From contig JBBFLK010000005.1 in NCBI GenBank assembly GCA_037479115.1, positions 1 through 64,000 on the forward strand: a stretch of 64,000 nucleotides of DNA, given 5' to 3'. This stretch comes from Anaerohalosphaeraceae bacterium (lineage in GTDB: Bacteria > Planctomycetota > Phycisphaerae > Sedimentisphaerales > Anaerohalosphaeraceae). Positions 1 through 64,000 of the stretch are shown here, in pieces (positions within the stretch are counted from its first letter, which is position 1; each line of letters begins with the position of its first letter). The position numbers and the translations under genes are program-made. The notes below the pieces were generated by a model. That model was given only the letters and a program-made list of their open reading frames with translations. It was not told where the DNA came from and made no database searches.

Positions 1-109
1 TGACCAAAGAAGAATATGCATTGCGGGGGTACGATCTACCATGGCTTCCCTAAAATGTTTTTTTAATATTTTTAAGAAATGCCCCCCACTAAAAACCGGC
101 TTTAGGAAA

Positions 110-178
110 TATCCAAATTAACTTTTTAAGGACAACAAATCTGTCCTAAATTAACAACTTCAAAAACTAATTTGGATA
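110..178. repeat. Nested inverted repeat in the 3' flank of the first LamG gene
   Basis: An 11-bp perfect inverted repeat (TATCCAAATTA at 110-120, TAATTTGGATA at 168-178) encloses a second one (AGGACA 129-134, TGTCCT 142-147). The right outer arm overlaps the TAG stop of the minus-strand gene ending at 167. There is no clean T tract on either strand, so it may be a 3' mRNA structure or a weak terminator. Bases 1-109 hold no recognisable gene. Confidence 0.5.
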
Positions 179-1894
179 CAAAAATGTCTTTTTCCACTGA
201 CAAGCCAGGCCGGCCAAATCCGGAAGGGTGTATATGTCCAGCCAGAAGGAGGCAAACGCCGCCAAGTCATACAAATCCACCACACAATCCGGCACCCCCG
301 CCGGACCCGTCAAATCATATTCCCCCGTATGACTCAACAGACAAACCCCCAGCCCCGTCATCGCATAATAAACCTGCGCAACCTCCTCTATACTCAACGC
401 ATAATTATAAATCCGCACATCATCCAGATGCCCTTCAAATACCTCCCCACCCTCTATCCCCACGCCCAGCGTCAGCTGAGCCGTCGTATCCATCGGCAAA
501 CCATACGCCCCTTCCGTCCGGAATACCCCATCCACATACACCCGGGCCGAGGTGCCCGTATAAACCACACAAATATGCCGCCAGCGATTCTCCAAAGGAA
601 GTCCGCCCTCTACTGACAGCAGCGTCCCTTCCGGCCAGGTCTCCATCTGAACATCCAGACCCGATGCTCCGCCCGACGGCCGTTTGGCCCATAGACTGAG
701 TGTCATCGCACCCGTCCCGCCCGTCAGGTCCAGCGGCTCCGTCACCGCCCAGCCCGAATCCGCTCCGATTTCGACCGCGCCCTGCGGCTGCCCGTCCGCC
801 CCTTCCGCAAACACCGGAACCCCAAAAGCCGATGCCGGACGTCCGGATACAGCGTCCACATACACCCCGCCCACATAGTCCGAGGCGTCCAGCGTCCAGT
901 GCGCCAGCAGCCCCTCCACGGTCAGACGGGCCGTCTGGGTATTCTGGAAAAAGCCGGATTCATTGCCCACTCGACAGTAGTACAAACCTGCATCGGAAAC
1001 GGCAACACTATGCAGGGTCAATCGTGAGGTATATGTTTGCCCGTTTGCGAACAGCTCAACAGTCGTATTCGGCAAGGCGGCCTCTACAGGTTCATCCCCC
1101 TGAAGGCCTTTTTGAAACCATTGAACGACCGGGGCGGTTTCACTTGTAAAAGTTGTCTCAAAAACAGCCGGCTGTGCTTCCCGAACCTGTACGGGGCTCG
1201 GATGAATCAAAACAACAGGAAGGCCGGTATTCAGATACGGAAGCGTCAGGTTCGTTCCGGCCGAAACATAAATATCATCCACACGAACCGGGCCGTAGCC
1301 GGTGCCTCGGCCGTACACCTTAAACGACTGAAGCGGACCAGAGGTGCTGTTTCGAAAGACAAAATCATCGGCACGCCGGTCTGCAGCGGTTGCTGCATTC
1401 TGACCGGTCGTCACATACACATCATAGGTATTGTTCAGATTGTTGATGACCAGCCAGATGTTGTACCAAATCCCCGCCGAAAAGGGATTCAGAATCGCTG
1501 TATTGACAGTGCCGTTGCGGGCGCGAAGTTCTCCGCCGACTACCACCACATAACACTCAAAATCATTCCAATCTCCTGTCGGAGCCGCCAGGCGGCTTAA
1601 GCCTACCGAGCAGTCCGGCTCCGTGCCGGCCGGTTTATACAAACGGAAAAAAAGCGTCGTTTCCGTATCGGCGGCGGGAACGGCCAATTGCCCCAGCGTG
1701 CGGTAACTGCCGTAGCTTTCCATATACCGATTGCCGCTGCTTTCCTGTCCCACAACGGGGCTGCCGCCCGTCACGACCCAGGGAGAAGGCAGAGCTCCCG
1801 TTGGATAGCTTTCAAAATTATCGAACAAGAAGGCACCGCCGGCCGGCCATCCGATAAACAGGAAAAGAATCAGCAAGCATTTTGTTCGTCTCAT
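167..1894 (-). CDS. Secreted LamG-domain protein with Ig-like and dockerin-like modules
   Basis: A 575-aa exported protein. The ATG at 1894 begins a clear signal peptide (MRRTKCLLILFLFIGWPAGG) and has AAAGG about 9 nt upstream. An upstream TTG in the same frame at 1903 is less likely. Order of parts: signal peptide; a jelly-roll-like region starting FDNFESYPTG, related to the N-terminus of the protein at 19552-21813; an Ig-like domain ending in YYCRVGNESG; a LamG/concanavalin-like domain (WTLDASDYVGG to HLDDVRIYNYAL); and a C-terminal single EF-hand-like dockerin motif (VDLYDLAAFASFWLD). No catalytic residues are evident, so a glycan-binding or surface role is inferred. The 3' 720 bp are almost identical to those of the next gene upstream, from which it is separated by 12 nt; the two are probably co-transcribed. 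Confidence 0.85.
   Translation of the reverse strand: MRRTKCLLILFLFIGWPAGGAFLFDNFESYPTGALPSPWVVTGGSPVVGQESSGNRYMESYGSYRTLGQLAVPAADTETTLFFRLYKPAGTEPDCSVGLSRLAAPTGDWNDFECYVVVVGGELRARNGTVNTAILNPFSAGIWYNIWLVINNLNNTYDVYVTTGQNAATAADRRADDFVFRNSTSGPLQSFKVYGRGTGYGPVRVDDIYVSAGTNLTLPYLNTGLPVVLIHPSPVQVREAQPAVFETTFTSETAPVVQWFQKGLQGDEPVEAALPNTTVELFANGQTYTSRLTLHSVAVSDAGLYYCRVGNESGFFQNTQTARLTVEGLLAHWTLDASDYVGGVYVDAVSGRPASAFGVPVFAEGADGQPQGAVEIGADSGWAVTEPLDLTGGTGAMTLSLWAKRPSGGASGLDVQMETWPEGTLLSVEGGLPLENRWRHICVVYTGTSARVYVDGVFRTEGAYGLPMDTTAQLTLGVGIEGGEVFEGHLDDVRIYNYALSIEEVAQVYYAMTGLGVCLLSHTGEYDLTGPAGVPDCVVDLYDLAAFASFWLDIYTLPDLAGLACQWKKTFLYPN
210..932. repeat. Long direct repeat, copy A
   Basis: About 723 bp nearly identical to 1956-2678 at a constant offset of 1746 bp. 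The one mismatch I saw is at 218/1964. It covers the LamG and dockerin-like C-terminal coding region of the minus-strand gene. Identity ends sharply at the Ig/LamG junction (932/2678). Confidence 0.92.
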
Positions 1895-1906
1895 TCTTAA
1901 CAACCT

Positions 1907-3781
1907 TTAATCGCAGGTTGGGTACAATGTACAAACAAGCCACTGAGAGGCCAATCCGGCCAAGTCCGGAAGGGTGTATATGTCCAGCCAGAAGGAGGCA
2001 AACGCCGCCAAGTCATACAAATCCACCACACAATCCGGCACCCCCGCCGGACCCGTCAAATCATATTCCCCCGTATGACTCAACAGACAAACCCCCAGCC
2101 CCGTCATCGCATAATAAACCTGCGCAACCTCCTCTATACTCAACGCATAATTATAAATCCGCACATCATCCAGATGCCCTTCAAATACCTCCCCACCCTC
2201 TATCCCCACGCCCAGCGTCAGCTGAGCCGTCGTATCCATCGGCAAACCATACGCCCCTTCCGTCCGGAATACCCCATCCACATACACCCGGGCCGAGGTG
2301 CCCGTATAAACCACACAAATATGCCGCCAGCGATTCTCCAAAGGAAGTCCGCCCTCTACTGACAGCAGCGTCCCTTCCGGCCAGGTCTCCATCTGAACAT
2401 CCAGACCCGATGCTCCGCCCGACGGCCGTTTGGCCCATAGACTGAGTGTCATCGCACCCGTCCCGCCCGTCAGGTCCAGCGGCTCCGTCACCGCCCAGCC
2501 CGAATCCGCTCCGATTTCGACCGCGCCCTGCGGCTGCCCGTCCGCCCCTTCCGCAAACACCGGAACCCCAAAAGCCGATGCCGGACGTCCGGATACAGCG
2601 TCCACATACACCCCGCCCACATAGTCCGAGGCGTCCAGCGTCCAGTGCGCCAGCAGCCCCTCCACGGTCAGACGGGCCGGAGAGCTGGAACGCTGGACAT
2701 TGCTTGCATTCGAAAGGCGGCAATAATAAAAACCGGCATCCGAAATCCGGGTCTCCGTAAAGACCAACCGAGCCGAATACTGCTGCGTCTGACTGTTGTA
2801 AAGGACTTCGGAAAGAATGCGTCCGCCGGCCGTATCCACCGGAATCTCTCCGGACGGGTCCGTTTTGTACCAGACAGCCGTCGGTTCAGTTTGGCTTTCA
2901 AAAACCGCCTCCAGCCCCGCATTGTTCGGCGCCCGCACCTGTATATCCGCGGGCTGGCTGATAAAAACCGGCGGCGGAGTTCCCGGCATAAAAAGCATAT
3001 CCTGCGGGCTGCGGGCGATGGAGCTGATGCGGACTTCATCGACCAACCCTTCGAAGTTTTCCCCGGAAAAATCCCGCCCCTCGTTGCCGACGGCAAAATC
3101 AATCTGCGCCGTCGGGGACAGGTCCGCCGACATCTGAAAAGAAGCCAGCAGGTTTGCCTCCGAAGCGCCGGAATCCAGCCGGGTCCAGTAAAATTTCAGG
3201 TTGCCGGCCGTGCCTTCCTGACCATTGTAGGTCACCGCGGCGTGAAACCATTGTCCCGGGGCCCAGGCATGTTCCCCGGTGGTCGGCAAAGCCGCGGTAA
3301 AATTCTCCTGCGTGCCGGTCAGTTTGATAAACTCCAGCTGCCCGCTGAGATTGACCCGAAACTGCCAGCCCCTGGCCGGCTGTCCGCTGTCATCCTCTCC
3401 GGAAATAATCTGCATGTGGTTGGGAATCGCCCCGACGGGCCGAACGATTGCTTCGAAGGTAAAAGCCCCGTCCGGGCCGACAAAATTGCTGATTGCCACT
3501 TCATCCGCATAAGCAATCGGCTGATTGGCGGAGGTATTTGAAGACCCCTCATACGTATTCAGAGCCGTCCCGAATCCTTCATATGACGGTTCCATAACCG
3601 TCGCTCCGTAAGCCAGTGTTAAATGAATGGGATTGTTCGAAACGGCATCATTGGCATTCCCGTCAAAATGATACAGATGCAGCGTATAGACATCCGGTGT
3701 ATAAGGCCCTCGAACGGCCGCTGTACAGGGTAGGGTCAATGTCAGCCCGATTGTCAGAATATTCATCAGAATATGCTTCAC
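1907..3781 (-). CDS. Secreted tandem-LamG protein with Ig-like and dockerin-like modules
   Basis: A 624-aa exported protein. It starts with GTG at 3781, preceded by GGGGGA with 7-nt spacing. A signal peptide (MKHILMNILTIGLTLTLPCTA) is followed by a first LamG domain (about residues 28-265, from YTLHLYHFDGNANDAV to GLVDEVRISSIARSP), an Ig-like domain (about 272-365, ending FYYCRLSNASN), a second LamG domain and a dockerin-like tail (VDLYDLAAFASFWLD). From the Ig/LamG junction on, about 240 residues match the downstream neighbour, apart from the last few. The first half is unrelated to that neighbour, which indicates module shuffling. No catalytic motif is visible; a carbohydrate-binding or surface role is inferred. 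Confidence 0.85.
   Translation of the reverse strand: MKHILMNILTIGLTLTLPCTAAVRGPYTPDVYTLHLYHFDGNANDAVSNNPIHLTLAYGATVMEPSYEGFGTALNTYEGSSNTSANQPIAYADEVAISNFVGPDGAFTFEAIVRPVGAIPNHMQIISGEDDSGQPARGWQFRVNLSGQLEFIKLTGTQENFTAALPTTGEHAWAPGQWFHAAVTYNGQEGTAGNLKFYWTRLDSGASEANLLASFQMSADLSPTAQIDFAVGNEGRDFSGENFEGLVDEVRISSIARSPQDMLFMPGTPPPVFISQPADIQVRAPNNAGLEAVFESQTEPTAVWYKTDPSGEIPVDTAGGRILSEVLYNSQTQQYSARLVFTETRISDAGFYYCRLSNASNVQRSSSPARLTVEGLLAHWTLDASDYVGGVYVDAVSGRPASAFGVPVFAEGADGQPQGAVEIGADSGWAVTEPLDLTGGTGAMTLSLWAKRPSGGASGLDVQMETWPEGTLLSVEGGLPLENRWRHICVVYTGTSARVYVDGVFRTEGAYGLPMDTTAQLTLGVGIEGGEVFEGHLDDVRIYNYALSIEEVAQVYYAMTGLGVCLLSHTGEYDLTGPAGVPDCVVDLYDLAAFASFWLDIYTLPDLAGLASQWLVCTLYPTCD
1956..2678. repeat. 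Long direct repeat, copy B
   Basis: Partner of the repeat at 210-932. Both copies are in frame and in the same orientation, so recombination between them would delete or amplify 1746 bp and leave a chimeric intact gene. Confidence 0.92.
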
Positions 3782-3811
3782 AGAATTTCCCCCACAGAAT
3801 CAATCAGCTGC

Positions 3812-5362
3812 TTAATTGTTAAGCTGAAAATCCAGAACCCGCAGTTTGGTCGCCGCTCCGATTGAGGCGGGCGATTCCTGCATCATCACAGACAGAACCC
3901 CCTGTTCAAAACGGGTCTTATCGCCGAGGGCTTCATTGAGAAAATAGCCGGGCTCGACATGGATGATCTGCCAATCCGTCCACTGACTGGCCGCCGTAGC
4001 CGCCTGAATCGTCAGGTCGCCGTCAATGAAGTATATGCCGGTATCCGTCGGGTTGACCGTCCGCCGGGACTGATAAATCACAAACGCATCGCCGTTGGAG
4101 CGAATAAACAGCTTGGGGCGGCTGCCGACCTGTCCGGGCAGCTCATTGCGATGCCAGATGCCCTGGGAATCCCGCCAATAGTGGTAATAACGTCGAGCCC
4201 CCTGCGGCCCCCAGGTACTCCAGGTATATCCCTGATAGGTTTCCGGCGTGCAGTGAAACATCACCGTGTGAATCCGGCCCTGCGGGTCAACGGCCTGGGC
4301 CTGCTGGTTCATCATTCCATAATAGCGGTCCAGTGTGACGACCCGAATTCCCGGCGAATCCAGCAGGATTAACTGCTGGGTAGCGGAATTGCCGGTGGAG
4401 CGTCCGACGATTTGGAGTCCCTCATTGACCCAGGTCAGGCCAAGCAGGGTCTGAATCGGCTGCGGCCCCGTGCCGATTCGAAGCCCTCGGGCCGGTTCAT
4501 TGTTATACCAGGTGAACCCCCCGTCCCTGCTGCAGGTGTACAGAATATCGTGATTGGCCCCGCCGGCCGTCTCCCGCCAGGTCCACGTCAGATGCAGCGT
4601 GCCGTCCGGTCCATAGCCAATCGGACCGTTCAGGTAAGGATTGCGAACCGTGCTGCTGCCGAGAGAATCCGTATAGGTGCCGGTCCGTCCGATGACCGTT
4701 CGAGTATTTGTCCACTGCCCGGTCGCCGCATTGTAATCCACAATTGCCCAGTCCCCGTTGCCGGAGCTGCCGATGCGGTATCCGAACTGCAGGTTGCCGT
4801 CCGGCGTCGGCCAGAACCGAGGATACGTCACTGTAGAGTAGGATTGGCCGGACTCGAGCGTGTTTCGAACCGGTCCAAACAGCGACGCACTCCAGGTCAC
4901 GGAAGCCGGGTTTGTCGCGACACCGGCTTGAGACACGCGATACCGCAGAGCCGAACTGTGATGGTCGAAGGAAAGGTGAATCGTGCCGTCGTTGGGACAG
5001 ATGCCCATCGAGATGGTATTGTGGGCATTCCAGGTTGTGCTGAGCGTATAATCCGTCAGCGTCAGGACCTGCCAGGGACCGTTGGGCAGCTGGCGGCGTC
5101 CCACACAAACATATCGAGAGCTGTTGTAGTACGTGATGTACTGCCAGCCGTTGAAGGTCATCAGGGCTTCCTGCTGAAAGGAAAGGCCGTTGATGGCCTG
5201 GCCGTAGGTGGCCGGGCTGCTGAGCGTCATTGCATTGGATGCGACGGTTGTGTCGCCGATTTTGGTGACACTCGGGAACGCCATACACAGCGAGGCTAAC
5301 CCCCCAAAAAGAGTCCCCCAGAGCATTACATTTTTGGTACTTGTGATTGTTCGACGGTACAT
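3812..5362 (-). CDS. BNR-4 beta-propeller protein, probable polysaccharide lyase
   Basis: A 516-aa exported protein. ATG at 5362 follows GGGGGTGA by 5 nt. The N-terminus carries a signal-like hydrophobic segment ending near CMAF. The body is a BNR_4-type seven-bladed propeller. Typical family motifs are NAHNTISMGICPNDGTIH and LSFDHH (His at about 114 and 134-135), plus a conserved Tyr/Arg-rich centre (YPRFWPTPDGNLQFGYR). This fold and the paired His/Tyr/Arg residues are those of the ulvan lyases PL24, PL25 and PL40, so a lyase acting on a uronate-containing polysaccharide is the best guess. Non-catalytic BNR_4 proteins also exist. A GH105 gene, which acts on unsaturated uronyl products, lies at 16999 and supports the guess. 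It is downstream of the pseudopilin gene in the first sigma/FecR module. Confidence 0.75.
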   Translation of the reverse strand: MYRRTITSTKNVMLWGTLFGGLASLCMAFPSVTKIGDTTVASNAMTLSSPATYGQAINGLSFQQEALMTFNGWQYITYYNSSRYVCVGRRQLPNGPWQVLTLTDYTLSTTWNAHNTISMGICPNDGTIHLSFDHHSSALRYRVSQAGVATNPASVTWSASLFGPVRNTLESGQSYSTVTYPRFWPTPDGNLQFGYRIGSSGNGDWAIVDYNAATGQWTNTRTVIGRTGTYTDSLGSSTVRNPYLNGPIGYGPDGTLHLTWTWRETAGGANHDILYTCSRDGGFTWYNNEPARGLRIGTGPQPIQTLLGLTWVNEGLQIVGRSTGNSATQQLILLDSPGIRVVTLDRYYGMMNQQAQAVDPQGRIHTVMFHCTPETYQGYTWSTWGPQGARRYYHYWRDSQGIWHRNELPGQVGSRPKLFIRSNGDAFVIYQSRRTVNPTDTGIYFIDGDLTIQAATAASQWTDWQIIHVEPGYFLNEALGDKTRFEQGVLSVMMQESPASIGAATKLRVLDFQLNN

Positions 5363-5411
5363 CAATTCACCCCCAGTTTATCGTTCTGTGTGATCGAAAG
5401 TCCGCGTTTTT

Positions 5412-6242
5412 TCACTTATTGGGCAGCCGCGGCAGCGGACTGGGCACACGATAGCCCCGGCTCCAGGACAGTGTCCACAAGACCTCCAGCTTCACCGTAT
5501 CGGCGTGCAGGTCCCGGAAAATCAGATTGATTTGTTTGCTGTGCCGGTCGATGCAGAACCGCCGCATATTCTCACTGTTGGCAGGCAGCTGGGCGGCGGT
5601 GGAACCCTGCAGCGTATCCGGCGGCAGGTCGCTGCCGCGCGGCCAGCCGATGGTCCAGACACAGTCGGCAAACAGCGGAACCGTCGGCGAGATGTCCATC
5701 CAGCTTTTAAAGAAGTACGGCGCATACAGCGGATCATTTTCGTAATAATAATCCAGCCCGGCCCATCCGTTGATGCCGTAGCTGCCGATGGTGGAAACCC
5801 CCGTCGTGCGTGCCCATGACCAGGGCATCGTCGCCGTGCCGTACTGACCGGACGGATTGGCATACGGACCGGTCGGGTCCGCCTGATACTTATTATACGG
5901 AGCGGACGGGCACAGGAGCATATCAATCTTTTTGCCCTCCTGATACTGCTCGGCATAATAGACATTATCCGAATAGGGGGCCAGCTTGCCCATCCAGTAA
6001 TCGTTGGTTTCCGAAGCATCTTTCCGAATAACAAAACGCTTGTAGTTGTGCTGCATGGCGTACAGTTCCATCGCCTTGCCGATTTGAGACAAATTGTTCC
6101 TGCAGACAATTTTTCGGCCCTGTTCCCGGGCCATCTTGAGTGCCGGCATAACAATCGATAATAACAAACCGATAATGGCAATCACAACCAGCAGCTCAAT
6201 AAGAGTAAATCCGCTCTTTCTCTTAATCGTCTTGTCTGCCAC
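5412..6242 (-). CDS. Pseudopilin-like secreted protein with H-x9-DG type tail
   Basis: A 276-aa protein. I place the start at GTG 6242 because AGGAG (6249-6253 on the plus strand) lies 6 nt upstream. The frame stays open upstream, but there it translates a repeat palindrome ([11 protein letters not shown]) and is not coding. The protein has the type IV prepilin N-terminus [20 protein letters not shown] with Gly before Phe at the cleavage site and Glu at +5, a DUF1559-like globular domain, and a tail [16 protein letters not shown]...LWTLSW similar to the protein at 35930-36751. Planctomycetes carry many such proteins; their function is mostly unknown, and they are presumably processed by a prepilin peptidase and assembled or secreted through a type II-like machine. 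It lies between the PEP-CTERM gene and the BNR lyase. Confidence 0.82.
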
Positions 6243-6280
6243 AATGCGCTCCTGAAAAGCCTGAACCCCTGATTCTCTGG

Positions 6281-6300
6281 ATTCCCGCCTTCGCGGGAAT
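6281..6300. repeat. dRS3-like 20-bp palindrome
   Basis: ATTCCCGCCTTCGCGGGAAT: a perfect 8-bp stem with a CTTC loop. It fits the dRS3 consensus (ATTCCC, eight bases, GGGAAT) of Neisseria and similar REP-like elements of proteobacteria. It lies just upstream of the true pseudopilin start. No second copy was seen in this window. Confidence 0.75.
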
Positions 6301-6396
6301 GACAATCTCACGAAAAGACTGTTTCACACGAATTACGATTTCGCGGAAATGATCCTTAGGATACTGAACTAAACGGTTTTGGCTTTCTCACAAAGG

Positions 6397-6427
6397 GCTG
6401 CGGACCGGGCCGTTCCCGGCCCGCAGC
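6397..6427 (-). terminator. GC-rich hairpin downstream of the first PEP-CTERM gene
   Basis: The stem GCTGCGG/CCGCAGC continues after one A-C mismatch into CCGGG/CCCGG, with a 5-base loop. It lies 36 nt after the stop of the minus-strand gene at 6464. No T tract follows, so it may act as a 3' stabiliser and not as an intrinsic terminator. Confidence 0.5.
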
Positions 6428-6463
6428 TGAAATTCTCTCTCTTCTTATCTCTTTCCGACAGTC

Positions 6464-7171
6464 TTACGAACGCTTGCGAGCCGCCAGCAGGGCGCCCAGT
6501 CCCAGCAGAGCCATCGTCGCCGGCTCCGGAACAACAACCCGCAGATTGTCCAGACTGCCGACCACACCGACTCCCCGAATATCGGCATAGAAACCTACCA
6601 CCGTGCCGGCATTCGCATAAGCAGGCGTACGGGTTACCAGAACATTCCGATTTCCCTGATAGTACCAGCCCGCCTCATACTTATTTTCTTCTACACGGGC
6701 GATAAACAGGGTATCAATCGGAATATTGTTGGTCCAGTTCCCGGCCAGCGTATATTCCGTCGTCCCGTCAAAGCCGCGGGAGAACAGTTGGCCTGTGTTG
6801 CGGCGATACATGGCAATATAATCCTTGCGAACACCGGTCTGCGGCACTGTACCGCCGACATAAAGGCCGATATCCTGTGTCCCCGTTGCACCAACCACCA
6901 CATCAACCTGGAGTTCATGCCCGACACCAAGGGTCAGACCGTTGCGAATGAAGGCAATCTGTTCAATCCCGTCATAGGTCGTTGTTTGAATCTGAAGCGT
7001 TCCATTCACAATCTGCCAGCTGCTGACGTTGGAAGCGCCGCCGTTGGCATCCAGGATTACCGTACTGGTATAAGCGCTTAAATCGCCGCTGAAGTCGTCA
7101 ATCAGAATGGTCGTGGCCTGAGCCGCAAGGCCGAGCAGGCCGATGAGAGCAAAAACCAATGCTTTTTTCAT
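6464..7171 (-). CDS. PEP-CTERM surface protein
   Basis: A 235-aa exported protein with a signal peptide (MKKALVFALIGLLGLAAQA), a jelly-roll-like ectodomain and a textbook PEP-CTERM tail: VPEPATM, a hydrophobic stretch (ALLGLGALLA), then ARKRS. In this family, exosortase removes the tail and the protein is displayed or exported. No exosortase gene lies in the window. The ectodomain (DDFSG...NGGASNVSSWQIVNG...DGIEQ.AFIR) is closely related to the first 200 residues of the LamG protein at 7332-9530, so the pair shares one domain with different C-terminal sorting signals. The start follows GGAGG; the leader is conserved with the other PEP-CTERM gene. Confidence 0.93.
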   Translation of the reverse strand: MKKALVFALIGLLGLAAQATTILIDDFSGDLSAYTSTVILDANGGASNVSSWQIVNGTLQIQTTTYDGIEQIAFIRNGLTLGVGHELQVDVVVGATGTQDIGLYVGGTVPQTGVRKDYIAMYRRNTGQLFSRGFDGTTEYTLAGNWTNNIPIDTLFIARVEENKYEAGWYYQGNRNVLVTRTPAYANAGTVVGFYADIRGVGVVGSLDNLRVVVPEPATMALLGLGALLAARKRS

Positions 7172-7200
7172 CTTTCACATCCTCCACAAATTGGGTTCAC
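7172..7200 (-). promoter_or_regulatory. Conserved 5' leader of PEP-CTERM gene 1
   Basis: Read on the minus strand, this leader is GAACCCAATTTG, then T, GGAGG and ATGTGAAAG before the ATG. The same element (GAACCCAATTTG, A, GGAGG, TGTGAACG) precedes the other PEP-CTERM gene at 39917. It includes the ribosome binding site; the 12-bp block upstream of it has no obvious need to be conserved for translation alone. Confidence 0.6.
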
Positions 7201-7231
7201 TGAAACTTGTTCCACACTCCAAAGACATCCA

Positions 7232-7271
7232 ACACTTCACACACACACTTCACACACAACACACTTCACAC
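7232..7271. repeat. Three copies of an 11-bp CA-rich motif
   Basis: ACACTTCACAC occurs at 7232-7242, 7245-7255 and 7261-7271, and once more at 39973-39983. All four copies lie within 100 bp upstream of a PEP-CTERM gene. On the coding (minus) strand they read GTGTGAAGTGT. They could be regulator sites or simple-sequence drift. Confidence 0.6.
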
Positions 7272-7285
7272 TTTTTTTGCGGTAA

Positions 7286-7314
7286 GCAGGGCCTCCCTCC
7301 GCAGGAGACCCTGC
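7286..7314 (-). terminator. Hairpin between the LamG and PEP-CTERM genes
   Basis: The stem GCAGGG-C-CTCC pairs with GGAG-A-CCCTGC around a 7-base loop, 17 nt after the stop of the gene at 7332. Like the other hairpins behind the secreted-protein genes it lacks a strong T tract, so its role may be partial termination or mRNA processing. Confidence 0.5.
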
Positions 7315-7331
7315 CGGGAAAACTCGATTGT

Positions 7332-9530
7332 TTACTGAAGACCGCTGGCCAGCCACTTCTGAACAAAGACCGCCAGGTCCGCCAGGTCAATGCGGCAGTA
7401 CGAGGAGGCCGAATTGTCAAAGTTGAACTGGCTGCCGTCGAAATTGGGGTTCACACAGGCCGGCTTTCCGGTTACCTGTGTATAGGCGGCGGCAATCTCC
7501 TCCGGTGTCCAGGCGTAGTTGTACACCCGCAGGTCATCTATCAGACCGCCGTAGAAATTCGTCAGCACGTTCCGGTCGGCCATCGTGCGGGTCGCCCCCA
7601 ACAGAACTCCCCGCTGCCAGGCCGCATACAGAGCCGGCGTGCCGAGGATGGTATCCTCCGCCACAATTCCGCCGTCGACATAAACCCGGCCGATTGTTCC
7701 GGCTTTCCAGACCACGGTAATCATATGCCACTGATTGTCCGTGAGCATATCAAATCCGGTCATCGTCGGACGACCCTGCACCGTGACAATTTCTTCCGCT
7801 TCGCCGCGAACATTGATGCGGGCATCCGCCGTCGTGCCGCTGGGCTCCAGAGTCATCGCAAATCCGGTGGTAATGCCGTCATTGTAGTTGGTCAAAAGTC
7901 CGCCGGCTTTGGAGGCCTTCACCCAGCAGGTGATGGTGCCTTCATCCAGCCCTCCGCCGATGCCGCCGGCCAATGGCCCGGCCTTCGGATAGGCCGATGT
8001 GCCGAAATCCACATATTGGCTGACGCCGTTCAGCTGGAGGGCATAGCCTCCCTGAATGCGGTCGGTCGTAAAGACCGGAACGGCCTGGCTCGGATCCGGC
8101 AGCGACAGGTCAAATGCCTGACCGTGGTTGCCTTCGCCGCTGGAGTCATTGAGGTTGTTTTCAAAGCCGTACGCCGCCACCAGCCGTCCGACCGTCAGGG
8201 AAACCACATTTGAATAAACATCGGGCTTCGGACCGCCGCCGCTTTGAGTCGCCTCGTTCCAGATGCGGCAGTAATAATGCCCCTGATTGGATACGGAAGC
8301 ATTCAGAATCGACAGGGTCGGGGAATTGCCGCCGACCGGCGTATCCGAAGCGTCAATCTGGGCATCCGCCGAATAGTACCACTGATAGCTCACAGGCGAT
8401 ACGCTGAACACGGAAACACTGAAGGCCGGAGACAGCGACTGGCCCAGACGCACCGAGGTCGAAACCGGCTGCGTCTGGATAATCGGCTCCATGCTGATGG
8501 TCTCAAAAGTCCACGTCGGACCGACGATATTGTTCGGGTCGCCCGGCGGATACACGCCTCCCTGTCCGTTGTCCAGCCCATGTTCAATCTTCCAGACGTA
8601 TTTGCCGCTGGCCTTCAGAGGCGGCGTGGGCATATAGGAAGCTGTCAGGCTGCCGCCGACCTGCTCGACCGCCGCCGTGTAATACAGATTCGGGTCTGTG
8701 GATGTGTTCTGATTCTTAGACAGATACACATAATGCTTGCGAATCAGCGGGTTGACCTGGGACATGTTGTTCGGGTTGACACCCACATTCCACGAAAGCA
8801 CCAGGTCCACATCCCCGGAGGTGCCGATGGGAATCCCAACCTGGGCTGCATTATGGGCCGGATTGGGATTGTGCGGAGAAAATTCCGCCCGTACAATCCG
8901 CAGATTGTCCACGCTGCCGACCACACCGGTGCTGCGAACATCGGCATAGATGCCCACGACCGTCGCGGCATTCGGCGTTGCGGGCGTCCGGGTCACCAGG
9001 ATATTGCGAACTCCGCCGGAATACCAGCCGACTTCAAAGGTATTGACGGCGACGCGGGCGATAAAGAGCTGGTCAATCGCCGGGGAAGCACCGCCCACCA
9101 GATTGTACTCCGTTGTCCCGTCAAAACCGCGGGAAAACAGCTGGCCGTTGTTGCGGCGGTACACGGCAATATAATCCCGGCGGACAAACCGCTGCGGAGT
9201 GGTACCGCCTACATACAGGCCGATATCCTGCGTGCCTGTATATTCGGGAATAACATCGACCTGAAGTTCATCACCGATTTCCAGAGCCAGACCGCTGCGG
9301 ATAAACGCATGCTGCTCAATGCCGTCATAGGTGGTCGTCTGAATCTGAAGCCGTCCGTTGACAATCTGCCAGCTGCTGACGTTGGAAGCTCCGCCGTTGT
9401 TGTCCAGAATCACCGTATGCGTCCAGGCCCCCAAGCCGCCGCTGAAGTCATCAATCAAACGGGAAGGGACATACGCGGATGCCGCAGCAGCCCACAATCC
9501 TGCCAGCAAAATTCCAATACTTCGCTTCAT
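7332..9530 (-). CDS. Secreted LamG-dockerin-like protein with fibronectin/Ig-like regions
   Basis: A 732-aa exported protein. I chose ATG 9530 because GGAGG ends 7 nt upstream; an ATG one codon earlier is nearly as good. Order of parts: signal peptide; a jelly-roll ectodomain (to about residue 210) matching the PEP-CTERM protein at 6464; a surface Ig/Fn3-like region (HNPNPAHNAAQVGIPIG to PTWTFETISM); an Ig-like domain (YYCRIWNEA); LamG (VAAYGFENNLNDSSG to DDLRVYNYAWTPEE); and a C-terminal dockerin-like half (CRIDLADLAVFVQKWL). It is the first gene after FecR in module 1. It is very similar in layout to the protein at 19552-21813. The function is probably glycan binding or display; no enzyme motif was seen. 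Confidence 0.87.
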   Translation of the reverse strand: MKRSIGILLAGLWAAAASAYVPSRLIDDFSGGLGAWTHTVILDNNGGASNVSSWQIVNGRLQIQTTTYDGIEQHAFIRSGLALEIGDELQVDVIPEYTGTQDIGLYVGGTTPQRFVRRDYIAVYRRNNGQLFSRGFDGTTEYNLVGGASPAIDQLFIARVAVNTFEVGWYSGGVRNILVTRTPATPNAATVVGIYADVRSTGVVGSVDNLRIVRAEFSPHNPNPAHNAAQVGIPIGTSGDVDLVLSWNVGVNPNNMSQVNPLIRKHYVYLSKNQNTSTDPNLYYTAAVEQVGGSLTASYMPTPPLKASGKYVWKIEHGLDNGQGGVYPPGDPNNIVGPTWTFETISMEPIIQTQPVSTSVRLGQSLSPAFSVSVFSVSPVSYQWYYSADAQIDASDTPVGGNSPTLSILNASVSNQGHYYCRIWNEATQSGGGPKPDVYSNVVSLTVGRLVAAYGFENNLNDSSGEGNHGQAFDLSLPDPSQAVPVFTTDRIQGGYALQLNGVSQYVDFGTSAYPKAGPLAGGIGGGLDEGTITCWVKASKAGGLLTNYNDGITTGFAMTLEPSGTTADARINVRGEAEEIVTVQGRPTMTGFDMLTDNQWHMITVVWKAGTIGRVYVDGGIVAEDTILGTPALYAAWQRGVLLGATRTMADRNVLTNFYGGLIDDLRVYNYAWTPEEIAAAYTQVTGKPACVNPNFDGSQFNFDNSASSYCRIDLADLAVFVQKWLASGLQ

Positions 9531-9570
9531 CATACATCCTCCATACAAACAAGGTTATAATTCTTTTGCT

Positions 9571-11253
9571 CTATTCCTGCAGTTCAAGATACGGTTCGGC
9601 AAACAGTGTCCAGTCGCCGTTATTGGTTTTGTCGCGGCCCTGCGTCGTCGCCAGCGTCAGGAACTGGTCTTCGGGCCCGATGTCCACGGCAATCGAACAG
9701 GCCGGCTCGCCGGGTGTCATATTCTCCTGCGCAAAGCGCACCCTGCCGTCCACCAGCACATAAAAGGAGGCGGTCGGCTCCGGCGGAAAATGCGGGTACT
9801 GCTTCATAATCTCCCAGTAATCGCGATAGGTCTCCGACAATCCGCACAGGGCTGTAAACCGCCGGATATCCATCTTTGTATAGCTGCGAATCGCCTGAAG
9901 ATTAAACGTCACCCCCTGATTGCTGCTCAGATAGATGGCCGGCCTGTCCGGTGTGCCGTATTCTCTGCCGTTCAGCCGCAGCTGATGACGGGGCACTTTG
10001 ACCGTCAGGGCAATCTGATGCCAGGCTCCGTTGAGCACACCCAGCCAGTAGCGGCCGTTGGTCGGTTCAAAGTCAAACGTCAGCCCGTTGGAGTTGATCT
10101 GCGAGCGGCCGTTCGGAATAAAAACGCCGTCCACAAAAAGACTGGAGCGGACCGGCACATACTGTTTGGGTCCCTCCGCCGATGTAAACGTCTCCAGCAA
10201 ATCAATCTTGCCCTGATAATCGATGCCGGCATTCAACCGGCCGGTTCCAAACCCGTTGCCGCCGCCGACAATATCCGCCAGATTGACGCGCTGCCCTCTC
10301 CAGACAAACTGCGTCTGGGGCTGAAGCCGGCGGACAAATCCCTCTTTCCTGAAGGCAACATCCTGCACTGTTCCGGCGGTATTGACGGCTTTGGCGGAGC
10401 CCTCCCGAACCTCCACCTGTGTCTTGGTTGTCCCGGCGGTGCCGGAAATCAGCATCGTTTTGCCGGACATCACATGCACTTCCATCCCGTCTGAATCGGT
10501 TTTGACTCCGAATTCCGTCCCCAAATCGATAATTTTGGAAAATGGCGTACTGACCGTAAATCCAATCGCTGTCTTGGGGACGGAGGCAAACAGCCGGCCG
10601 TGACGGAGCTCAATCTGGTCATCCGTCAGAACCGTAAATTGAGCCGGGCCTTCCAGCACCACCCGGCTGCCGTTGTCAAACCGAATGACGGCAATGCCCT
10701 CCCGCAGCCACACAGGGTCCATCTGGGTGTTCAGCCGCATTCCCTCCCGGATGCCCCGTTCCGGCGAATCCCAGCGGGCGTTCATCGTCTCTATGATTGT
10801 GGCGACCTCTCTGCCTCTTCCGGCCGGGGACAAAAACGCATAAGCAATCAAAAACACCAGCGCCGCCGCGGACAGCAGCAAAGCGTACAGGGAAAACTTG
10901 CTGACCGCCGTCGGCGCAGAGGATGCCGGCCTTCGTTCCGGTTCCGGCAAAACGGGGGCCGGTCTTGCCACCTCCACCGCCTCGGCCTGCTGCTCGAAGG
11001 CCGACAGAGCCAGCCACAGCGACGTTTCCAGAACCGGCGAAACTGTCTGCTCCGGCAAATCCACAATCGCAATATCGCCCGGCTGCGTCAGGGCGGAATA
11101 CTGCATCATATATTCGACATAGTACTCCCGTGCCTCCGGGTCTTCCCGAAGCCATCGGGCCAGACGCTCTTTCTGCTCCGGAGTACTGACCCCTTCGAGC
11201 ATCAGCACAATCAGTTCACTGAGCTGATATTCCGCAGCAATATCTTTCTTCAT
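9571..11253 (-). CDS. FecR-like membrane regulator with C-terminal NPCBM-like domain
   Basis: A 560-aa protein, the probable anti-sigma partner of the overlapping ECF sigma factor. The ATG at 11253 makes an ATGA overlap with the sigma stop; a GTG at 11265 is an alternative. The cytoplasmic N-terminus (to about 115) resembles anti-sigma zinc-finger-less FecR N-termini of planctomycetes. One membrane segment follows (LYALLLSAAALVFLIAYAFL). The periplasmic FecR core has VVLEGPAQFTV, HGRLFASVP and GFTVSTPFSKIIDLGTEFGV. The C-terminal quarter ends in a jelly-roll with the NPCBM/NEW2-like pattern VLVDGRVRFAQ...DQFLTLATTQG, a likely sugar-sensing module. The same layout recurs at 40024-41697. Confidence 0.88.
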   Translation of the reverse strand: MKKDIAAEYQLSELIVLMLEGVSTPEQKERLARWLREDPEAREYYVEYMMQYSALTQPGDIAIVDLPEQTVSPVLETSLWLALSAFEQQAEAVEVARPAPVLPEPERRPASSAPTAVSKFSLYALLLSAAALVFLIAYAFLSPAGRGREVATIIETMNARWDSPERGIREGMRLNTQMDPVWLREGIAVIRFDNGSRVVLEGPAQFTVLTDDQIELRHGRLFASVPKTAIGFTVSTPFSKIIDLGTEFGVKTDSDGMEVHVMSGKTMLISGTAGTTKTQVEVREGSAKAVNTAGTVQDVAFRKEGFVRRLQPQTQFVWRGQRVNLADIVGGGNGFGTGRLNAGIDYQGKIDLLETFTSAEGPKQYVPVRSSLFVDGVFIPNGRSQINSNGLTFDFEPTNGRYWLGVLNGAWHQIALTVKVPRHQLRLNGREYGTPDRPAIYLSSNQGVTFNLQAIRSYTKMDIRRFTALCGLSETYRDYWEIMKQYPHFPPEPTASFYVLVDGRVRFAQENMTPGEPACSIAVDIGPEDQFLTLATTQGRDKTNNGDWTLFAEPYLELQE

Positions 11254-11789
11254 CGGAAACCCCACTGATGAATCGTCTGGTTGACGCAGCGGTGGAGCAC
11301 AGTATGAATGCGGGCCAGCGCTTTATAAAGTCCCTGCACCGGCCGTTCAATCCGTTCGGCCAGCTCGGTAATCTTCAGCCCCTGCTCATAGCGAATCTCA
11401 ATCAGCTTTTTGTCCCGCTTGTCCAGTTTCTTCAGGCACTCCTGCAGGGCGCTGATGCGAACCTTCATCTCGTCCATTTTCTGATGATAACAGTCCGAAA
11501 TCTGCGTCAGGAGTGATTCATCAAACAGTTCTTCATCCCGGCTTTTGGATTTGAAATAATTCAGAATCTTAAACCGGGCGATTTTAATCCCCCAGGCCCC
11601 GAAGTTGGTGCCGCGTTCGAACTCATCAAACCGTTCCCACATCAGGGTCATCGTTTCCTGCATAATATCGTCTGCATCAGGACAGTTGCGGACCATCGAA
11701 AGAATATAGGCATAAATCACCTTCTGGCTGTTCATCAGCAGCTTGAAAAATTCATCACTTCGAGATTGTTCTCGCCTTTCGAGGTCCAT
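11250..11789 (-). CDS. ECF sigma factor, planctomycete type
   Basis: A 179-aa ECF sigma-70 protein. Region 2 is clear (YILSMVRNCPDADDIMQETMTLMW, then FGAWGIKIARFKILNYF), and so is region 4 (LKKLDKRDKKLIEIRYEQGLKITELAERIERPVQGLYKALARI). The spacing and sequence are those of the Rhodopirellula/Verrucomicrobium subfamily. It heads module 1 and overlaps its FecR partner by 4 nt, so the two are translationally coupled. The 234 bp upstream hold no confident promoter. Likely targets are the secreted-protein genes that follow, by position only. Confidence 0.93.
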   Translation of the reverse strand: MDLERREQSRSDEFFKLLMNSQKVIYAYILSMVRNCPDADDIMQETMTLMWERFDEFERGTNFGAWGIKIARFKILNYFKSKSRDEELFDESLLTQISDCYHQKMDEMKVRISALQECLKKLDKRDKKLIEIRYEQGLKITELAERIERPVQGLYKALARIHTVLHRCVNQTIHQWGFR

Positions 11790-12023
11790 AAAGTCCCTTC
11801 AGAATGGTCAGACCCCACCGATTCCCTAAATTATTTCTTCATTTTAAAAAACTGGAGGGTCGAATTTGAAAAAAACTCGCTAGATAGGCTGTCCAAGGTC
11901 CGATAAACGCAAAAAGGGCTATAAAAATGGGTCTATTGACCTAAAAAACAAGGTTAGTCCGGAAAAGTACCGAGCCGGAATGAAACTTTTTTTGAACAGC
12001 TGCTAAAGAAAAACCCTGAAAAA

Positions 12024-15000
12024 TTACAAACAGAAAGGATTAGCTGGGTCGCTGCAGTCCAACCATTGACGCACAAAGAGAGCTAAATCGTCCAGATTAA
12101 TTACTCCATCTAACGTCAGGTCGGCCGGACGGGTCGGCTGCGGGATAACCTGATACGGTTGTCCTTGTGCCAGGAAAAGCAGTTGTGCCTCCGTGAGGGC
12201 TGTATCATAAATTCGGACTTCGTCGATATTGCCTATCCAGTTTCGTGTGGAGGTTGCATTCACGCGGCTGCCTATATAAACCGGGTCGCTGGAGGTATTC
12301 ACCGGCCCTGCCGAAGATTCGGCTTCCAGCCGGCCGTCAATATACAATTGAATCCGGCTGCCGGTATAGACCCCCGCAATATGATGCCATTGCCCGTCCA
12401 GAACCGGCGTCGTTCCGTTGGCCTGATACTCTCCGCCGCCGGCCTGATTGAAATGAAATGAAACGGAATTGGTTTCATTATTGCGAATCAGCCGCCAGGC
12501 ATTGACTCCCTTGGTCACCACAGAGGCCCATGGGTCGGTCATTCCGCTGCTTTTGACCCAGGCACAGACCGTCGCCCCCGCTGACAAATGAAGTCCCGCA
12601 CTGTTCTGGCAATTCAAATAGCTGGTTCCGGCGGCCCCATTAAAATACACCGACTGCCCCGCCCGTCCGGCGTCAAAAACCGGGCTGCCTCCTGAAACGG
12701 CATTGTACCCGTTTCCTGTCACATCCTGAAATGTTCCTTCCATCGGCCAGTAAGCAATCAGCCCGCTGGTCCCCGGGTCCGTCGGCTGGATGGTCTGGCG
12801 GTAATCCTCCATCCATTGACGAGCCATTTCCTGCAAATCATACAAATCCACTCGGCAGTCAGGCTGCCCCTGCGGACCGTCAAAATCGCAAGAATAGCCG
12901 CAGTTGACGGAGCGCCAAAAGGCACAATCGGGCGACAGGTTTGTATAGAACTTGACTTCATAAAAACTCGTCCAGGTCGGATACGGGCCGGTGTTGCCGT
13001 ATCCGTTGATTCGGATATAGCGGGCTGTCGTGTCCGGAATATCAAACTCCTCCAGGCCGCGCGTGGTTCCGCTGCTCTGAGCCGATGAAATCAGCGGAAT
13101 CCATGTGCTCTGGTCATCCGAGGCCTCCACGCCGAACGTATAGCGCCGCTGCTCGCCCAGATAAAAAGCAATGGCAATCTTCTCAACGCTCTGCGGCGAG
13201 CCGAAATCAAACAGAATCCAGGGATAATTATTGCCCGCCCAACGGGTAGTCAGATTGCCGTCCACAGCATTCTGCGGCGGATTGGCCGTTTCATAATGGC
13301 TGGCCGAAACCGCCGCCACTGCCAGTGTATTGTCAATCTCAAACCGCCAAATGCAGGAATCTTCATATTCCTGACCGCCGGAGACCCCCACCGCCCGGAT
13401 TTCATTCTCCCCGACTTTCAGATGAATCGTTTCCTCCCACAGGAAAATATGGTCGCTGCTCGTGCGGGAGCCGTACGAGCGGCCGTTGACGAACAGCTCC
13501 ACCGACTCACAGTTGGAATAGACCTTGACATATTTCGGGCAGGTGGTGCGAGGCGTAAAGCGTCTTCCGGTGATATAGACCATCGGCTCCGTCGTCCAGT
13601 TGGCCTTGTACCAGTAAAAGGCATCCTTCTTCAGCGTCCGGTCGCGGGTCACCATCCCTTTGTCATTCAGGCCGGGCTGGCCGCCTTCATTGCGGCTGTC
13701 CACGGCAAAATCAAACCCGTTCCAAATGGTCTTGCACCACAGAAACGGCCGTTCTTTCATCGCCTTCCAATAGATTTCGTGAAACGTGCATTGATACTCC
13801 TCCGGATGCCACGGACCGCCGGGAGAAGGCCAGGCGGCGTATTCCTCATGCTGATAGGGATTGGCGCCGGCCCCATATTCCATAATCCCGATTTTGTCGC
13901 CTGAGCGGCTGGAATGGATGCTGTCCGCCCAAACAGCAATATAAGAAGCAGGCGTGCCGCCGTACCAGCCGAAATACCGGTTGTAGCCCAGTGTATCCGC
14001 GATATACGACCAGGCCGCCGTATCCGATGTGTTGTTGTGAGCCACGGAGGTCAGGCGGGTCGGGTCTTCCGCTCTGGCCAGATTGTGCAGCTGCTGGATA
14101 ATACTCTCTGAACCGCTGGTTGTCAGTTCGTTATAAAGCAGCCAGAAACACACCGATGGATGATTGTAGTTCTGACGAATCAGCTCCCGCAGCTGGTCTT
14201 TACAATTTTCAATAAATGCCGTTGTAAAAACCACGCTGTCCACAATCGGAATTTCCGTTGAAAGAATGATTCCGAACTCATCGGCCAGCTCATAGACCTT
14301 TTTGGCGTGCTGGTAGTGGCTGAGCCGAATCCAGCTGCATCCCATCTCCGCCATCAGCTGCATATCCTCCAGCCGGTCTTCATCGCTGATGGCCCGTCCT
14401 TTGTTTGTACGGTCTTCGTGAATGGCGACACCGTGCAGGTCCAGATACTCTCCGTTCAAAAAGAACCCTTCATCGGCATCCACCCGAAAGAAGCGGAATC
14501 CGAGCGGCTGGCGGACGGCATCCGCAATCACCCCATCCGCTTCAATCTCCGTCAGGACGGAATACAAATACGGGTCTTTTCGCCCATTCCACAGACGGGG
14601 CTGGAGGATTTGGGTATTCATTACGACCGTCTGCGTGGTTCCCGCCGGAATCGTCTGGAGCGACTGAAGCGTAACGACAGGATTCTGCTCGGCATCATAA
14701 ATCTTTGCCCGCACCGTTACCGTTCGGGCGGCAGCGGCGGCATTCCGGACCAGCACCTTCACCTGCAAATCCGCCGAAGCGGCGCTGACATTGGTCGGAG
14801 TCAGATAAACCCCCGGCGAGGCATAATCCAAAAGCGTGATATGAACCGGCTCCGTAACCACCAGCCGCACCGGCCGGCAGATTCCGCCGTACTGATTAAA
14901 ATCGCCCGACAGCGGGGCAATCTGGATGGAACTCGAATTGTCCGCCCGTACGGCAATCACATTCTCCGCACCGAAAATCACCTGATTGGTGATGTCAAAG

Positions 15001-15380
15001 CAAAAAGCCGCATACGCCCCCAGATGCGTCCCGACCAGCGTGCCGTTGCAATAGACATCGGCCTTTTTGCCCACCGATTCGAAATACAGATACACCCGCC
15101 TGCCGGAATAGTCGGCGGGAATCGTCAGGCGTTTGCGGTACCAGGCCGGACCGCGGTAATAATTGCTGCCGCCGTCCTGCCCGTCGAGGGCATTATAGGT
15201 ATGCGGAACCGTCACAACAGACCAGCCGGAATCGTCAAAACCCGGCTCGGCCGCTCCGGCGGCATCGGCTCGGTAAAAACGCCAGGAGTCATTGATTGGG
15301 ATGTCAAGCCGGTCCGCCCAACTCTGTTGAACCAGACCGCCGGCCAACACCACAGCCCAGACCTGTACCCATTTTCTCAC
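12024..15380 (-). CDS. Glycoside hydrolase family 2 with discoidin, LamG and two dockerin-like motifs
   Basis: An 1118-aa exported enzyme. GTG at 15380, 23 nt after the upstream stop and with AAGGA 9-10 nt before it, gives a good signal peptide (MRKWVQVWAVVLAGGLVQQS). GH2 parts in order: sugar-binding jelly roll (about 23-190), Ig-like domain, TIM barrel (about 300-580). The predicted acid/base is Glu418 in WLLYNELT and the nucleophile Glu501 in GIMEYGAG. Then come a GH2 C-terminal Ig-like domain, an F5/8 discoidin domain (NAVDGNLTTRWAG), a dockerin-like half (DCRVDLYDLQEMARQW), a LamG domain and a second dockerin-like half (VINLDDLALFVRQWL). Beta-galactosidase or beta-glucuronidase-like activity is likely; the substrate cannot be fixed. 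The LamG module is closely related to that of the GH105 two genes upstream. Confidence 0.88.
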   Translation of the reverse strand: MRKWVQVWAVVLAGGLVQQSWADRLDIPINDSWRFYRADAAGAAEPGFDDSGWSVVTVPHTYNALDGQDGGSNYYRGPAWYRKRLTIPADYSGRRVYLYFESVGKKADVYCNGTLVGTHLGAYAAFCFDITNQVIFGAENVIAVRADNSSSIQIAPLSGDFNQYGGICRPVRLVVTEPVHITLLDYASPGVYLTPTNVSAASADLQVKVLVRNAAAAARTVTVRAKIYDAEQNPVVTLQSLQTIPAGTTQTVVMNTQILQPRLWNGRKDPYLYSVLTEIEADGVIADAVRQPLGFRFFRVDADEGFFLNGEYLDLHGVAIHEDRTNKGRAISDEDRLEDMQLMAEMGCSWIRLSHYQHAKKVYELADEFGIILSTEIPIVDSVVFTTAFIENCKDQLRELIRQNYNHPSVCFWLLYNELTTSGSESIIQQLHNLARAEDPTRLTSVAHNNTSDTAAWSYIADTLGYNRYFGWYGGTPASYIAVWADSIHSSRSGDKIGIMEYGAGANPYQHEEYAAWPSPGGPWHPEEYQCTFHEIYWKAMKERPFLWCKTIWNGFDFAVDSRNEGGQPGLNDKGMVTRDRTLKKDAFYWYKANWTTEPMVYITGRRFTPRTTCPKYVKVYSNCESVELFVNGRSYGSRTSSDHIFLWEETIHLKVGENEIRAVGVSGGQEYEDSCIWRFEIDNTLAVAAVSASHYETANPPQNAVDGNLTTRWAGNNYPWILFDFGSPQSVEKIAIAFYLGEQRRYTFGVEASDDQSTWIPLISSAQSSGTTRGLEEFDIPDTTARYIRINGYGNTGPYPTWTSFYEVKFYTNLSPDCAFWRSVNCGYSCDFDGPQGQPDCRVDLYDLQEMARQWMEDYRQTIQPTDPGTSGLIAYWPMEGTFQDVTGNGYNAVSGGSPVFDAGRAGQSVYFNGAAGTSYLNCQNSAGLHLSAGATVCAWVKSSGMTDPWASVVTKGVNAWRLIRNNETNSVSFHFNQAGGGEYQANGTTPVLDGQWHHIAGVYTGSRIQLYIDGRLEAESSAGPVNTSSDPVYIGSRVNATSTRNWIGNIDEVRIYDTALTEAQLLFLAQGQPYQVIPQPTRPADLTLDGVINLDDLALFVRQWLDCSDPANPFCL

Positions 15381-15403
15381 AGGAGATTTTCCTTTCCGGG
15401 GCT

Positions 15404-16975
15404 TTACTGGACAGAGGGCGGATAAAGCCCTTCCGACAGCCAGTAATCCATGATTCCGACGATATCGTTTAAATCCACCACACAGTCCCAATTCAAATCC
15501 ATCTCTTCCGGATACGGATTCATACAGCGGGCCGTCTGCTGAAACAAAGCCAGGATTTCCGCATCGGTCAGGGCATAATCATAGATTCGGATTTCGTCCA
15601 TCATTCCCTGATAATACGCATCTGCGGACCAGTTGCTCCGGCCGATGTAGTTTTTCGTCCGCCGTACTCCCCAGGGCCAGGTGGTCGTACCGGTCTGAAT
15701 AACTTGCCCGTTCTTGTAAATCTTCGCAGCACCGGAGGGATTCACGGTTGCGGCAAAAAACTGCCAGCGGTTTAATTCGATGGCGTTGGAAGCCGTGACC
15801 GTACCGTCGGAGGTATCCCTGCCGTAGACCTTAAACATCAGGTTATTGCTGGTTCCAACCCGGGCGAAGATAATATTGTTGGCCGCCTCCCCGTTGCCCA
15901 GGTCAATAAAGCGGGCATAGTTTTTAACGGCGGTCGGCCTGGCCCACAGGGCCACGGTAAACCCATTGTCAAACTCATCAAATCCGGCCGGCAGCTCGAT
16001 GTAATCATCCACCCCGTCGAACTTCAGAGCCGTCCCCAGATTGCCGTTGACACGTCCGCTGTCAAAAGTAAAACCGCCCCTGAGAGTCCCGTGCATTCCC
16101 TTGCCGCTGGAGTCAAAGGCCGTGGTTCCGCTCCCTTCATCCAGCGTCCAGCGTCCAATCATCTCTTTGACGGTATCCTGAATGCGCTGCCAGACCCGCA
16201 CCCAGTCAATCTTCATCTGAACCAGCGAACTGGTCGGTGCCGGCCAGGTAGCCGGATTGGGATTGGCCCAGACCTGGCCGCTCCAGTCCCCGCCGACATA
16301 GTAATCCAGAATCAGATACATGCTGCCGAAATTGTTGGAGGGCTCAAAATCATTCAGACTGCGGACAAAACTGTTGTTGAAGTAATACGCCACATACCAC
16401 GGACGCCAGTCCAGCGCATAAATATTATATCCGGAAGACAGGTCGCTGCTCCTCCAATGCGTGCCCATGCTCGACTGGTTTGACCCCCAGTGTATATTGG
16501 AAATATAGCGGTACCGCTGATTGTTGTCGCCTTCCACATCATCCAGCGGAAACTCGGCGATATCAATCTCCGGCGGCCAGCCGTCCGAGAGCATCCAGAA
16601 ATTGGCCCAGGAGCCCCGGGCACCGGGCATTTTAATCCGCGCCTCCACATATCCGTATTTGAAACGGAACTTGCTGTAGCCGGTGGAAATTGCCCCTGAC
16701 GTAAACGAATAGCCCTGATACGATTCCGCCTTGGCCGTTATCGTCAGCACTCCGTCGGCCACTGTGATATTCTCATCCCGGTTGTAGGCAAGCCCCTTAA
16801 AGGTCCGCCCCCACGGGTGCTGGCTGATCCATTTGGAACGGTCCAGGGCGATTCCGTCAAACTCATCATTGAAAACCAGTTTCCAGCTGTATCCCGGTCC
16901 GGGCGGCGGGTCTGCTGGAACAGACAAAGAAAGCATCCCCAGCCAGAAAGACAGCCCCAAAAGAACCTTCCTCAT
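15404..16975 (-). CDS. Glycoside hydrolase family 16 with LamG and dockerin-like tail
   Basis: A 523-aa exported enzyme starting at ATG 16975 with a GGGGTGG ribosome site and a signal peptide ending near VPADP. The GH16 domain (about 25-275) carries the catalytic EIDIAE motif (Glu136, Asp138, Glu141) and the usual end DWVRVWQ. A LamG domain (WTLDEGSGTTAFDSSGKG to DEIRIYDYALTDAEI) and a dockerin-like half (CVVDLNDIVGIMDYWL) follow. GH16 members cleave beta-1,3 or beta-1,4 galactans and glucans (agar, porphyran, carrageenan, laminarin); the subfamily is not clear from motifs alone. Placement between GH2 and GH105 genes suggests an algal or plant galactan or uronate-containing polymer. Confidence 0.88.
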   Translation of the reverse strand: MRKVLLGLSFWLGMLSLSVPADPPPGPGYSWKLVFNDEFDGIALDRSKWISQHPWGRTFKGLAYNRDENITVADGVLTITAKAESYQGYSFTSGAISTGYSKFRFKYGYVEARIKMPGARGSWANFWMLSDGWPPEIDIAEFPLDDVEGDNNQRYRYISNIHWGSNQSSMGTHWRSSDLSSGYNIYALDWRPWYVAYYFNNSFVRSLNDFEPSNNFGSMYLILDYYVGGDWSGQVWANPNPATWPAPTSSLVQMKIDWVRVWQRIQDTVKEMIGRWTLDEGSGTTAFDSSGKGMHGTLRGGFTFDSGRVNGNLGTALKFDGVDDYIELPAGFDEFDNGFTVALWARPTAVKNYARFIDLGNGEAANNIIFARVGTSNNLMFKVYGRDTSDGTVTASNAIELNRWQFFAATVNPSGAAKIYKNGQVIQTGTTTWPWGVRRTKNYIGRSNWSADAYYQGMMDEIRIYDYALTDAEILALFQQTARCMNPYPEEMDLNWDCVVDLNDIVGIMDYWLSEGLYPPSVQ

Positions 16976-16998
16976 AACCACCCCATCAAAAAAAATAG

Positions 16999-19443
16999 TT
17001 ATGGCCAATAGCTGCTGCGCAGCCAGCCCAGTACAAACGCCGCCAAATCCTCCATATCAATCAGCCCGTTCAGCACCAAATCCGCCGGACGGGGTTCCGG
17101 AATAATCCGCAAAGGGCCCAGCCCCGCCAAAAAGCGGATATGCTCTTCGGTCAGGGGAATCGTATAAAGGCGAACTTCATCAATCCATCCGGTCCAGTTT
17201 CGCTCAAAAGGGCGGTCCACTCGTCCTCCAATCCAGACCGGGTCCGCCGTCCCATTCACAGGATTCGGGGTCGGACAAAATGCCTCCAGAATCCCGTCCA
17301 CATACAACGCAATTCGGCTGCCGTCATAGACCGCCGCCAGATGATGCCATTGATTATCGAGGATAGGAGTTGTTCCGTTGGCCTGATATTCTCCGCCGCC
17401 GGCGATATTAAAATGGAAGGAAACGGCTCCGCTGACATTGTTGCGAATCAGCCGCCAGGAATTGATGCCTTTGGTGACAACGGAAGCCCACGGGAAACTC
17501 AGCCCTCCGCTCCGGACCCAGGCGCTGATGCTGCCGCCCTGCTGGAAGGTAATCGACCCGCTGTTCTGACAGGCCAGATAGGAAGAGCCGTTGAAATAGA
17601 CGGACTGTCCGCTTTTGCCGGCATCAAAGACCGGAGTCCCCCCCGCAACGGCATCAAAGCCGTGCTCGGTCACATCCTGAAAGCTTCCCTCCATCGGCCA
17701 GTAGGCCAGCAGATTGGCTGTACCGGGGTTGATCGGCGTGACCGTGACGGCATAATCCTCCATCCAGTCGGCCGCCAGCAGGGCCAAATCCTCCAAATCC
17801 ACCTCACAGTTGCCCGTGAAATCCTCCGCCGCTCCGATGCATTGAAGCGGCATCAGACGGAGATTGTCGAACCGGACAGTTCCCTGCCCGCCGGCAGAGG
17901 AAGCAGACGGATTGCCGATACCGACAGTCAGTTTCACAATCTGCGTACGGTCAATCCCATCAAAGCCGGACAATGGAAAGCCGAGCTCCATCCACATCGC
18001 CGTCCGGACAGCATTTGGCTCCGAAAGGGTCTGAACAGCCGTACGCCCTTGTGCATCCTCAAGCCGAACATAAACCAAATCCGGGGCATTATCGGCCTTT
18101 CCCCGCATCAGAAGCGACAGATACGCCGAACCGTTCAGGGTAAAGTCTTTGGGGGCGGCAAAAGCCCTTTGAATCTCGGAACGATACGGCGTCCGGTCGT
18201 TGCGGTAGGTCAGCTGCAGAAATTTATCCCCAAAAGTTCCCAAAGCAATTTCGGAAGCCGTGCCGTTGGCCGAGCCGTCCTGCCAGACGGCCTTGAGCTG
18301 AGCATCCGTCTGATAGGTCTCGAACAAATCAATCGTCGTCGGGTCTTTCTGAAGAACATATTTCTGAATCTCACTGCCGGCCAGCAGGTAAGCCCCAACC
18401 CCGAACACATCCGTCGTGGTCGCTGTGGTCGCCGTGGGCCCCACTCCGACCGGCTGCACCCAGCCCAGCAGCCCGTTAGGCTGCACGGCTGTCTTCAGGG
18501 CTTCCCAGCCGGCCTGAACGGCAGGCCAATACGTCTGCTCATCCAGAAAACCGTTGTTGATCCCCCAGGCGATTCCATAGGTAAAGAAGCCCGTTCCGCT
18601 GCTTTCCGGATTGTTATAGCGTTCCGGGCTGAGCAGGTCCGAATGCCAGAAACCGCTGGGCTGCTGAAGCGTAATCAGCTTGGCCGACATCTCCTGCAGC
18701 AGGGTGATATACCGGGAGCGCAGAGGGTCATTCAGCGGCAGATACTGAAGCGTTCGGGCGATGCCGGCCAGCACCCAGCCGTTGCCTCGCGACCAGAAAA
18801 CCTTTTTGTCATTATAGCGAACCGGAATGAACGTAATATCCCGGAAAAACAGCCGCTCCTCGGCATCATACAGACACGCCTGTGTTTCCCCCCACATCAT
18901 ATGCATTAAATCCGCATAGGAGGGGTTGTTCAGAATCCGCCCGAGCCGCACAAAGGCCGGAGGGGCCATAAACAGGGCATCGCACCACCACCAGACGCTG
19001 CTGCCGGAAGCGACATTGCAGTAAAAATGCCGCGGGTCATTGACCATGATATCCGCCACATACTTAAAATGCGCATACCGCACCGGGTCGGGCTCATCCA
19101 GCAGATACAGCTCCAGATACGTCTGAGCACAGGCGTGATTGTCCGCATGGCGGGAATCGGAAGCCATTCGCCAGTTGTACTGCTGAGCCCACTGACGGCT
19201 CTTGTCCAGATACTTTTCATCTTTTGTGGCCTCATAGCAGGCCATCATTCCGGCAAACAGCGCACCGCGTTCCCAGCTGACGGAACTGTTCCAGGTGCTC
19301 TGGGTCAGCTGCCAGTCGGCGACTTTTTTCATCCACTGGATATATGAATTGGACAATTGGGAGGCGGGCCGAACCTGGGGACCTTCGGCATAGACGGCTG
19401 ACAAGGCGAAAAGCGTAAAGAAAACTCTGCAGAACAATTTCAT
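16999..19443 (-). CDS. GH105 unsaturated uronyl hydrolase with LamG and two dockerin-like motifs
   Basis: An 814-aa exported enzyme. Met at 19443 starts the signal peptide (MKLFCRVFFTLFALSAVYA); an ATG at 19473 is an upstream alternative. The (alpha/alpha)6-barrel spans about residues 30-370 with GH88/GH105 motifs: SWERGALFAGMMACYEAT, HADNHACAQTYLELY, WWWCDALFMAPPAF, WSRGNGWVLAGIARTLQYLP and ESSGTGFFTYGIAWGINNG. Such enzymes remove unsaturated uronyl residues from oligosaccharides made by polysaccharide lyases (pectin, ulvan). A CBM-like jelly roll, a dockerin-like half (CEVDLEDLALLAADW), LamG and a terminal dockerin-like half (LIDMEDLAAFVLGWL) follow. The BNR-4 lyase at 3812 could supply its substrate. 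Confidence 0.9.
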   Translation of the reverse strand: MKLFCRVFFTLFALSAVYAEGPQVRPASQLSNSYIQWMKKVADWQLTQSTWNSSVSWERGALFAGMMACYEATKDEKYLDKSRQWAQQYNWRMASDSRHADNHACAQTYLELYLLDEPDPVRYAHFKYVADIMVNDPRHFYCNVASGSSVWWWCDALFMAPPAFVRLGRILNNPSYADLMHMMWGETQACLYDAEERLFFRDITFIPVRYNDKKVFWSRGNGWVLAGIARTLQYLPLNDPLRSRYITLLQEMSAKLITLQQPSGFWHSDLLSPERYNNPESSGTGFFTYGIAWGINNGFLDEQTYWPAVQAGWEALKTAVQPNGLLGWVQPVGVGPTATTATTTDVFGVGAYLLAGSEIQKYVLQKDPTTIDLFETYQTDAQLKAVWQDGSANGTASEIALGTFGDKFLQLTYRNDRTPYRSEIQRAFAAPKDFTLNGSAYLSLLMRGKADNAPDLVYVRLEDAQGRTAVQTLSEPNAVRTAMWMELGFPLSGFDGIDRTQIVKLTVGIGNPSASSAGGQGTVRFDNLRLMPLQCIGAAEDFTGNCEVDLEDLALLAADWMEDYAVTVTPINPGTANLLAYWPMEGSFQDVTEHGFDAVAGGTPVFDAGKSGQSVYFNGSSYLACQNSGSITFQQGGSISAWVRSGGLSFPWASVVTKGINSWRLIRNNVSGAVSFHFNIAGGGEYQANGTTPILDNQWHHLAAVYDGSRIALYVDGILEAFCPTPNPVNGTADPVWIGGRVDRPFERNWTGWIDEVRLYTIPLTEEHIRFLAGLGPLRIIPEPRPADLVLNGLIDMEDLAAFVLGWLRSSYWP

Positions 19444-19482
19444 CTTCCAGAATACCCCCGAAGCAAAAAGCATGACAGGAAA

Positions 19483-19519
19483 GAACCGGAGTCCTTCTGC
19501 TCAAGACGGACTCCGGTTC
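19483..19519 (-). terminator. 12-bp perfect hairpin downstream of the LamG gene at 19552
   Basis: GAACCGGAGTCC pairs perfectly with GGACTCCGGTTC around a 13-base loop. On the minus strand it is followed by a short TTTCC. It is likely a terminator or attenuator between the LamG gene and the GH105 gene. Confidence 0.6.
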
Positions 19520-19551
19520 ATCATCTACGATATCACTCCTGCAACCGACGG

Positions 19552-21813
19552 TTAGGGATACAGCCCTTCGGCCAGCCAGCTGCGTGCAAAGGCGGCAAAG
19601 TCCGCCAAATCAATCCGGCAGTACGATGTGCCGGTGTTGTCAAAGTTGTATGCACTGCCTTCAAAGGAAGGATTGATGCAGGGCTTGATGCCGGTGGCGT
19701 TGTAGTACTCGGCGGCAATCGATTCGGCATCCACCACATAGTTGTACACCCGCAGATTGTCCACAGCACCCGCCAGGAAGTTCAGCAGGTTGTCGCGGTT
19801 GGACGAATCCCGGCTGGCGCCCAGCAAGACGCCGCGCTGCCACGGCAGGAAACGAGCGGATGTGCCGGCTGCGGCAGAAGCTACCTGCTGACCGTCCACA
19901 TAAATCCGCAGCGTGCCGCCCTGCGACCAGGTGGCCCCGACCAGATGCCACTGACCGTTGTACATCTCGAATTCCGGACGGTTCGGACGCCCTTCGGCCG
20001 TCGCAATTTCCTGATATTCGCCCGCCGGACCTTCACCGCGGACGTTCAGTCGAGCATTTGGCGCTGTGTTCAGAGACAGACCGAATCCGGTGGTCGCTCC
20101 GTCATTGTAGTTCAGCAGAATCGTCCCCGCCGCAGAGGGCTTTACCCAGCAGAGAATCGTGCCTTCGTCCAGACCGCCTCCAACACCGTTGGTCAGCGGG
20201 CCGGCCTTCGGATAGGCATTCACGCCGAAATCCACATACTGTCCGGCGCCGTCCAGCACCACATAGGAACCGTCAATTCCGTCCACATTGCTGAACGTCG
20301 GCAGCAGGCTCGGATTGTTGAAGTTCATCCCGACACCGTGGTTGTTTTCCACCGCATCATTGAAGTTGTTCTCAAAGCGATACTCCGCCACCTTCCGTCC
20401 GACCTTCAGCCAGACTACATTGCTGTACACATCCGGATTGGTGCCGCCGCCGGAAACCGTCGCATTGTTCCAAATCCGCACGTAGTAGTAGCCCTGATTG
20501 GCTACAGAGGCATTGGCAATGGTTAAATTCGGCGAATCGGTTCCGACCATGGTATCTCCGCCGATCTGGTCATCCTCGGAATAATACCACTGGTAATGTT
20601 CCGGCGTCGTGGACACAACATTGACGGAGAAGGCCGGAGAAGCGGTGGCTCCGAGCATGACCGTCTTATTGCTCGGCTGAGTCAGAATGACCGGCACACT
20701 CGGCACCGTTTCAAAAGTCCATGTGTACCCGATAATGTTATTCGGGTCGCCGGGGGCATACACTCCGCCCTGTCCGTTATCCAGGGCTTCTTCGACTCTC
20801 CAGAGATACCGCCCGCCGGAACTGAGTTTCGGATTGGGAACAAACTGAACATCCGTTACATAAGGGCTGGTCTGGTCCACGCTGCCGGCATAATACAGAT
20901 TGGGGTCATCCGGATAAACGGTCTGGTCCTTGGAAATATACACATAATGCTTCTTAATGGCCGGATTGACCGGATAGGTGCCGGTCAAATCGACACCGGC
21001 CTTCCACGTGAGCACCAAATCCACCTGGCCGATGCCGCTGGGCACCCCAACCAGCGTCGCCCCATCCGCCGGAGTCGGGAAATGGGCCCGCTGTCTGGCA
21101 ACCGGCGGAACAATAAGTGACTCGCCAGGCATAATCGCAATATCATCCACAAAAACCTTCAGCGCTGCATTGTTGCTCTGGGCTCTCCAGTAAAGCCGGT
21201 CGAGGGCCTCTGTGGTTGCCACACGGAAAGCAAAGGATGTTTGGGTCCCGACCGAAAGAATATCAGCGGCTGTTGCATCCGCAATATCTTCTTTCAAATA
21301 CACTTTCACGGTATCGGTCGCATTGTTGATTACCATCCAAACACAATACCATTTATTGGGGGTAATCGGTCTTAAATCTCTCCAGGTGCCGCCGTCACGA
21401 ACCCCCAGATTGCCCCCTGTCCATCGAATTTGAGGACGGAAATATCCCCAATCCGAGCCGCCTGTCGGCGGTTCATCCACATTCGTCATTCCAAACGACT
21501 GGTCCGTCGTTCCGTTCGTTCGAAAACGCAAAAACAGAGTTTTCGTCTCTCCCTCAGGAATAGAGGCCTCGGATGAAAGGATACAGTAAGCAGCCGACTG
21601 CTGAGTGGGGGCTTGCGAAATACTCATCACTTTATTGTCGGGATTGGCAGGGTCCAGCTCGATGATGGTATCGTTATCGGTCGTATTGCCTTTCCAGTTC
21701 GTTGTGACATTATCCACAGGCCCCAACTGATAACTTTCAAAATCATCTACTGTTACGGCCTTGCCCAGGCCCATAACCGCAAAGAAAGATAAAACAAGGA
21801 CAAACTTCTTCAT
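19552..21813 (-). CDS. Secreted LamG-dockerin-like protein
   Basis: A 753-aa exported protein beginning at ATG 21813 with AAGGAG upstream and a signal peptide (MKKFVLVLSFFAVMGLGKA). The N-terminal jelly roll (DDFESYQLGP) is related to the protein at 167-1894. A surface Fn3/Ig-like region (HFPTPADGATLVGVPSG to YTWTFETVPS), an Ig-like domain, LamG (VAEYRFENNFNDAVENN to DNLRVYNYVVDAE) and a dockerin-like half (CRIDLADFAAFARSWL) follow. From the Fn3-like region on it is collinear with the protein at 7332-9530. It is the first gene of the minus-strand run, divergent from the Ehr operon. No catalytic motif is visible. Confidence 0.86.
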   Translation of the reverse strand: MKKFVLVLSFFAVMGLGKAVTVDDFESYQLGPVDNVTTNWKGNTTDNDTIIELDPANPDNKVMSISQAPTQQSAAYCILSSEASIPEGETKTLFLRFRTNGTTDQSFGMTNVDEPPTGGSDWGYFRPQIRWTGGNLGVRDGGTWRDLRPITPNKWYCVWMVINNATDTVKVYLKEDIADATAADILSVGTQTSFAFRVATTEALDRLYWRAQSNNAALKVFVDDIAIMPGESLIVPPVARQRAHFPTPADGATLVGVPSGIGQVDLVLTWKAGVDLTGTYPVNPAIKKHYVYISKDQTVYPDDPNLYYAGSVDQTSPYVTDVQFVPNPKLSSGGRYLWRVEEALDNGQGGVYAPGDPNNIIGYTWTFETVPSVPVILTQPSNKTVMLGATASPAFSVNVVSTTPEHYQWYYSEDDQIGGDTMVGTDSPNLTIANASVANQGYYYVRIWNNATVSGGGTNPDVYSNVVWLKVGRKVAEYRFENNFNDAVENNHGVGMNFNNPSLLPTFSNVDGIDGSYVVLDGAGQYVDFGVNAYPKAGPLTNGVGGGLDEGTILCWVKPSAAGTILLNYNDGATTGFGLSLNTAPNARLNVRGEGPAGEYQEIATAEGRPNRPEFEMYNGQWHLVGATWSQGGTLRIYVDGQQVASAAAGTSARFLPWQRGVLLGASRDSSNRDNLLNFLAGAVDNLRVYNYVVDAESIAAEYYNATGIKPCINPSFEGSAYNFDNTGTSYCRIDLADFAAFARSWLAEGLYP

Positions 21814-22125
21814 TTCGTTCTCCTTTCCAGATTAAAGATATATTTTGTATTGATGTTCGTGTCTTTTTGAAATCGCGTCTAATAAGAACCATCGGCCCAT
21901 TTAAGGGTCATCTAAATACTTCTATCCGCTAAAACCCCTTTTTTACCTAAAATCACAGTTTTTTCGGAAAAAGATAAAAAACAGAAAGGACAAAAACCAT
22001 ATTCCCTTTTTTGACAGACAGTTATAGTTTTTTTGTCAGTCCCTCCAAAAAAAGTCCTTGAAAAATACCTTCGGATGTGTATTCTATGTCCATAAATGTC
22101 TAATGCTTTAGATTTTTGAGGAAAT
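21814..22125. other. Divergent intergenic region, 312 bp
   Basis: An AT-rich spacer between the LamG gene (minus) and the HTH-EIIA gene (plus). Apart from the plus-strand promoter at 22058-22085 it holds several A/T runs (for example 21955-22030) but no convincing open frame, hairpin terminator or riboswitch. Confidence 0.6.
22058..22085 (+). promoter_or_regulatory. Sigma-70 type promoter for the Ehr operon
   Basis: TTGAAA (22058-22063), a 16-bp spacer, then TGTG directly before TATTCT (22080-22085), an extended -10 like arrangement. The predicted start is near 22092, with a leader of about 34 nt and GAGGAAA ahead of the ATG at 22126. Confidence 0.5.
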
Positions 22126-22842
22126 ATGCAGCTCAGTGTCAAAGATGTTGCAAATTTACTGAAAGTAAACGAAAAAACCGTATATCGTTGGCTTTCTGAG
22201 GGAAAACTGCCTGCATACAAAATAGGCAGTCAATACCGATTTAACAGGTCAGAGCTTCTCGAATGGGTTACCTCACGACAGATGAATTTTTCGCCGGAAT
22301 TGTTTCAGGACACAGAAAGCCGGGATAAAGCAGATATTTCACTTGAGTCTGCCCTACAAAGAGGCGGGATTTATTATCGAATTGACGGCTCAACAAAAGA
22401 AGCTGTTCTGCGAAATGTTATCAATTTGATGAGATTGCCGGAGTCAGTAGACCGAGAATATCTTCTTCAGATGATTCTTGCAAGGGAAGCCATGGCTTCG
22501 ACAGCCATAGGCGATGGAATTGCGATACCACATGTCCGCAATCCAATTGTCCTGCATATTGATGAGCCGATTGTCTCCCTTTGTTTTCTCGAAACACCCG
22601 TTGATTTTCATGCATTAGACGGCAAACCCGTCTTTTGCCTGTTTACTCTTGTCAGTCCGACCGTCAAATGCCACCTCTCTCTCCTGTCTCGGCTGGCCTA
22701 TGTCCTTCGGGACCGAGACTTTAAGACCGTCCTGGCTAATCAAGCCACCCGGGAACGCATCTATACGGAAATCGCTCGGATTGAATCGGGCCTGATGCAG
22801 CATTCTGATTCTCAAACCCAGACAGAAGGAAAAGCCGAATGA
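22126..22842 (+). CDS. HTH (excisionase-type) and PTS EIIA-2 fusion regulator
   Basis: A 238-aa cytosolic protein. Residues 1-50 are an excisionase/MerR-type helix-turn-helix (LSVKDVANLLKVNEKTVYRW...YKIGSQYRFNRSELLEW). Residues about 75-225 form a PTS EIIA type 2 (PtsN-like) domain with the phosphorylation site His136 in GDGIAIPHVRN. A PtsN-like domain fused to DNA binding suggests transcription control by phosphate from EI/HPr-type proteins. Its last 4 nt (ATGA) overlap the hyfB-like start, so it is translated with the Ehr complex and is a strong candidate regulator of it. This coupling is position-based inference. Confidence 0.88.
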   Translation: MQLSVKDVANLLKVNEKTVYRWLSEGKLPAYKIGSQYRFNRSELLEWVTSRQMNFSPELFQDTESRDKADISLESALQRGGIYYRIDGSTKEAVLRNVINLMRLPESVDREYLLQMILAREAMASTAIGDGIAIPHVRNPIVLHIDEPIVSLCFLETPVDFHALDGKPVFCLFTLVSPTVKCHLSLLSRLAYVLRDRDFKTVLANQATRERIYTEIARIESGLMQHSDSQTQTEGKAE

Positions 22843-24818
22843 GCTTTTTTATCGTCGGTGCAGCTGTCATTTTTCTGAGCGGTGTATCCTCCCTTTTCTT
22901 CGGTCGAAAAGGGGATTGGGCTTCACGTGCGGGGGCTTGGGGAACCGTAATCGGCTCCGCCATTGCATTCATTGCCCCGCTGCAAGTCCTTTGGGGAGGG
23001 GCTGTTCTGTCTCTTCGAACAGAATGGTCCATTCCTTTTGGGGCTTTTTTTATTCAGATTGACCCGCTTTCCGCATTCTTTCTGCTGCCGATTCTGGGAC
23101 TGTGTGCTTTGTCGGCTGTGTACGGCATAGAATACCTCAGGGCCTATCAATCCCAGCGGAATCTCGGACCGGTCTGGTTTTTTTACAACCTTCTTCTGGT
23201 ATCCATGCTGCTGGTGGTTACGGCCCGAAACAGTCTGCTCTTCCTGATTGCCTGGGAAATCATGACGCTGGCCTCCTTCTTTCTGGTTACCTTTGAACAC
23301 CACAGGCCGGCGGTTCGCCAGGCGGGTTTTCTTTATCTGCTTGCAGCCCATATCGGAACGGCTTTTCTGATTGTCTTTTTTGTGCTGCTGGGCAGCTGGG
23401 CGGGATCTGCCGACTTTGCTGCTGTCCCCCAAATCCCTCCGGCGGAAGCCAATCTTCTGTTTGTTCTGGCCGTGATTGGATTCGGCATCAAAGCGGGCTT
23501 TATGCCGCTTCATATCTGGCTGCCTCATGCTCATCCGGCTGCTCCCAGCCACGTCTCCGCTGTGATGAGCGGTGTGATGATTAAAACAGGCATTTACGGG
23601 CTGATCCGAACCCTTTGTCTGCTGGAAACCCCGCCCGCCTGGTGGGGCTGGACGCTGATTATCCTTGGAGCGGTTTCCGGTCTTTTGGGAGCCCTCTTTG
23701 CATCGGTTCAACAGGACCTCAAACGGCTGCTGGCCTATTGCAGTGTAGAAAACATCGGCATCATCGCACTGGGGCTCGGAACAGGTCTTTTGGGCATCCA
23801 TCACCACTCTGCCGTCCTGGCCGTGCTGGGATTGGCCGGAGGGCTGCTCCATGTGCTGAACCATGCCGTTTTTAAAGGCCTGCTTTTCCTCAGTGCCGGT
23901 TCCGTCCTTCACAGCACCGGAACGGGACAAATCGACCGGCTCGGAGGCCTGTTCAAGCAGATGCCCTGGACGGCCGCTGCCTTTCTTATCGGAGCCGTTG
24001 CAGTTCCGGGCATTCCGCCTCTAAACGGGTTTTTCAGTGAATTTCTGATTTATCTGGGCTTCTTCAAAAATGGAATGAACAGCGGGCTGGAAACCGTGAT
24101 TGCCGTCCTGCTGACTGTCGGAGGGCTGGCCCTGATCGGCGGTCTGGCTCTGGCGGCCTTCACCAAGGCATTCGGCATTATTTTTTTAGGCAGCCCGCGA
24201 AGTGCCGCTGCGCAGCACGGACACGAAGCCGGTCCGCTGATGAGGGCTTCATTCCTCATTCTGGCCGTGCTGTGTCTGCTGCTGGGGCTCTTTTCTCCCC
24301 GCTTGATTTTCGTTCTGCGGCCGATTCTTCTCTCTGTCACAGGGATGACCGAGGAATCGGTCCAAATCGAACTGGTTCAGGCCTCGTCCGTCTTGTCCCA
24401 AATTGTGAAAGCCGCCGTTCTTTTCGGCGTTTTGGCAGGCGGCCTGCTCCTGATGCGAATCCGTCTGCTGCTCGGACGCCGCGTGGACAGCACTGTGACC
24501 TGGGACTGCGGCTACGCCCGGCCGGATTCAAGAATGCAGTACACGGGGACTTCCTTCACGCAGTTTTTGGCCGATTTGTTCGGCTGGCTGCTGCCGACCT
24601 GCAAAAACATCACACCTCCGGCGGGATTCTTCCCGAACAGCGGACAATACAGGGAAGAAACAGATGACAGCAGTGAAAAGTACCTCTTCCGGCCGGCCGC
24701 CAGGCAGATTGTCCGTCTGTCGTCCAAACTCCAGTGGCTCCAGCACGGACGGCTTCAGGTTTATATCCTGTATATTGCGTTGGCTCTTTGGATTCTTCTG
24801 ATATGGAAACTGATGTAG
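22839..24818 (+). CDS. hyfB: HyfB-like proton-pumping antiporter subunit of an Ehr complex
   Basis: A 659-aa integral membrane protein of the NuoL/MrpA-antiporter family. The core antiporter region has the conserved lysine/histidine segments KAGFMPLHIWLPHAHPAAPSHVSAVMSG and LKRLLAYCSVENIGII, NHAVFKGLLFLSAGSV and GIPPLNGFFSEFLIY. The C-terminal extension with WDCGYARPDSRMQYTGTSF is typical of HyfB/hydrogenase-4 component B. It is predicted to translocate protons or sodium. The length agrees with HyfB (about 670). It overlaps the regulator upstream by 4 nt and is 1 nt from the next gene. Confidence 0.93.
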   Translation: MSFFIVGAAVIFLSGVSSLFFGRKGDWASRAGAWGTVIGSAIAFIAPLQVLWGGAVLSLRTEWSIPFGAFFIQIDPLSAFFLLPILGLCALSAVYGIEYLRAYQSQRNLGPVWFFYNLLLVSMLLVVTARNSLLFLIAWEIMTLASFFLVTFEHHRPAVRQAGFLYLLAAHIGTAFLIVFFVLLGSWAGSADFAAVPQIPPAEANLLFVLAVIGFGIKAGFMPLHIWLPHAHPAAPSHVSAVMSGVMIKTGIYGLIRTLCLLETPPAWWGWTLIILGAVSGLLGALFASVQQDLKRLLAYCSVENIGIIALGLGTGLLGIHHHSAVLAVLGLAGGLLHVLNHAVFKGLLFLSAGSVLHSTGTGQIDRLGGLFKQMPWTAAAFLIGAVAVPGIPPLNGFFSEFLIYLGFFKNGMNSGLETVIAVLLTVGGLALIGGLALAAFTKAFGIIFLGSPRSAAAQHGHEAGPLMRASFLILAVLCLLLGLFSPRLIFVLRPILLSVTGMTEESVQIELVQASSVLSQIVKAAVLFGVLAGGLLLMRIRLLLGRRVDSTVTWDCGYARPDSRMQYTGTSFTQFLADLFGWLLPTCKNITPPAGFFPNSGQYREETDDSSEKYLFRPAARQIVRLSSKLQWLQHGRLQVYILYIALALWILLIWKLM

Positions 24819-24819
24819 C

Positions 24820-25743
24820 ATGCTGATTTTGGGAAAACTCATCAATCTGCTGCTGTGTTTGGCCGGCGCCCCGCTTTTGGGAGGAATCATCAATCGGACC
24901 AAAGCTTTCTTTGCGGGCAGAAAGGGCCCCTCTGTACTTCAGCCGTATTATGATTTGTTCAAGCTGTTCCGGAAGGGGGTCGTGTACAGCCAAACCACCA
25001 CCGGGATTTTTCGAGCAGGCCCCGTTGTCGGTCTGGCTGCTGCGGCAGCTGCCGCCCTGCTGATGCCTCTGGGAGGGCTGCCCGCTGCGCTGTCTTTTGA
25101 AGGTGATTTGATTGTCTTTGTTTATCTGTTTGCTCTCCTGCGGTTCTTTCTGGTGGTCAGTGCACTGGACACCGGGTCGAGTTTTGAGGGAATGGGAGCC
25201 GCCCGTGAAGTCACCTTTTCCGCTTTGGCCGAACCGGCCTTTCTGATTGGACTGGCGGCGGTCGCCAAATACACAGGATATACTTCTCTTTCCCAGATCT
25301 TTTCTTCCCTGGATTTCACAGACTGGCCGGCGGCAGGTCCTACCCTCGTGCTGGTCGGGATTTCCACAGGGATTGTTTTTCTGTCTGAAAACTGCCGAAT
25401 CCCGGTCGATGACCCCAATACGCATCTGGAACTGACCATGATTCATGAAGTCATGGTGCTGGACCACAGCGGACCGGATTTCGGAATGATTCTGTACACC
25501 GCCGCCCTGAAACTGTGGCTTCTGGGAGCGGTTCTGGCGGGCATTCTGGTTCCGGTTCACACCGGAAATCTGTGGCTGGATACGACGGCTGCCCTGCTGT
25601 TTCTGGGCTTGCTGGCCGTTCTGGTCGGCGTGATAGAATCCTCCATGGCTCGTCTTCGCCTGCTCCATGTTCCCTCGCTCCTGATCGGGGCCGCCGCCCT
25701 ATCCATCGTCGCCCTGATGCTCGTTTGCGGAGGTCTGCTATGA
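24820..25743 (+). CDS. hyfC: HyfC-like NuoH-family membrane subunit
   Basis: A 307-aa membrane protein of the NuoH/HycD/HyfC family, which links the peripheral arm to the pump subunits. Signature motifs are GRKGPSVLQPYYDLFKL near residue 28, GMGAAREVTFSALAEP near 125 and ENCRIPVDDPNTHLELTMIH near 190. The acidic residues of the quinone-site-like chamber (the Glu and Asp residues in these motifs) are present. About eight membrane helices are expected. Its stop overlaps the start of the next gene (ATGA). Confidence 0.94.
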   Translation: MLILGKLINLLLCLAGAPLLGGIINRTKAFFAGRKGPSVLQPYYDLFKLFRKGVVYSQTTTGIFRAGPVVGLAAAAAAALLMPLGGLPAALSFEGDLIVFVYLFALLRFFLVVSALDTGSSFEGMGAAREVTFSALAEPAFLIGLAAVAKYTGYTSLSQIFSSLDFTDWPAAGPTLVLVGISTGIVFLSENCRIPVDDPNTHLELTMIHEVMVLDHSGPDFGMILYTAALKLWLLGAVLAGILVPVHTGNLWLDTTAALLFLGLLAVLVGVIESSMARLRLLHVPSLLIGAAALSIVALMLVCGGLL

Positions 25744-26384
25744 ATTCAGCCGTTGACCTGATTCTGATTTTTTTGATTCTTTCCAATTTGGCCCTGCTGG
25801 GATTGAGCCGGCTGGGTGCCTGTATTCGAGTGGCCGCCCTTCAGGGGGTTGCCCTCGGACTGCTGCCGCTCTTTCTGGTTGAATCAGGGCCCGCCGCTCA
25901 TCAGCTGTTTTTCTCCGCCCTTCTGATTGGTCTGAAAGGCATCGTTTTCCCCTGGCTTCTGACGATTGTCCTTCGGGAAATTCAGGTTCAGCGGGAAATT
26001 GAGCCGTTTATCGGATACGGCAGTTCGCTGGCATTCGGCACCGTCTTTTTAATTGTTTCGTTATGGCTGGGCAGCCGCCTTCCGCTGCCGATCTCGATGC
26101 AGTCCGGTCTGATTGTTCCTTCGGCCTTTTTTACCATTATGTCCGGATTCTTTCTGATTATCGCCCGCAAAAAAGCCCTCACCCAGGTGCTCGGTTATCT
26201 GGTTCTGGAAAACGGAATTTACGCCTTCGGAGCGGCCCTGTCGGAAAATCAGCCGGTTCTGATTGAATTGGGAATCCTGCTGGATTTATTTGCGGCGGCC
26301 TTTGTGATGGGCATTGCCGTCTTTCATATCAACCGGGAATTTGAACACATTGACACGGATAAATTATCCGGCCTGAGGACCTGA
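25740..26384 (+). CDS. hyfE: HyfE-like membrane subunit
   Basis: A 214-aa protein with about six membrane helices, close to the length of E. coli HyfE (216). It begins at ATG 25740, overlapping the hyfC-like stop by 4 nt; a longer open frame upstream only covers hyfC sequence. Motifs: LLIGLKGIVFPWLLTIVLRE, GYLVLENGIYAFG and LGILLDLFAAAFVMGIAVFHI. HyfE combines features of NuoK in its C-terminal part and is thought to belong to the membrane arm. Confidence 0.9.
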   Translation: MNSAVDLILIFLILSNLALLGLSRLGACIRVAALQGVALGLLPLFLVESGPAAHQLFFSALLIGLKGIVFPWLLTIVLREIQVQREIEPFIGYGSSLAFGTVFLIVSLWLGSRLPLPISMQSGLIVPSAFFTIMSGFFLIIARKKALTQVLGYLVLENGIYAFGAALSENQPVLIELGILLDLFAAAFVMGIAVFHINREFEHIDTDKLSGLRT

Positions 26385-26388
26385 ACGT

Positions 26389-27864
26389 ATGATTTATGCG
26401 TTGATTGTCATCCCTGCCGCAGCGGCGATTTTGTCGCTGATGATTCAAAACGACAGGATACGACGCGGCCTTTTAGTCGGGGCCGCCGCCGCCCATACGC
26501 TGCTGGTGCTGGCGGCCTGGCATACGGGGGCCGCCCCTCGGATCAACGGATGGCTCGTGCTGGACCAGCCCGCTCTTTTGTTCCTGACCATTACGAGCAT
26601 TCTGTTCTCCGCCTGTTCAGTCTATGCCGCCGGCTACCTGGCCGGAGAATCCGGCCGAACCATACGGGATTTCGAAGAGGGGCTGTTTTTCCGCAACGCT
26701 CCGGAGGCCGTCTTTTGTGCCTGTCTTCTTGCATTCCTGGCCACCATGACGCTCACAGCGCTCAGCCAGCACCTGGCTTTGCTGTGGGTAGCCATGGAAG
26801 CCACCACGCTGGCCAGCGCCCCGCTGATTTATTTCCATCGGCACCACCGGTCGCTGGAGGCCGCCTGGAAATATCTTTTGATTTGTTCCGTCGGCATCGC
26901 TTTGGCCCTGCTGGGAACCTTCTTTATCGGCATCGCCGTTTCCCATACCTCCGTGGAAGACAAATCGCTCGTCCTGAGCAATCTGATTCAGCAGGGAAAC
27001 CGGCTGAACCTGACCTGGCTGAAAGCCGCGATGCTGCTGACCCTGGTGGGGTACGGAACGAAAATGGGCCTGGCTCCTCTGCATACCTGGCTGCCGGACG
27101 CTCACAGCGAATCGCCCTCGGTGATTTCCGCCCTGCTTTCCGGGGCTTTGCTCAATTGTGCTTTTTTGGGGATTTTGCGGATTGTACAAGTCTGCCGGGC
27201 GGCTGGGTTAGAAGATTTTTATCAGCCCCTGCTGATTTTGTTCGGCCTGCTTTCGATGGGCTGGGCCGCCGTGTTTATCCTTGGGCAGGCGGATTTCAAA
27301 CGAATGCTGGCCTATTCGAGTGTCGAACATGTCGGGATTCTGGCATTGGGCATCGGAATCGGAGCCGGAGCCGTCTTTGGTTCGATGCTTCACGCCGTCA
27401 ACCACTCGCTCACCAAAGCCATGCTGTTTCTGGCCGCCGGCAACATCCTCGGCGCCTTCAAAACCAAAACCATTTCGCAGGTCAGCGGGGTTCTGGAGCG
27501 GCTGCCTTTGACGGGAATCCTCTGGCTTGCCGGCTTTCTGGCAATTACCGGCATGCCTCCCTTCGGCCTTTTCCTGAGCGAGTTTGCCATCGTCAAAGCC
27601 ATGATTGAACAGGGCCGGTTCGGTGCCGCAGCGGCCTTTCTGGGGGTGCTGACTCTGATTTTTGCCGGCATGGCTTCGGCATTTCTGAAAATGGCTCAGG
27701 GACCTGCTCCTCAGGGGAAGGCGGAAACGCCTCATCCGGAGTCGTTTACGCATGTGCTGCCGCCGCTGGCCTTAGGCGTTTTGACGCTGCTGCTTGGAGT
27801 GTATGTGCCCCCTGTCGTAAGCCGACTGCTCCATGAGGCGGCCGCTGCTTTTGGAGGATTTTGA
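26389..27864 (+). CDS. hyfF: HyfF-like antiporter subunit
   Basis: A 491-aa antiporter-type membrane protein (NuoM/N, HyfF group). Conserved segments: KMGLAPLHTWLPDAHSESPSVISALLSG, FKRMLAYSSVEHVGILALG, MLHAVNHSLTKAMLFLAAGNI and GMPPFGLFLSEFAI. The lysine in TKMGLAPLH and the histidine in NHSLTKA are those used in proton paths. With the HyfB-like protein it gives two pump modules. The start lies 4 nt after the hyfE-like stop, and its own stop overlaps the frame of the next gene. Confidence 0.93.
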   Translation: MIYALIVIPAAAAILSLMIQNDRIRRGLLVGAAAAHTLLVLAAWHTGAAPRINGWLVLDQPALLFLTITSILFSACSVYAAGYLAGESGRTIRDFEEGLFFRNAPEAVFCACLLAFLATMTLTALSQHLALLWVAMEATTLASAPLIYFHRHHRSLEAAWKYLLICSVGIALALLGTFFIGIAVSHTSVEDKSLVLSNLIQQGNRLNLTWLKAAMLLTLVGYGTKMGLAPLHTWLPDAHSESPSVISALLSGALLNCAFLGILRIVQVCRAAGLEDFYQPLLILFGLLSMGWAAVFILGQADFKRMLAYSSVEHVGILALGIGIGAGAVFGSMLHAVNHSLTKAMLFLAAGNILGAFKTKTISQVSGVLERLPLTGILWLAGFLAITGMPPFGLFLSEFAIVKAMIEQGRFGAAAAFLGVLTLIFAGMASAFLKMAQGPAPQGKAETPHPESFTHVLPPLALGVLTLLLGVYVPPVVSRLLHEAAAAFGGF

Positions 27865-27866
27865 GC

Positions 27867-29381
27867 ATGGCTGCGCTGACTTATCCATGGTTTCACAATA
27901 ATCAGCCGCTGGAAGCCGCACAGATACCGGTAGTCTCTCTGGAGGAATTCACCAACGCCGTGCGAAACGCCGCGGCGGCCGGAATGCGGATTGCTTCTTT
28001 TTTTGCCGCCGCTTCCGGGCCTCATTTGGTTTGCCTGTACGCCGTGATAGCCGACGAAAACATCGGACGATTGTCCGTTCTGTCCGCTGCAGCACAGGAC
28101 AGCTATCCGTCGCTGACCCCGGACTGCCCGCAGGTGCACCTCTTTGAACGGGAAATCGCCGAACAATGGGGCATCCTTCCTCAAGGGCATCCATGGCTCA
28201 AACCCGTCCGTTTCCATCCCTGCTGCCGAAGCGGAAAGGAGATATGGAAACAGCAGAACATCCTGCCTTCGGTTATGAACTTTTACCGGCTCGAAGGAGA
28301 ACAGATTCACGAGGTGGCCGTCGGTCCGGTTCACGCCGGAATCATTGAGCCGGGGCATTTTCGGTTTCAATGCCTGGGGGAACAGGTTTTCCATCTGGAG
28401 ATATCGCTGGGGTATCAGCACCGCGGCATCGAACGCCGTCTTATCGGCGGCCCGACTCCCCGCACCTATGCCCTGATTCAGACGGCCGCCGGGGATACCA
28501 CCATCGGCCATACCACGGCGTACTGTCAGCTGCTTGAATCGACGGCGGATATCCAGGCGCCTCCGCGTGCCCAGGCCATCCGCGGGATTGCTCTGGAACT
28601 GGAACGGCTGGCCAATCACACCGGCGACCTCGGGGCGCTGGCCAATGATGTCGGCTATCTGCCGACCGCCTCGTTCTGCGGACGCATCCGCGGCGATTTT
28701 CTGAATCTGACCGCTCTGCTGTGCGGCAATCGATTTGGCCGAAATCTCGTCTGTCCGGGCGGTGTGCAGTTTGATTTAACCGCCGAGAAGGCAGACCAGA
28801 TGCGCCGCCGTCTTCACGAATTGAAAAAAGACCTCACGGTCGCCGTGGAACTGCTGTGGAACACCCCATCGGTTCTGGCCCGATTTGAAGAAACAGGCAA
28901 AATCGATGAACAAACCTGCCGGCAGCTGGGGCTGGTCGGCGTGGCGGCAAGGGCCTGCGGCCTTGAAACGGATGTGCGGTTCCGCTTCCCCGCCGGCGTT
29001 TATCAATTTGCCCAGGTCCCCGTATCCACCTGGCATACCGGTGATGTCTTCGCCCGGGCCTATGTTCGCTGGCTTGAGATTCAGCGGTCGCTGGCCTTTC
29101 TGCTGGAACTGCTGGACAATTGTCCCGGCGGTCCCATTCGGGCCGATTGGGACGGCCCCGCCGCCAACCGCTTCTGTGTGAGTCTGACGGAAGGGTGGCG
29201 GGGAGAAATTTGCCATGCCGCCGCGACAGACGCCCAGGGACGCCTGGCCTTTTACAAAATCACAGACCCGTCTTTCCATAACTGGACGGGGCTGGCGATG
29301 GCCCTTCGCGGCCAGCAGATTTCCGATTTTCCGCTGTGCAACAAAAGTTTCAACCTGTCCTACTGCGGACATGACTTATAA
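27867..29381 (+). CDS. Ehr complex large subunit (NuoC-NuoD-like, no Ni-Fe ligands)
   Basis: A 504-aa cytoplasmic subunit. The ATG at 27867 follows GGAGG by 9 nt; a TTG at 27861 is an alternative. Residues about 20-125 are NuoC-like (VHLFEREIAEQWGI). The rest is the NuoD/HyfG-like large-subunit fold (GYQHRGIERRL, ALELERLANHTGDL, GGVQFDL, TGDVFARAYVRWLEI). In true group 4 hydrogenases, four cysteines bind Ni-Fe, in a CxxC after the HRGIE segment and a DPCxxC at the C-terminus. Here the first site reads TAAGDTTIGH (205-215) and the tail reads FNLSYCGHDL, so both are lost. This is the hallmark of Ehr complexes described in Geobacter and other bacteria; the substrate is unknown. Confidence 0.92.
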   Translation: MAALTYPWFHNNQPLEAAQIPVVSLEEFTNAVRNAAAAGMRIASFFAAASGPHLVCLYAVIADENIGRLSVLSAAAQDSYPSLTPDCPQVHLFEREIAEQWGILPQGHPWLKPVRFHPCCRSGKEIWKQQNILPSVMNFYRLEGEQIHEVAVGPVHAGIIEPGHFRFQCLGEQVFHLEISLGYQHRGIERRLIGGPTPRTYALIQTAAGDTTIGHTTAYCQLLESTADIQAPPRAQAIRGIALELERLANHTGDLGALANDVGYLPTASFCGRIRGDFLNLTALLCGNRFGRNLVCPGGVQFDLTAEKADQMRRRLHELKKDLTVAVELLWNTPSVLARFEETGKIDEQTCRQLGLVGVAARACGLETDVRFRFPAGVYQFAQVPVSTWHTGDVFARAYVRWLEIQRSLAFLLELLDNCPGGPIRADWDGPAANRFCVSLTEGWRGEICHAAATDAQGRLAFYKITDPSFHNWTGLAMALRGQQISDFPLCNKSFNLSYCGHDL

Positions 29382-29393
29382 GAGGATAAACGG

Positions 29394-30149
29394 ATGATTC
29401 GTGCACTTCTGGCCCGCATTCAGCAGAAACACCGAACCGTCGGGTTCCCGAAAACCGAACCGACCCTGCCGCCGGATTTTCTCGGTCGTCCGGAGCTTTT
29501 CCCTCAGCGATGTTCCGCCGACTGCCGGCGCTGTATTGAGGTCTGCCCCACCAGTGCCGTTCAGAAAAAGGACGCTGTAACGCTGGACATGGGCCGATGC
29601 CTCTTCTGCGGACAATGTGCCCGGGAATGTCCTTCCGGAGCAATACGGTTCTCGCGGGATTATCGGCTGGCGGCTTCGGCGAAAGCTGACCTGCTTTTAA
29701 AGGGAGAAGAATACAAACGAGCCGCAACATTGGGAAAAGAGCTGAAACGGCTCTTCGGCCGCTCCCTGAAACTCCGGCAGGTTTCCGCAGGCGGCTGCAA
29801 CGCCTGCGAGGCCGACACAAACGTGCTGACAACCGTCGTTTTCGACTTGAGCCGCTTCGGCATTCAGTTTGTGGCCTCGCCGCGGCATGCAGACGGCCTG
29901 CTGATAACAGGCCCGGTGCCCGAAAATATGAAGCTGGCCCTCGAGAAAACCTACCAGGCCGTCCCAGCTCCAAAACTTGTGATTGCCGTCGGCTCCTGCG
30001 CGATTTCCGGCGGTCCCTTTGCCGGACATCCCGAAGTGCATAACGGTGCTGACGGGATTGTCCCCGTGGATTTGTATATCCCCGGCTGCCCCCCTCATCC
30101 GATTACGATTCTGGACGGTCTGCTTCGGCTGCTGGGCCGGATTGATTAA
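29394..30149 (+). CDS. Ehr electron-transfer subunit: ferredoxin-NuoB fusion
   Basis: A 251-aa iron-sulfur protein combining HyfH and HyfI functions. The N-terminal ferredoxin domain has two 4Fe-4S motifs: C40-x3-C44-x2-C47-x3-C51 and C69-x2-C72-x2-C75-x3-C79. The NuoB/small-subunit domain keeps all ligands of the proximal cluster: C135 and C138 (GGCNACEAD), C202 (GSCAISGG) and C232 (PGCPPHP). So the electron path is intact although the large subunit has no Ni-Fe site. It ends the operon. Its TAA stop is interleaved with the stop of the convergent GH2 gene (TTAA at 30146-30149). Confidence 0.93.
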   Translation: MIRALLARIQQKHRTVGFPKTEPTLPPDFLGRPELFPQRCSADCRRCIEVCPTSAVQKKDAVTLDMGRCLFCGQCARECPSGAIRFSRDYRLAASAKADLLLKGEEYKRAATLGKELKRLFGRSLKLRQVSAGGCNACEADTNVLTTVVFDLSRFGIQFVASPRHADGLLITGPVPENMKLALEKTYQAVPAPKLVIAVGSCAISGGPFAGHPEVHNGADGIVPVDLYIPGCPPHPITILDGLLRLLGRID

Positions 30150-32671
30150 TCCGCTCGGCTGGTAAAGGAAGCACTGCCGGACGTCAGACCGGAGGCGGAA
30201 GCCGTCACGATAATCAGGCCCGGCGTTTCGAGAACCCGAATCAGACCGGTCGCAATCCCCGCCTCTGCTCTGACTGAAGCCGGGGAAACCAATTCCGCCG
30301 GACCCGAGACAGACAGCGTAACTGTGGTATTCGACGCCGTCGGAACCAGTGTACCATTGGCATCCAGAATGGAAACATAGACAAATACCAGCTCCGAACC
30401 ATTGGCCGGCACATCTGTCGTATCAAAGGCCGGCGACAAAGACCGGGCCGTGCCGGGGGTTCGGACCTGATGCTGGGCGACTACCTGTCCATCGATGAGC
30501 CCCTCGGCTCGCAGGACGCCCGAAGTCCACGTCAGTCCGCTGAACGTAAACGGCGGATGCGGCAGATTCGTCCCCGTGTCCGGAGAACGTTCCTCAATCA
30601 GCACATCATTCAAATACAGCCGCACCCGCTGACAATTGCTGTACACTGTCACCGTCGTCGGCGAAGCAGACCGCCAGTAATTGGCGATAAAGACCATCGG
30701 CCCGCCCTCAACCCCCTCGATTTGCACATCCGGGTCCCGCTGGCTCTTCCAGAAATAATATGAAAATTTCGGCAGCCGATAGATATCCAGTACGCCGGAC
30801 GGATACGGACCGTAATCGATGCCCGCCCACAGTCCGTCGCCGCACAGATAGATCATCCCGAGATTCTGTCCGTAGCTGTCCATATGATTAGCGACCTGCG
30901 CCAGCATCGCGGTTTCGCCGTAGGCATATTTGTCGCCTACAGAACCTCTTCGCACATCGCTGGCACAGCCGTCGCCGCCGTATTCCCAGTGGCCGTATTC
31001 GCTGATGACCAAGGGTTTGGAACCGCTGTAGGTCCGTGCACCAGCCGTTGGAGTGGCAATAAAAATGTCGTAAATCCAGTCATACAGCCAGCCGCTGATA
31101 TACGCTCCCGGATACTCCGCCCGTCCGATATTGACAGCCGTCGAAGCAAACGTCGTATTAAAGTTCGTTTCGTTCAGCGACAGCTCCCAGGCAATCACCG
31201 AAGGCCGATTGCGGTCCCGTCGAATCATATCCCGCATCATCTGATAGGAATGATTGCGGAACGTCGTGCCCCCGATGTACTGGAAGCCCGGAACGGCATT
31301 CATCACCAGAATCCCCAGTTCATCGCAGGCGTCCATAAACGCCGGGTCCTGCGGATAATGCGCCGTGCGGACATAGTCAAACCCTGCTTCCTTAAGCTTG
31401 AGGGCATCCCGCCGCTGTCCGACATTGCCCATCGCATAGCCGACAAACGGATAATCCTGCAGCCGGTTGGCCCCCCGGAACTTGAACGGCTGGCCGTTAA
31501 TTCGAAATCCGTCGGCCTTGCTGAAGGAAATGCTGCGGATGCCGATTCGCGTCTTCTGCCAGTCCGCCGGTCGCTCTCCGTCGAACACTTCCGTATAAAG
31601 CGTATAGAGATACGGATTGTGCGGATGCCACAAATTCGGCTGCTGGACGGTCATTGTCTGTGTAAAGGTAAAGGCGGCACCGGCGGCAATGGTTTGAGAA
31701 GAAAAGGCCTGGGCAACAATCCGCTGCTGCCTGTCTGCAAGATACGTTCGAACCGTGCAGCTGCGGGCGGTTCCGTAGTCATTTTTCACCTGGGTTTTGA
31801 CCTGCACCTGTGCCGAGGAGCTGCTCACCGACGGATACGTCACAAAAATCCCGCCGCCGGCGGGCGTATTGGCGTACACGGCATCCGTCACGTAAAGCTT
31901 GTCCATAGAATGCAGCCACACATCCCGATACAGCCCGCCCCAGTTAAACCAGTCGGCATTGCCGATCGGCACATCCGGATTGTCCGTATTGTCCACTTTG
32001 ACGGCGATGACATTCTCCCCGCCGTAAATCAGATACCCGCTCAGGTCATACAGAAACGGCAGATACCCTCCGTAATGCGTGGCCAGTTTTGTGCCGTTAA
32101 TCCAGACGTCTGTAACGGTATTGGCCCCTTCAAATTCAAGAAAGACCTTGCCGTCCGCCGCCGCAGAGTCTATCCAAAACCGCTTTCGATACCAGCTGAC
32201 CCCCTCATAACTGTAGTTCGGCCAGGTCGGACGCAGCGGGTCCGGACCCGTCTGGCCGCTGATGGGCGGATTGTGCGGCAGACGCACGGATACCCAGCCG
32301 CTGTCATCATAGGAGGGGGCAGAAGCCGCATCGCCCGTGACGGCTCCCTTGTAAAACTTCCAGCCGAGATTGAAGGACACTTTCTGCCGTCGGGTTGAGA
32401 TGGGAACATAGTAAACATCGGCCGGGTCATCCAGCCATTGAAAGGCAAAGACCGCCAAATCCCCCATCCCCACCTGACCATCGCGGTCTAAATCAAACCG
32501 GGCGTCAAACTCCGCCTGTCCGCTTGCCGTCTGCCAGACACAGGCCATCCGGCCGAGGTCGGCAATGCTGATTCTCCCATCTCCGTCAAAATCCGCCGTC
32601 AGCGGCCCGGCACAAACTTCACTCAGCAGCCAAGCGGCCAGCAGAATCATCCACCCTGTCTGTCTTTTCAT
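30146..32671 (-). CDS. Glycoside hydrolase family 2 with N-terminal dockerin-like pair
   Basis: An 841-aa exported enzyme. I place the start at ATG 32671, where the signal peptide begins (MKRQTGWMILLAAWLLSEVC). The open frame continues upstream over a short AT-rich repeat (SDFGFRISNF) that is unlikely to be translated. Unlike the other enzymes here, its dockerin-like halves are at the N-terminus and form a full pair (DFDGDGRISIADLGRM and DLDRDGQVGMGDLAVFAFQWL), close to a canonical calcium-binding dockerin. GH2 jelly roll, Ig-like domain and TIM barrel follow, with acid/base Glu501 (WELSLNETNF) and nucleophile Glu558 (LVISEYGHWEYGG). The C-terminus has Ig-like/Big domains. It is the last gene of module 2. 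Confidence 0.88.
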   Translation of the reverse strand: MKRQTGWMILLAAWLLSEVCAGPLTADFDGDGRISIADLGRMACVWQTASGQAEFDARFDLDRDGQVGMGDLAVFAFQWLDDPADVYYVPISTRRQKVSFNLGWKFYKGAVTGDAASAPSYDDSGWVSVRLPHNPPISGQTGPDPLRPTWPNYSYEGVSWYRKRFWIDSAAADGKVFLEFEGANTVTDVWINGTKLATHYGGYLPFLYDLSGYLIYGGENVIAVKVDNTDNPDVPIGNADWFNWGGLYRDVWLHSMDKLYVTDAVYANTPAGGGIFVTYPSVSSSSAQVQVKTQVKNDYGTARSCTVRTYLADRQQRIVAQAFSSQTIAAGAAFTFTQTMTVQQPNLWHPHNPYLYTLYTEVFDGERPADWQKTRIGIRSISFSKADGFRINGQPFKFRGANRLQDYPFVGYAMGNVGQRRDALKLKEAGFDYVRTAHYPQDPAFMDACDELGILVMNAVPGFQYIGGTTFRNHSYQMMRDMIRRDRNRPSVIAWELSLNETNFNTTFASTAVNIGRAEYPGAYISGWLYDWIYDIFIATPTAGARTYSGSKPLVISEYGHWEYGGDGCASDVRRGSVGDKYAYGETAMLAQVANHMDSYGQNLGMIYLCGDGLWAGIDYGPYPSGVLDIYRLPKFSYYFWKSQRDPDVQIEGVEGGPMVFIANYWRSASPTTVTVYSNCQRVRLYLNDVLIEERSPDTGTNLPHPPFTFSGLTWTSGVLRAEGLIDGQVVAQHQVRTPGTARSLSPAFDTTDVPANGSELVFVYVSILDANGTLVPTASNTTVTLSVSGPAELVSPASVRAEAGIATGLIRVLETPGLIIVTASASGLTSGSASFTSRAD

Positions 32672-32689
32672 CGGCACACCCCCAAATGA

Positions 32690-32722
32690 AAAATTCGAAA
32701 TTCTAAATCCGAAATCCGAAAC
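32690..32722. repeat. Short A-rich tandem repeat upstream of the GH2 gene
   Basis: Units of AAATCCG and AAATTCG alternate (AAATTCGAAATTCTAAATCC, then GAAATCCGAAAC). In the open frame this translates as SDFGFRISNF, a pattern often seen as a spurious N-terminus in genomes with this AT-rich repeat. It lies in the 67-bp spacer between the GH5-like and GH2 genes. Confidence 0.5.
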
Positions 32723-32738
32723 TAAAAACAACAAAGAA

Positions 32739-35700
32739 TTATTGTTCCTTTCGGGAAGAATGGACAAGAAAAATCCGTTCAATTTCGAGGGCATGCGGCT
32801 CGTTAGCGGCCTCCGGAAACAGCCGGGCCCCGAAGGAGACCTGCACGGCCTCCAGCCGGCTCCAGTCGACCGGCCCGCCGCCGCTTCGGTCCGGCTGGTC
32901 CCAATAATCCAGCCCTACCGTCGGATAAGGACGCGGCAGCCAGCTGGCCGTCGTCGGCTCCAGCCGGCTCAAGGGGATTTCGTGCTCTTTCCAGTCTCCG
33001 GTCAGCGGAATCCGCACCCCCCGCACCCAGCCGTCCCGCCCGATGAAAAGCAGTTCCATCTGCCGCGTCCTGGGCTGGGCCGCCCGGGCCCGCACACGAA
33101 TGGCATCCAGCCGCCTTAAATCTTCCCGTCGAGGTTCTATTCTCTCATCCAACATCAGACGAAACGACACATCCTGCGGCGCCGGACGAAACGTCGGCAC
33201 ATCGACCCGCAGCGCTGCGTCCTCCGCCGTCATCCCGCGAGTCAAGCGCCGTGCAAAAGAAACCCGATGCTCTGAATTGGGGAAAATCAGTCGCTCGCCG
33301 TCCGCCGACGCCTCAAACAGGACAAACTCTGAATCCGCCGCAACCACCGGCACGCGCCAAAGAAGCGGCGAAGGCCGTACGGCAATCTCCTCCATTTCAA
33401 ATCCGTGAGCCTGCCCTTCGGACTTCGGAAACAGCCACGCCCCGAAAGTCAGACGAACCGTTTTCAGATTTGCAATACAGACATCTTTCAGCAGAATCTC
33501 TGTGCGCCCTTTTCGTGCGTCCAGCCGCAGCAGATGCTTGTCCTGCATCCCGTAGCGGTCAATCAGCATAAGCTCCAGCCTGTCAGTCTGTTCGTTAAGC
33601 GGCCGTCCCTGGAAAATCAAAACGGCATCTTCATAGGTTTCCTTCTCAAAAACGTCGGGACCTGCAGACGGGGACGGACTGTTCAGGGCCAGGTCGATGC
33701 TGACGGCTCCGTTGGAATCAAATCCGGCCGTCTGCACACGAAGCCGGCGCCGTCCGCCTTCGTCCGCCAGCGAAACAGATGCCTGACGGGCGGACCACTG
33801 CTTCAGGTCAGGCGTCTGGGAAAACGCCGCCGCATCAAACAGCACCAGCGGGGCCGCTTCGGTTATTGAAGAACTTGGCGGCCCGACGATTCGCGCCGGA
33901 AAGGTGAGCATCTGTCCGCCCTGAATCACACTTACGGCATATTCGATGGTTTGACCGGCTCGGCCCTCTATGGGGACCTCATACTCAAACAAGGAAACCG
34001 GCTTCATCGGAATCTTTTCAAACTCCGCCCCCGCCTGTTTTCGCACCCAGAAGACAACCTCCTGCGGCTGTTCGCCCCATACGCCTTTGACTCGAACCGC
34101 AAACGGTCTTCCCTCCGCAATCTGTCGAGGCGGAATATGACGAACAACAATCGGATTTTTCTGTCGGGCCGGCACAATATACTCGCGGCTCAAGACAGCC
34201 GCCGCTGAAACGGAAGGGTCTCTTTTGAGACGATACACCCCCGGCTGGATTTCCAGAGTTCCCTGGGCAGCCCTGCCGGCGAGAGAATTGCCTTCATTGA
34301 TTCCCTCATACGCAAAAGAGGTCCCCAAATCCGGCACGGCAATTGTCATCCGCCTTGTCCCCCAAGTCAGATAGGCCGCCTGACGGCCCCGGCTGGGCCG
34401 GCCGAAGGGGTCGCGAATCCACACAACATCCGGATAAACCTCCAGCCGCCAGAATCCTTCGGCCTGCTTTTCCAGAAAATACGCCCCGGTTCCTTCATAC
34501 TCGAGCACCGGTGAGCGGCCGCAGCCGATTAACCGCTCCAGCTGTTCCGGTTTTGGAGGCACCGTCTTTGTCGTATTGGAATAGAAGAACTCCCGCTCCG
34601 TAACCAGCTCGCTCAAATCCTCCTCAAAACTGACCCGCACCGGTCCGAACCGGTCGGCTTCCGAAGCGGCAAACCCCCTCGGCAGACGGCGGAAGGCCTC
34701 AGCCGCAATCAGCAGACTGACCGCTTTGCCGGGCGTATAGACCAGATTCAGACAATGCGTCTGGTACTCCAGATTTCTCGAGGCCAGCGGCAGCGGGTCA
34801 TACGAAAACATCGCGGCAAACTGGACCCCGCCGCTGCGGAACGTGCGGGCCATCGCCGGATACAGATACGAGCCCGCCACATCCGCCGTATCAAATTCGT
34901 AAACGACTTTGGGTTTGTTCTTTAAGGCCGGGTCAAACAAAAGCCGATACGATTCCACCCGCGGCAGAAAATTGCTCGTGAGGGTAAAGCCGCTGACCAG
35001 ACCCGTCGGATACCAGCCGAACGTCGCTCCGTCGGCCCGGGAATCCCGCACAGCCGGCGCAATCGCCATATCCTGACTGACGTTGAAAACGATCGGCTTC
35101 GTCCACCCTGCATCCCGAATCGCCTGAACCAGGGCATTAATGTACTCCACGGGCTTCTGTCCCGGGTGATGATGCGGCTCATTGACCGGTTCGAGCATCA
35201 CAATCGCCGGTTCATCTTTATAGGCACGGCCCGTATAGCGATTGACATGCTGAACAATCTGTGAAAGATACCGCTGCTGGACGGCAATCGCCTCCGGATT
35301 GATGCCCAGTTCGCGCTTGGGGAAAAACCGCGGGAACCCCTGGCAGGTGTTCATTTCCTCCGGCTCCGGCCAGACCGGACTGTACAGAGTAATCGGCGTC
35401 AGAAGGATAGATATCCCCCTTTTCTCGGCCTGGGCAATCACATAATCCAGCAAATCCAGATGCTCATTGTCAACAAGATTGCCCTGCCGGTCGCTGTTTT
35501 CCCAATCCCCCCAAAAACTGAGCCGAAGCCCGTCCAGCCCCAGCCGAGCCAGATGGGCCATATCCGCCTCCACCGTCTTTTTGCGGTCCGCTCCGACATA
35601 GCCGGCGGCCCGGAAACTGTACCCAGACGGCAGACAATAATTCACCCCAAACAGGGCGGTCTCCTGCTGCGTATCCTGCCAGCGCAGCACGCCTTCCGCA

Positions 35701-35816
35701 TCGATAGAAAGAGCCCCTTGGGTTTCACCCCGTCCCGCTCCTTCGGCATCCAGGACACAGATCGCCGCCATCCAAAGCAGTGCCGTGATTGTTTGAAATG
35801 CTTTCTTCATCCGCAT
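32739..35816 (-). CDS. Secreted clan GH-A (GH5-like) glycosidase with C-terminal beta domains
   Basis: A 1025-aa exported protein with a signal peptide at the N-terminus (MRMKKAFQTITALLWMAAIC). A TIM barrel spans about residues 50-400: FGVNYCLPSGYSF, DGLRLSFWGDWEN, an acid/base candidate Glu213 in MLEPVNEPHHH, and a nucleophile candidate Glu307 in PKVVYEFDTADV. This pattern is that of clan GH-A, closest by motif to GH5. The remaining 600 residues hold beta-sandwich regions, including at least two jelly-roll repeats near 700-1000, without a dockerin motif. Family and substrate are not certain. It lies just after a strong terminator, so it probably has its own promoter, and 67 nt before the GH2 start. 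Confidence 0.72.
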   Translation of the reverse strand: MRMKKAFQTITALLWMAAICVLDAEGAGRGETQGALSIDAEGVLRWQDTQQETALFGVNYCLPSGYSFRAAGYVGADRKKTVEADMAHLARLGLDGLRLSFWGDWENSDRQGNLVDNEHLDLLDYVIAQAEKRGISILLTPITLYSPVWPEPEEMNTCQGFPRFFPKRELGINPEAIAVQQRYLSQIVQHVNRYTGRAYKDEPAIVMLEPVNEPHHHPGQKPVEYINALVQAIRDAGWTKPIVFNVSQDMAIAPAVRDSRADGATFGWYPTGLVSGFTLTSNFLPRVESYRLLFDPALKNKPKVVYEFDTADVAGSYLYPAMARTFRSGGVQFAAMFSYDPLPLASRNLEYQTHCLNLVYTPGKAVSLLIAAEAFRRLPRGFAASEADRFGPVRVSFEEDLSELVTEREFFYSNTTKTVPPKPEQLERLIGCGRSPVLEYEGTGAYFLEKQAEGFWRLEVYPDVVWIRDPFGRPSRGRQAAYLTWGTRRMTIAVPDLGTSFAYEGINEGNSLAGRAAQGTLEIQPGVYRLKRDPSVSAAAVLSREYIVPARQKNPIVVRHIPPRQIAEGRPFAVRVKGVWGEQPQEVVFWVRKQAGAEFEKIPMKPVSLFEYEVPIEGRAGQTIEYAVSVIQGGQMLTFPARIVGPPSSSITEAAPLVLFDAAAFSQTPDLKQWSARQASVSLADEGGRRRLRVQTAGFDSNGAVSIDLALNSPSPSAGPDVFEKETYEDAVLIFQGRPLNEQTDRLELMLIDRYGMQDKHLLRLDARKGRTEILLKDVCIANLKTVRLTFGAWLFPKSEGQAHGFEMEEIAVRPSPLLWRVPVVAADSEFVLFEASADGERLIFPNSEHRVSFARRLTRGMTAEDAALRVDVPTFRPAPQDVSFRLMLDERIEPRREDLRRLDAIRVRARAAQPRTRQMELLFIGRDGWVRGVRIPLTGDWKEHEIPLSRLEPTTASWLPRPYPTVGLDYWDQPDRSGGGPVDWSRLEAVQVSFGARLFPEAANEPHALEIERIFLVHSSRKEQ

Positions 35817-35850
35817 CGATTGTACCGTTTTCGCCTGAGCTGTTCATCCG

Positions 35851-35884
35851 AAAAAAAGTCCCTGTCTGCTTGTTAGACAGGGAC
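35851..35884 (-). terminator. Rho-independent terminator after the second pseudopilin gene
   Basis: GTCCCTGTCT and AGACAGGGAC form a perfect 10-bp stem with a 7-base loop, followed on the minus strand by seven T. This is the clearest intrinsic terminator on the minus strand. It splits module 2 between the pseudopilin gene and the GH5-like gene. Confidence 0.9.
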
Positions 35885-35929
35885 ACTGTTTTTCAAAAGA
35901 AGACCGCCCCCATCTCGGAAAAACTGCGA

Positions 35930-36751
35930 TTAATAATCCGGATAGCGTTTCATCCAGTCCGGCCACTGGCGGCTTTGACTGCTGTTCCAGCGCGTGTTCC
36001 ACTTCAGCCTCCACAATTCCTTCAGGCCCACCTTTCGGCTCTGCCCATCCACAAACAGCCAGTTGGGACCGCCGTTGTGCCGGTCCAGACAATACGTGCT
36101 CACTCCGCCGCTGTTGTAGGCGTTCTTGCCGGCTTCGACACCCCGCGAAGGCGGCGGCGAATCCGTATCGAGGGCGTTGGCCCCCTCCCACATCCCGCCG
36201 CCCATCAGCGGCACGGCGGACGGCACACGGATTCGGCTGACCTTCCGCCAGTAATAGTCCCGCCAGGCCGGAGCAATATTGTACGTGCCCGGCACCCCGA
36301 CATCCAGCGGGTTGTGCGCCCAGCCGTTCACGGAATAACTGCCGTACTGGCCGTGCTCGCCCCAATACGGAATCGGAATCCCGTTGTAGCCGTATCGGCC
36401 CCAGGCCGTCAATTCTCCCGGAACCTGACCCGGCACTGTATCCAGAAAACGCGTCGCCCGCGGACAGAGCCGCAGGTCATCCGTATTCTGATAATACGAC
36501 AGCAAATCCGTCATCCACATTTTTCCGCCGTTCCAGCCGATCGGCAGACTCGAGTCATTATCCTGCGCATAGAGGGTATAAAGAATCCCCCACTGCTTCA
36601 GATTGGAAAGACAAATCACCCCCTGCGACTGCTCTCGGGCCTTGCGAAGGCTGGGCACCAGCACCGACAGCAGAACCGAAATAATCGCAATCACCACCAG
36701 CAGTTCAATCAGGGTAAACGCCTGCCGCTTTCGCTGTTTTCGGACTTTCAT
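35930..36751 (-). CDS. Pseudopilin-like secreted protein with H-x9-DG tail
   Basis: A 273-aa protein with a type IV prepilin N-terminus ([20 protein letters not shown]; Ala-Phe cleavage site, Glu at +5) and a DUF1559-like body. The C-terminal motif RHNGGPNWLFVDGQSR is H-x9-DG, followed by LWRLKW. It is the counterpart in module 2 of the protein at 5412-6242, with the same tail pattern. It is probably cleaved by a prepilin peptidase and exported; the role in polysaccharide uptake or adhesion is unknown. A strong terminator follows the gene. Confidence 0.87.
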   Translation of the reverse strand: MKVRKQRKRQAFTLIELLVVIAIISVLLSVLVPSLRKAREQSQGVICLSNLKQWGILYTLYAQDNDSSLPIGWNGGKMWMTDLLSYYQNTDDLRLCPRATRFLDTVPGQVPGELTAWGRYGYNGIPIPYWGEHGQYGSYSVNGWAHNPLDVGVPGTYNIAPAWRDYYWRKVSRIRVPSAVPLMGGGMWEGANALDTDSPPPSRGVEAGKNAYNSGGVSTYCLDRHNGGPNWLFVDGQSRKVGLKELWRLKWNTRWNSSQSRQWPDWMKRYPDY

Positions 36752-36790
36752 TCTTTCACCTTTCTTCTTTTATCTGCCTGTTCCGATAAA

Positions 36791-36818
36791 GGGAGGAGCT
36801 GTTTGAACAGCCCCTCCC
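36791..36818 (-). terminator. Hairpin terminator after the LamG gene at 36828
   Basis: GGGAGG-A-GCTGT and ACAGC-C-CCTCCC close a TTGA loop. On the minus strand TTTAT follows. It lies 10 nt after the stop of the LamG gene and upstream of the pseudopilin gene. Confidence 0.65.
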
Positions 36819-36827
36819 TTCCGGTTT

Positions 36828-39185
36828 TTAATCAGGGAAAACAGCGGCCTGAAGCCACAATCGCGCCAGTTCCGCCGCATCCTCTAAATCAATGCGGTTA
36901 TCGCCGTTGACATCCGCCGGCTCAATCAGCGGCTGAAGCATCGGGCTGGAGGCTGCACCGCCTTCCTGAGCCAGCCAGAGCACCTCTTCCGGCGAAAGGG
37001 CGTAATCATACACGCGGAAGTCATCAATCCAGCCGTCCACGAAACCGCCCGCACCGCCCGACCAGCGCCAGGCCCCGATGGAAAAGAACCCGTTCGTATC
37101 ATCCACCGTCGGTGAATACGTGCTGAATGCCGGCATCTGAACAACCAGCCGGCCGTTTTGATAAATCCGCATCTGACCGGCGGAGGCACTCTTGACAAAG
37201 GCATAATGCACCCATTCGTCCTGCGGATGAGACGGATTGCTGTACAAATCCGTAGCGGAATAATAGCGGCTGCCTGTCCAGATCAGCGTATCGCCGCCCG
37301 CTTCATATTCAAACTTGCCTGTGGCATTCAGCCAATTGCCCAGCACCGCGCCGTCCTGACCGATTTGGAACAATTCGCTGTCGGCATCGCTCTGTCCGGG
37401 GTCCTTCATCCAGAGCGAAATCGTGGATTCAGCCCCCAGCGCCGGCGGAGCAGCATTCGGGTCGCCGACGTTGGCCGCCGCCGCAGGCACCTGCACATAG
37501 GCACTGTTGTTCAGATACAGACTGTTGGACCCGCCGATGCCGCTGCCGGGACCGCCCCAGACCGCATTGGGGTCCGCCCCCGGGACTATCGTGCCGTGAT
37601 AGCCGAAGCCCGACAGGTCGCTGACGGCTGTGCCGGTCCCTTCCTCAAAGGCATACCAGAGCACCGGCCCTCGCGAAGGTGCCCGGGCAGTTACCCAGCT
37701 GCCCTCCCTGAGCCAGTTGGCGGCCAGTTCCACAAAATCATAAATATCCGCCACACAGTCCTGATTGATATCCGCCGGCACATACCCCCGCAGACACATC
37801 GGACTGCTCAGCCGCAGATTGTTGATTTGAACCGAACCGGCGCCGCCGGGGGTCGGAGAGGCCTTCGTTCCGATGCCGATGATGACCCGGCTCACGGCCG
37901 TCAGGTCCACCCCCTGCGCCGCAAATTCCTGCAAATTGATGGGCCAGAAATGGAACCACTCGTATTCCGACTGCTGATTGAGTTCTCTCACATCGCGATA
38001 CTGAACGGTGCCGCTCTGGGCGCCGCCGTTGGATTCGAGCGTCACATAAATGGAATCGACCATGTTATCGTGGCCCTTGACATCCAGCGTCAGCAGCCCA
38101 TTGCCGCCGCGCGTCCAGTCGGTCGAACAGCTCAGCAAATCCGCATCCGCCGCAACTTCCGTCAGATACGGAGCGGCGGTGTGGTCATAGGCAATCTCCA
38201 TCGCCCCATTGTTCAACACCGCCCCGCTGCCCCAAACCGCCTGCAGAGCAGCCGTCGAAGCATAGTCAAACAAATCCAAATCCGTAAACGGACTGATGGT
38301 AAACCGCCAGACACCCGCCGCCTTGACGACCCCGCTCGATGTGGTTTCATCCACACGCCAATAATACGTTTGCCCTTTGACTACCTGACTGAGCGAAAGG
38401 ACATAATTCGGGTCCGTCAGCGGCACCGTCCCCAGAAACTCCGGGGATGAGGTTGTGGCGTTCGCCACCGCCTCGGCGCTGGTTCCCAAATACACATAAT
38501 GAACGCCGGTCGCCTCCTGAGCCGCTTTCCACCGCAGCGTAGGCCCATAGCCGCACCGGGCCGGGTCCTCCCAGGGAACCGTGCTGTTGTTGGCCGGAGA
38601 AAGCCACTCCGCCTGTGTGGTTCCGGAGTAGCTGAGCGAAATATTGTCCCAATAAATGCCTTTGAGCCAGTCGGAGCCGCGCAGCACCAACGTAACCTGT
38701 CCGGCACCCGGCGGGACAAGAAAATCATGATTATAGACCGTCCACACTGTCGGCACCGGATACTGATTATTTGCAAAAAGAATGAATTCATCATAGGCCA
38801 CAAACGTTCCGTTCGGCTCGCGGTAGGTCATTTCGACCGTAGCATCCCCCCAGTTGTTTGAGCTGTACCAGCGTGTAACGACCACACAGCTGAAATGGAG
38901 AACCGAAATCGTATTCGGCTCAAAATAAACCGTTTGTCCCAGCTCCACCCCCGGCCATTCCTCCTGGCTTGGATACATCACCGCACAGGGGCTTCCGTCA
39001 TAAGTAAAAGACGTTTCCATGGCAAACCAGGCATTATTGGGGTTGGCGATGTACACATACCAGCCGTCCGGGACGCCGTCCGTCCAGCTGTTCAGATTCC
39101 CGTTGACCAGCAGTTCCACCGCTCCGGCCTGCGCCGCCAGCATCACCGCCAGAACAGCCAGCCCCGTCTGTATTCTTCGCCTCAT
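36828..39185 (-). CDS. Secreted LamG protein with CBM-like N-terminus and two dockerin-like motifs
   Basis: A 785-aa exported protein. ATG 39185 has a perfect AGGAGGTG 6 nt upstream; the GTG at 39194 lies inside that site and is not the start. The signal peptide is MRRRIQTGLAVLAVMLAAQA. Domains: a CBM-like jelly roll (ELLVNGNLNSW...DNISLSYSG) of the same type as the neighbouring PEP-CTERM protein; an Fn3-like region; a second jelly roll; a dockerin-like half (CVADIYDFVELAANWL); LamG (WYAFEEGTGTAVSDLSG to DDFRVYDYALSPEE); and a terminal dockerin-like half (DVNGDNRIDLEDAAELARLWL). It mirrors the LamG-dockerin protein of module 1. No enzyme motif was seen. Confidence 0.88.
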   Translation of the reverse strand: MRRRIQTGLAVLAVMLAAQAGAVELLVNGNLNSWTDGVPDGWYVYIANPNNAWFAMETSFTYDGSPCAVMYPSQEEWPGVELGQTVYFEPNTISVLHFSCVVVTRWYSSNNWGDATVEMTYREPNGTFVAYDEFILFANNQYPVPTVWTVYNHDFLVPPGAGQVTLVLRGSDWLKGIYWDNISLSYSGTTQAEWLSPANNSTVPWEDPARCGYGPTLRWKAAQEATGVHYVYLGTSAEAVANATTSSPEFLGTVPLTDPNYVLSLSQVVKGQTYYWRVDETTSSGVVKAAGVWRFTISPFTDLDLFDYASTAALQAVWGSGAVLNNGAMEIAYDHTAAPYLTEVAADADLLSCSTDWTRGGNGLLTLDVKGHDNMVDSIYVTLESNGGAQSGTVQYRDVRELNQQSEYEWFHFWPINLQEFAAQGVDLTAVSRVIIGIGTKASPTPGGAGSVQINNLRLSSPMCLRGYVPADINQDCVADIYDFVELAANWLREGSWVTARAPSRGPVLWYAFEEGTGTAVSDLSGFGYHGTIVPGADPNAVWGGPGSGIGGSNSLYLNNSAYVQVPAAAANVGDPNAAPPALGAESTISLWMKDPGQSDADSELFQIGQDGAVLGNWLNATGKFEYEAGGDTLIWTGSRYYSATDLYSNPSHPQDEWVHYAFVKSASAGQMRIYQNGRLVVQMPAFSTYSPTVDDTNGFFSIGAWRWSGGAGGFVDGWIDDFRVYDYALSPEEVLWLAQEGGAASSPMLQPLIEPADVNGDNRIDLEDAAELARLWLQAAVFPD

Positions 39186-39299
39186 AACACGCACCTCCTA
39201 AAACCGAATTGCTCTTTATCCTGCCGGAAAACAGGACTCTGCATCCACAGACTCTCCCTTTCCGAGTGTCTATCTGTCTGCAAACCGCGTTTTTGAAAG

Positions 39300-39334
39300 A
39301 CCGGCTGCGGCTTTTTCTGCACACCGCAGCCGGT
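39300..39334 (-). terminator. 11-bp perfect hairpin after the second PEP-CTERM gene
   Basis: ACCGGCTGCGG pairs with CCGCAGCCGGT around a 13-base loop, 17 nt after the stop at 39351. There is no clear T tract, as with the hairpin after the first PEP-CTERM gene. Confidence 0.55.
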
Positions 39335-39350
39335 TCTTCCCATCGTTCGC

Positions 39351-39917
39351 TTACCGGCGGCGTACCAGCGCAAAACCGCCCAGTCCCAGCAAGACCAGAC
39401 TGGCCGGTTCGGGCACGACCCTCACATTGTCCACATACAGCGTGCCCCATCCGCCCATCGCAAACTTCACCTCGGCATAAGCCGCACCCGCCGGCGTCGT
39501 AAAGGTCTGGACAAACGAAGTCCACTGACCCGAATTCGGCGGCGTCAGCAGCGTAATCCACTGATAGCCCACATAACTCCAGCTCGAATCCCAGTACTTC
39601 AGATTGATGCCCGCATTGGCCCAATCCGTCGCACTGTACACCAGACTGAGCACATACTCCGCTTCGGCCGCCACGGCAAAGGTCTGTCCCATCTCCTGCC
39701 AGGCCCCGTCCGTCGCCGACCACATCTTCGCATTCGGAGTTGCGTCATAGGTATAGCCGGTTTCAATCGAAATGGACTGATTGACCGTATCCGGCACCCA
39801 TGTCCACCAGCCGCTCAAATCACCTGTGTTGAAATCTCCGTTGGTCAGCAGATTGGCCCAAACGGAGCCGCCCAGCATCAGTCCTGCCGCCAGCAAACAC
39901 ATCATTCGTTTCTGCAT
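39351..39917 (-). CDS. PEP-CTERM surface protein
   Basis: A 188-aa exported protein: signal peptide (MQKRMMCLLAAGLMLGGSVWA), a CBM-like jelly roll (LLTNGDFNTGDLSGW...EMGQTF...YVDNVRV) and the tail VPEPASL, a hydrophobic stretch (VLLGLGGFAL), VRRR. It is therefore an exosortase substrate. The ectodomain family is the one found at the N-terminus of the LamG protein just downstream, as with the PEP-CTERM/LamG pair of module 1. It follows the FecR gene; AGGAGGTG precedes the start within a leader shared with the other PEP-CTERM gene. Confidence 0.93.
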   Translation of the reverse strand: MQKRMMCLLAAGLMLGGSVWANLLTNGDFNTGDLSGWWTWVPDTVNQSISIETGYTYDATPNAKMWSATDGAWQEMGQTFAVAAEAEYVLSLVYSATDWANAGINLKYWDSSWSYVGYQWITLLTPPNSGQWTSFVQTFTTPAGAAYAEVKFAMGGWGTLYVDNVRVVPEPASLVLLGLGGFALVRRR

Positions 39918-39943
39918 CGTTCACACCTCCTCAAATTGGGTTC
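39918..39943 (-). promoter_or_regulatory. Conserved 5' leader of PEP-CTERM gene 2
   Basis: Reads GAACCCAATTTG, A, GGAGG, TGTGAACG before the ATG on the minus strand. It matches the leader of the PEP-CTERM gene at 7171 over the whole stretch with a few substitutions and a single-base indel. A CA-rich ACACTTCACAC motif lies 30 bp further upstream (39973-39983). Confidence 0.6.
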
Positions 39944-40023
39944 TTGCTTTCCATCCATTCCGCTCACACTACACACTTCACACATTTCATCGGGACAATT
40001 CGGCCTTTCAGCCGTTTTTTCGT

Positions 40024-41697
40024 TCAGTTTTCCAACATCAGCTCCAGAACCGGTTCGACAAAAACCGCCCAGTCTGCACCCAGACTGTCGCCGCTGTCCA
40101 TCACGACCAGCGTCAGAAACCGCTGTGAGGAATCGAACGGAATTTCAATCGATTCCGGCTCGGAAAATCTCGAGATGGACCGCTTTTCAAAGACAACCCG
40201 ACCGTCCAGAAGCACAAAGACATCCGCCAGCGTATTGCCGACCGCCGGGCGGGAACTTTCATCCGGCGACAAACCAAAAACGGCCTGAAATGTTCGGACC
40301 TGACAGCCCGGAACCGCCCGCCGAACCGCTTCCAAATCAACCGTAAGCCCGGCATTGCCGTAAAAGCAGAGTGCCGGCCGGCTTCTGCCTGAAGAGCCCT
40401 CCTCCCATATAAGCCGGAAATATTCCTCCCGTCGGGTCTGTTCGACCCGCCCGCCGTACACCCCGCCAAACCCTGCCCCGCTGGAAAACGGAATGTCTTG
40501 AAAACGAAGACCTGTTGAACTGATGACCCCGCCGCCGGAGGTCGGACGGCCCGGCACAAAGACTCCGTCAATGAACGGATGCTCCGGGGTTCTTACAAAC
40601 ACCGCCGGCCGGTTCCTCTCAAGTCGGGCATCCTGGAGCATCGACGCCCGTCCCGTCTGAACACTTAACCCCCATCCCGGCCGACCGCCGCCGAAGCCCG
40701 TCCCTCCGGAGACCGCATCCGCCAAATCAAAACGCTGTCCTCGCCAGACTACACCGGCCCGCGAGGAAATCTGACGGGCAAACAAATCCTGCCGAAGACG
40801 AATGTCCTGAATCGCCCCCTCCGGCCCCGCCTGTTTGGCCTGTCCCTCCTGCACAAGAACGCTCTGACGCGGTCCTCCTTTCGTTCCGCCGACAATCACC
40901 GATGCCTTGCCCTTGAGCATATGCACCTGAGCGCTGCCGACCCCGCTGACCTTCACGCCGAACTCCGTGCCCAAATCAATTACCTTCATCGAAGGCGTAG
41001 AAACCGTAAAACCGGTTGCGGACACCGGGCAGCGCACATAAACCTGCCCATAGGAAAGCCCCAGTTCCTCCCGGCCTTTAATCTGAAAGCGGGCCGGCCC
41101 CTCAATCACGGTTTCAGCACCGTCTTCATACGTAAGCCGAACATACCCTTCCTTCAGTACAAACGGTCCGCTGCCGGCATACAAGAGCCCTTCCGGTTCT
41201 CGAGCGGTTCCTGTCTCCGCCGCCCAAACGGCTCCGAGTGTATCCGCAATCCGTGCCGCCGGTTCATCCGCGGCCCCCGGGCGAAGTTCCAGCCAGACCA
41301 GCAGAAGCACCATCGCCGCCAGGGCCGCTCCCGCCGCAGCCAGTGAAAACCGGCTCGTCCGCTTTTGGACCCGAACAGGGGGCCTCGTTTCAGCGGGAAT
41401 CGGTTTTTCCTCCGGCTCTATCTCCACCGCCGGAGCGGTTTTTTCATATTCTCCCAACGCCGCCAGAAACTGGGGATCTTCGCCCGATTCGCTCTGCATC
41501 GCCTCGGCATACAGCGATTGTGCCCGCCACATCAGGGCCGCAGCGTTCATCACCTCTTCCAGATACTGCTCAGCGGCCGAGGGGTCCGACTGGAGCCGCT
41601 TTTCCAGCACCGAAAACCGCTCCGGGGTAATCTCCCCTTCCAGCGCTTCCACAATCAAAAGCCCCAGTTCAAATTCATCGCGGCTGAAGGCCTTCAT
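40024..41697 (-). CDS. FecR-like membrane regulator with C-terminal NPCBM-like domain
   Basis: A 557-aa protein that starts at ATG 41697 (ATGA overlap with the sigma stop; GGAGGGG upstream). It has an N-terminal cytoplasmic part, one membrane segment near residue 120 (AAAGAALAAMVLLLVWLEL), a FecR core (TVIEGPARFQI, YGQVYVRCP, GFTVSTPSMKVIDLGTEFGVK) and a shared region VWRGQRFDLADAVSGGTGFGGG. It ends in an NPCBM-like jelly roll (VLLDGRVVFEKR...QRFLTLVVMDSGDS). It matches the FecR protein of module 1 over its length. It is the likely signal-transducing anti-sigma partner of the overlapping sigma factor; the ligand may be a polysaccharide fragment (inference). Confidence 0.88.
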   Translation of the reverse strand: MKAFSRDEFELGLLIVEALEGEITPERFSVLEKRLQSDPSAAEQYLEEVMNAAALMWRAQSLYAEAMQSESGEDPQFLAALGEYEKTAPAVEIEPEEKPIPAETRPPVRVQKRTSRFSLAAAGAALAAMVLLLVWLELRPGAADEPAARIADTLGAVWAAETGTAREPEGLLYAGSGPFVLKEGYVRLTYEDGAETVIEGPARFQIKGREELGLSYGQVYVRCPVSATGFTVSTPSMKVIDLGTEFGVKVSGVGSAQVHMLKGKASVIVGGTKGGPRQSVLVQEGQAKQAGPEGAIQDIRLRQDLFARQISSRAGVVWRGQRFDLADAVSGGTGFGGGRPGWGLSVQTGRASMLQDARLERNRPAVFVRTPEHPFIDGVFVPGRPTSGGGVISSTGLRFQDIPFSSGAGFGGVYGGRVEQTRREEYFRLIWEEGSSGRSRPALCFYGNAGLTVDLEAVRRAVPGCQVRTFQAVFGLSPDESSRPAVGNTLADVFVLLDGRVVFEKRSISRFSEPESIEIPFDSSQRFLTLVVMDSGDSLGADWAVFVEPVLELMLEN

Positions 41698-42245
41698 CGT
41701 TCCCCTCCTTCCGCCTGCAGATGGGCATTCACACACTGCCTCAGGAAAAGATGAATCCGGTTGAACCCTCTGTATAAACTGTACACAGACCGCCCCAACT
41801 GCTGAGCAATGTCTTTGATAGCCATCCCCTGCTCATACCGCCGATAGACCAGTGCCCGGTCGGACGGCTCCAGCCGCTTCAGACACTCTTCCAGCCATTG
41901 AACCCGCTGGTCAATCCGGGAAATCTGCCGGCAGGTCTGCTCAAAAAGCATTTCCATCGTCTCGCTGGAAAACTGGACCCGGCTTCGCCGCTGGGTCTTG
42001 CGGATATTGTTCAATTCATAGCGGGCTATCTGAAGAGCCCAGGCCAGAAAACTGGTTCCCGGCTCAAACTCCCCGAATCGCCGGCACATAATCATCACAA
42101 CCTGCTGGAAAAGGTCCTCCGCATCCGCATAGTTGGGCACCATCGCCAAAATAAACCCGTAAATCCGCTTCTGATAAACCAAAAGAAGACGGACAAACTC
42201 TTCATTCTGCGACGAGCTGTTTTGTGCCTGAGGCGAAGAATCCAT
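41694..42245 (-). CDS. ECF sigma factor, planctomycete type
   Basis: A 183-aa ECF sigma factor with region 2 (FILAMVPNYADAEDLFQQVVMIMCRRF, FLAWALQIARYELNNIRK) and region 4 (LKRLEPSDRALVYRRYEQGMAIKDIAQQLGRSVYSLYRGFNRI). It heads module 2. It is clearly paralogous to the factor at 11250-11789 but divergent in sequence, so the two probably read different promoters. A 27-bp palindrome lies just upstream of its start. Confidence 0.93.
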   Translation of the reverse strand: MDSSPQAQNSSSQNEEFVRLLLVYQKRIYGFILAMVPNYADAEDLFQQVVMIMCRRFGEFEPGTSFLAWALQIARYELNNIRKTQRRSRVQFSSETMEMLFEQTCRQISRIDQRVQWLEECLKRLEPSDRALVYRRYEQGMAIKDIAQQLGRSVYSLYRGFNRIHLFLRQCVNAHLQAEGGER

Positions 42246-42255
42246 ATCACTTTCC

Positions 42256-42282
42256 GTACCTTATCTAAATAGGATAACGTAC
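42256..42282. promoter_or_regulatory. 27-bp near-perfect palindrome upstream of the second sigma factor
   Basis: GTACCTTATC, TAAATAG, GATAACGTAC: the 10-base arms match at 9 of 10 positions around a 7-base spacer. The centre is about 24 nt upstream of the start codon at 42245. The size and symmetry suit a dimeric repressor or activator site. No similar palindrome precedes the first sigma factor. Confidence 0.55.
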
Positions 42283-42334
42283 AGTCGGAGTTTTTTTTGC
42301 GGTTTATTTTTGGAATGGGCCAAAGAAGAGGCTT

Positions 42335-43882
42335 TTAGTCCCCTTTTGCCTGTTTATGGTCAATGAAAAGGTCTTTCGGCTTGTTCCAGCTGGCTCGGCA
42401 AAGCCGGTCATTGATCGTCCGGCCGATGCCTTCATTGGGAACCGCAACAGCCATGATTTCCTCCAGCCCGCAGCGGTCAAGCCGGCGCATCGCTGCATAC
42501 AAATTGCGGGCCGCCTCTTCTAAATTCCCCGATTCCGAAAGAACTTCCGCCGCGGCAAAATCCCCTGCCTCCGCCGCAGGCCGAAGCGTCAGCAGCCCCA
42601 CCCGACGCCCTTTCGGGGGACCTATCAGCTCCGGCGTCAGAAACAAAGGCGTCCGCGGCGCATAATGATGCTCCAGACGGCCCGGCGCCTGCGGGGTATG
42701 CTCCGTAAACCCCACACGCTGCACCGGGCCGATCAGTTCTTCAATCTGTTCAACGGAAATCCCCCCGTACCGCAGCAAGAGAGGCGGCCGCACGGCCAGC
42801 GAAAGAATCGTGGACTCCACTCCTACCGAACAGGGCCCTCCATCCAAAAGAAAATCCACTGAATCTCCCAGCTGCTCGCGTACATGTTCGGCACAGGTTG
42901 GACTGACATGCCCGAACAGGTTGGCACTCGGAGCCGCCACCGGCACATCCGCCCGGCACAGCAGGGCCAGCGCCGCCGGATGCGCCGGCATTCGAATCGC
43001 CGCCGTCGGCAGCCCGGCCGTCACAATATCCGGCACCATCGGCTCCTTGGGCAGCACCAGTGTCAGCGGTCCGGGCCAGAACCGTTCCGCCAGCAGCTCC
43101 GCCTCCTTCGGAAAATCCCGCACCAGCCGCCGGGCCTGTTCAATCGTGCCCACATGCACAATCAGCGGGTCAAAACTCGGACGCCGTTTGACTTCGAAAA
43201 TCCGCCGAACCGCCTCTTCATTCAGCGCATCGGCCCCCAGGCCATAAACAGTTTCCGTCGGAAAGGCAACCAGTCCGCCCCGACGAAGACAGTTCGCCGC
43301 CTGTGCAATTTCCTCCTCATTCGGCAATCCCCCCTTCGAAGCGTTTTTCCGGAGAATCCACTCGGCCGCTTCCCCAATATGCCGAACAATCGGGGTCCCC
43401 GCCGGCACTTCCTGACGGTGCTGCTGTCCATGGCCGGTGAGTACATAGACTCCTTCGGCACCGGCATTTTGAGCCAGTTCAATATCATGAGGATGGTCGC
43501 CGATGCAGAACGAACGGCGCAGGTCTATCGAATAATCGTCGGCGGCCTGCTGCAGATAAAACGGACGCGGCTTGATGCATTTACATCCTTCCTGCCGCTG
43601 ATGCGGACAGACATAGACCTGCGTGATGACAATTCCCGCCTCCCGCAGCGTTTCCGTCACAAAACGGTTGACGCTCTCGACCTCCTCGGCACGGAGGATT
43701 TGCTGGGATATCCCTGGCTGATTGGTCACGATAAACAGAATGAAATGCTCCTGCAGACGCCGAAGCGCCTCGAAGGTTTCGGGGAAAAAAACAACCTCGG
43801 ACGGTTGACGCACATACCCGATGTCTTCAATCAGGGTCCCGTCTCTGTCCAAAAAAACCGCCGGACGACGTGTTTGACTCAT
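42335..43882 (-). CDS. Fusion of a GmhB-like HAD phosphatase and Sua5 threonylcarbamoyl-AMP synthase
   Basis: A 515-aa two-part protein. Residues 1-165 are a histidinol/heptose-phosphate-type HAD phosphatase: FLDRDGTL (Asp12, Asp14), VTNQPGIS, a zinc site C92-x-H94...C100-x-C102 followed by KP, and IGDHPHDIELAQNAGA. This fits GmhB (D,D-heptose 1,7-bisphosphate phosphatase). Residues about 183-515 are full-length Sua5: GGLVAFPTETVYGLGADAL, KRRPSFDPLIVHV, PGPLTLVLP, APSANLFGHVSPT, GVESTILSL, and the Sua5 C-terminal domain (APGRLEHHYAP...). Sua5 makes threonylcarbamoyl-AMP for t6A at tRNA position 37. The gene starts 29 nt after a tRNA-Leu, in one operon with xseAB. It could be two activities in one chain; no frame break is seen. 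Confidence 0.9.
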   Translation of the reverse strand: MSQTRRPAVFLDRDGTLIEDIGYVRQPSEVVFFPETFEALRRLQEHFILFIVTNQPGISQQILRAEEVESVNRFVTETLREAGIVITQVYVCPHQRQEGCKCIKPRPFYLQQAADDYSIDLRRSFCIGDHPHDIELAQNAGAEGVYVLTGHGQQHRQEVPAGTPIVRHIGEAAEWILRKNASKGGLPNEEEIAQAANCLRRGGLVAFPTETVYGLGADALNEEAVRRIFEVKRRPSFDPLIVHVGTIEQARRLVRDFPKEAELLAERFWPGPLTLVLPKEPMVPDIVTAGLPTAAIRMPAHPAALALLCRADVPVAAPSANLFGHVSPTCAEHVREQLGDSVDFLLDGGPCSVGVESTILSLAVRPPLLLRYGGISVEQIEELIGPVQRVGFTEHTPQAPGRLEHHYAPRTPLFLTPELIGPPKGRRVGLLTLRPAAEAGDFAAAEVLSESGNLEEAARNLYAAMRRLDRCGLEEIMAVAVPNEGIGRTINDRLCRASWNKPKDLFIDHKQAKGD

Positions 43883-43911
43883 TTCGGATTCCGTGCTGGC
43901 TGTCTGACCAC

Positions 43912-43995
43912 TGCGAGCGAGAGGAGTCGAACCCCCACGTCCTTACGGACACAAGGACCTAAACCTTGCGCGTCTGCCAATTCCGCCACGCTCGC
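43912..43995 (-). tRNA. tRNA-Leu (anticodon UAG)
   Basis: An 84-nt class II tRNA on the minus strand. The acceptor stem GCGAGCG pairs with CGCTCGC, with discriminator A; no CCA is encoded. The D-arm is TGGCGGAATTGGCAGAC, and the anticodon stem CAAGG/CCTTG holds loop TTTAGGT, giving UAG. A long variable arm (TGTCCGTAAGGACG) and GTTCGACTC in the T-arm follow. The tRNA begins 4 nt after the xseB stop. Confidence 0.97.
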
Positions 43996-43999
43996 CTGT

Positions 44000-44350
44000 T
44001 TATCCTTTCATCCAATCGCTGTCTTCCTCATCCTCAGGGCCGATTTCTTCCTCCTCCTCTCCATCAATTTCCCTTGCAAGGGCCTCCAGTTGGGCCTCAT
44101 CCGGACGAGCCGGGGTCTTCGGTCCTGCCTGCACTTCTTCAATCTGGGCAATTCGCTTCTCGGCCTCCTGAAGAATCTTTCGGCAATGCGCAATCAGCTG
44201 CATTCCCTTTTCATACTGTTCCAGACTTTCCTGCAGAGGCACCTGCCCGCCTTCGATTGTTTCGACAATCTGGGAAAGAGCGCGAATCGCCTCTTCAAAA
44301 CTCAGTTTCGACAGGTCATTTTGATTCCCGTCGGTTGTCTTTTTGGCCAT
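44000..44350 (-). CDS. xseB: Exodeoxyribonuclease VII small subunit
   Basis: A 116-aa XseB. The family core spans about 14-75 (LSFEEAIRALSQIVETIEGGQVPLQESLEQYEKG, then LIAHCRKILQEAEKRIAQIEE). The acidic tail (EEEEEIGPEDEEDSDW) makes it a little longer than the usual 75-85 aa. It binds XseA to form exonuclease VII, which degrades single-stranded DNA. It starts 3 nt after the xseA stop and is followed 4 nt later by tRNA-Leu. Confidence 0.95.
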   Translation of the reverse strand: MAKKTTDGNQNDLSKLSFEEAIRALSQIVETIEGGQVPLQESLEQYEKGMQLIAHCRKILQEAEKRIAQIEEVQAGPKTPARPDEAQLEALAREIDGEEEEEIGPEDEEDSDWMKG

Positions 44351-44353
44351 GGG

Positions 44354-45727
44354 TTACTTCTCCTGCTTTGCCTGGCCGCGGGCCTCCACCCGGCTCGTAA
44401 ACTGCTGCCTTTGGGCCAGTTCCGTCAAAATAATATCGCCGACATCAACTTCCTCCAGCCGGCGAATAACTTGTCCAGTCCGCATGTTGATTGTAATGGT
44501 ATACCCGCGGCGGAGCACGGCCCGCGGGTCCATCGCCGTCAGTTTATTCTCCGCCGCCGACAATTGCAACCGCTTTTGCTCAAGCACCTTAGACAGCCCC
44601 TGCCGGGCCGCCGCCTCCATCCGCTCCAGACGAATCCGCTGGCCGGCAATCAGCCGCACTGGTTCCAGACGTCGTACGATATCTTTGGCCTGCTCCAGCC
44701 GTCGCCGCAGCCACTCGAACCGCTCCCGCATCACCCTGGCCAGTTGGAGCCCGGCCATATCTACCCGCTGCCAGGCCCGTTCCACCATTCCCTGCGGTTC
44801 ACGGAAGACCCAGCTGGCCAGAATCGTCCGCAGCTGCTCGCGGGCTGTCCGAACCGTCGAATGCACCGAATGTACCAGCCGACGCTGAATCATCGCCAGC
44901 TGTTTGTGGACCTCCCGCTGGTCCGGTACGGCAATCATCCCCGCTTTGGTCGGTGTGGAGGCGCGGGCGTCTGCAACCAAATCCGCAATGGTCGTATCAA
45001 TCTCGTGTCCGACCGCACTGATAATCGGAATTTTTGAACGGAAAATCGCTCGGGCTAAAACCTCTTCATTAAAAGCCCACAAATCCTCCATTGAGCCCCC
45101 GCCGCGTCCGACAATGAGCAAATCCAGCTGCAGTTGCTTATTATTGCGATTTATCCAATCCAGTTTCCGGGCAATTTCCTCGGCCGCCCCCTCTCCCTGA
45201 ACCGGCACATCAAACAAAAACAGCCGCACAATCGGCCAGCGATGCCAAATGCTGTCGGCTATATCATGAACGGCCGCACCGCTTTTGCTGGTGACGATTC
45301 CAATCCGTTGCGGAAATTGCGGAATCGGCTTTTTGTACCGTTCCTCAAAAAGGCCTTCCGCCTTGAGTTTTTCATACATCTGCTGAAAGGCAATCTGCAG
45401 GGCCCCAATCCCCGCCGGCTGCAAGTCTTCGGCGTAAAATTGATATTTTCCTTGTGGAGAATAGACCTCGATATGACCGGTCGCCAATATCTCCATTCCG
45501 TTTTCCGGCTGAAATTTGATTTTTTGATATCGATTGGCCCACAAAACACAGGAAATCTGAGATTCTGTATCTTTTAATATAAAATAACAGTGCCCGCTTT
45601 GGTGTCGTTTCCAGTCGCTTATTTCCCCTTTGAGGATAAAACGCGAAGGCAAATGCCTCCGGATGGCTTCATTGACCATCGCATTTACCTGAGAAACGGA
45701 CAAAATGATTAATTTATCTCGGGCCAT
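44354..45727 (-). CDS. xseA: Exodeoxyribonuclease VII large subunit
   Basis: A 457-aa XseA: an N-terminal OB fold (ILSVSQVNAMVNEAI to VEVYS-type segment HIEVYSPQGKYQF), the catalytic core (IGIVTSKSGAAVHDI, DLLIVGRGGGSMEDLWAFNEE, SAVGHEIDTTIADLVADARASTPTKAG) and a long coiled-coil C-terminus. I chose ATG 45727 because XseA proteins begin just before the ILSVSQ motif. The open frame runs 24 codons further up, but a good -10 box lies there. Transcription from it would leave a leader of only a few nucleotides. Confidence 0.95.
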   Translation of the reverse strand: MARDKLIILSVSQVNAMVNEAIRRHLPSRFILKGEISDWKRHQSGHCYFILKDTESQISCVLWANRYQKIKFQPENGMEILATGHIEVYSPQGKYQFYAEDLQPAGIGALQIAFQQMYEKLKAEGLFEERYKKPIPQFPQRIGIVTSKSGAAVHDIADSIWHRWPIVRLFLFDVPVQGEGAAEEIARKLDWINRNNKQLQLDLLIVGRGGGSMEDLWAFNEEVLARAIFRSKIPIISAVGHEIDTTIADLVADARASTPTKAGMIAVPDQREVHKQLAMIQRRLVHSVHSTVRTAREQLRTILASWVFREPQGMVERAWQRVDMAGLQLARVMRERFEWLRRRLEQAKDIVRRLEPVRLIAGQRIRLERMEAAARQGLSKVLEQKRLQLSAAENKLTAMDPRAVLRRGYTITINMRTGQVIRRLEEVDVGDIILTELAQRQQFTSRVEARGQAKQEK

Positions 45728-45736
45728 AATCAATCT

Positions 45737-45764
45737 ATTATATCCGATGTCGGATTTCGAACAA
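45737..45764 (-). promoter_or_regulatory. Sigma-70 promoter of the xseA operon
   Basis: On the minus strand: -35 TTGTTC (45764-45759), a 16-bp spacer, -10 TATAAT (45742-45737). The predicted start is near 45730, 2-4 nt from the xseA ATG. No Shine-Dalgarno sequence is present, so the transcript would be (near) leaderless. Confidence 0.6.
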
Positions 45765-46108
45765 TCTCTATCTCTGAAGAAGGAACATTTGTGTTCCACG
45801 AATGTTAAAATGGGAAAAATCTGAAATCTTTTTCAAATTCATGGAGATTTTCCCTTTTTTCTATCAATGGACCCTATGTCAGAAACGACTTATCTACAGA
45901 AGGTCCACGCCTACCAAGCGCATGTGCCAAACCTTCACAAGGCCGAAACAATCCTCACGATTGTTTCGGTTTTTTATTGGTTTCTGCCTGCTTTGTTCAA
46001 AATCAAAACGACCCGATGAGTGTTCCTGCTTCCACATCTCCATCAAAAACCCGCTTTTTTACGCGAAAAATTCGGTTTTTGCCGCAAAAAACCGGATTGC
46101 TGCTTCTC
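45765..46108. other. Spacer between xseA and the flagellar operon
   Basis: About 340 bp. It holds an AT-rich hairpin with a T run at 45812-45862 (GGGAAAAATCT paired to AGATTTTCCC with one bulge), the plus-strand terminator at 45943-45975, and A/T tracts near 46050-46090 just upstream of the sigma-54 promoter. An open frame on the plus strand spans the terminator and is not taken as a gene. Confidence 0.5.
45943..45975 (+). terminator. Orphan Rho-independent terminator, plus strand
   Basis: CCGAAACAAT and ATTGTTTCGG form a perfect 10-bp stem with a 7-base loop, followed by six T. There is no plus-strand gene upstream in this window's spacer, so it ends either a small RNA or read-through from antisense transcription. 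It would insulate the flagellar promoter. Confidence 0.88.
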
Positions 46109-46124
46109 TGGCACATTCCTTGCA
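46109..46124 (+). promoter_or_regulatory. Sigma-54 promoter of the flgB operon
   Basis: TGGCACATTCCTTGCA matches the consensus TGGCAC-N5-TTGC exactly, with GG and GC 10 bp apart. The expected start is near 46135, 32 nt ahead of the flgB ATG. It indicates control by RpoN and a flagellar enhancer-binding protein. Confidence 0.93.
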
Positions 46125-46166
46125 CATCCTCCCTTCGACTGATAGTGCCTTTTGGGAGAACCTTCG

Positions 46167-46529
46167 ATGATTCAGGACAAAACTATGATGAATCTGCTGG
46201 AAGCGGGAATGAAAGCCGAATGGCTTCGCCAGCAGACTATTGCCAATAATATTGCCAATATTAACACCCCCGGCTTTCGCCGCTCGGATGTTAAATTTGA
46301 AGAGGTTCTCAACGAGATGCTCCGGAAAAAAGGGTCTCTGGAGCCGGATTCGATAAAACCGGAGATTTATCAGCCGCAGAACACGCCGCTGAATGAATTC
46401 GACAATGACGTTTCGCTGGATACAGAAATCGGCGAAATGATCAAAAACTCCGTCAAACACAAGGCTTATATGCTGATTTTGAAGAAAAAATATCAGCAGA
46501 TGGATGCGGCCATCAAAGTATCCGGCTGA
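46167..46529 (+). CDS. flgB: Flagellar proximal rod protein FlgB
   Basis: A 120-aa rod protein. ATG 46167 follows GGGAG by about 8 nt; a TTG at 46152 is an alternative. The family motif RQQTIANNIANINTPGFRRSDVKFE sits at about residues 22-46, and the C-terminal heptads (MIKNSVKHKAYMLILKKKYQQM) are typical. It forms the base of the rod with FlgC and FliE. It is the first gene of the sigma-54 operon. Confidence 0.96.
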   Translation: MIQDKTMMNLLEAGMKAEWLRQQTIANNIANINTPGFRRSDVKFEEVLNEMLRKKGSLEPDSIKPEIYQPQNTPLNEFDNDVSLDTEIGEMIKNSVKHKAYMLILKKKYQQMDAAIKVSG

Positions 46530-46546
46530 TTCGGAAGGGCTGAAGG

Positions 46547-46960
46547 ATGAAAATCGATCAAACCAGCGTGTTTAATCCGATTGACATCGCCACATCGGGT
46601 CTGCGGGCCTACAACAAGCAGATGGAGGTCATCGGCTCTAACCTAGCCAACATCCAGACCACCGATGCGGGTGACGGGAAGCCCTATCGTCGGCTGGTGG
46701 CGGAATTCAAAGCCAAAGTGCAAGACAATCTGGCGGGCGTGGAACTGAGCGACATCATCCAGGACCCAAATGCCTTTCAGCGGGTCCTGATGCCGGGGCA
46801 TCCGCAGGCGGACAAAGACGGCTACGTCCTGATGCCCAACATCAGCTGGTCCACAGAAATGGTCAATCTGAACCTGGCCAGCCGGGCTTATCAGGCCAAC
46901 GCCGCTGTGTTAAGACGCTATAAACAAATGGTGGAAACCAGCCTCGAATTATTAAGATAA
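46547..46960 (+). CDS. flgC: Flagellar proximal rod protein FlgC
   Basis: A 137-aa protein with the rod N-terminus (DIATSGLRAYNKQMEVIGSNLANIQTTDAGDGKPYRR), the middle GYVLMPNISWSTEMVNLNLASRAYQANAAVLRRYKQM and the usual length. It lies 17 nt after flgB. Exported through the flagellar type III apparatus and assembled on FliE/FlgB. Confidence 0.97.
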   Translation: MKIDQTSVFNPIDIATSGLRAYNKQMEVIGSNLANIQTTDAGDGKPYRRLVAEFKAKVQDNLAGVELSDIIQDPNAFQRVLMPGHPQADKDGYVLMPNISWSTEMVNLNLASRAYQANAAVLRRYKQMVETSLELLR

Positions 46961-46972
46961 AAAGGATATCGT

Positions 46973-47281
46973 ATGGCTGTACAATTTAATCCGAACATTC
47001 ATTCCCCCAATCCGGCGATTCCCGCCGCCCTTCAATCTCCTCTGCTGCAGGAATCCAAAGCACCGTCGTTTACCGACAAGATTCTCGAATCGCTCCATAA
47101 GGTTAATGACCAGCAGAATCAGGCCAATCTGTCGATTCTGGACCTGATGGCGGGCAAGCAGCAGGACATCAACACGGTTGTCGCCGAGGTGGCCAAGGCA
47201 GACATGAGCTTCAAACTTCTTGTCGGCGTGCGCAACAAACTGGTTGAGGCCTATAAGGAAACCATGCGGATGCAGGTGTAA
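46973..47281 (+). CDS. fliE: Flagellar hook-basal body protein FliE
   Basis: A 102-aa protein with the FliE motif VNDQQNQANLSILDLMAGKQQDINTVVAEVAKADMSFKLLVGVRNKLVEAYKE. It adapts the rod to the MS ring. It sits between flgC and fliF, the usual order. Confidence 0.96.
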   Translation: MAVQFNPNIHSPNPAIPAALQSPLLQESKAPSFTDKILESLHKVNDQQNQANLSILDLMAGKQQDINTVVAEVAKADMSFKLLVGVRNKLVEAYKETMRMQV

Positions 47282-47316
47282 GGGCTTTGGGCAGACTTCC
47301 TTTATGACGGAACGCT

Positions 47317-48852
47317 ATGGGGCTATTCGATAAAATCAATGCAGTCTGGCAGAAAGTCGGGCTGGTGCAGCGGGCACTTCTGGCGGCGCTGGTTCTGACG
47401 TGCGTCCTGACGGCGGTGCTGCTGACCCGCTGGGCCGCGCGGCCCGAGATGCGTCTGCTCTTCGGCAACCTGTCTCTCGAACAGGCCTCCAAAATTGCCG
47501 ACAAAATCAGTGAACAGAACATTCCCTATGAAATCCGCGGCGGGGGCAGCAGCATCTTTGTTCCGGCCGAAAAGGTGCATGAACTGCGGGCTCTGGCCGC
47601 CCGGGAGGGTCTGCTGCCCCGAAACGGCGAGCCCGGCTATGAAATCTTCGACAACGAAAAACTCGGCGTCAGCCCTCTGGTTCAGAAGATGAATTACAAT
47701 CGGGCCCTGCAGGGAGAGCTGGCCCGCACGATTCAGGTCTTCGACGGCGTTCAGTATGCCCGCGTGCACATCGTTCGGCCTGAACAAACCCTGTTTACCG
47801 GCAGCGAACAGAAGGCCTCCGCCTCGGTAATGCTCCAGCTCAAACCCGGCTGGCAGATCAGCCAATCAACCGTTGCCGCCATTGCTAATCTGGTTGCCGG
47901 AGCCGTCGAAGGGCTCACACCCGACCAGGTCACCGTCGCCGACAGTCAGGGACGCATCCTCACGCAGGCGGGCAAACTGGACAGCTACGCTGCCGGCGCC
48001 AATACCTATCTCGAATATCAAAACGCCGTGGAAATTGAGATGGCCAACCGGCTGCAGCGGGCCCTCGAACGCGTGCTCGGACCGAACCGCTCCACCGTGA
48101 TGGTCAAGGCCACCGTGGATATGAACAGCGAATCGATCGTCCGAAAAACATACGAAAAGGGCATTCCGAAAGAAGAAACCATCGACGAAACCTCCACCAT
48201 CAAGCAGTCCGCCAAAAGCTCAGAAGAGGGAGACAATACCCCCTCCTCCACTGAAAAGAAGGGCACCACCACTACGCAATATCAGCTGCCGGAAACCATC
48301 ACAACCCAGACGAAAATTCCCGGACGCGTTACAGCCTGGTCGGTCTCGGTAATTGTGGACCTGTCCAAACCGTCCTCCGAGAATCCGGCAGGGGGAAACG
48401 AACAGAACCAGCAAACCACACCCGGAAACGAAAACAACCTGCTGATGTCTCTGGAAGACGTCAAAGAAATTATCCGCACGGCCATCGGACCGGATTTGCT
48501 CAGCGAGCAGAATCTGACCGTCAAACATGTGCCGTTTTACCGTCCGCCGGCCGAGCCCGTTCAGGCAGGCCCCAACTGGGACAGTCTGATTGAAATCGCC
48601 CGGCAGCTTTCGATGGGCATTTTGGCCGTCAGCGCTCTGCTGGTGCTGCGCATTTTTACCCGGGCCGCCGCCAAAACCGCCGCCCAGCCGGCGTCGGGCA
48701 CTGAAATGATGCTCGGCGGTGCAGGGATGCCGATGCTGCCGGCCGGAATGGATACACCGGCGGCTATGCGGCGAATGATTGCCGCCCAGCTTCAGCAGAA
48801 TCCGGAACAGGTGCGGACGCTCTTCAGTACATGGCTTGCGGAGGACCAGTAA
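47317..48852 (+). CDS. fliF: Flagellar MS-ring protein FliF
   Basis: A 511-aa membrane protein. First transmembrane helix near 22-40 (LLAALVLTCVLTAVLLTRW), then ring-building motif regions (LFGNLSLEQASKIADKISEQNIPYEI; NRALQGELARTIQVFDGVQYARVHIVRPEQTLF; VAAIANLVAGAVEGLTPDQVTVADSQGRIL). A long charged linker carries the beta-collar region. The second helix lies near 425-445 (LSMGILAVSALLVLRIF), and a short C-terminal FliG-binding segment ends at WLAEDQ. Length is a little below E. coli FliF (552). Confidence 0.96.
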   Translation: MGLFDKINAVWQKVGLVQRALLAALVLTCVLTAVLLTRWAARPEMRLLFGNLSLEQASKIADKISEQNIPYEIRGGGSSIFVPAEKVHELRALAAREGLLPRNGEPGYEIFDNEKLGVSPLVQKMNYNRALQGELARTIQVFDGVQYARVHIVRPEQTLFTGSEQKASASVMLQLKPGWQISQSTVAAIANLVAGAVEGLTPDQVTVADSQGRILTQAGKLDSYAAGANTYLEYQNAVEIEMANRLQRALERVLGPNRSTVMVKATVDMNSESIVRKTYEKGIPKEETIDETSTIKQSAKSSEEGDNTPSSTEKKGTTTTQYQLPETITTQTKIPGRVTAWSVSVIVDLSKPSSENPAGGNEQNQQTTPGNENNLLMSLEDVKEIIRTAIGPDLLSEQNLTVKHVPFYRPPAEPVQAGPNWDSLIEIARQLSMGILAVSALLVLRIFTRAAAKTAAQPASGTEMMLGGAGMPMLPAGMDTPAAMRRMIAAQLQQNPEQVRTLFSTWLAEDQ

Positions 48853-48855
48853 TCC

Positions 48856-49869
48856 ATGCGGTTGAAGGGAATCCAGAAAGCGGCTCTCCTTCTGACCAGT
48901 CTGGATGCGGCTACAGCCCGAGAACTGCTCAAGGGCCAGCCCCAGGAGGTCATCCAGAGAATTGCGATGGAACTGTCGCAGCTGGACGCACAGGGAAAGC
49001 AAAACAGCGAACAGGCCCTTCAGGTGGCCCGCGAATTCTGCGGACATCTTCAGCAGGCCCAGGCGGGCACCCTGCATATCAAAAGTTTCGTCAATTCGCT
49101 CATCCACGGTACGGCCAGCAAAGAGAAAGCCGCCGAACTGCAGGCCCGAATGCAGCAGGCCGTCCGGGAGAAGGACCCCTTCCTCGTCATCGCCTCCGCT
49201 TCTCCCGCCCACATTGCCGCCGCACTCGAAAACGAACCGCCGCAGGCAGTCGCCCTGGTCTTGTCGGCCCTGCCCCCGAAAATCAGCACGGAGGTGCTCA
49301 ATCGGCTTGCGCCCGAAAAAAGCCAGCAGGTCATCTGGCGGATGACGCAGGCCATTGAGGTATCGCCCAAGACGCTGCGGCGAATCGGAGAAATTCTCTG
49401 CAAACGCATTATGGACTTAAACCGGGAGGAATCTCCCGTCGTCAAGGAAACTGTTCCCAAAGAGGTCCTGCGCAAAGTCGCCTTGGTTCTGAGCGGACTG
49501 GAAAAAGAAAAACGGGACACTCTTTTAAAGGAAATTGAAGCAAGGGACAAAGAAACCGCCAAAACCGTCAAGGCCCTGATGGTGACCTGGGAAGACATTG
49601 TTAAAATTGAAGACCGCTCGCTGCAGCAGGTGCTGCGCAATGTCGAGCCGACAGTCCTGGCCAAGGCCCTCCACGGAGCCGACCCGGCGATTGTCGCCAA
49701 AATCCGCTCCAATATTTCCGAACGGGCCTCCCAAATGGTCGATGAAGAAATCTCCCTGATGGGCGAACCGCGCAAGAAAGACGTTCTGGCGGCGCGGGAA
49801 GAGGTGGTCAAGCCCCTCCGCGAAGCCAATGAAAGTGAAGAGCTGCTCTTTATTGAGGAGGAAGGATGA
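48856..49869 (+). CDS. fliG: Flagellar motor switch protein FliG
   Basis: A 337-aa rotor protein with the N-terminal FliF-binding part (IQKAALLLTSLDAATARELL), the middle ARM domain (EPPQAVALVLSALPPKISTEVLNRLAPE) and the C-terminal torque domain (WEDIVKIEDRSLQQVLRNVEPTVLAKALHGAD...KIRSNISERASQMVDEEISLMGEPRKKDVLAAREEV). The charged torque helix residues are present. It lies 3 nt after fliF, and its end overlaps the fliH start. Confidence 0.96.
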   Translation: MRLKGIQKAALLLTSLDAATARELLKGQPQEVIQRIAMELSQLDAQGKQNSEQALQVAREFCGHLQQAQAGTLHIKSFVNSLIHGTASKEKAAELQARMQQAVREKDPFLVIASASPAHIAAALENEPPQAVALVLSALPPKISTEVLNRLAPEKSQQVIWRMTQAIEVSPKTLRRIGEILCKRIMDLNREESPVVKETVPKEVLRKVALVLSGLEKEKRDTLLKEIEARDKETAKTVKALMVTWEDIVKIEDRSLQQVLRNVEPTVLAKALHGADPAIVAKIRSNISERASQMVDEEISLMGEPRKKDVLAAREEVVKPLREANESEELLFIEEEG

Positions 49870-50441
49870 AAAAGACCGTGGTTCATCTGCCCTCCGGGGC
49901 GCCGATTTCCTCCGCCTGCGTCGTGGACAGGCCGCCGCGGACCGCCGCACCGGCCCCGCGCCCCCAGAATCCGCCGAATCGGCAGATTCAGCAGGCCCTG
50001 GCCGCCCTTCAAAAGGCCGCCGAACAGATGCAGGAAACCGCCCAGCGGCTTTTTGCCTCTCATCGCGAGCAGCTCATTCGGCTCAGTATTGAAATTGCCT
50101 CCAAAATCCTGGCCAAAGAGATTCAGGACCAAAACTATCAAATCGAGGCAATTCTTCGGCAGGCCCTGGAGGGAATCGAACAGGACCGGCCGATGACCGT
50201 TCGGCTCCATCCGCAGGACCTCCAGACCATCCAGCAAACCGCCGCAAAATCTGACGGAACGGATACACCGCTGATTCGCTGGATTCCGGACCCGACGATT
50301 CAGCCGGCCGAATGCGTCATTGAAACCGAAGAAGGAATTATTGAGTGGATTATTGAAGAACATTTACGGCGAATTTCCGACGCCCTGCTGAGCGGGGTTC
50401 CAACGCATGATAAAAACGGAAATGAAAACCTGCTCGATTGA
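49866..50441 (+). CDS. fliH: Flagellar assembly protein FliH
   Basis: A 191-aa protein. The proline-rich N-terminus is followed by a coiled coil with Gln/Ala repeats (QQALAALQKAAEQMQETAQ) and the C-terminal FliH/YscL fold (LIRLSIEIASKILAKEIQDQ...LEGIEQDRPMTVRLHPQDLQTIQQ). FliH controls the FliI ATPase. It overlaps fliG by 4 nt, and its last 35 nt overlap the fliI frame. Confidence 0.93.
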   Translation: MKKTVVHLPSGAPISSACVVDRPPRTAAPAPRPQNPPNRQIQQALAALQKAAEQMQETAQRLFASHREQLIRLSIEIASKILAKEIQDQNYQIEAILRQALEGIEQDRPMTVRLHPQDLQTIQQTAAKSDGTDTPLIRWIPDPTIQPAECVIETEEGIIEWIIEEHLRRISDALLSGVPTHDKNGNENLLD

Positions 50442-51831
50442 CTTGGAGCCGCTCTGTCAAACGGTGCGGACGCTGCGTCTGGCCGAACCGAAAGGCGTGC
50501 TGGTTCGCATCTCCGGCCTGATTCTCGAAAGCAGCGGCCCGTCCGTCGGTCTGGGCAGACTGTGCCAAATTCGGATGCGGTGCGGACGCACCATCGAGGC
50601 CGAGGTCGTCGGATTCCGGGACGGCCATGTCATCCTGCTCCCGCTGGATACCCTCGACGGAGCAGCCCCGGGTGATGTCGTCATCGCTCTGGACAAACCG
50701 CGGATGATTCCCGTCAGCCGGGCTCTGCAGGGCCGCGTCCTGGACGGGCTCGGACGGCCCATTGACCACAACGGTCCGATTCCGGCCGAGGAGTTTCGTC
50801 CCCTGCAGAGCACAAGCCCCGACCCCCTGCAGCGAAAGATGATTGACCAGCCCCTGCCGCTGGGCATCCGTGCCATCGACGGACTGCTGACCTGCGGGAA
50901 GGGACAGCGCATCGGCGTCTTTGCCGGCAGCGGCGTCGGCAAGAGCGTGCTGCTGGGAGAGATTGCCAACGGCAGTGCCGCCGACATCAATGTCGTTGCT
51001 CTCGTCGGGGAACGCGGACGCGAAGTGCGGGAATTTCTCGAGAAAGACCTCGGCCCGGAGGGTCGGGCCCGCAGTGTGATTGTCGTGGCGACCTCCGATT
51101 CGGCGCCCATCCAGCGGGTCAAGGCCGCCTTCACCGCCGTCACAATCGCCGAATACTTCCGCGACCGGGGCTGCAGCGTCCTGTTTATGATGGATTCCCT
51201 GACCCGGTTTGCCCAGGCGCAGCGGGAAATCGGTCTGGCCGCCGGCGAGCCCCCGACCACCAAAGGATACTGTCCGAGCGTTTTTGCAATGATGCCTCGG
51301 CTGATTGAGCGGCTCGGATGCTGTCCGCACGGAAGCATCACCGGCATCCTGACGGTTCTGGCGGAAGCCGATGACCTCAACGACCCGGTGGCCGACAGCG
51401 CTCGTTCGCTTCTGGACGGACATATCGTCTTAAGCCGAAAACTGGCGGACCGCGGACATTATCCGGCGATTGACATTCTCCAAAGCATCAGCCGGCTGAT
51501 GCCGTCGGTGGCATCAGACGAACACAAAAAGGCCGCCTTGAAACTTCGGGAAATTTATGCCACCTATACGGACGCAGAAGATTTGATACAAATCGGCGCT
51601 TTTGCTCCCGGGAGCAACCGCCGCATTGACGGTTCGATTGCCCTGATAGACCGCATCCGCAATTTCCTCATTCAGCCCATCCGCCAACGGTGCCCCTTTG
51701 AGCAGACCATCCAGCAGATGAAGGAGATTGCGGACGCCTGGGACCGGCTTCTGTCTGACGGAGCCGCCGAGAAAACCGCCGCCAGGCCCAAAGGCCGCCT
51801 GAATCCGCCTGCGGCAGGAGGTCCGAAATGA
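50407..51831 (+). CDS. fliI: Flagellum-specific ATPase FliI
   Basis: A 474-aa export ATPase with Walker A GSGVGKS at about 174-180, Walker B VLFMMDSLTRFAQAQREI and the catalytic GERGREVREF segment. The N-terminal part holds FliH contacts. The reported start overlaps fliH by 35 nt; a second ATG at 50422 is an alternative with little change. Powers unfolding and export with FliH and FliJ. Confidence 0.96.
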   Translation: MIKTEMKTCSIDLEPLCQTVRTLRLAEPKGVLVRISGLILESSGPSVGLGRLCQIRMRCGRTIEAEVVGFRDGHVILLPLDTLDGAAPGDVVIALDKPRMIPVSRALQGRVLDGLGRPIDHNGPIPAEEFRPLQSTSPDPLQRKMIDQPLPLGIRAIDGLLTCGKGQRIGVFAGSGVGKSVLLGEIANGSAADINVVALVGERGREVREFLEKDLGPEGRARSVIVVATSDSAPIQRVKAAFTAVTIAEYFRDRGCSVLFMMDSLTRFAQAQREIGLAAGEPPTTKGYCPSVFAMMPRLIERLGCCPHGSITGILTVLAEADDLNDPVADSARSLLDGHIVLSRKLADRGHYPAIDILQSISRLMPSVASDEHKKAALKLREIYATYTDAEDLIQIGAFAPGSNRRIDGSIALIDRIRNFLIQPIRQRCPFEQTIQQMKEIADAWDRLLSDGAAEKTAARPKGRLNPPAAGGPK

Positions 51832-52280
51832 AAAAGTTTGTCTGGAAGCTTCAGCAGCTGCTGACCCTGAAGGAAAAGCAGGAAAATGCCCTGCGGGCCG
51901 ACATTGTCACCCTGACCGAACAGACAATGGTTGTCAAAGGCCGCATTCGGGCGATGCAGATGAGACTGCGGGCTCATCAGCAGGAAATCCGGTCTCTGCC
52001 GGAAGAGCAGCGGATTGCCGCTCAGTCCCTTTATGCCCAGCAGGCCCCTGTGGCGGACACCGTGATTCGGCAGCTGACCGAACAGGCACGGGCCCTCGAA
52101 CAGCAGCGACGGCGAAAACTGGATGATTACCTGCAGGTCCGCAAATTCCGCAAGGGGCTGGAGCGGCTTCGGGAAAAGGCGCGGCAGCGCTACCAGTATG
52201 AAATGCTTTTGGAAGAACAGAAACAAGCGGATGATTATACCCATCTGAACTGGAACCGTCCGGCGGCGGCCACGGCATAA
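51828..52280 (+). CDS. fliJ: Flagellar export chaperone FliJ
   Basis: A 150-aa mostly coiled-coil protein (KKFVWKLQQLLTLKEKQEN...RKLDDYLQVRKFRKGLERLREKARQRYQYEMLLEEQKQADD). It overlaps fliI by 4 nt (ATGA). The length and heptads fit FliJ, which binds FliI and FlhA. Confidence 0.9.
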   Translation: MKKFVWKLQQLLTLKEKQENALRADIVTLTEQTMVVKGRIRAMQMRLRAHQQEIRSLPEEQRIAAQSLYAQQAPVADTVIRQLTEQARALEQQRRRKLDDYLQVRKFRKGLERLREKARQRYQYEMLLEEQKQADDYTHLNWNRPAAATA

Positions 52281-52313
52281 CCCCAATCCGCCTGCGGACA
52301 GGAGACAAAAACT

Positions 52314-52988
52314 ATGAAAAAAATGCAATTGCTGATTCTGATTGCGGCCGGCATCGTGTGCTTCGCGACGGCGTTCGGCGTCAGCTGGCATCTGAAAAAA
52401 AAGCGTGCCGCTCTGCCGCAGCCGCCTGCGGCGGCATCTGCGGAAGCCCCCGCGGCGGCGGCACCGAACCCGGGACCTTCGTACCTGCTGGCGGCCTCTG
52501 AGGACTATTCGCCCGGTTTATCCGAACGGCAGCTGCAGAATCTGATGGAAGAACTTCGCGCCCGCATGCAGGATTATCGAACCAAGGAAAAACAGCTCGC
52601 TCAGGAGGAACAGCGGATTCAGATGGCGCATCAAACCATCCAGGAGGAAATCGACCGGCTCAATCAGCTGCGGGCCAAACTGGCTGTGCTGGCGCAGGAA
52701 ATTGAGCAGAAACAGCAGCAGCTTCAGAACAGCATCGTCCGGATTGACGCGCTTGAGCAGGCCAATTTTCAGCGTTTGGCCGCCACCTATGACAAGATGG
52801 ATACCACTCAGGCCGCCCGCATCCTGGCGGCGATGGCCGCCGGACCGCAGGCCGCCGACGCCGTCAAAATCCTCTACTATATGTCGGAGCGTACCACCGC
52901 CAAGGTGCTCGGAGAAATCGGGGCTGTCCAGCCCGAGCTGGCTTCCGCCATCAATCTGAAACTGAAACGAGTTGAGGAGATTCGCTGA
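52314..52988 (+). CDS. MotE-like flagellar periplasmic protein
   Basis: A 224-aa protein with one N-terminal transmembrane helix (LLILIAAGIVCFATAFGVSW), a long coiled coil (about 75-145) and an MgtE N-terminal-like end (FQRLAATYDKMDTTQAARILAAMAAGPQAADAVKILYYMSERTTAKVLGEIG). This is the architecture of MotE, the chaperone/stabiliser found beside motor genes in alpha-proteobacteria and others. Here it is between fliJ and motA. The symbol is withheld because family assignment rests on architecture. Confidence 0.78.
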   Translation: MKKMQLLILIAAGIVCFATAFGVSWHLKKKRAALPQPPAAASAEAPAAAAPNPGPSYLLAASEDYSPGLSERQLQNLMEELRARMQDYRTKEKQLAQEEQRIQMAHQTIQEEIDRLNQLRAKLAVLAQEIEQKQQQLQNSIVRIDALEQANFQRLAATYDKMDTTQAARILAAMAAGPQAADAVKILYYMSERTTAKVLGEIGAVQPELASAINLKLKRVEEIR

Positions 52989-52994
52989 ACCCCT

Positions 52995-53765
52995 ATGGAT
53001 CTTGCAACGATTATCGGTTTGATTCTCGGCTTTTCCGTCATTATCGTCTCGATTGCCATGGGAGGCGGGGCAATGGCCTTCGTCCACATCCCCTCCATGT
53101 GCATCGTCGTGGGAGGAATGCTCTGTGCCACCATGATTCACTTCTCGCTGCCGCAGTTTCTGGGCATTTTCTCCGTCATCAAAAAGGCTATCCTGGTAAA
53201 AGTCCCTTCTCCGAATGAACTGATTCAGCAAATGGTCAATTATGCGGCCATCAGCCGACGCGACGGCGCCCTGGCCCTGGAAGAACACATTCGAAAAACC
53301 GACATTCCCTTCCTGGCTAAAGGGCTCCAGATGCTCGTGGACGGTCAGGACGAAGAAAAAATGCGGGAGATGCTTTCGCTGGAAATCGATGCCCTGCAGG
53401 AACGGCACGCCCGCGGCAAAAAAATCCTCGAGTTTATGGGGGCCTCCGCACCGGCCTTCGGAATGCTCGGCACCCTCATCGGCCTGGTGCAGATGCTCCG
53501 CAACCTCACTTCGCCCGACCAGATCGGGGCCGGAATGGCCGTCGCCCTGATTACCACCTTTTACGGGGCGATTCTGGCCAATCTGATTTTCATCCCGCTG
53601 GCCGGCAAACTCGGGCTGTATTCCCAGGCGGAAATCACCGCCATGCAGATGATTCTTGAGGGCATCTGCACCATCAGCCGCGGCGAAAACCCCACCATCG
53701 TCCGGGAAAAAATGCAGGCGTTTCTGGCTCCCAATCACCGGGAGGAAATCAAAGCCAATATCTAA
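52995..53765 (+). CDS. motA: Flagellar motor stator protein MotA
   Basis: A 256-aa stator subunit with four helices. Motifs: TIIGLILGFSVIIVSIAMGG at the start; the cytoplasmic loop (KGLQMLVDGQDEEKMREMLSLEIDALQERHARG); GASAPAFGMLGTLIGLVQML; MAVALITTFYGAILANLIFIPLAGKL. The conserved prolines of the pore region are present. It lies 6 nt after the MotE-like stop and 3 nt before motB. Confidence 0.96.
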   Translation: MDLATIIGLILGFSVIIVSIAMGGGAMAFVHIPSMCIVVGGMLCATMIHFSLPQFLGIFSVIKKAILVKVPSPNELIQQMVNYAAISRRDGALALEEHIRKTDIPFLAKGLQMLVDGQDEEKMREMLSLEIDALQERHARGKKILEFMGASAPAFGMLGTLIGLVQMLRNLTSPDQIGAGMAVALITTFYGAILANLIFIPLAGKLGLYSQAEITAMQMILEGICTISRGENPTIVREKMQAFLAPNHREEIKANI

Positions 53766-53768
53766 CGT

Positions 53769-54422
53769 ATGGCAGGCACGAAAAGGAAAATCGAAGACGA
53801 ACAGCCGGGGGCGCCCGAATGGCTGGTTACCTTCAGCGACTGTATGACGCTGCTGCTGACTTTTTTTGTCCTGCTGATCAGCTTTGCCACCTTTGAAAAA
53901 GAAACGTTCGTATCGCTGGCCCAGTCCTTCGCCCAATCCCTGCCTTCAATCGGATGGTCTCGAGTCACCGACCGTGACTCGTTCCAGAAAAAACAGCAGA
54001 CCAATGACCAGGTGGACCAAATCAAAGGAACCGAAACCCGGACCAATATCACGCGGATGACCAGCAACTTTATGAAGGAAAAAAAGCCGCTGGATTTCCG
54101 CAACCTGAAAGTCTTTACGGTCCCTTCGGACCAGTTCTTCTGGGGACAGGGCGCCGCTATTTCTCAATCCGGACGGGAAGTCCTGACGGCACTGGCCAAG
54201 TTTCTGGGCTCTGTCACAGGACGCATCGTTATTGCGGAAACCGGTCCGGAAGACAAAATGGAGCTGTCGCTGGCCCGCTGCATGGCCGTGCTGGACTATC
54301 TGACTCAGGAGGGGGGGCTGACTCCGGAACGCTTCAGCATCTCGCCGACTACCACTCAGCGCACCGCTCCGACGGTGCGGCAGCTGGAAATCACCCTGCT
54401 GGAACGGAGCATCTACGAATGA
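53769..54422 (+). CDS. motB: MotB-like stator protein, first copy
   Basis: A 217-aa protein with the MotB membrane helix and its proton-carrying Asp24 (VTFSDCMTLLLTFFVLLISFA). The C-terminal region keeps an OmpA-like outline (FFWGQGAAISQSGREVLTALAKFLG, LSLARCMAVLDYL) but lacks the usual GHTD-type peptidoglycan motif, so its cell-wall binding may be altered. It overlaps the next motB by 4 nt. Confidence 0.88.
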   Translation: MAGTKRKIEDEQPGAPEWLVTFSDCMTLLLTFFVLLISFATFEKETFVSLAQSFAQSLPSIGWSRVTDRDSFQKKQQTNDQVDQIKGTETRTNITRMTSNFMKEKKPLDFRNLKVFTVPSDQFFWGQGAAISQSGREVLTALAKFLGSVTGRIVIAETGPEDKMELSLARCMAVLDYLTQEGGLTPERFSISPTTTQRTAPTVRQLEITLLERSIYE

Positions 54423-55153
54423 GCCGAAAAAAAAACCAACCGAGTTCCAGCGGCGGGGCCCCCGCCTGGATTGTCACTTATTCAGATATGGTTACCCTGC
54501 TGCTGACTTTTTTCGTGATGCTGCTCAGCATGGCCAGTTATCAGGTGGAACAGCATAAATTCCTGGCCGGAACCAACTCGTTCCGCCGTGCCCTGACCGA
54601 TTTGGGCTTAAGCGGCTTTCTGATTGAAAACAAAAGCAGTCAGGAATTTGAACACCCCAAGCCCACCTACAACATCGATGAAGGAAAAGATGAAGAAAAA
54701 GACCGTTCCATCGACGCCCGCACAGAAATCCTTCGGCGAATCCTGTTCGAAATTGAACGCAAAATGAAAATTTCCCCTTCGCAAATCGACGGGGTTTCCA
54801 AAACGTTTCTTCCCATGAAAATCCGGTTTGCTCCCGGCAGCGCCGCCCTGGATGACAAAGCCAAAAAAGACCTTCAGACGGCCTGGAATCAAATCTGTAT
54901 CTCCGTCACCGGACGTGAGGCGATGCTTTATATCCTCGGATTAGCCGCCGATGAAAAGACCCCGGCCGCGCAATTCACCCTTTCCGCCCGGCGGGCCAAA
55001 GCCGTCAAAGACTATCTGGAAACCCTGAATCCTTCCGACAAAAAAATTCCTATTTTCTGCTGGGGGGCCGGGCGCGGCGGGGAATGGACCAGCCGGAACG
55101 GCTTAATTACACCCCAAACCCAGATTCTAATAACCCTGATTCTTGAAAAATAA
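54419..55153 (+). CDS. motB: MotB-like stator protein, second copy
   Basis: A 244-aa protein with Asp23 in VTYSDMVTLLLTFFVMLLSMA and an OmpA-like end (IRFAPGSAALDDKAKKDL, LSARRAKAVKDYL). It is clearly related to the first MotB but diverged. Two MotB types after one motA suggests a mixed B dimer or switchable stators. It is the last gene before the second sigma-54 promoter, separated from fliO by 155 nt. Confidence 0.88.
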   Translation: MSRKKNQPSSSGGAPAWIVTYSDMVTLLLTFFVMLLSMASYQVEQHKFLAGTNSFRRALTDLGLSGFLIENKSSQEFEHPKPTYNIDEGKDEEKDRSIDARTEILRRILFEIERKMKISPSQIDGVSKTFLPMKIRFAPGSAALDDKAKKDLQTAWNQICISVTGREAMLYILGLAADEKTPAAQFTLSARRAKAVKDYLETLNPSDKKIPIFCWGAGRGGEWTSRNGLITPQTQILITLILEK

Positions 55154-55244
55154 CTCGTAAAACCCTTGTACAATTCTGTTCGTTTTCCTGACGCTGGACC
55201 TTCCCAATCGCACGGGAACAGCGAAAAAAGCCCTTTTGTCCCGT

Positions 55245-55260
55245 CGGCACAGATTTTGCA
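55245..55260 (+). promoter_or_regulatory. Sigma-54 promoter of the fliO operon
   Basis: CGGCACAGATTTTGCA: GG at 55246-55247 and GC at 55258-55259 are separated by the required 10 bp. The -24 box differs from consensus at one position. The start would be near 55270, so the leader to fliO is about 38 nt. Confidence 0.82.
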
Positions 55261-55266
55261 CACTCT

Positions 55267-55300
55267 CTCCTGCAGCAAACACGTTTTTTCCCTGCAGGAG
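55267..55300 (+). promoter_or_regulatory. Inverted repeat covering the fliO ribosome binding site
   Basis: CTCCTGCAG (55267-55275) pairs perfectly with CTGCAGGAG (55292-55300), and the right arm contains AGGAG, 8 nt before the fliO ATG. On read-through mRNA the whole hairpin forms and would mask the site. A transcript from the sigma-54 promoter would begin within the left arm and keep only part of the stem. Confidence 0.5.
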
Positions 55301-55308
55301 ACGGTTGA

Positions 55309-55764
55309 ATGCTGAAAAAAAGGCTCATAGGGCTCGGGTTGGTCTTTGCCGTATGTCTGGCTGGACAATGGGGCTTGTCCGCCCACCTGAGCGAAGCGTC
55401 CGGACCCGCTCAAACCGCTCCGCCGAACTGGCTGGAGTCCCAAGCGCCCGCTCAATCCCAAAATCTGGACAATCTGCATCAAAATCTTGTCCGACAACTC
55501 TTAGTGATGACCTTCATCGTCGCCCTGTTCGGCGGGGCGCTCTGGTGGTTTGTCCGTAAATACAGCAAAGGACTGCTGGTCGGCAAGGGACGATTCATTA
55601 CAATTCTCGAAACCATCCCTCTGGGGCCTCGAAAAACGGTTCATCTGCTCGAGGTCGGCCATAAAAAACTTCTGATCGGCAGTACGCCGGACAGCATTCG
55701 CCTTCTGGCGGACCTCACAGAGCCCGACCAGCCGAGTTCTTCTCAAAAGGATGCCTCGCAATGA
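55309..55764 (+). CDS. fliO: Flagellar biosynthetic protein FliO
   Basis: A 151-aa protein with a signal-like first helix (MLKKRLIGLGLVFAVCLAG), a second transmembrane helix (LLVMTFIVALFGGALWWFV) and the FliO motif FITILETIPLGPRKTVHLLEVG. FliO helps FliP assemble into the export gate. The gene overlaps fliP by 4 nt. Confidence 0.9.
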   Translation: MLKKRLIGLGLVFAVCLAGQWGLSAHLSEASGPAQTAPPNWLESQAPAQSQNLDNLHQNLVRQLLVMTFIVALFGGALWWFVRKYSKGLLVGKGRFITILETIPLGPRKTVHLLEVGHKKLLIGSTPDSIRLLADLTEPDQPSSSQKDASQ

Positions 55765-56564
55765 GACGCATCGGATTCCTCCTCTGTCTGCTGGTGTGGG
55801 TTCAAACGGTCTGGGCGGCACAAAGCCCTGCCCCGCAGCCCGCTGCTGCGGCCGGTCAGAGCGCCATGCCTACCCTCGAAGACCTGCTGAACCTGATTGA
55901 CAAGGCCTCGACCGACCCCCAGCAGCAGACACCGACGCCCTGGAGCGGACCGATTCGCCTGGTGTTTCTGTTTACGCTGCTGGCCCTGCTGCCCAGCATT
56001 CTGGCGATGATGACCTCCTTTACACGCATTGCCATCGTGCTCGGCTTTGTTCGGCGGGCCTTAGGCACCCAAAACATCCCCCCCAATACCGCCCTGCTGG
56101 GGCTGGCGCTTTTTCTGACCCTCTTTACGATGGCCCCCACCTTTTCCAAAATTCATCAGGAAGCCATCCTGCCGTATCTGAATAATCAAATGGAGCTCCC
56201 GCAGAGCACCGAAATCGCCAGTGCCGCCCTGAAAGAGTTTATGCTGCGCCAGACGCGAACCTCCGATCTGGCGGTGTTTGTCAACATGGCCCGCATCAGC
56301 CCGCCCTCTCAGGCATCGGACCTGCCTTTGCATATCGTCACACCGGCCTTTGTCATCAGCGAGTTTCGAACCGCCTTCGAAATCGGATGCCTGATGTTTG
56401 TCCCCTTCCTCCTGCTGGACCTGGTGATTTCCAGCGTCCTGCTCAGCGCGGGGATGATGATGCTGCCGCCGGTGATGATTTCACTGCCATTTAAACTGAT
56501 TCTGTTTATTCTCGTGGACGGCTGGGGAATCCTGGCCCAGGGATTAAGTTTAAGCTTCAAATAA
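55761..56564 (+). CDS. fliP: Flagellar export gate protein FliP
   Basis: A 267-aa export-gate subunit with an N-terminal signal peptide, then ALLPSILAMMTSFTRIAIVLGFVRRALGTQNIPPNTALLGLALFLTLFTMAP and, near the end, FRTAFEIGCLMFVPFLLLDLVISSVLLSAGMMMLPPVMISLPFKLILFILVDGW. It assembles with FliQ and FliR into the core pore. Confidence 0.97.
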   Translation: MRRIGFLLCLLVWVQTVWAAQSPAPQPAAAAGQSAMPTLEDLLNLIDKASTDPQQQTPTPWSGPIRLVFLFTLLALLPSILAMMTSFTRIAIVLGFVRRALGTQNIPPNTALLGLALFLTLFTMAPTFSKIHQEAILPYLNNQMELPQSTEIASAALKEFMLRQTRTSDLAVFVNMARISPPSQASDLPLHIVTPAFVISEFRTAFEIGCLMFVPFLLLDLVISSVLLSAGMMMLPPVMISLPFKLILFILVDGWGILAQGLSLSFK

Positions 56565-56576
56565 AGGAACAGACAG

Positions 56577-56846
56577 ATGACAGCGGACTATATCCTCTAC
56601 CTCGGACGTCATACAATGGAAACCGCCCTGCTGGTCTCGGCACCGATTCTGATTGTCTGTGCCGGTCTGGGCATCCTGATTTCTCTGTTTCAAACCGTCA
56701 CCTCCATTCGCGATATGACTCTGGCTACAGCCCCGAAGCTCATCGGCGTGGGCATTACCACGCTGTTCTTCGGACACTGGATGCTGCAGATTCTGATGAA
56801 GTTCACCTACGAAATCTTTACCCAAATACAGACCTACGGACAGTAG
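56577..56846 (+). CDS. fliQ: Flagellar export gate protein FliQ
   Basis: An 89-aa protein with two helices. Motifs: TALLVSAPILIVCAGLGILISLFQTVTSIRDMTLATAPKLIGVG. The length and position are standard (12 nt after fliP, 3 nt before fliR). Confidence 0.96.
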   Translation: MTADYILYLGRHTMETALLVSAPILIVCAGLGILISLFQTVTSIRDMTLATAPKLIGVGITTLFFGHWMLQILMKFTYEIFTQIQTYGQ

Positions 56847-56849
56847 CCT

Positions 56850-57599
56850 ATGGACCTGTTCGGCGGAAAACTTTTTGGTTTTTTCCTCATCCTGACCCGT
56901 CTGGGGGCCTTTTTTGCCGCCGCCCCCATGTTCAGCTGGGAGGTGCTTTCGGTTCAGCTGAAGATTGCTGTGGCAGTCGTATTGAGCCTGTTTTTCACCC
57001 TGCTGGCGCCGGCACCGGCACCGGCCGCAGCGGCTCCCATCGAAATGGTCCTGCTGCTCGGCCAGGAAGCCCTCTACGGGCTGGCGATGGGAATTGCCGC
57101 CTATTGCCTCTTCAGCGTTATCCACATGGCCGGTCAATACATCGAACAGGAAATGGGCCTGAGCATGGCCCAGGTCTTTGACCCGTTCACCGGTGAAGAA
57201 GGGCACCCGCTGGCCCTGCTGCTGGAGGTTCTTTTTATCCTGCTTTTGTTTGCCACGAACAGTCATCTGCTGCTTGTGCAGATTCTCTCCCGCAGTTTTG
57301 AAAGATATCCGCCGACCAGCACGCCCCATCTGGGCCGGCTGACTGAAAGCATCCTCCAGGCCGGCTCAGCGATGTTTCTGCTGGCCCTGCAGATGGCCGC
57401 ACCGCTTTTGGCGGCCTTTATGCTCCTGATGGTCGTTCTGGCCTTTATGGCGCGGGTCGCTCCCGAATCCAATGTCCTGTTTCTCAGCTTTCCCCTGCGA
57501 ATCGGAATGGGTCTGATTCTGCTCGGATTTTTCGTTCCCTATATCCATAGTTACCTGCAGCACTTTGCCCGCTGGCTCGAGCGCCTGCTGCCCCTCTAA
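56850..57599 (+). CDS. fliR: Flagellar export gate protein FliR
   Basis: A 249-aa membrane protein with the FliR order of helices: ILTRLGAFFAAAPMFSW, LGQEALYGLAMGIAAYCLFSVIHMAGQYIEQEMGLSMAQVFDP, VLAFMARVAPESNVLFLSFPLRIGMG. It is FliP-related and completes the FliPQR pore. 6 nt separate it from flhB. Confidence 0.96.
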   Translation: MDLFGGKLFGFFLILTRLGAFFAAAPMFSWEVLSVQLKIAVAVVLSLFFTLLAPAPAPAAAAPIEMVLLLGQEALYGLAMGIAAYCLFSVIHMAGQYIEQEMGLSMAQVFDPFTGEEGHPLALLLEVLFILLLFATNSHLLLVQILSRSFERYPPTSTPHLGRLTESILQAGSAMFLLALQMAAPLLAAFMLLMVVLAFMARVAPESNVLFLSFPLRIGMGLILLGFFVPYIHSYLQHFARWLERLLPL

Positions 57600-57605
57600 A
57601 ACCCT

Positions 57606-58661
57606 ATGCCCGAACCGAACCGTACAGAACACCCAACCCCGCGGCGCCTCGAGAAGGCCAGAGAGGAAGGACATTTCCCCCAGAGCCAGGAGATGCTCTC
57701 GGCTGTCTCGCTGATTGCCCTGACCTTGACAACCGCCCTTTGTGCCCCCTGGCTTATCCGCTGGTCCAAACAGCAGCTTTTGTCGGGGCTTTCCTGTCAG
57801 ACGCTCTGGCTGGACAACCCGCAATCCTTTCTGGCATTCGCCGATTCCCTCATCCTCGACGTGCTGAAAGTAACCGCCCCGTTTCTGCTGGCTTTGACCG
57901 CCGCCGGGGCTGCCGGATGCATCGCCGTCAGCGGCTACAACTTTGCCCCCAAAGCGCTGGCCTGGAAACTGGAAAATCTTAACCCGATGCGGGGTCTCAA
58001 ATCGCTCTTTTCCCCGGAATCCCTGATGCGGCTGGGGTTGTCTGTTGTAAAAATCCTCTTTTTAGCCGTGATTGTCTGGCTGTATGTACACAACAAACTT
58101 TCCTCCCTGACAACCTTTCAATGGATGCAGCCCGAAGAGATTCTGGCCTCCATCGGGCGGCTGCTCTTCGGGATTTCCATCCGCATCTGCGGGGGCCTGC
58201 TGGTTCTGGCATTTCTGGACCTTCTTTATCATCGCTGGCGATTCATCGAAAACCTCAAAATGACCAAACAGGAAGTCAAGACCGAACACCGCGATACAGA
58301 AGGCGCCCCGGAAGTCAAATCCAGAATCCGCCAAAAGCAGTTTGAAACCGCCATGCGGCGGATGCTTCAGGAGGTCCCGAAGGCCAATGTGGTCCTTGTC
58401 AACCCCGACCATGTCGCCGTCGCCCTTCGATATGACCCCTCCAAAACCCCTGCCCCCATTGTGGTCGCCAAAGGCGCCGACCACCTCTGCGAAAAAATCA
58501 AAGAAGTGGCTCGTGCGTACGGTGTGCCCATCCTGCGGCGCCCGCCTCTGGCACGCGAGCTGTACGCCACGGTCAAACTGGGCCAGCCCATTCCGGAAAA
58601 ACTGTACACGGCCGTTGCCGAAATCCTCGCCCTGCTGCATCGGCTCCGGCACAGCAGATAA
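57606..58661 (+). CDS. flhB: Flagellar export switch protein FlhB
   Basis: A 351-aa protein: N-terminal TEHPTPRRLEKAREEGHFPQSQEM, four helices, and the cytosolic domain with the autocleavage site. The site reads N266-P267-D268-H269 in place of the canonical NPTH; the cleaving Asn-Pro pair and the His are kept, so cleavage is likely. It lacks the proline-rich C-terminal extension of enteric FlhB. No strong ribosome site precedes its ATG. Confidence 0.96.
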   Translation: MPEPNRTEHPTPRRLEKAREEGHFPQSQEMLSAVSLIALTLTTALCAPWLIRWSKQQLLSGLSCQTLWLDNPQSFLAFADSLILDVLKVTAPFLLALTAAGAAGCIAVSGYNFAPKALAWKLENLNPMRGLKSLFSPESLMRLGLSVVKILFLAVIVWLYVHNKLSSLTTFQWMQPEEILASIGRLLFGISIRICGGLLVLAFLDLLYHRWRFIENLKMTKQEVKTEHRDTEGAPEVKSRIRQKQFETAMRRMLQEVPKANVVLVNPDHVAVALRYDPSKTPAPIVVAKGADHLCEKIKEVARAYGVPILRRPPLARELYATVKLGQPIPEKLYTAVAEILALLHRLRHSR

Positions 58662-58721
58662 TCCTTGCCCCCTTCTGCCGGCCGGCTATACTGAGGGCAG
58701 TTTTGGATGAGGAAAACCCAG

Positions 58722-60281
58722 ATGAACGCCCCGATAACCGGTCTATCCATGGAAGACAGAGCCGGCTGGAGCCGCACCGAACGACTGTTCGTCGGCACGG
58801 CCGCGATGCTTCTTGTCGGCATTCTTCTGCCCTGGTCTGCCGCAATGCTGGATATCCTCTGGATTCTTCATCTGTCCCTGACGGCGGCCGTAATTCTGAC
58901 CTGCCTCGGGGCCCGCAATACAAGCCAGCTGGACGGTTTCCCCCTGCTGACGGCCGGCGCTTCCATGCTCAGTTTTCTGACCGTTGCCGGCTGCCTGAGG
59001 GCCGTTGTTTTTCATCGTCAGGCCTGCGGACGGCTGGTCGAAATGCTTGGCGAAGCCCTCACCTCGTTCGAACCCCTGCTGGCCCTGCTGTCGGTCTTTA
59101 TTCTCGGTTTTCTTCTGCTGTACCTGGTTCGGCTGGCAGGGAAGCGGATGCACGCCGCCGTCGAAGACTACTTCTTTCGGATTCTTCCTTTCAAAAGGGC
59201 CGGGCTGGAAACAGACCGCTCTCTGCAGCTGCTTTCGGAGGAACAGGCCCGCCTGCTGGCTGACAAAATCCAGCGGGAAGTGCGATTCTATGCCTCTATG
59301 GAGCAGATTCGCAAGCTGCTGCTGGCTCAAATCACCGTCCATCTGTTTCTGCTGCTGACGGCCTGGCCGCTGGCCTGGACCGCCGAATGGCTTCAGTCCG
59401 CTTCCAGTCCTTCCGGACTGTCGCCTCTTGCGGCTGCGGCCGCCGCCCTGACAGGGACGGCCCTGCTGGCCTGGATTCCTCCGGCTTCGGCGGCCGCCGC
59501 CTGCGCCGCTCTGCTGTCCAAAGACTCTTTGGCCCTGCCTCGAGCCGACAGCGCGGAACAATCCGTTCCAAGCCGCACCATACGAATTCAGTCCTCTGTT
59601 TCAGGCCGAACAGAAGAAATTGAAATCCTCAATCCGCAGTCCCTGCAGGAACCGCCCAAAAGCACTTCGGTCCCAGAGCAAGTTGCCGATTTTGAGCCGT
59701 CCGGCTCGTCTGATTCATCCCTTCCCTTTCCAGAAATCCGTTCGCTGACTTTTGAGGGTACGTGCCCGGAAGACTACTATGCGTATCTGGCTGAGCTGTT
59801 CAGCCGGCCTGAGTTCCGGCGGTCTTATCTGCTGCTCACTTCCGAATCCGTTAAAGACCTGCCTGTCCATACGGCAGTTCATCCGGCCCTGCATCTGGCC
59901 CGACAGAAACAGAAAGTCCTGCTGCTGGATGCCGACCCCCGAAATGCCGCCGCCAAAGTCTTTGCCCTCCGGCCGGAAATGCTGACCGTTCCGACAGCTG
60001 TTCCACGTCTCAATCATCTTTGGCTTCAGTCAATTCAGCTGGAAGAATGGATGCAGAAAACGGCGGAAGTGCCCGCGGATGATTCCTTCTGCCGGCTGAT
60101 TTATGCTCCTCAGAAACTCCCCCTGCCTTCCCCACCCCCGTCCCGCGCAGACACATCAGCCTCTGCGGTCCGCATTGTTTTCTTCAGCCCCAAGCCGCCG
60201 GAACAAGTCCGTCCTCTGTTTGCCGGATGGCCCTGCATCTATCTGCTGGCTCCGCTTTGGGCCGCTTGCAAGACCGATTAA
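58722..60281 (+). CDS. FlhA-like membrane domain fused to a degenerate MinD/BY-kinase-like domain
   Basis: A 519-aa membrane protein at the position where flhA normally sits. ATG 58722 has AGGAAA about 6 nt upstream; an ATG at 58707 is an alternative. Residues about 22-270 can be aligned end to end with the FlhA membrane domain: MLDILWILHLSLTAAVILTCL (first helices), CLRAVV, GRLVEMLGEALTS, and the FHIPEP segment (YFFRILPFKRAGLETD...LLSEEQARLLADKIQREVRFYASMEQIRKLL). The normally invariant signature is mostly lost: the Asp of AIDAD is replaced by Glu in LETD. In place of the FlhA cytosolic domain there is a linker and a MinD/BY-kinase-like fold with LLLDADPR but without a Walker A P-loop. Homology is from motif reading and needs a profile search. 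Confidence 0.72.
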   Translation: MNAPITGLSMEDRAGWSRTERLFVGTAAMLLVGILLPWSAAMLDILWILHLSLTAAVILTCLGARNTSQLDGFPLLTAGASMLSFLTVAGCLRAVVFHRQACGRLVEMLGEALTSFEPLLALLSVFILGFLLLYLVRLAGKRMHAAVEDYFFRILPFKRAGLETDRSLQLLSEEQARLLADKIQREVRFYASMEQIRKLLLAQITVHLFLLLTAWPLAWTAEWLQSASSPSGLSPLAAAAAALTGTALLAWIPPASAAAACAALLSKDSLALPRADSAEQSVPSRTIRIQSSVSGRTEEIEILNPQSLQEPPKSTSVPEQVADFEPSGSSDSSLPFPEIRSLTFEGTCPEDYYAYLAELFSRPEFRRSYLLLTSESVKDLPVHTAVHPALHLARQKQKVLLLDADPRNAAAKVFALRPEMLTVPTAVPRLNHLWLQSIQLEEWMQKTAEVPADDSFCRLIYAPQKLPLPSPPPSRADTSASAVRIVFFSPKPPEQVRPLFAGWPCIYLLAPLWAACKTD

Positions 60282-62359
60282 CGGGCCATATTCAGACCGG
60301 ACATCTGCTGCTGAATCAGCTGCAGCGTCCTCTCCAGCCGTGCATACTGATTTTTCAGACGCGTTTCCACCCGACTGAGCCGTGATTCCTCCCGGCTGAT
60401 TTGGCTGTTGGTGCTGTCAATCCGGCCCTGCACGCTTTTCTGAACCAGCGGTACACGCCCGCCGCCGAGCTTCAGCAGATTATCCACGGTATCGTACAGG
60501 CTGCCGGCGAATCCCTGTTTGACATTCACCAGCGCATCAAAGGTCCCGTCCTGCGACATATCGACCGTCAGCACCAGGCTGTATTCCGGATATCTCGGAT
60601 ACCCGCCGCTGCTGGTAGTTTCCGTACTCCCATACAGAGTATTGCCTTCAATCCGCATCGCACGAGCCGTCGACCAGTCCTCCGTTTTGAGCTTGATCTG
60701 GGCGGAGGTAATGACGCCTCCTTCCACCGTCACCCGCACATCGTACTGTCCGCCCTGGGTGTAGCTGCTGGCCTGATAAAATTTAACGGTATTCGAATTG
60801 CTCGAGCCTGTCTTGGTGGCCCCGATGAGCGACAGCACTCCCTGATAGTTGTCCACCAGGGCCTTTTCCAGTTTACTGCTGTCCAGGGTCAGGGTGCCGT
60901 CGGCCTTGAACTTCAGCCCGATATCTGCCGGCTTGACAAAAGCATCCCGCTCCGTAAATCCGGCCGCATTAAACAGAAGCGGCGAACGAATCAGACTCGT
61001 AATCGTTGTCAGACTGTATTCCGAAGACAGAATTCCCGTCTTCTTTTCCTTCTCATTATACGTTGTCTTTTCTTTCAGGAAAGAAACCGCCGCGTTATAT
61101 GCATCGACCATCGCCTGGAGTTTGTCTTTCAGCGTGGTCGTATCGCGGTTGAGCGTTACCTCGACGCTCTTGTATCCGTCCGTGTCATTGCCGGTGGTGC
61201 TGTGCAGATTCAGCGTCACGCCGGCAATCACATCATCAATCGTGTTGGTGCTTCGGCGAATCCAGGTGTTTACATCCGCATCATCTCCCGGCGGATACCC
61301 ATCCACTTTAATCAGTGCATCCTGAGCCCGCTGGGTTTCCAGAAACGTGGAGGGCGCCAGCAGCGCCAGACTGGAGGCAATTGAACCGCCGACCGTCGTT
61401 TCCGTAAAGGTCGGAGCCGTCCAGACCGCCGACGAGCCGTCGCCGGCCACCAGCTCCAGCGAAATCGATAAATCGCTGGCCCCGCTGGTTCGGTCCGTCA
61501 GAATCAGCGCCCCCTCTTCCAGACGAACGCGGACCGTTCCTCCATAGGCATTTTCTATGGCACTGATGAGCTCTTCCACCGTGGTGTACTGATTGACCTC
61601 AAAAAATGATTCCACCGGTGTTCCGTCCCGCAGGGTCCCCTGAATCCGAATCCGGTCCGGCGTCGAACCTGTCCCAAAGCCCGAGCTGCCCTGCAGCTGC
61701 GACAACCGCGTGGTCAGCGAGGCATTTTTCCCATTGGTTGTTTTCAGCACGGACGATGTATGAACATCCGTATTGCTCGAATTAATCGAAATCTGATAAT
61801 TGGAGCCGCTTTCCCGACCGCTCAAAACCAGATGATACCGGCCGGCGGGCGACTGATAATCCAGAATGCTCGCCGTAATTCCCGGATTATCCGGGTCGTT
61901 GTTAATCAAATCCACAAGCTCCTGCAGCGTCGTCGTTGCGGTAGTCTGGACCACAAACTCTTTGTTGGCATACGACAAAATCAGATTGCCTTCGCCGACA
62001 TACTGCGTTTTGTACTGGAAGCCGTTGTGAACCCAGCGGTTGGCCGTGGCCAGCTGACGAATCTTTACATTATGCGTCCCCTCAAAGGCACTGCTGGAGG
62101 CCGTGGCCGTCAGCATCTCCTCGCTGCTCGTCTTGGCCTGATAGGTGCGCAGCTGGCTCGAATCCGACAAGGCGCTCAGCGCCGTGCGAAACGACGACAG
62201 CTTGCTGCTCAAATCGCTCACCGCCGTCCGTTTTTCTTCCAGCGTCTTCAAGCTCGACTGCAGACTGCTTAGACGGCGGCGCTCAATCTTCATCAGCTGC
62301 TCCACAATCGCCGCTGTATCAATCCCTGTCGAAAGACCGGTTAATTGGATGGAAGCCAT
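60278..62359 (-). CDS. fliD: Flagellar filament cap protein FliD
   Basis: A 693-aa secreted protein. The FliD N-terminal domain is SIQLTGLSTGIDTAAIVEQLMKIERRRLSSLQSSLKTLEEKRTAVSDLSSKL, followed by VRQL-like IRQLA and D2/D3 domains. The C-terminal domain is EKEKKTGILSSEYSLTTITSLIR...FTERDAF...ADIGLKFKADGTLTLDSSKLEKALVDNYQGVLSLIG, ending in a coiled coil. It is longer than enteric FliD (468), as in other planctomycetes. It is convergent with the FlhA-like gene (stops overlap by 4 nt) and has its own sigma-28 promoter; GAGGAAA precedes the ATG. Confidence 0.96.
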   Translation of the reverse strand: MASIQLTGLSTGIDTAAIVEQLMKIERRRLSSLQSSLKTLEEKRTAVSDLSSKLSSFRTALSALSDSSQLRTYQAKTSSEEMLTATASSSAFEGTHNVKIRQLATANRWVHNGFQYKTQYVGEGNLILSYANKEFVVQTTATTTLQELVDLINNDPDNPGITASILDYQSPAGRYHLVLSGRESGSNYQISINSSNTDVHTSSVLKTTNGKNASLTTRLSQLQGSSGFGTGSTPDRIRIQGTLRDGTPVESFFEVNQYTTVEELISAIENAYGGTVRVRLEEGALILTDRTSGASDLSISLELVAGDGSSAVWTAPTFTETTVGGSIASSLALLAPSTFLETQRAQDALIKVDGYPPGDDADVNTWIRRSTNTIDDVIAGVTLNLHSTTGNDTDGYKSVEVTLNRDTTTLKDKLQAMVDAYNAAVSFLKEKTTYNEKEKKTGILSSEYSLTTITSLIRSPLLFNAAGFTERDAFVKPADIGLKFKADGTLTLDSSKLEKALVDNYQGVLSLIGATKTGSSNSNTVKFYQASSYTQGGQYDVRVTVEGGVITSAQIKLKTEDWSTARAMRIEGNTLYGSTETTSSGGYPRYPEYSLVLTVDMSQDGTFDALVNVKQGFAGSLYDTVDNLLKLGGGRVPLVQKSVQGRIDSTNSQISREESRLSRVETRLKNQYARLERTLQLIQQQMSGLNMAR

Positions 62360-62414
62360 CGTTTTCCTCGTTCGAAACCGTCTTGCCGAAATCGCACAGT
62401 TTTTCTCCTTTAAA

Positions 62415-62441
62415 TTATCGGCAGCAAAACCCTTTCCTGTA
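62415..62441 (-). promoter_or_regulatory. Sigma-28 promoter of fliD
   Basis: On the minus strand: TACAGGAA (62441-62434), 11 bp, then GCCGATAA (62422-62415). The -10 matches the FliA consensus GCCGATAA fully; the -35 matches TAAAGTTT at 4 of 8 positions. The expected start is near 62407, 48 nt before the ATG. fliD is a late-class gene in many bacteria. Confidence 0.82.
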
Positions 62442-62459
62442 ATCTTTCTTCCGCCGGCT

Positions 62460-64000
62460 TCACATCTGAAAAACCAGTTCGCGGTCCGGACGCTCTGCTT
62501 CCAGCTGGTGGAGGATTTGCTGAAGCATTTGCCGGCTGTCCTCGGACAAATTCAGTGTTTTATCGGACAGCAAATCCCGACATATTCGAACCGCTTGTCG
62601 GACATTCTTCTCTTGGATTGCTTCCTGGATGAACTGGAAACCTTCTCGGACCAAAATTTCCGCCCTTTTTCGTCTGTATTTTTCGGCACATTGGGCAAAA
62701 AGTTCCCCGTTTCTGTCCGCATAGGTCTCCGCATGTTTTTCAAAAATGGAAACTACATAATCCCAAAAAATCCGCCGGCGTTCATACGCATCGCGCTCCG
62801 CCGCCGCAGCGGGACACAGCTGCTCCGGAGAATACCGTTCCAGCATTTCCTCCAGACAGCGAACCGTAATGGAATGACGCTGCTGAAAGCAGACCGTGTT
62901 GGCATCAGATAATCTTCGATAGAAATAATCGGAAATCCCCCCGACCATTTGAAACCGTATCTGAGGTCCGCAGCGGCACAGGAAATCAAAATCCTCCACA
63001 TTGTCCAGTTCTCTCAACAGGCCGGTCTTTTCGAACAGGGCCCGCCGCTTCAGCGAGCCGGCATTCGGAATCGGCGAATTGCCCCGGGCAAACAGCAGAG
63101 TCGGAAGAACCGCGGAATTGTTGATTGGTTCATACTTCCACACAATTCCTGTCGGCTGGCCGGCCTCATTGACCAACGTCAGTTTTTCGGGATAATAATA
63201 ATCATATCCCGGATTCTGCACGGCAAAAGCGACCATCCGCTCCAGATAACTCGGCCCGATGAAATCATCCGAATCAATCATCATCACAAAATCGCCGCGG
63301 GCCTCTCGGATTGCCCGATTTGAGGCAGCCGCCGCATTCTTGTGCGGCTGGGAGAAAAATCGGATTCGTCGGTCCCGAAACGACTGCACAGTCTTCGCCG
63401 TGCCGTCTGTACTGCCGTCATCCACAATAATCAGCTCAAAGTTTTCGTAGGTTTGAGCCAAAACGGATTCAATCGCCCGCCGGATGAACCGCTCTGTATT
63501 GTACGCCGTCATACAGATACTCACCAAGGGAGTCGAATCCAGCCGGCAGCACAAGTCAGAAGCCGATGAAGACGAAAGCGGCTCTGATTCTGGTTCAGAC
63601 GCCAACGCATATTGACCGAGAACACCGTCTTTTTTCAGAACAGAGACGACCTGCTGAATCGGGGCGTCTACCGCAAGCCACAAAACGATTTCATTGACTG
63701 TCTGAGAACGAACTGTTGGAGGAACAGCAATCTTCTGAATCAGCAGTTCCCGGTTTTCCCGGAGAAGCCAAACCAAAAACTGAATATGGAAATCCTTCTG
63801 AAGGGCTTCCCGAAGCTTCTGGCCGAATACCTCATTCGGATTCCGTTTCTCCTCGGCGGCTGCCGGCTGACTTCGCCGCCAAAGGGCGTTGATTTTGGCC
63901 CGTCCCCAGTACAGCCACCCGGAAGCAGGCTGATGGCTCCCAAGACTCAGCGAGTTCGGAACCTGGCGGATCAGATACAGCGGCTCCGGAACAAACCAGA
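62460..64000 (-). CDS. Glycosyltransferase family 2 protein, 5'-partial
   Basis: The reading frame is open from 62460 to the right edge with no stop, so the start lies outside the window. An internal ATG at 63776 is not a real start; the frame above it reads WFVPEPLYLIRQVPNSLSLG and further coding-like sequence. The main domain is a GT-A family 2 transferase: VSICMTAYNTERFIRRAIESVLAQTYENFELIIVDDGSTDGT, then MMIDSDD as the DXD site, and PNAGSLKRRALFEKTGLL. The upstream residues look like the end of another GT2 domain. A C-terminal helical segment (about 130 aa) follows. It lies downstream of fliD's promoter region, so a role in flagellin glycosylation or surface glycan synthesis is possible but unproven. 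Confidence 0.87.
   Translation of the reverse strand, partial: WFVPEPLYLIRQVPNSLSLGSHQPASGWLYWGRAKINALWRRSQPAAAEEKRNPNEVFGQKLREALQKDFHIQFLVWLLRENRELLIQKIAVPPTVRSQTVNEIVLWLAVDAPIQQVVSVLKKDGVLGQYALASEPESEPLSSSSASDLCCRLDSTPLVSICMTAYNTERFIRRAIESVLAQTYENFELIIVDDGSTDGTAKTVQSFRDRRIRFFSQPHKNAAAASNRAIREARGDFVMMIDSDDFIGPSYLERMVAFAVQNPGYDYYYPEKLTLVNEAGQPTGIVWKYEPINNSAVLPTLLFARGNSPIPNAGSLKRRALFEKTGLLRELDNVEDFDFLCRCGPQIRFQMVGGISDYFYRRLSDANTVCFQQRHSITVRCLEEMLERYSPEQLCPAAAAERDAYERRRIFWDYVVSIFEKHAETYADRNGELFAQCAEKYRRKRAEILVREGFQFIQEAIQEKNVRQAVRICRDLLSDKTLNLSEDSRQMLQQILHQLEAERPDRELVFQM

Follow-up and report, generated by a model that had tools for sequence, protein, structure and literature searches.

The closest described system is the Ehr complex of Geobacter (EhrA-D, EhrL, EhrS; GSU0739-0745). 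Ehr complexes of Geobacter and other bacteria were reportedly treated by Coppi in 2005 and Marreiros in 2013, and we know of no reaction assigned to them since their naming. Ehr is widespread, occurring in Geobacter, Acidobacteriota, planctomycetes, rhizobia, and actinobacteria. An Ehr with the same six-gene set as the one analyzed here is described in Sulfobacillus (PMC4378227), and G. sulfurreducens contains more of the Ehr subunits on formate than under hydrogen-containing conditions (PMC7894505).

The window analyzed here is a 64,000-nucleotide stretch of an Anaerohalosphaeraceae genome. Its complex is a Geobacter-type Ehr, a kind already known, with the same subunits and likewise without Ni-Fe cysteines. 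The window's EhrL is 57-61% identical over its full length to the EhrL of the Geobacter/Geomonas members L067, L074, L117, and L120, a group that does not include G. sulfurreducens. Identity to relatives in other phyla is 55-67%, also at full length, so chance is not a concern. The compact six-subunit set highlighted by an earlier sequence-only reading is present, but it is not a rarity; the same set is found in Planctomycetota, other PVC bacteria, Acidobacteriota, Rhizobium, Rhodococcus, and Variovorax.

Organization of the ehr operon

Positions 22839-30149 on the forward strand encode a complete six-subunit complex consisting of NuoL-, NuoH-, HyfE-, and HyfF-like membrane subunits with a large and a small subunit. 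All of the open reading frames of the operon are intact and almost contiguous; neighboring frames overlap by 4 nt at 22839 and 25740. EhrA (22839-24818, 659 residues) is a HyfB/NuoL-like antiporter subunit, EhrB (24820-25743, 307 residues) is a HycD/HyfC/NuoH-like membrane anchor, EhrC (25740-26384, 214 residues) is HyfE-like with a NuoK-like carboxy terminal half, and EhrD (26389-27864, 491 residues) is a HyfF/NuoN-M-like antiporter subunit. EhrL (27867-29381, 504 residues, most likely starting at the ATG at 27867) is a HycE-like large subunit without the C-terminal tail, and EhrS (29394-30149, 251 residues) joins a 2x[4Fe-4S] ferredoxin domain to a NuoB-like small subunit. Pfam and NCBIfam identified Proton_antipo_M twice, NADHdh, and Oxidored_q2 among the subunits, and they placed Complex1_30kDa with Complex1_49kDa in one protein and 4Fe-4S with Oxidored_q6 in another. 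The NuoC-NuoD and ferredoxin-NuoB fusions proposed from the sequence are thus real, although the former is the usual HycE/HyfG arrangement and not a special trait. The window has one NuoL-like gene, whereas roughly half of the loci, judged by spacing, have two (EhrA-1, EhrA-2).

The NuoM-type Glu/Lys residues are present in both antiporter subunits (EhrA E140, K218, K249, and E401; EhrD E137, K225, and E398) and are near invariant across 77-90 sequences. The NuoH-like subunit of the window has most of the E-channel residues (E130, E138, E190, E210, and R108), and most of these residues are near invariant across 86 sequences. Ehr is the sole complex-I-like antiporter system in its own genome, which is 99.85% complete and also carries RnfC.

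The large subunit pocket

Alignment of EhrL with E. coli HycE and HyfG puts A208, T211, S498, and G501 at the positions of HycE C241, C244, C531, and C534. The first pair lies in loop L1 (28488-28511, forward strand), where A208-G-D210-T211-T-I-G-H215 replaces C-G-x-C-x-x-x-H, and the second in loop L4 (29358-29378, forward strand), where S498-Y-C500-G501-H-D503-L504 replaces C-x-x-C-x-D/H-R. The motifs TAAGDTTIGH and FNLSYCGHDL pointed out in the sequence-only reading are at residues 206-215 and 495-504, and its central claim, an Ehr complex without Ni-Fe ligands, is borne out by an alignment that shows no four cysteines at the ligand positions. The full four-cysteine set was found in 0 of 101 main-clade relatives spanning more than 10 phyla; their ligand positions hold mostly A/S (four have C), T/A/S, S/A, and G. 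The conserved cysteine C500 is offset from the ligand register by one residue. It was rejected as a universal catalytic residue because Ala or Ser takes its place in the wider ligand-less lineages.

The beta1-beta2 glutamate E161, the canopy R445, and the wire residues H251/E404/R362 are invariant in the 101 sequences and match residues to which a role in proton transfer is ascribed in E. coli FHL (PMC9474812). The canopy aspartate (HycE D529) is N496 in EhrL and Asn in 97/101. This aspartate is conserved from hydrogenase to complex I, and the Asn found here speaks against a redox pump. In place of the quinone-headgroup residues Nqo4 H38 and Y87, EhrL has I160 and G209, and neither varies among the same 101 sequences. 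Judged by these alignments, the Ehr pocket fits neither hydrogenase, complex I, nor MBS, because E161, the canopy arginine, and the proton wire are kept, whereas the Ni ligands, the quinone-headgroup residues, and the canopy aspartate are gone. This combination is new here. The conserved pocket argues against all three textbook chemistries of the superfamily. These statements are based on alignment to published residues and not on the predicted structure. An AlphaFold model of the large subunit, suggested earlier as a check on the cavity, has a good fold (mean pLDDT 87.6), but pocket stretches 154-163 and 500-504 fall below 50 without the small subunit. Another suggested check, a search for hyp maturation genes, is uninformative and was rejected as evidence about Ehr because the genome carries three other [NiFe] hydrogenases whose ligands are intact and which account for such genes.

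The Fe-S relay and its loss in relatives

The window's EhrS has the full 12 cysteines for three clusters, and 86 of 97 small subunits do as well, which indicates that the Fe-S relay is under selection. The prediction that all membrane subunits and the Fe-S path are intact agrees with the six subunits and 12 cysteines found. The proximal-cluster ligands C135, C138, C202, and C232 (29796-30089, forward strand) begin with a CxxC in hydrogenase-type spacing, align with HycG and HyfI, and include no shortened three-Cys motif of the MBS type.

The proximal [4Fe-4S] ligands are lost in three planctomycete relatives (L068, L076, and L163) and also in Allomeiothermus silvanus and Mycobacterium branderi. 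The only changes in L068 at 75 conserved small-subunit positions are C135N, C138E, C202E, and C232W, and its eight ferredoxin cysteines are intact. Pocket and pump residues are unchanged in the close relatives that lack the proximal cluster. This loss in close planctomycete relatives, clean in L068, is new here. Such a loss with the pump unchanged would be odd if electron delivery were the purpose and counts against a redox pump. The alphaproteobacterial, actinobacterial, and methylotroph Ehr complexes of Rhizobium, Bradyrhizobium, Rhodococcus, and Methylocalor have no ferredoxin domain, another observation that sits poorly with a redox pump.

Possible functions of Ehr

We favor, at slightly less than an even chance, a redox-linked ion pump of the complex I superfamily that draws its electrons from ferredoxin and passes them to an acceptor that is not H2 and probably not quinone. 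Reduced ferredoxin would hand electrons to the fused 2x[4Fe-4S] domain, and from there they would reach the proximal [4Fe-4S] cluster, which faces the former Ni-Fe pocket; the clusters are assigned from their ligands. Because there is no Ni-Fe site and the proximal cluster is fully Cys-ligated, the acceptor would most likely be a small organic molecule that receives electrons by outer-sphere transfer. Protonation via E161 and the wire R445/H251/E404/R362 would be relayed to the NuoH-like E-channel and on to the two antiporter-like subunits, whose residues are present and which may move H+ or Na+. In favor of this reading are the retained Fe-S cysteines, the near-invariant antiporter residues and most of the E-channel, the invariant proton residues, the descent from an ion-coupled hydrogenase, the position of Ehr as sole complex-I-like antiporter system in a genome with RnfC, and the abundance on formate in G. 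sulfurreducens (PMC7894505). No conserved acceptor or partner enzyme was found among the clustered neighbors of ~100 Ehr loci, a further point against a redox pump.

It is possible, although we consider it doubtful, that the core function is not that of an oxidoreductase. Ehr would then be an ion translocator gated by a ligand, by protonation, or by chemistry other than redox in the former Ni-Fe pocket, and the ferredoxin domain, where present, would be a redox sensor or brake. Each redox element is missing in some lineage (the Ni-Fe ligands in 101/101, the proximal cluster, or the ferredoxin domain), and both the pump residues and the wire E161/H251/E404/R362 are retained. However, the 12 cysteines retained by most small subunits mean that the clusters are important to the majority of members, among them the complex of the window, and the cluster-less forms may be secondary specializations. 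A related reading, likewise doubtful, is that Ehr complexes are ion-translocating machines that can do without electrons reaching the former active site, with Ni-Fe lost first, then the proximal cluster or the ferredoxin domain in separate lineages, and the proton wire and antiporter arm kept. If true, Ehr would join Mrp and Dab as another system that uses complex I parts outside respiration, and a pump working with no redox reaction would speak directly to the coupling of redox chemistry and pumping in complex I.

Ehr is unlikely to be a small complex I that reduces menaquinone with ferredoxin electrons. The fold matches NuoD (Z ~38), MenA and UbiE homologues adjoin each other in its own genome, and menaquinone-pathway genes are found in Geobacter relatives, but I160 and G209 replace the headgroup residues, and the small subunit carries a CxxC where complex I has two adjacent cysteines (PMC7684303, PMC9474812). 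Furthermore, neither MenD above cut-off nor MqnA/D was found in 17/28 Ehr genomes, the window's included and several of them draft MAGs. UbiA alone was rejected as a quinone test because it is too general, being positive in 26/28 genomes. A role like that of archaeal MBS, with polysulfide or some other sulfur compound reduced at the proximal cluster, is improbable. MBS belongs to the same superfamily and has also lost the quinone residues (PMC7684303), and C500 and C169 are conserved in the large subunit. Against this, a shortened motif in MBS leaves one iron of its working proximal cluster without a Cys ligand, MBS has no equivalent of E161 (PMC7684303), the four Ehr cysteines are hydrogenase-spaced, and C500 is not retained in the wider ligand-less lineages. 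H2 chemistry at another metal site is very improbable; the pocket is of the hydrogenase type with E161 and R445 kept, and Ehr is raised on formate in Geobacter (PMC7894505), but 0/4 ligand cysteines remain in the window, with A, T, S, and G instead.

A conserved EIIA gene leads the operon

The first gene of the operon (22126-22842, forward strand) encodes an HTH_17 and PTS_EIIA_2 fusion (PtsN-like), a probable regulator. The sequence-only reading began the complex at 22126, but this gene does not encode a subunit, and the conserved EIIA gene was missed. An HTH-EIIA gene lies within 400 nt upstream of Ehr in 55 of 69 assessable loci from 11 named phyla, and Geobacteraceae resemble the window in having it in most assessed loci. 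Both EIIA active-site histidines are kept (H136 and H183). Our literature search on EIIA beside Ehr found no paper, and the conserved HTH-EIIA gene leading the Ehr operon is new here. The HTH-EIIA protein probably adjusts ehr expression to PTS phosphorylation, that is, to carbon and energy supply, as its association with the operon suggests. By contrast, Rv0081, the regulator at the comparable M. tuberculosis locus rv0082-rv0087, is not known to be an EIIA protein. A weak sigma-70-like promoter, TTGAAA-16-TATTCT (22058-22085, forward strand), 40 nt upstream of the first gene is suggestive only, and sigma-70-like sites in the region are no more numerous than in shuffles. A sigma-54 promoter was found upstream of the EIIA gene in 0/59 loci.

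The EIIA partner is a regulatory handle on Ehr, and the natural relatives without a proximal cluster are ready variants for asking if Ehr acts as an enzyme in the first place. These relatives make the job of Ehr testable.

Comparison with known systems

Ehr shares its fold and membrane pump with complex I (NuoD/NuoB/NuoH). It differs in having no quinone-headgroup residues, in the C135-N-A-C138 CxxC compared to the adjacent CC of N2, and in an operon without NuoEFG. Pyrococcus MBS, the sulfane sulfur reductase, is a Ni-Fe-deficient, ferredoxin-fed relative, but only three Cys ligate its proximal cluster, and it has no loop glutamate (PMC7684303). M. tuberculosis rv0082-rv0087 comprises six genes of the same product types, a likeness that rests on annotation (PMC6901956). 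The top PDB match by both sequence and fold is E. coli hydrogenase-3/4 (HycE, HyfG; FHL), with 7z0s_E at Z 41.3 and 27% identity. Unlike Ehr, E. coli FHL has Ni-Fe and a separate HycF/HyfH ferredoxin. FHL also has a formate dehydrogenase; in the neighborhoods of the ~100 Ehr loci, neither a formate dehydrogenase nor a HycB partner is conserved. The planctomycete group 4 [NiFe] hydrogenases L027, L029, L030, and L032 have the gene order and fused ferredoxin-NuoB of the window Ehr, along with its NuoH loop THLELTMIHE and no cleavable C-terminal tail. They differ from Ehr in keeping CGVC and CYSC, their identity is ~36% or less, and no adjoining EIIA gene was found. The six-gene order, fused ferredoxin, and NuoH loop shared with these nearest four-cysteine relatives indicate that Ehr derives from an ion-coupled hydrogenase.

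Operon organization and distribution

Seven codirectional genes occupy positions 22126-30149 on the + strand; neighbouring genes either overlap by 4 nt or are separated by only a few bases. They encode, all on the + strand, an HTH_17-PTS_EIIA_2 protein (domain assignment; 22126-22842), a HyfB/NuoL-like subunit (22839-24818), a NuoH-like subunit (24820-25743), a HyfE-like subunit (25740-26384), a HyfF-like subunit (26389-27864), the NuoC-NuoD fusion EhrL (27867-29381), and the ferredoxin-NuoB fusion EhrS (29394-30149). The flanking genes on either side lie on the opposite strand, and their products look like secreted carbohydrate-active or LamG-type proteins unrelated to Ehr. Full-length identity of the large subunit is 55-67% to proteins from Planctomycetota, Verrucomicrobiota, Kiritimatiellota, Omnitrophota, Acidobacteriota, Myxococcota, Geobacteraceae, and further groups. 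The window genome belongs to a planctomycete near Sedimentisphaerales, and in its closest public relative, isolate JPMR_maxbin.066, the large subunit is 93% identical. The window complex is a Geobacter-type Ehr. Such complexes have been described repeatedly, without Ni-Fe ligands and with no known function, in Sulfobacillus (a six-gene neighbourhood; PMC4378227), Margulisbacteria (PMC6349859), comammox Nitrospira (PMC10284858), CPR (PMC7304191), and ammonia-oxidising archaea (PMC10432482). In G. sulfurreducens, formate raises the abundance of the entire complex relative to conditions that contain hydrogen (PMC7894505). Variovorax sp. PBL-E5 plasmid 3 carries two distinct Ehr operons a few kilobases apart (L149, L155), one with the ferredoxin domain and one without.

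Upstream sequence of 1.2 kb or more is available for 69 loci. In 55 of them, spanning 11 named phyla, an HTH-EIIA gene runs in the same direction as the first NuoL-like gene detected and precedes it by no more than 400 nt; in several of the remaining loci it is slightly farther away or inverted. The EIIA active-site histidines are retained in 59/60 and 60/60 sequences. The window genome has five EIIA domains in 3 Mb, and the gene was not found beside the four-Cys hydrogenases described below. The protein is likely an Ehr regulator, and the PTS may regulate Ehr expression. The literature searched, with few subscription journals among its sources, does not mention an EIIA gene beside Ehr. Spacing leaves room for two NuoL-like genes between the EIIA and NuoH-like genes in 29 of 61 EIIA-preceded loci; the window has one.

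The Ni-Fe site is lost

The sequence-only reading held that the large subunit lacks Ni-Fe cysteines, and alignment bears this out. The Ni-Fe cysteines of E. coli HycE/HyfG align to A208, T211, S498, and G501, so none of the four is present. Across 101 relatives the first position is chiefly A or S (C in four). T, A, or S occupies the second, and S, apart from a single A, the third; the fourth is invariably G. The full set of four cysteines occurs in none of them. C500 is conserved outside the ligand register.

Four planctomycete genomes encode Group 4 [NiFe] hydrogenases (L027, L029, L030, L032) with the same six-gene set and all four cysteines. Gene order is common to both, whereas CGVC and CYSC are found in the hydrogenases only. 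Their large subunits terminate at CTDL with no cleavable tail, so a HycI-type C-terminal cut is seemingly not needed. With HycE, HyfG, and NuoCD outside, these hydrogenases branch immediately outside a clade of ligand-less sequences (support 100/98). Under broader sampling, a branch with SH-aLRT 99 still separates the four-Cys rows from the rest. A single loss of the Ni-Fe site is thus enough, with caution for several long branches. A group-1-like hydrogenase large subunit elsewhere in the window genome (contig C23; L001:1303-2907) likewise has no C-terminal extension, ending directly after DPCIACAVH.

Loss of the proximal cluster

All 12 cysteines, ligating three [4Fe-4S] clusters, are kept in 86 of 97 small subunits. 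Small subunits that have lost proximal ligands (C135, C138, C202, C232), in otherwise intact operons, occur at L068 (11513-12304), L076, L163, L150 (10293-11165), and L190 (9312-10106). In L068 (Planctomycetales) the ligands are N, E, E, and W with all eight ferredoxin cysteines intact, and these are its sole deviations among 75 positions conserved at ≥95%. L076 lost three of four ligands with two further conservative changes. The contig of L163 covers only three of the positions, and all three ligands are gone. The large-subunit pocket of all three is essentially as in other Ehr. Isolates from other phyla have lost them as well. On Allomeiothermus silvanus plasmid pMESIL01 the ligands are T, D, E, and S and the ferredoxin domain is also broken; on Mycobacterium branderi plasmid pJCM12687 they are N, D, D, and A, on a long branch with a drifted pocket and several E-channel residues lost. 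Both retain the antiporter Glu/Lys, except that M. branderi has changed at the K265 position, a site variable elsewhere too. Rhizobium, Bradyrhizobium, Ciceribacter, Rhodococcus, and Methylocalor keep the proximal cluster and have no ferredoxin domain. The five losses map as five changes on the tree, but given the weak resolution among its planctomycetes, only three or more separate losses can be stated safely.

The clean losses show a selected function persisting without the last cluster, at least in those close relatives. They lend some weight to Ehr being a redox-gated or redox-independent ion translocator, a reading we consider possible but less likely. Since the window keeps every Fe-S ligand, the simplest reading for it is a relay fed by ferredoxin. 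The sequences, ligands, conservation, gene order, and losses are direct observations; electron flow, ion movement, the acceptor, and control by the PTS are inferred from them.

Membrane arm, genome background, and pocket

NuoM-type Glu/Lys residues are near invariant in both antiporter-like subunits. The K265 position of the HyfF-like subunit is Asn or Ser, a feature shared with HyfF. Of 86 NuoH-like sequences, 85-86 retain E130, E138, E190, E210, and R108, whereas Asn and His stand in the place of two HycD glutamates. The window genome (99.85% complete) has RnfC and no Proton_antipo_M proteins besides the two Ehr subunits. Its sole NuoD-family gene is that of Ehr, and of the 28 Ehr genomes surveyed, 16 share this NuoD pattern. 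It has adjacent MenA and UbiE homologues (contig C19, L139). Searches detected no MqnA/D, and no MenD above cut-off, in 17 of the 28 genomes, this one included; many of the 17 are drafts, which leaves the case against quinone at moderate strength. A scavenged quinone precursor or an unrecognised route is possible.

Residues important in the hydrogenase pocket and proton path have been named from the FHL structure (PMC9474812). In 101 window-family sequences there is no variation at E161 (the β1-β2 glutamate), R445 (the canopy arginine), or the proton-wire residues H251, E404, and R362. By contrast, the position of canopy aspartate D529, which even complex I conserves, holds Asn (N496) in 97 of the 101. 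D210, W444, S498, and G501 are among residues typical of ligand-less lineages. The proton wire and E-channel suggest coupling to ion movement. With no metal site facing the four-Cys-ligated cluster, electrons would most plausibly pass to a bound small molecule. Quinone is disfavored as that acceptor, its two defining headgroup-site residues in complex I being replaced by the invariant I160 and G209. The proximal cluster is ligated by CxxC with hydrogenase spacing, whereas adjacent cysteines ligate it in complex I and MBS has a shortened motif that EhrS does not share. Judged from its residues by published criteria (PMC7684303), the pocket is neither that of a hydrogenase, nor of complex I, nor of MBS.
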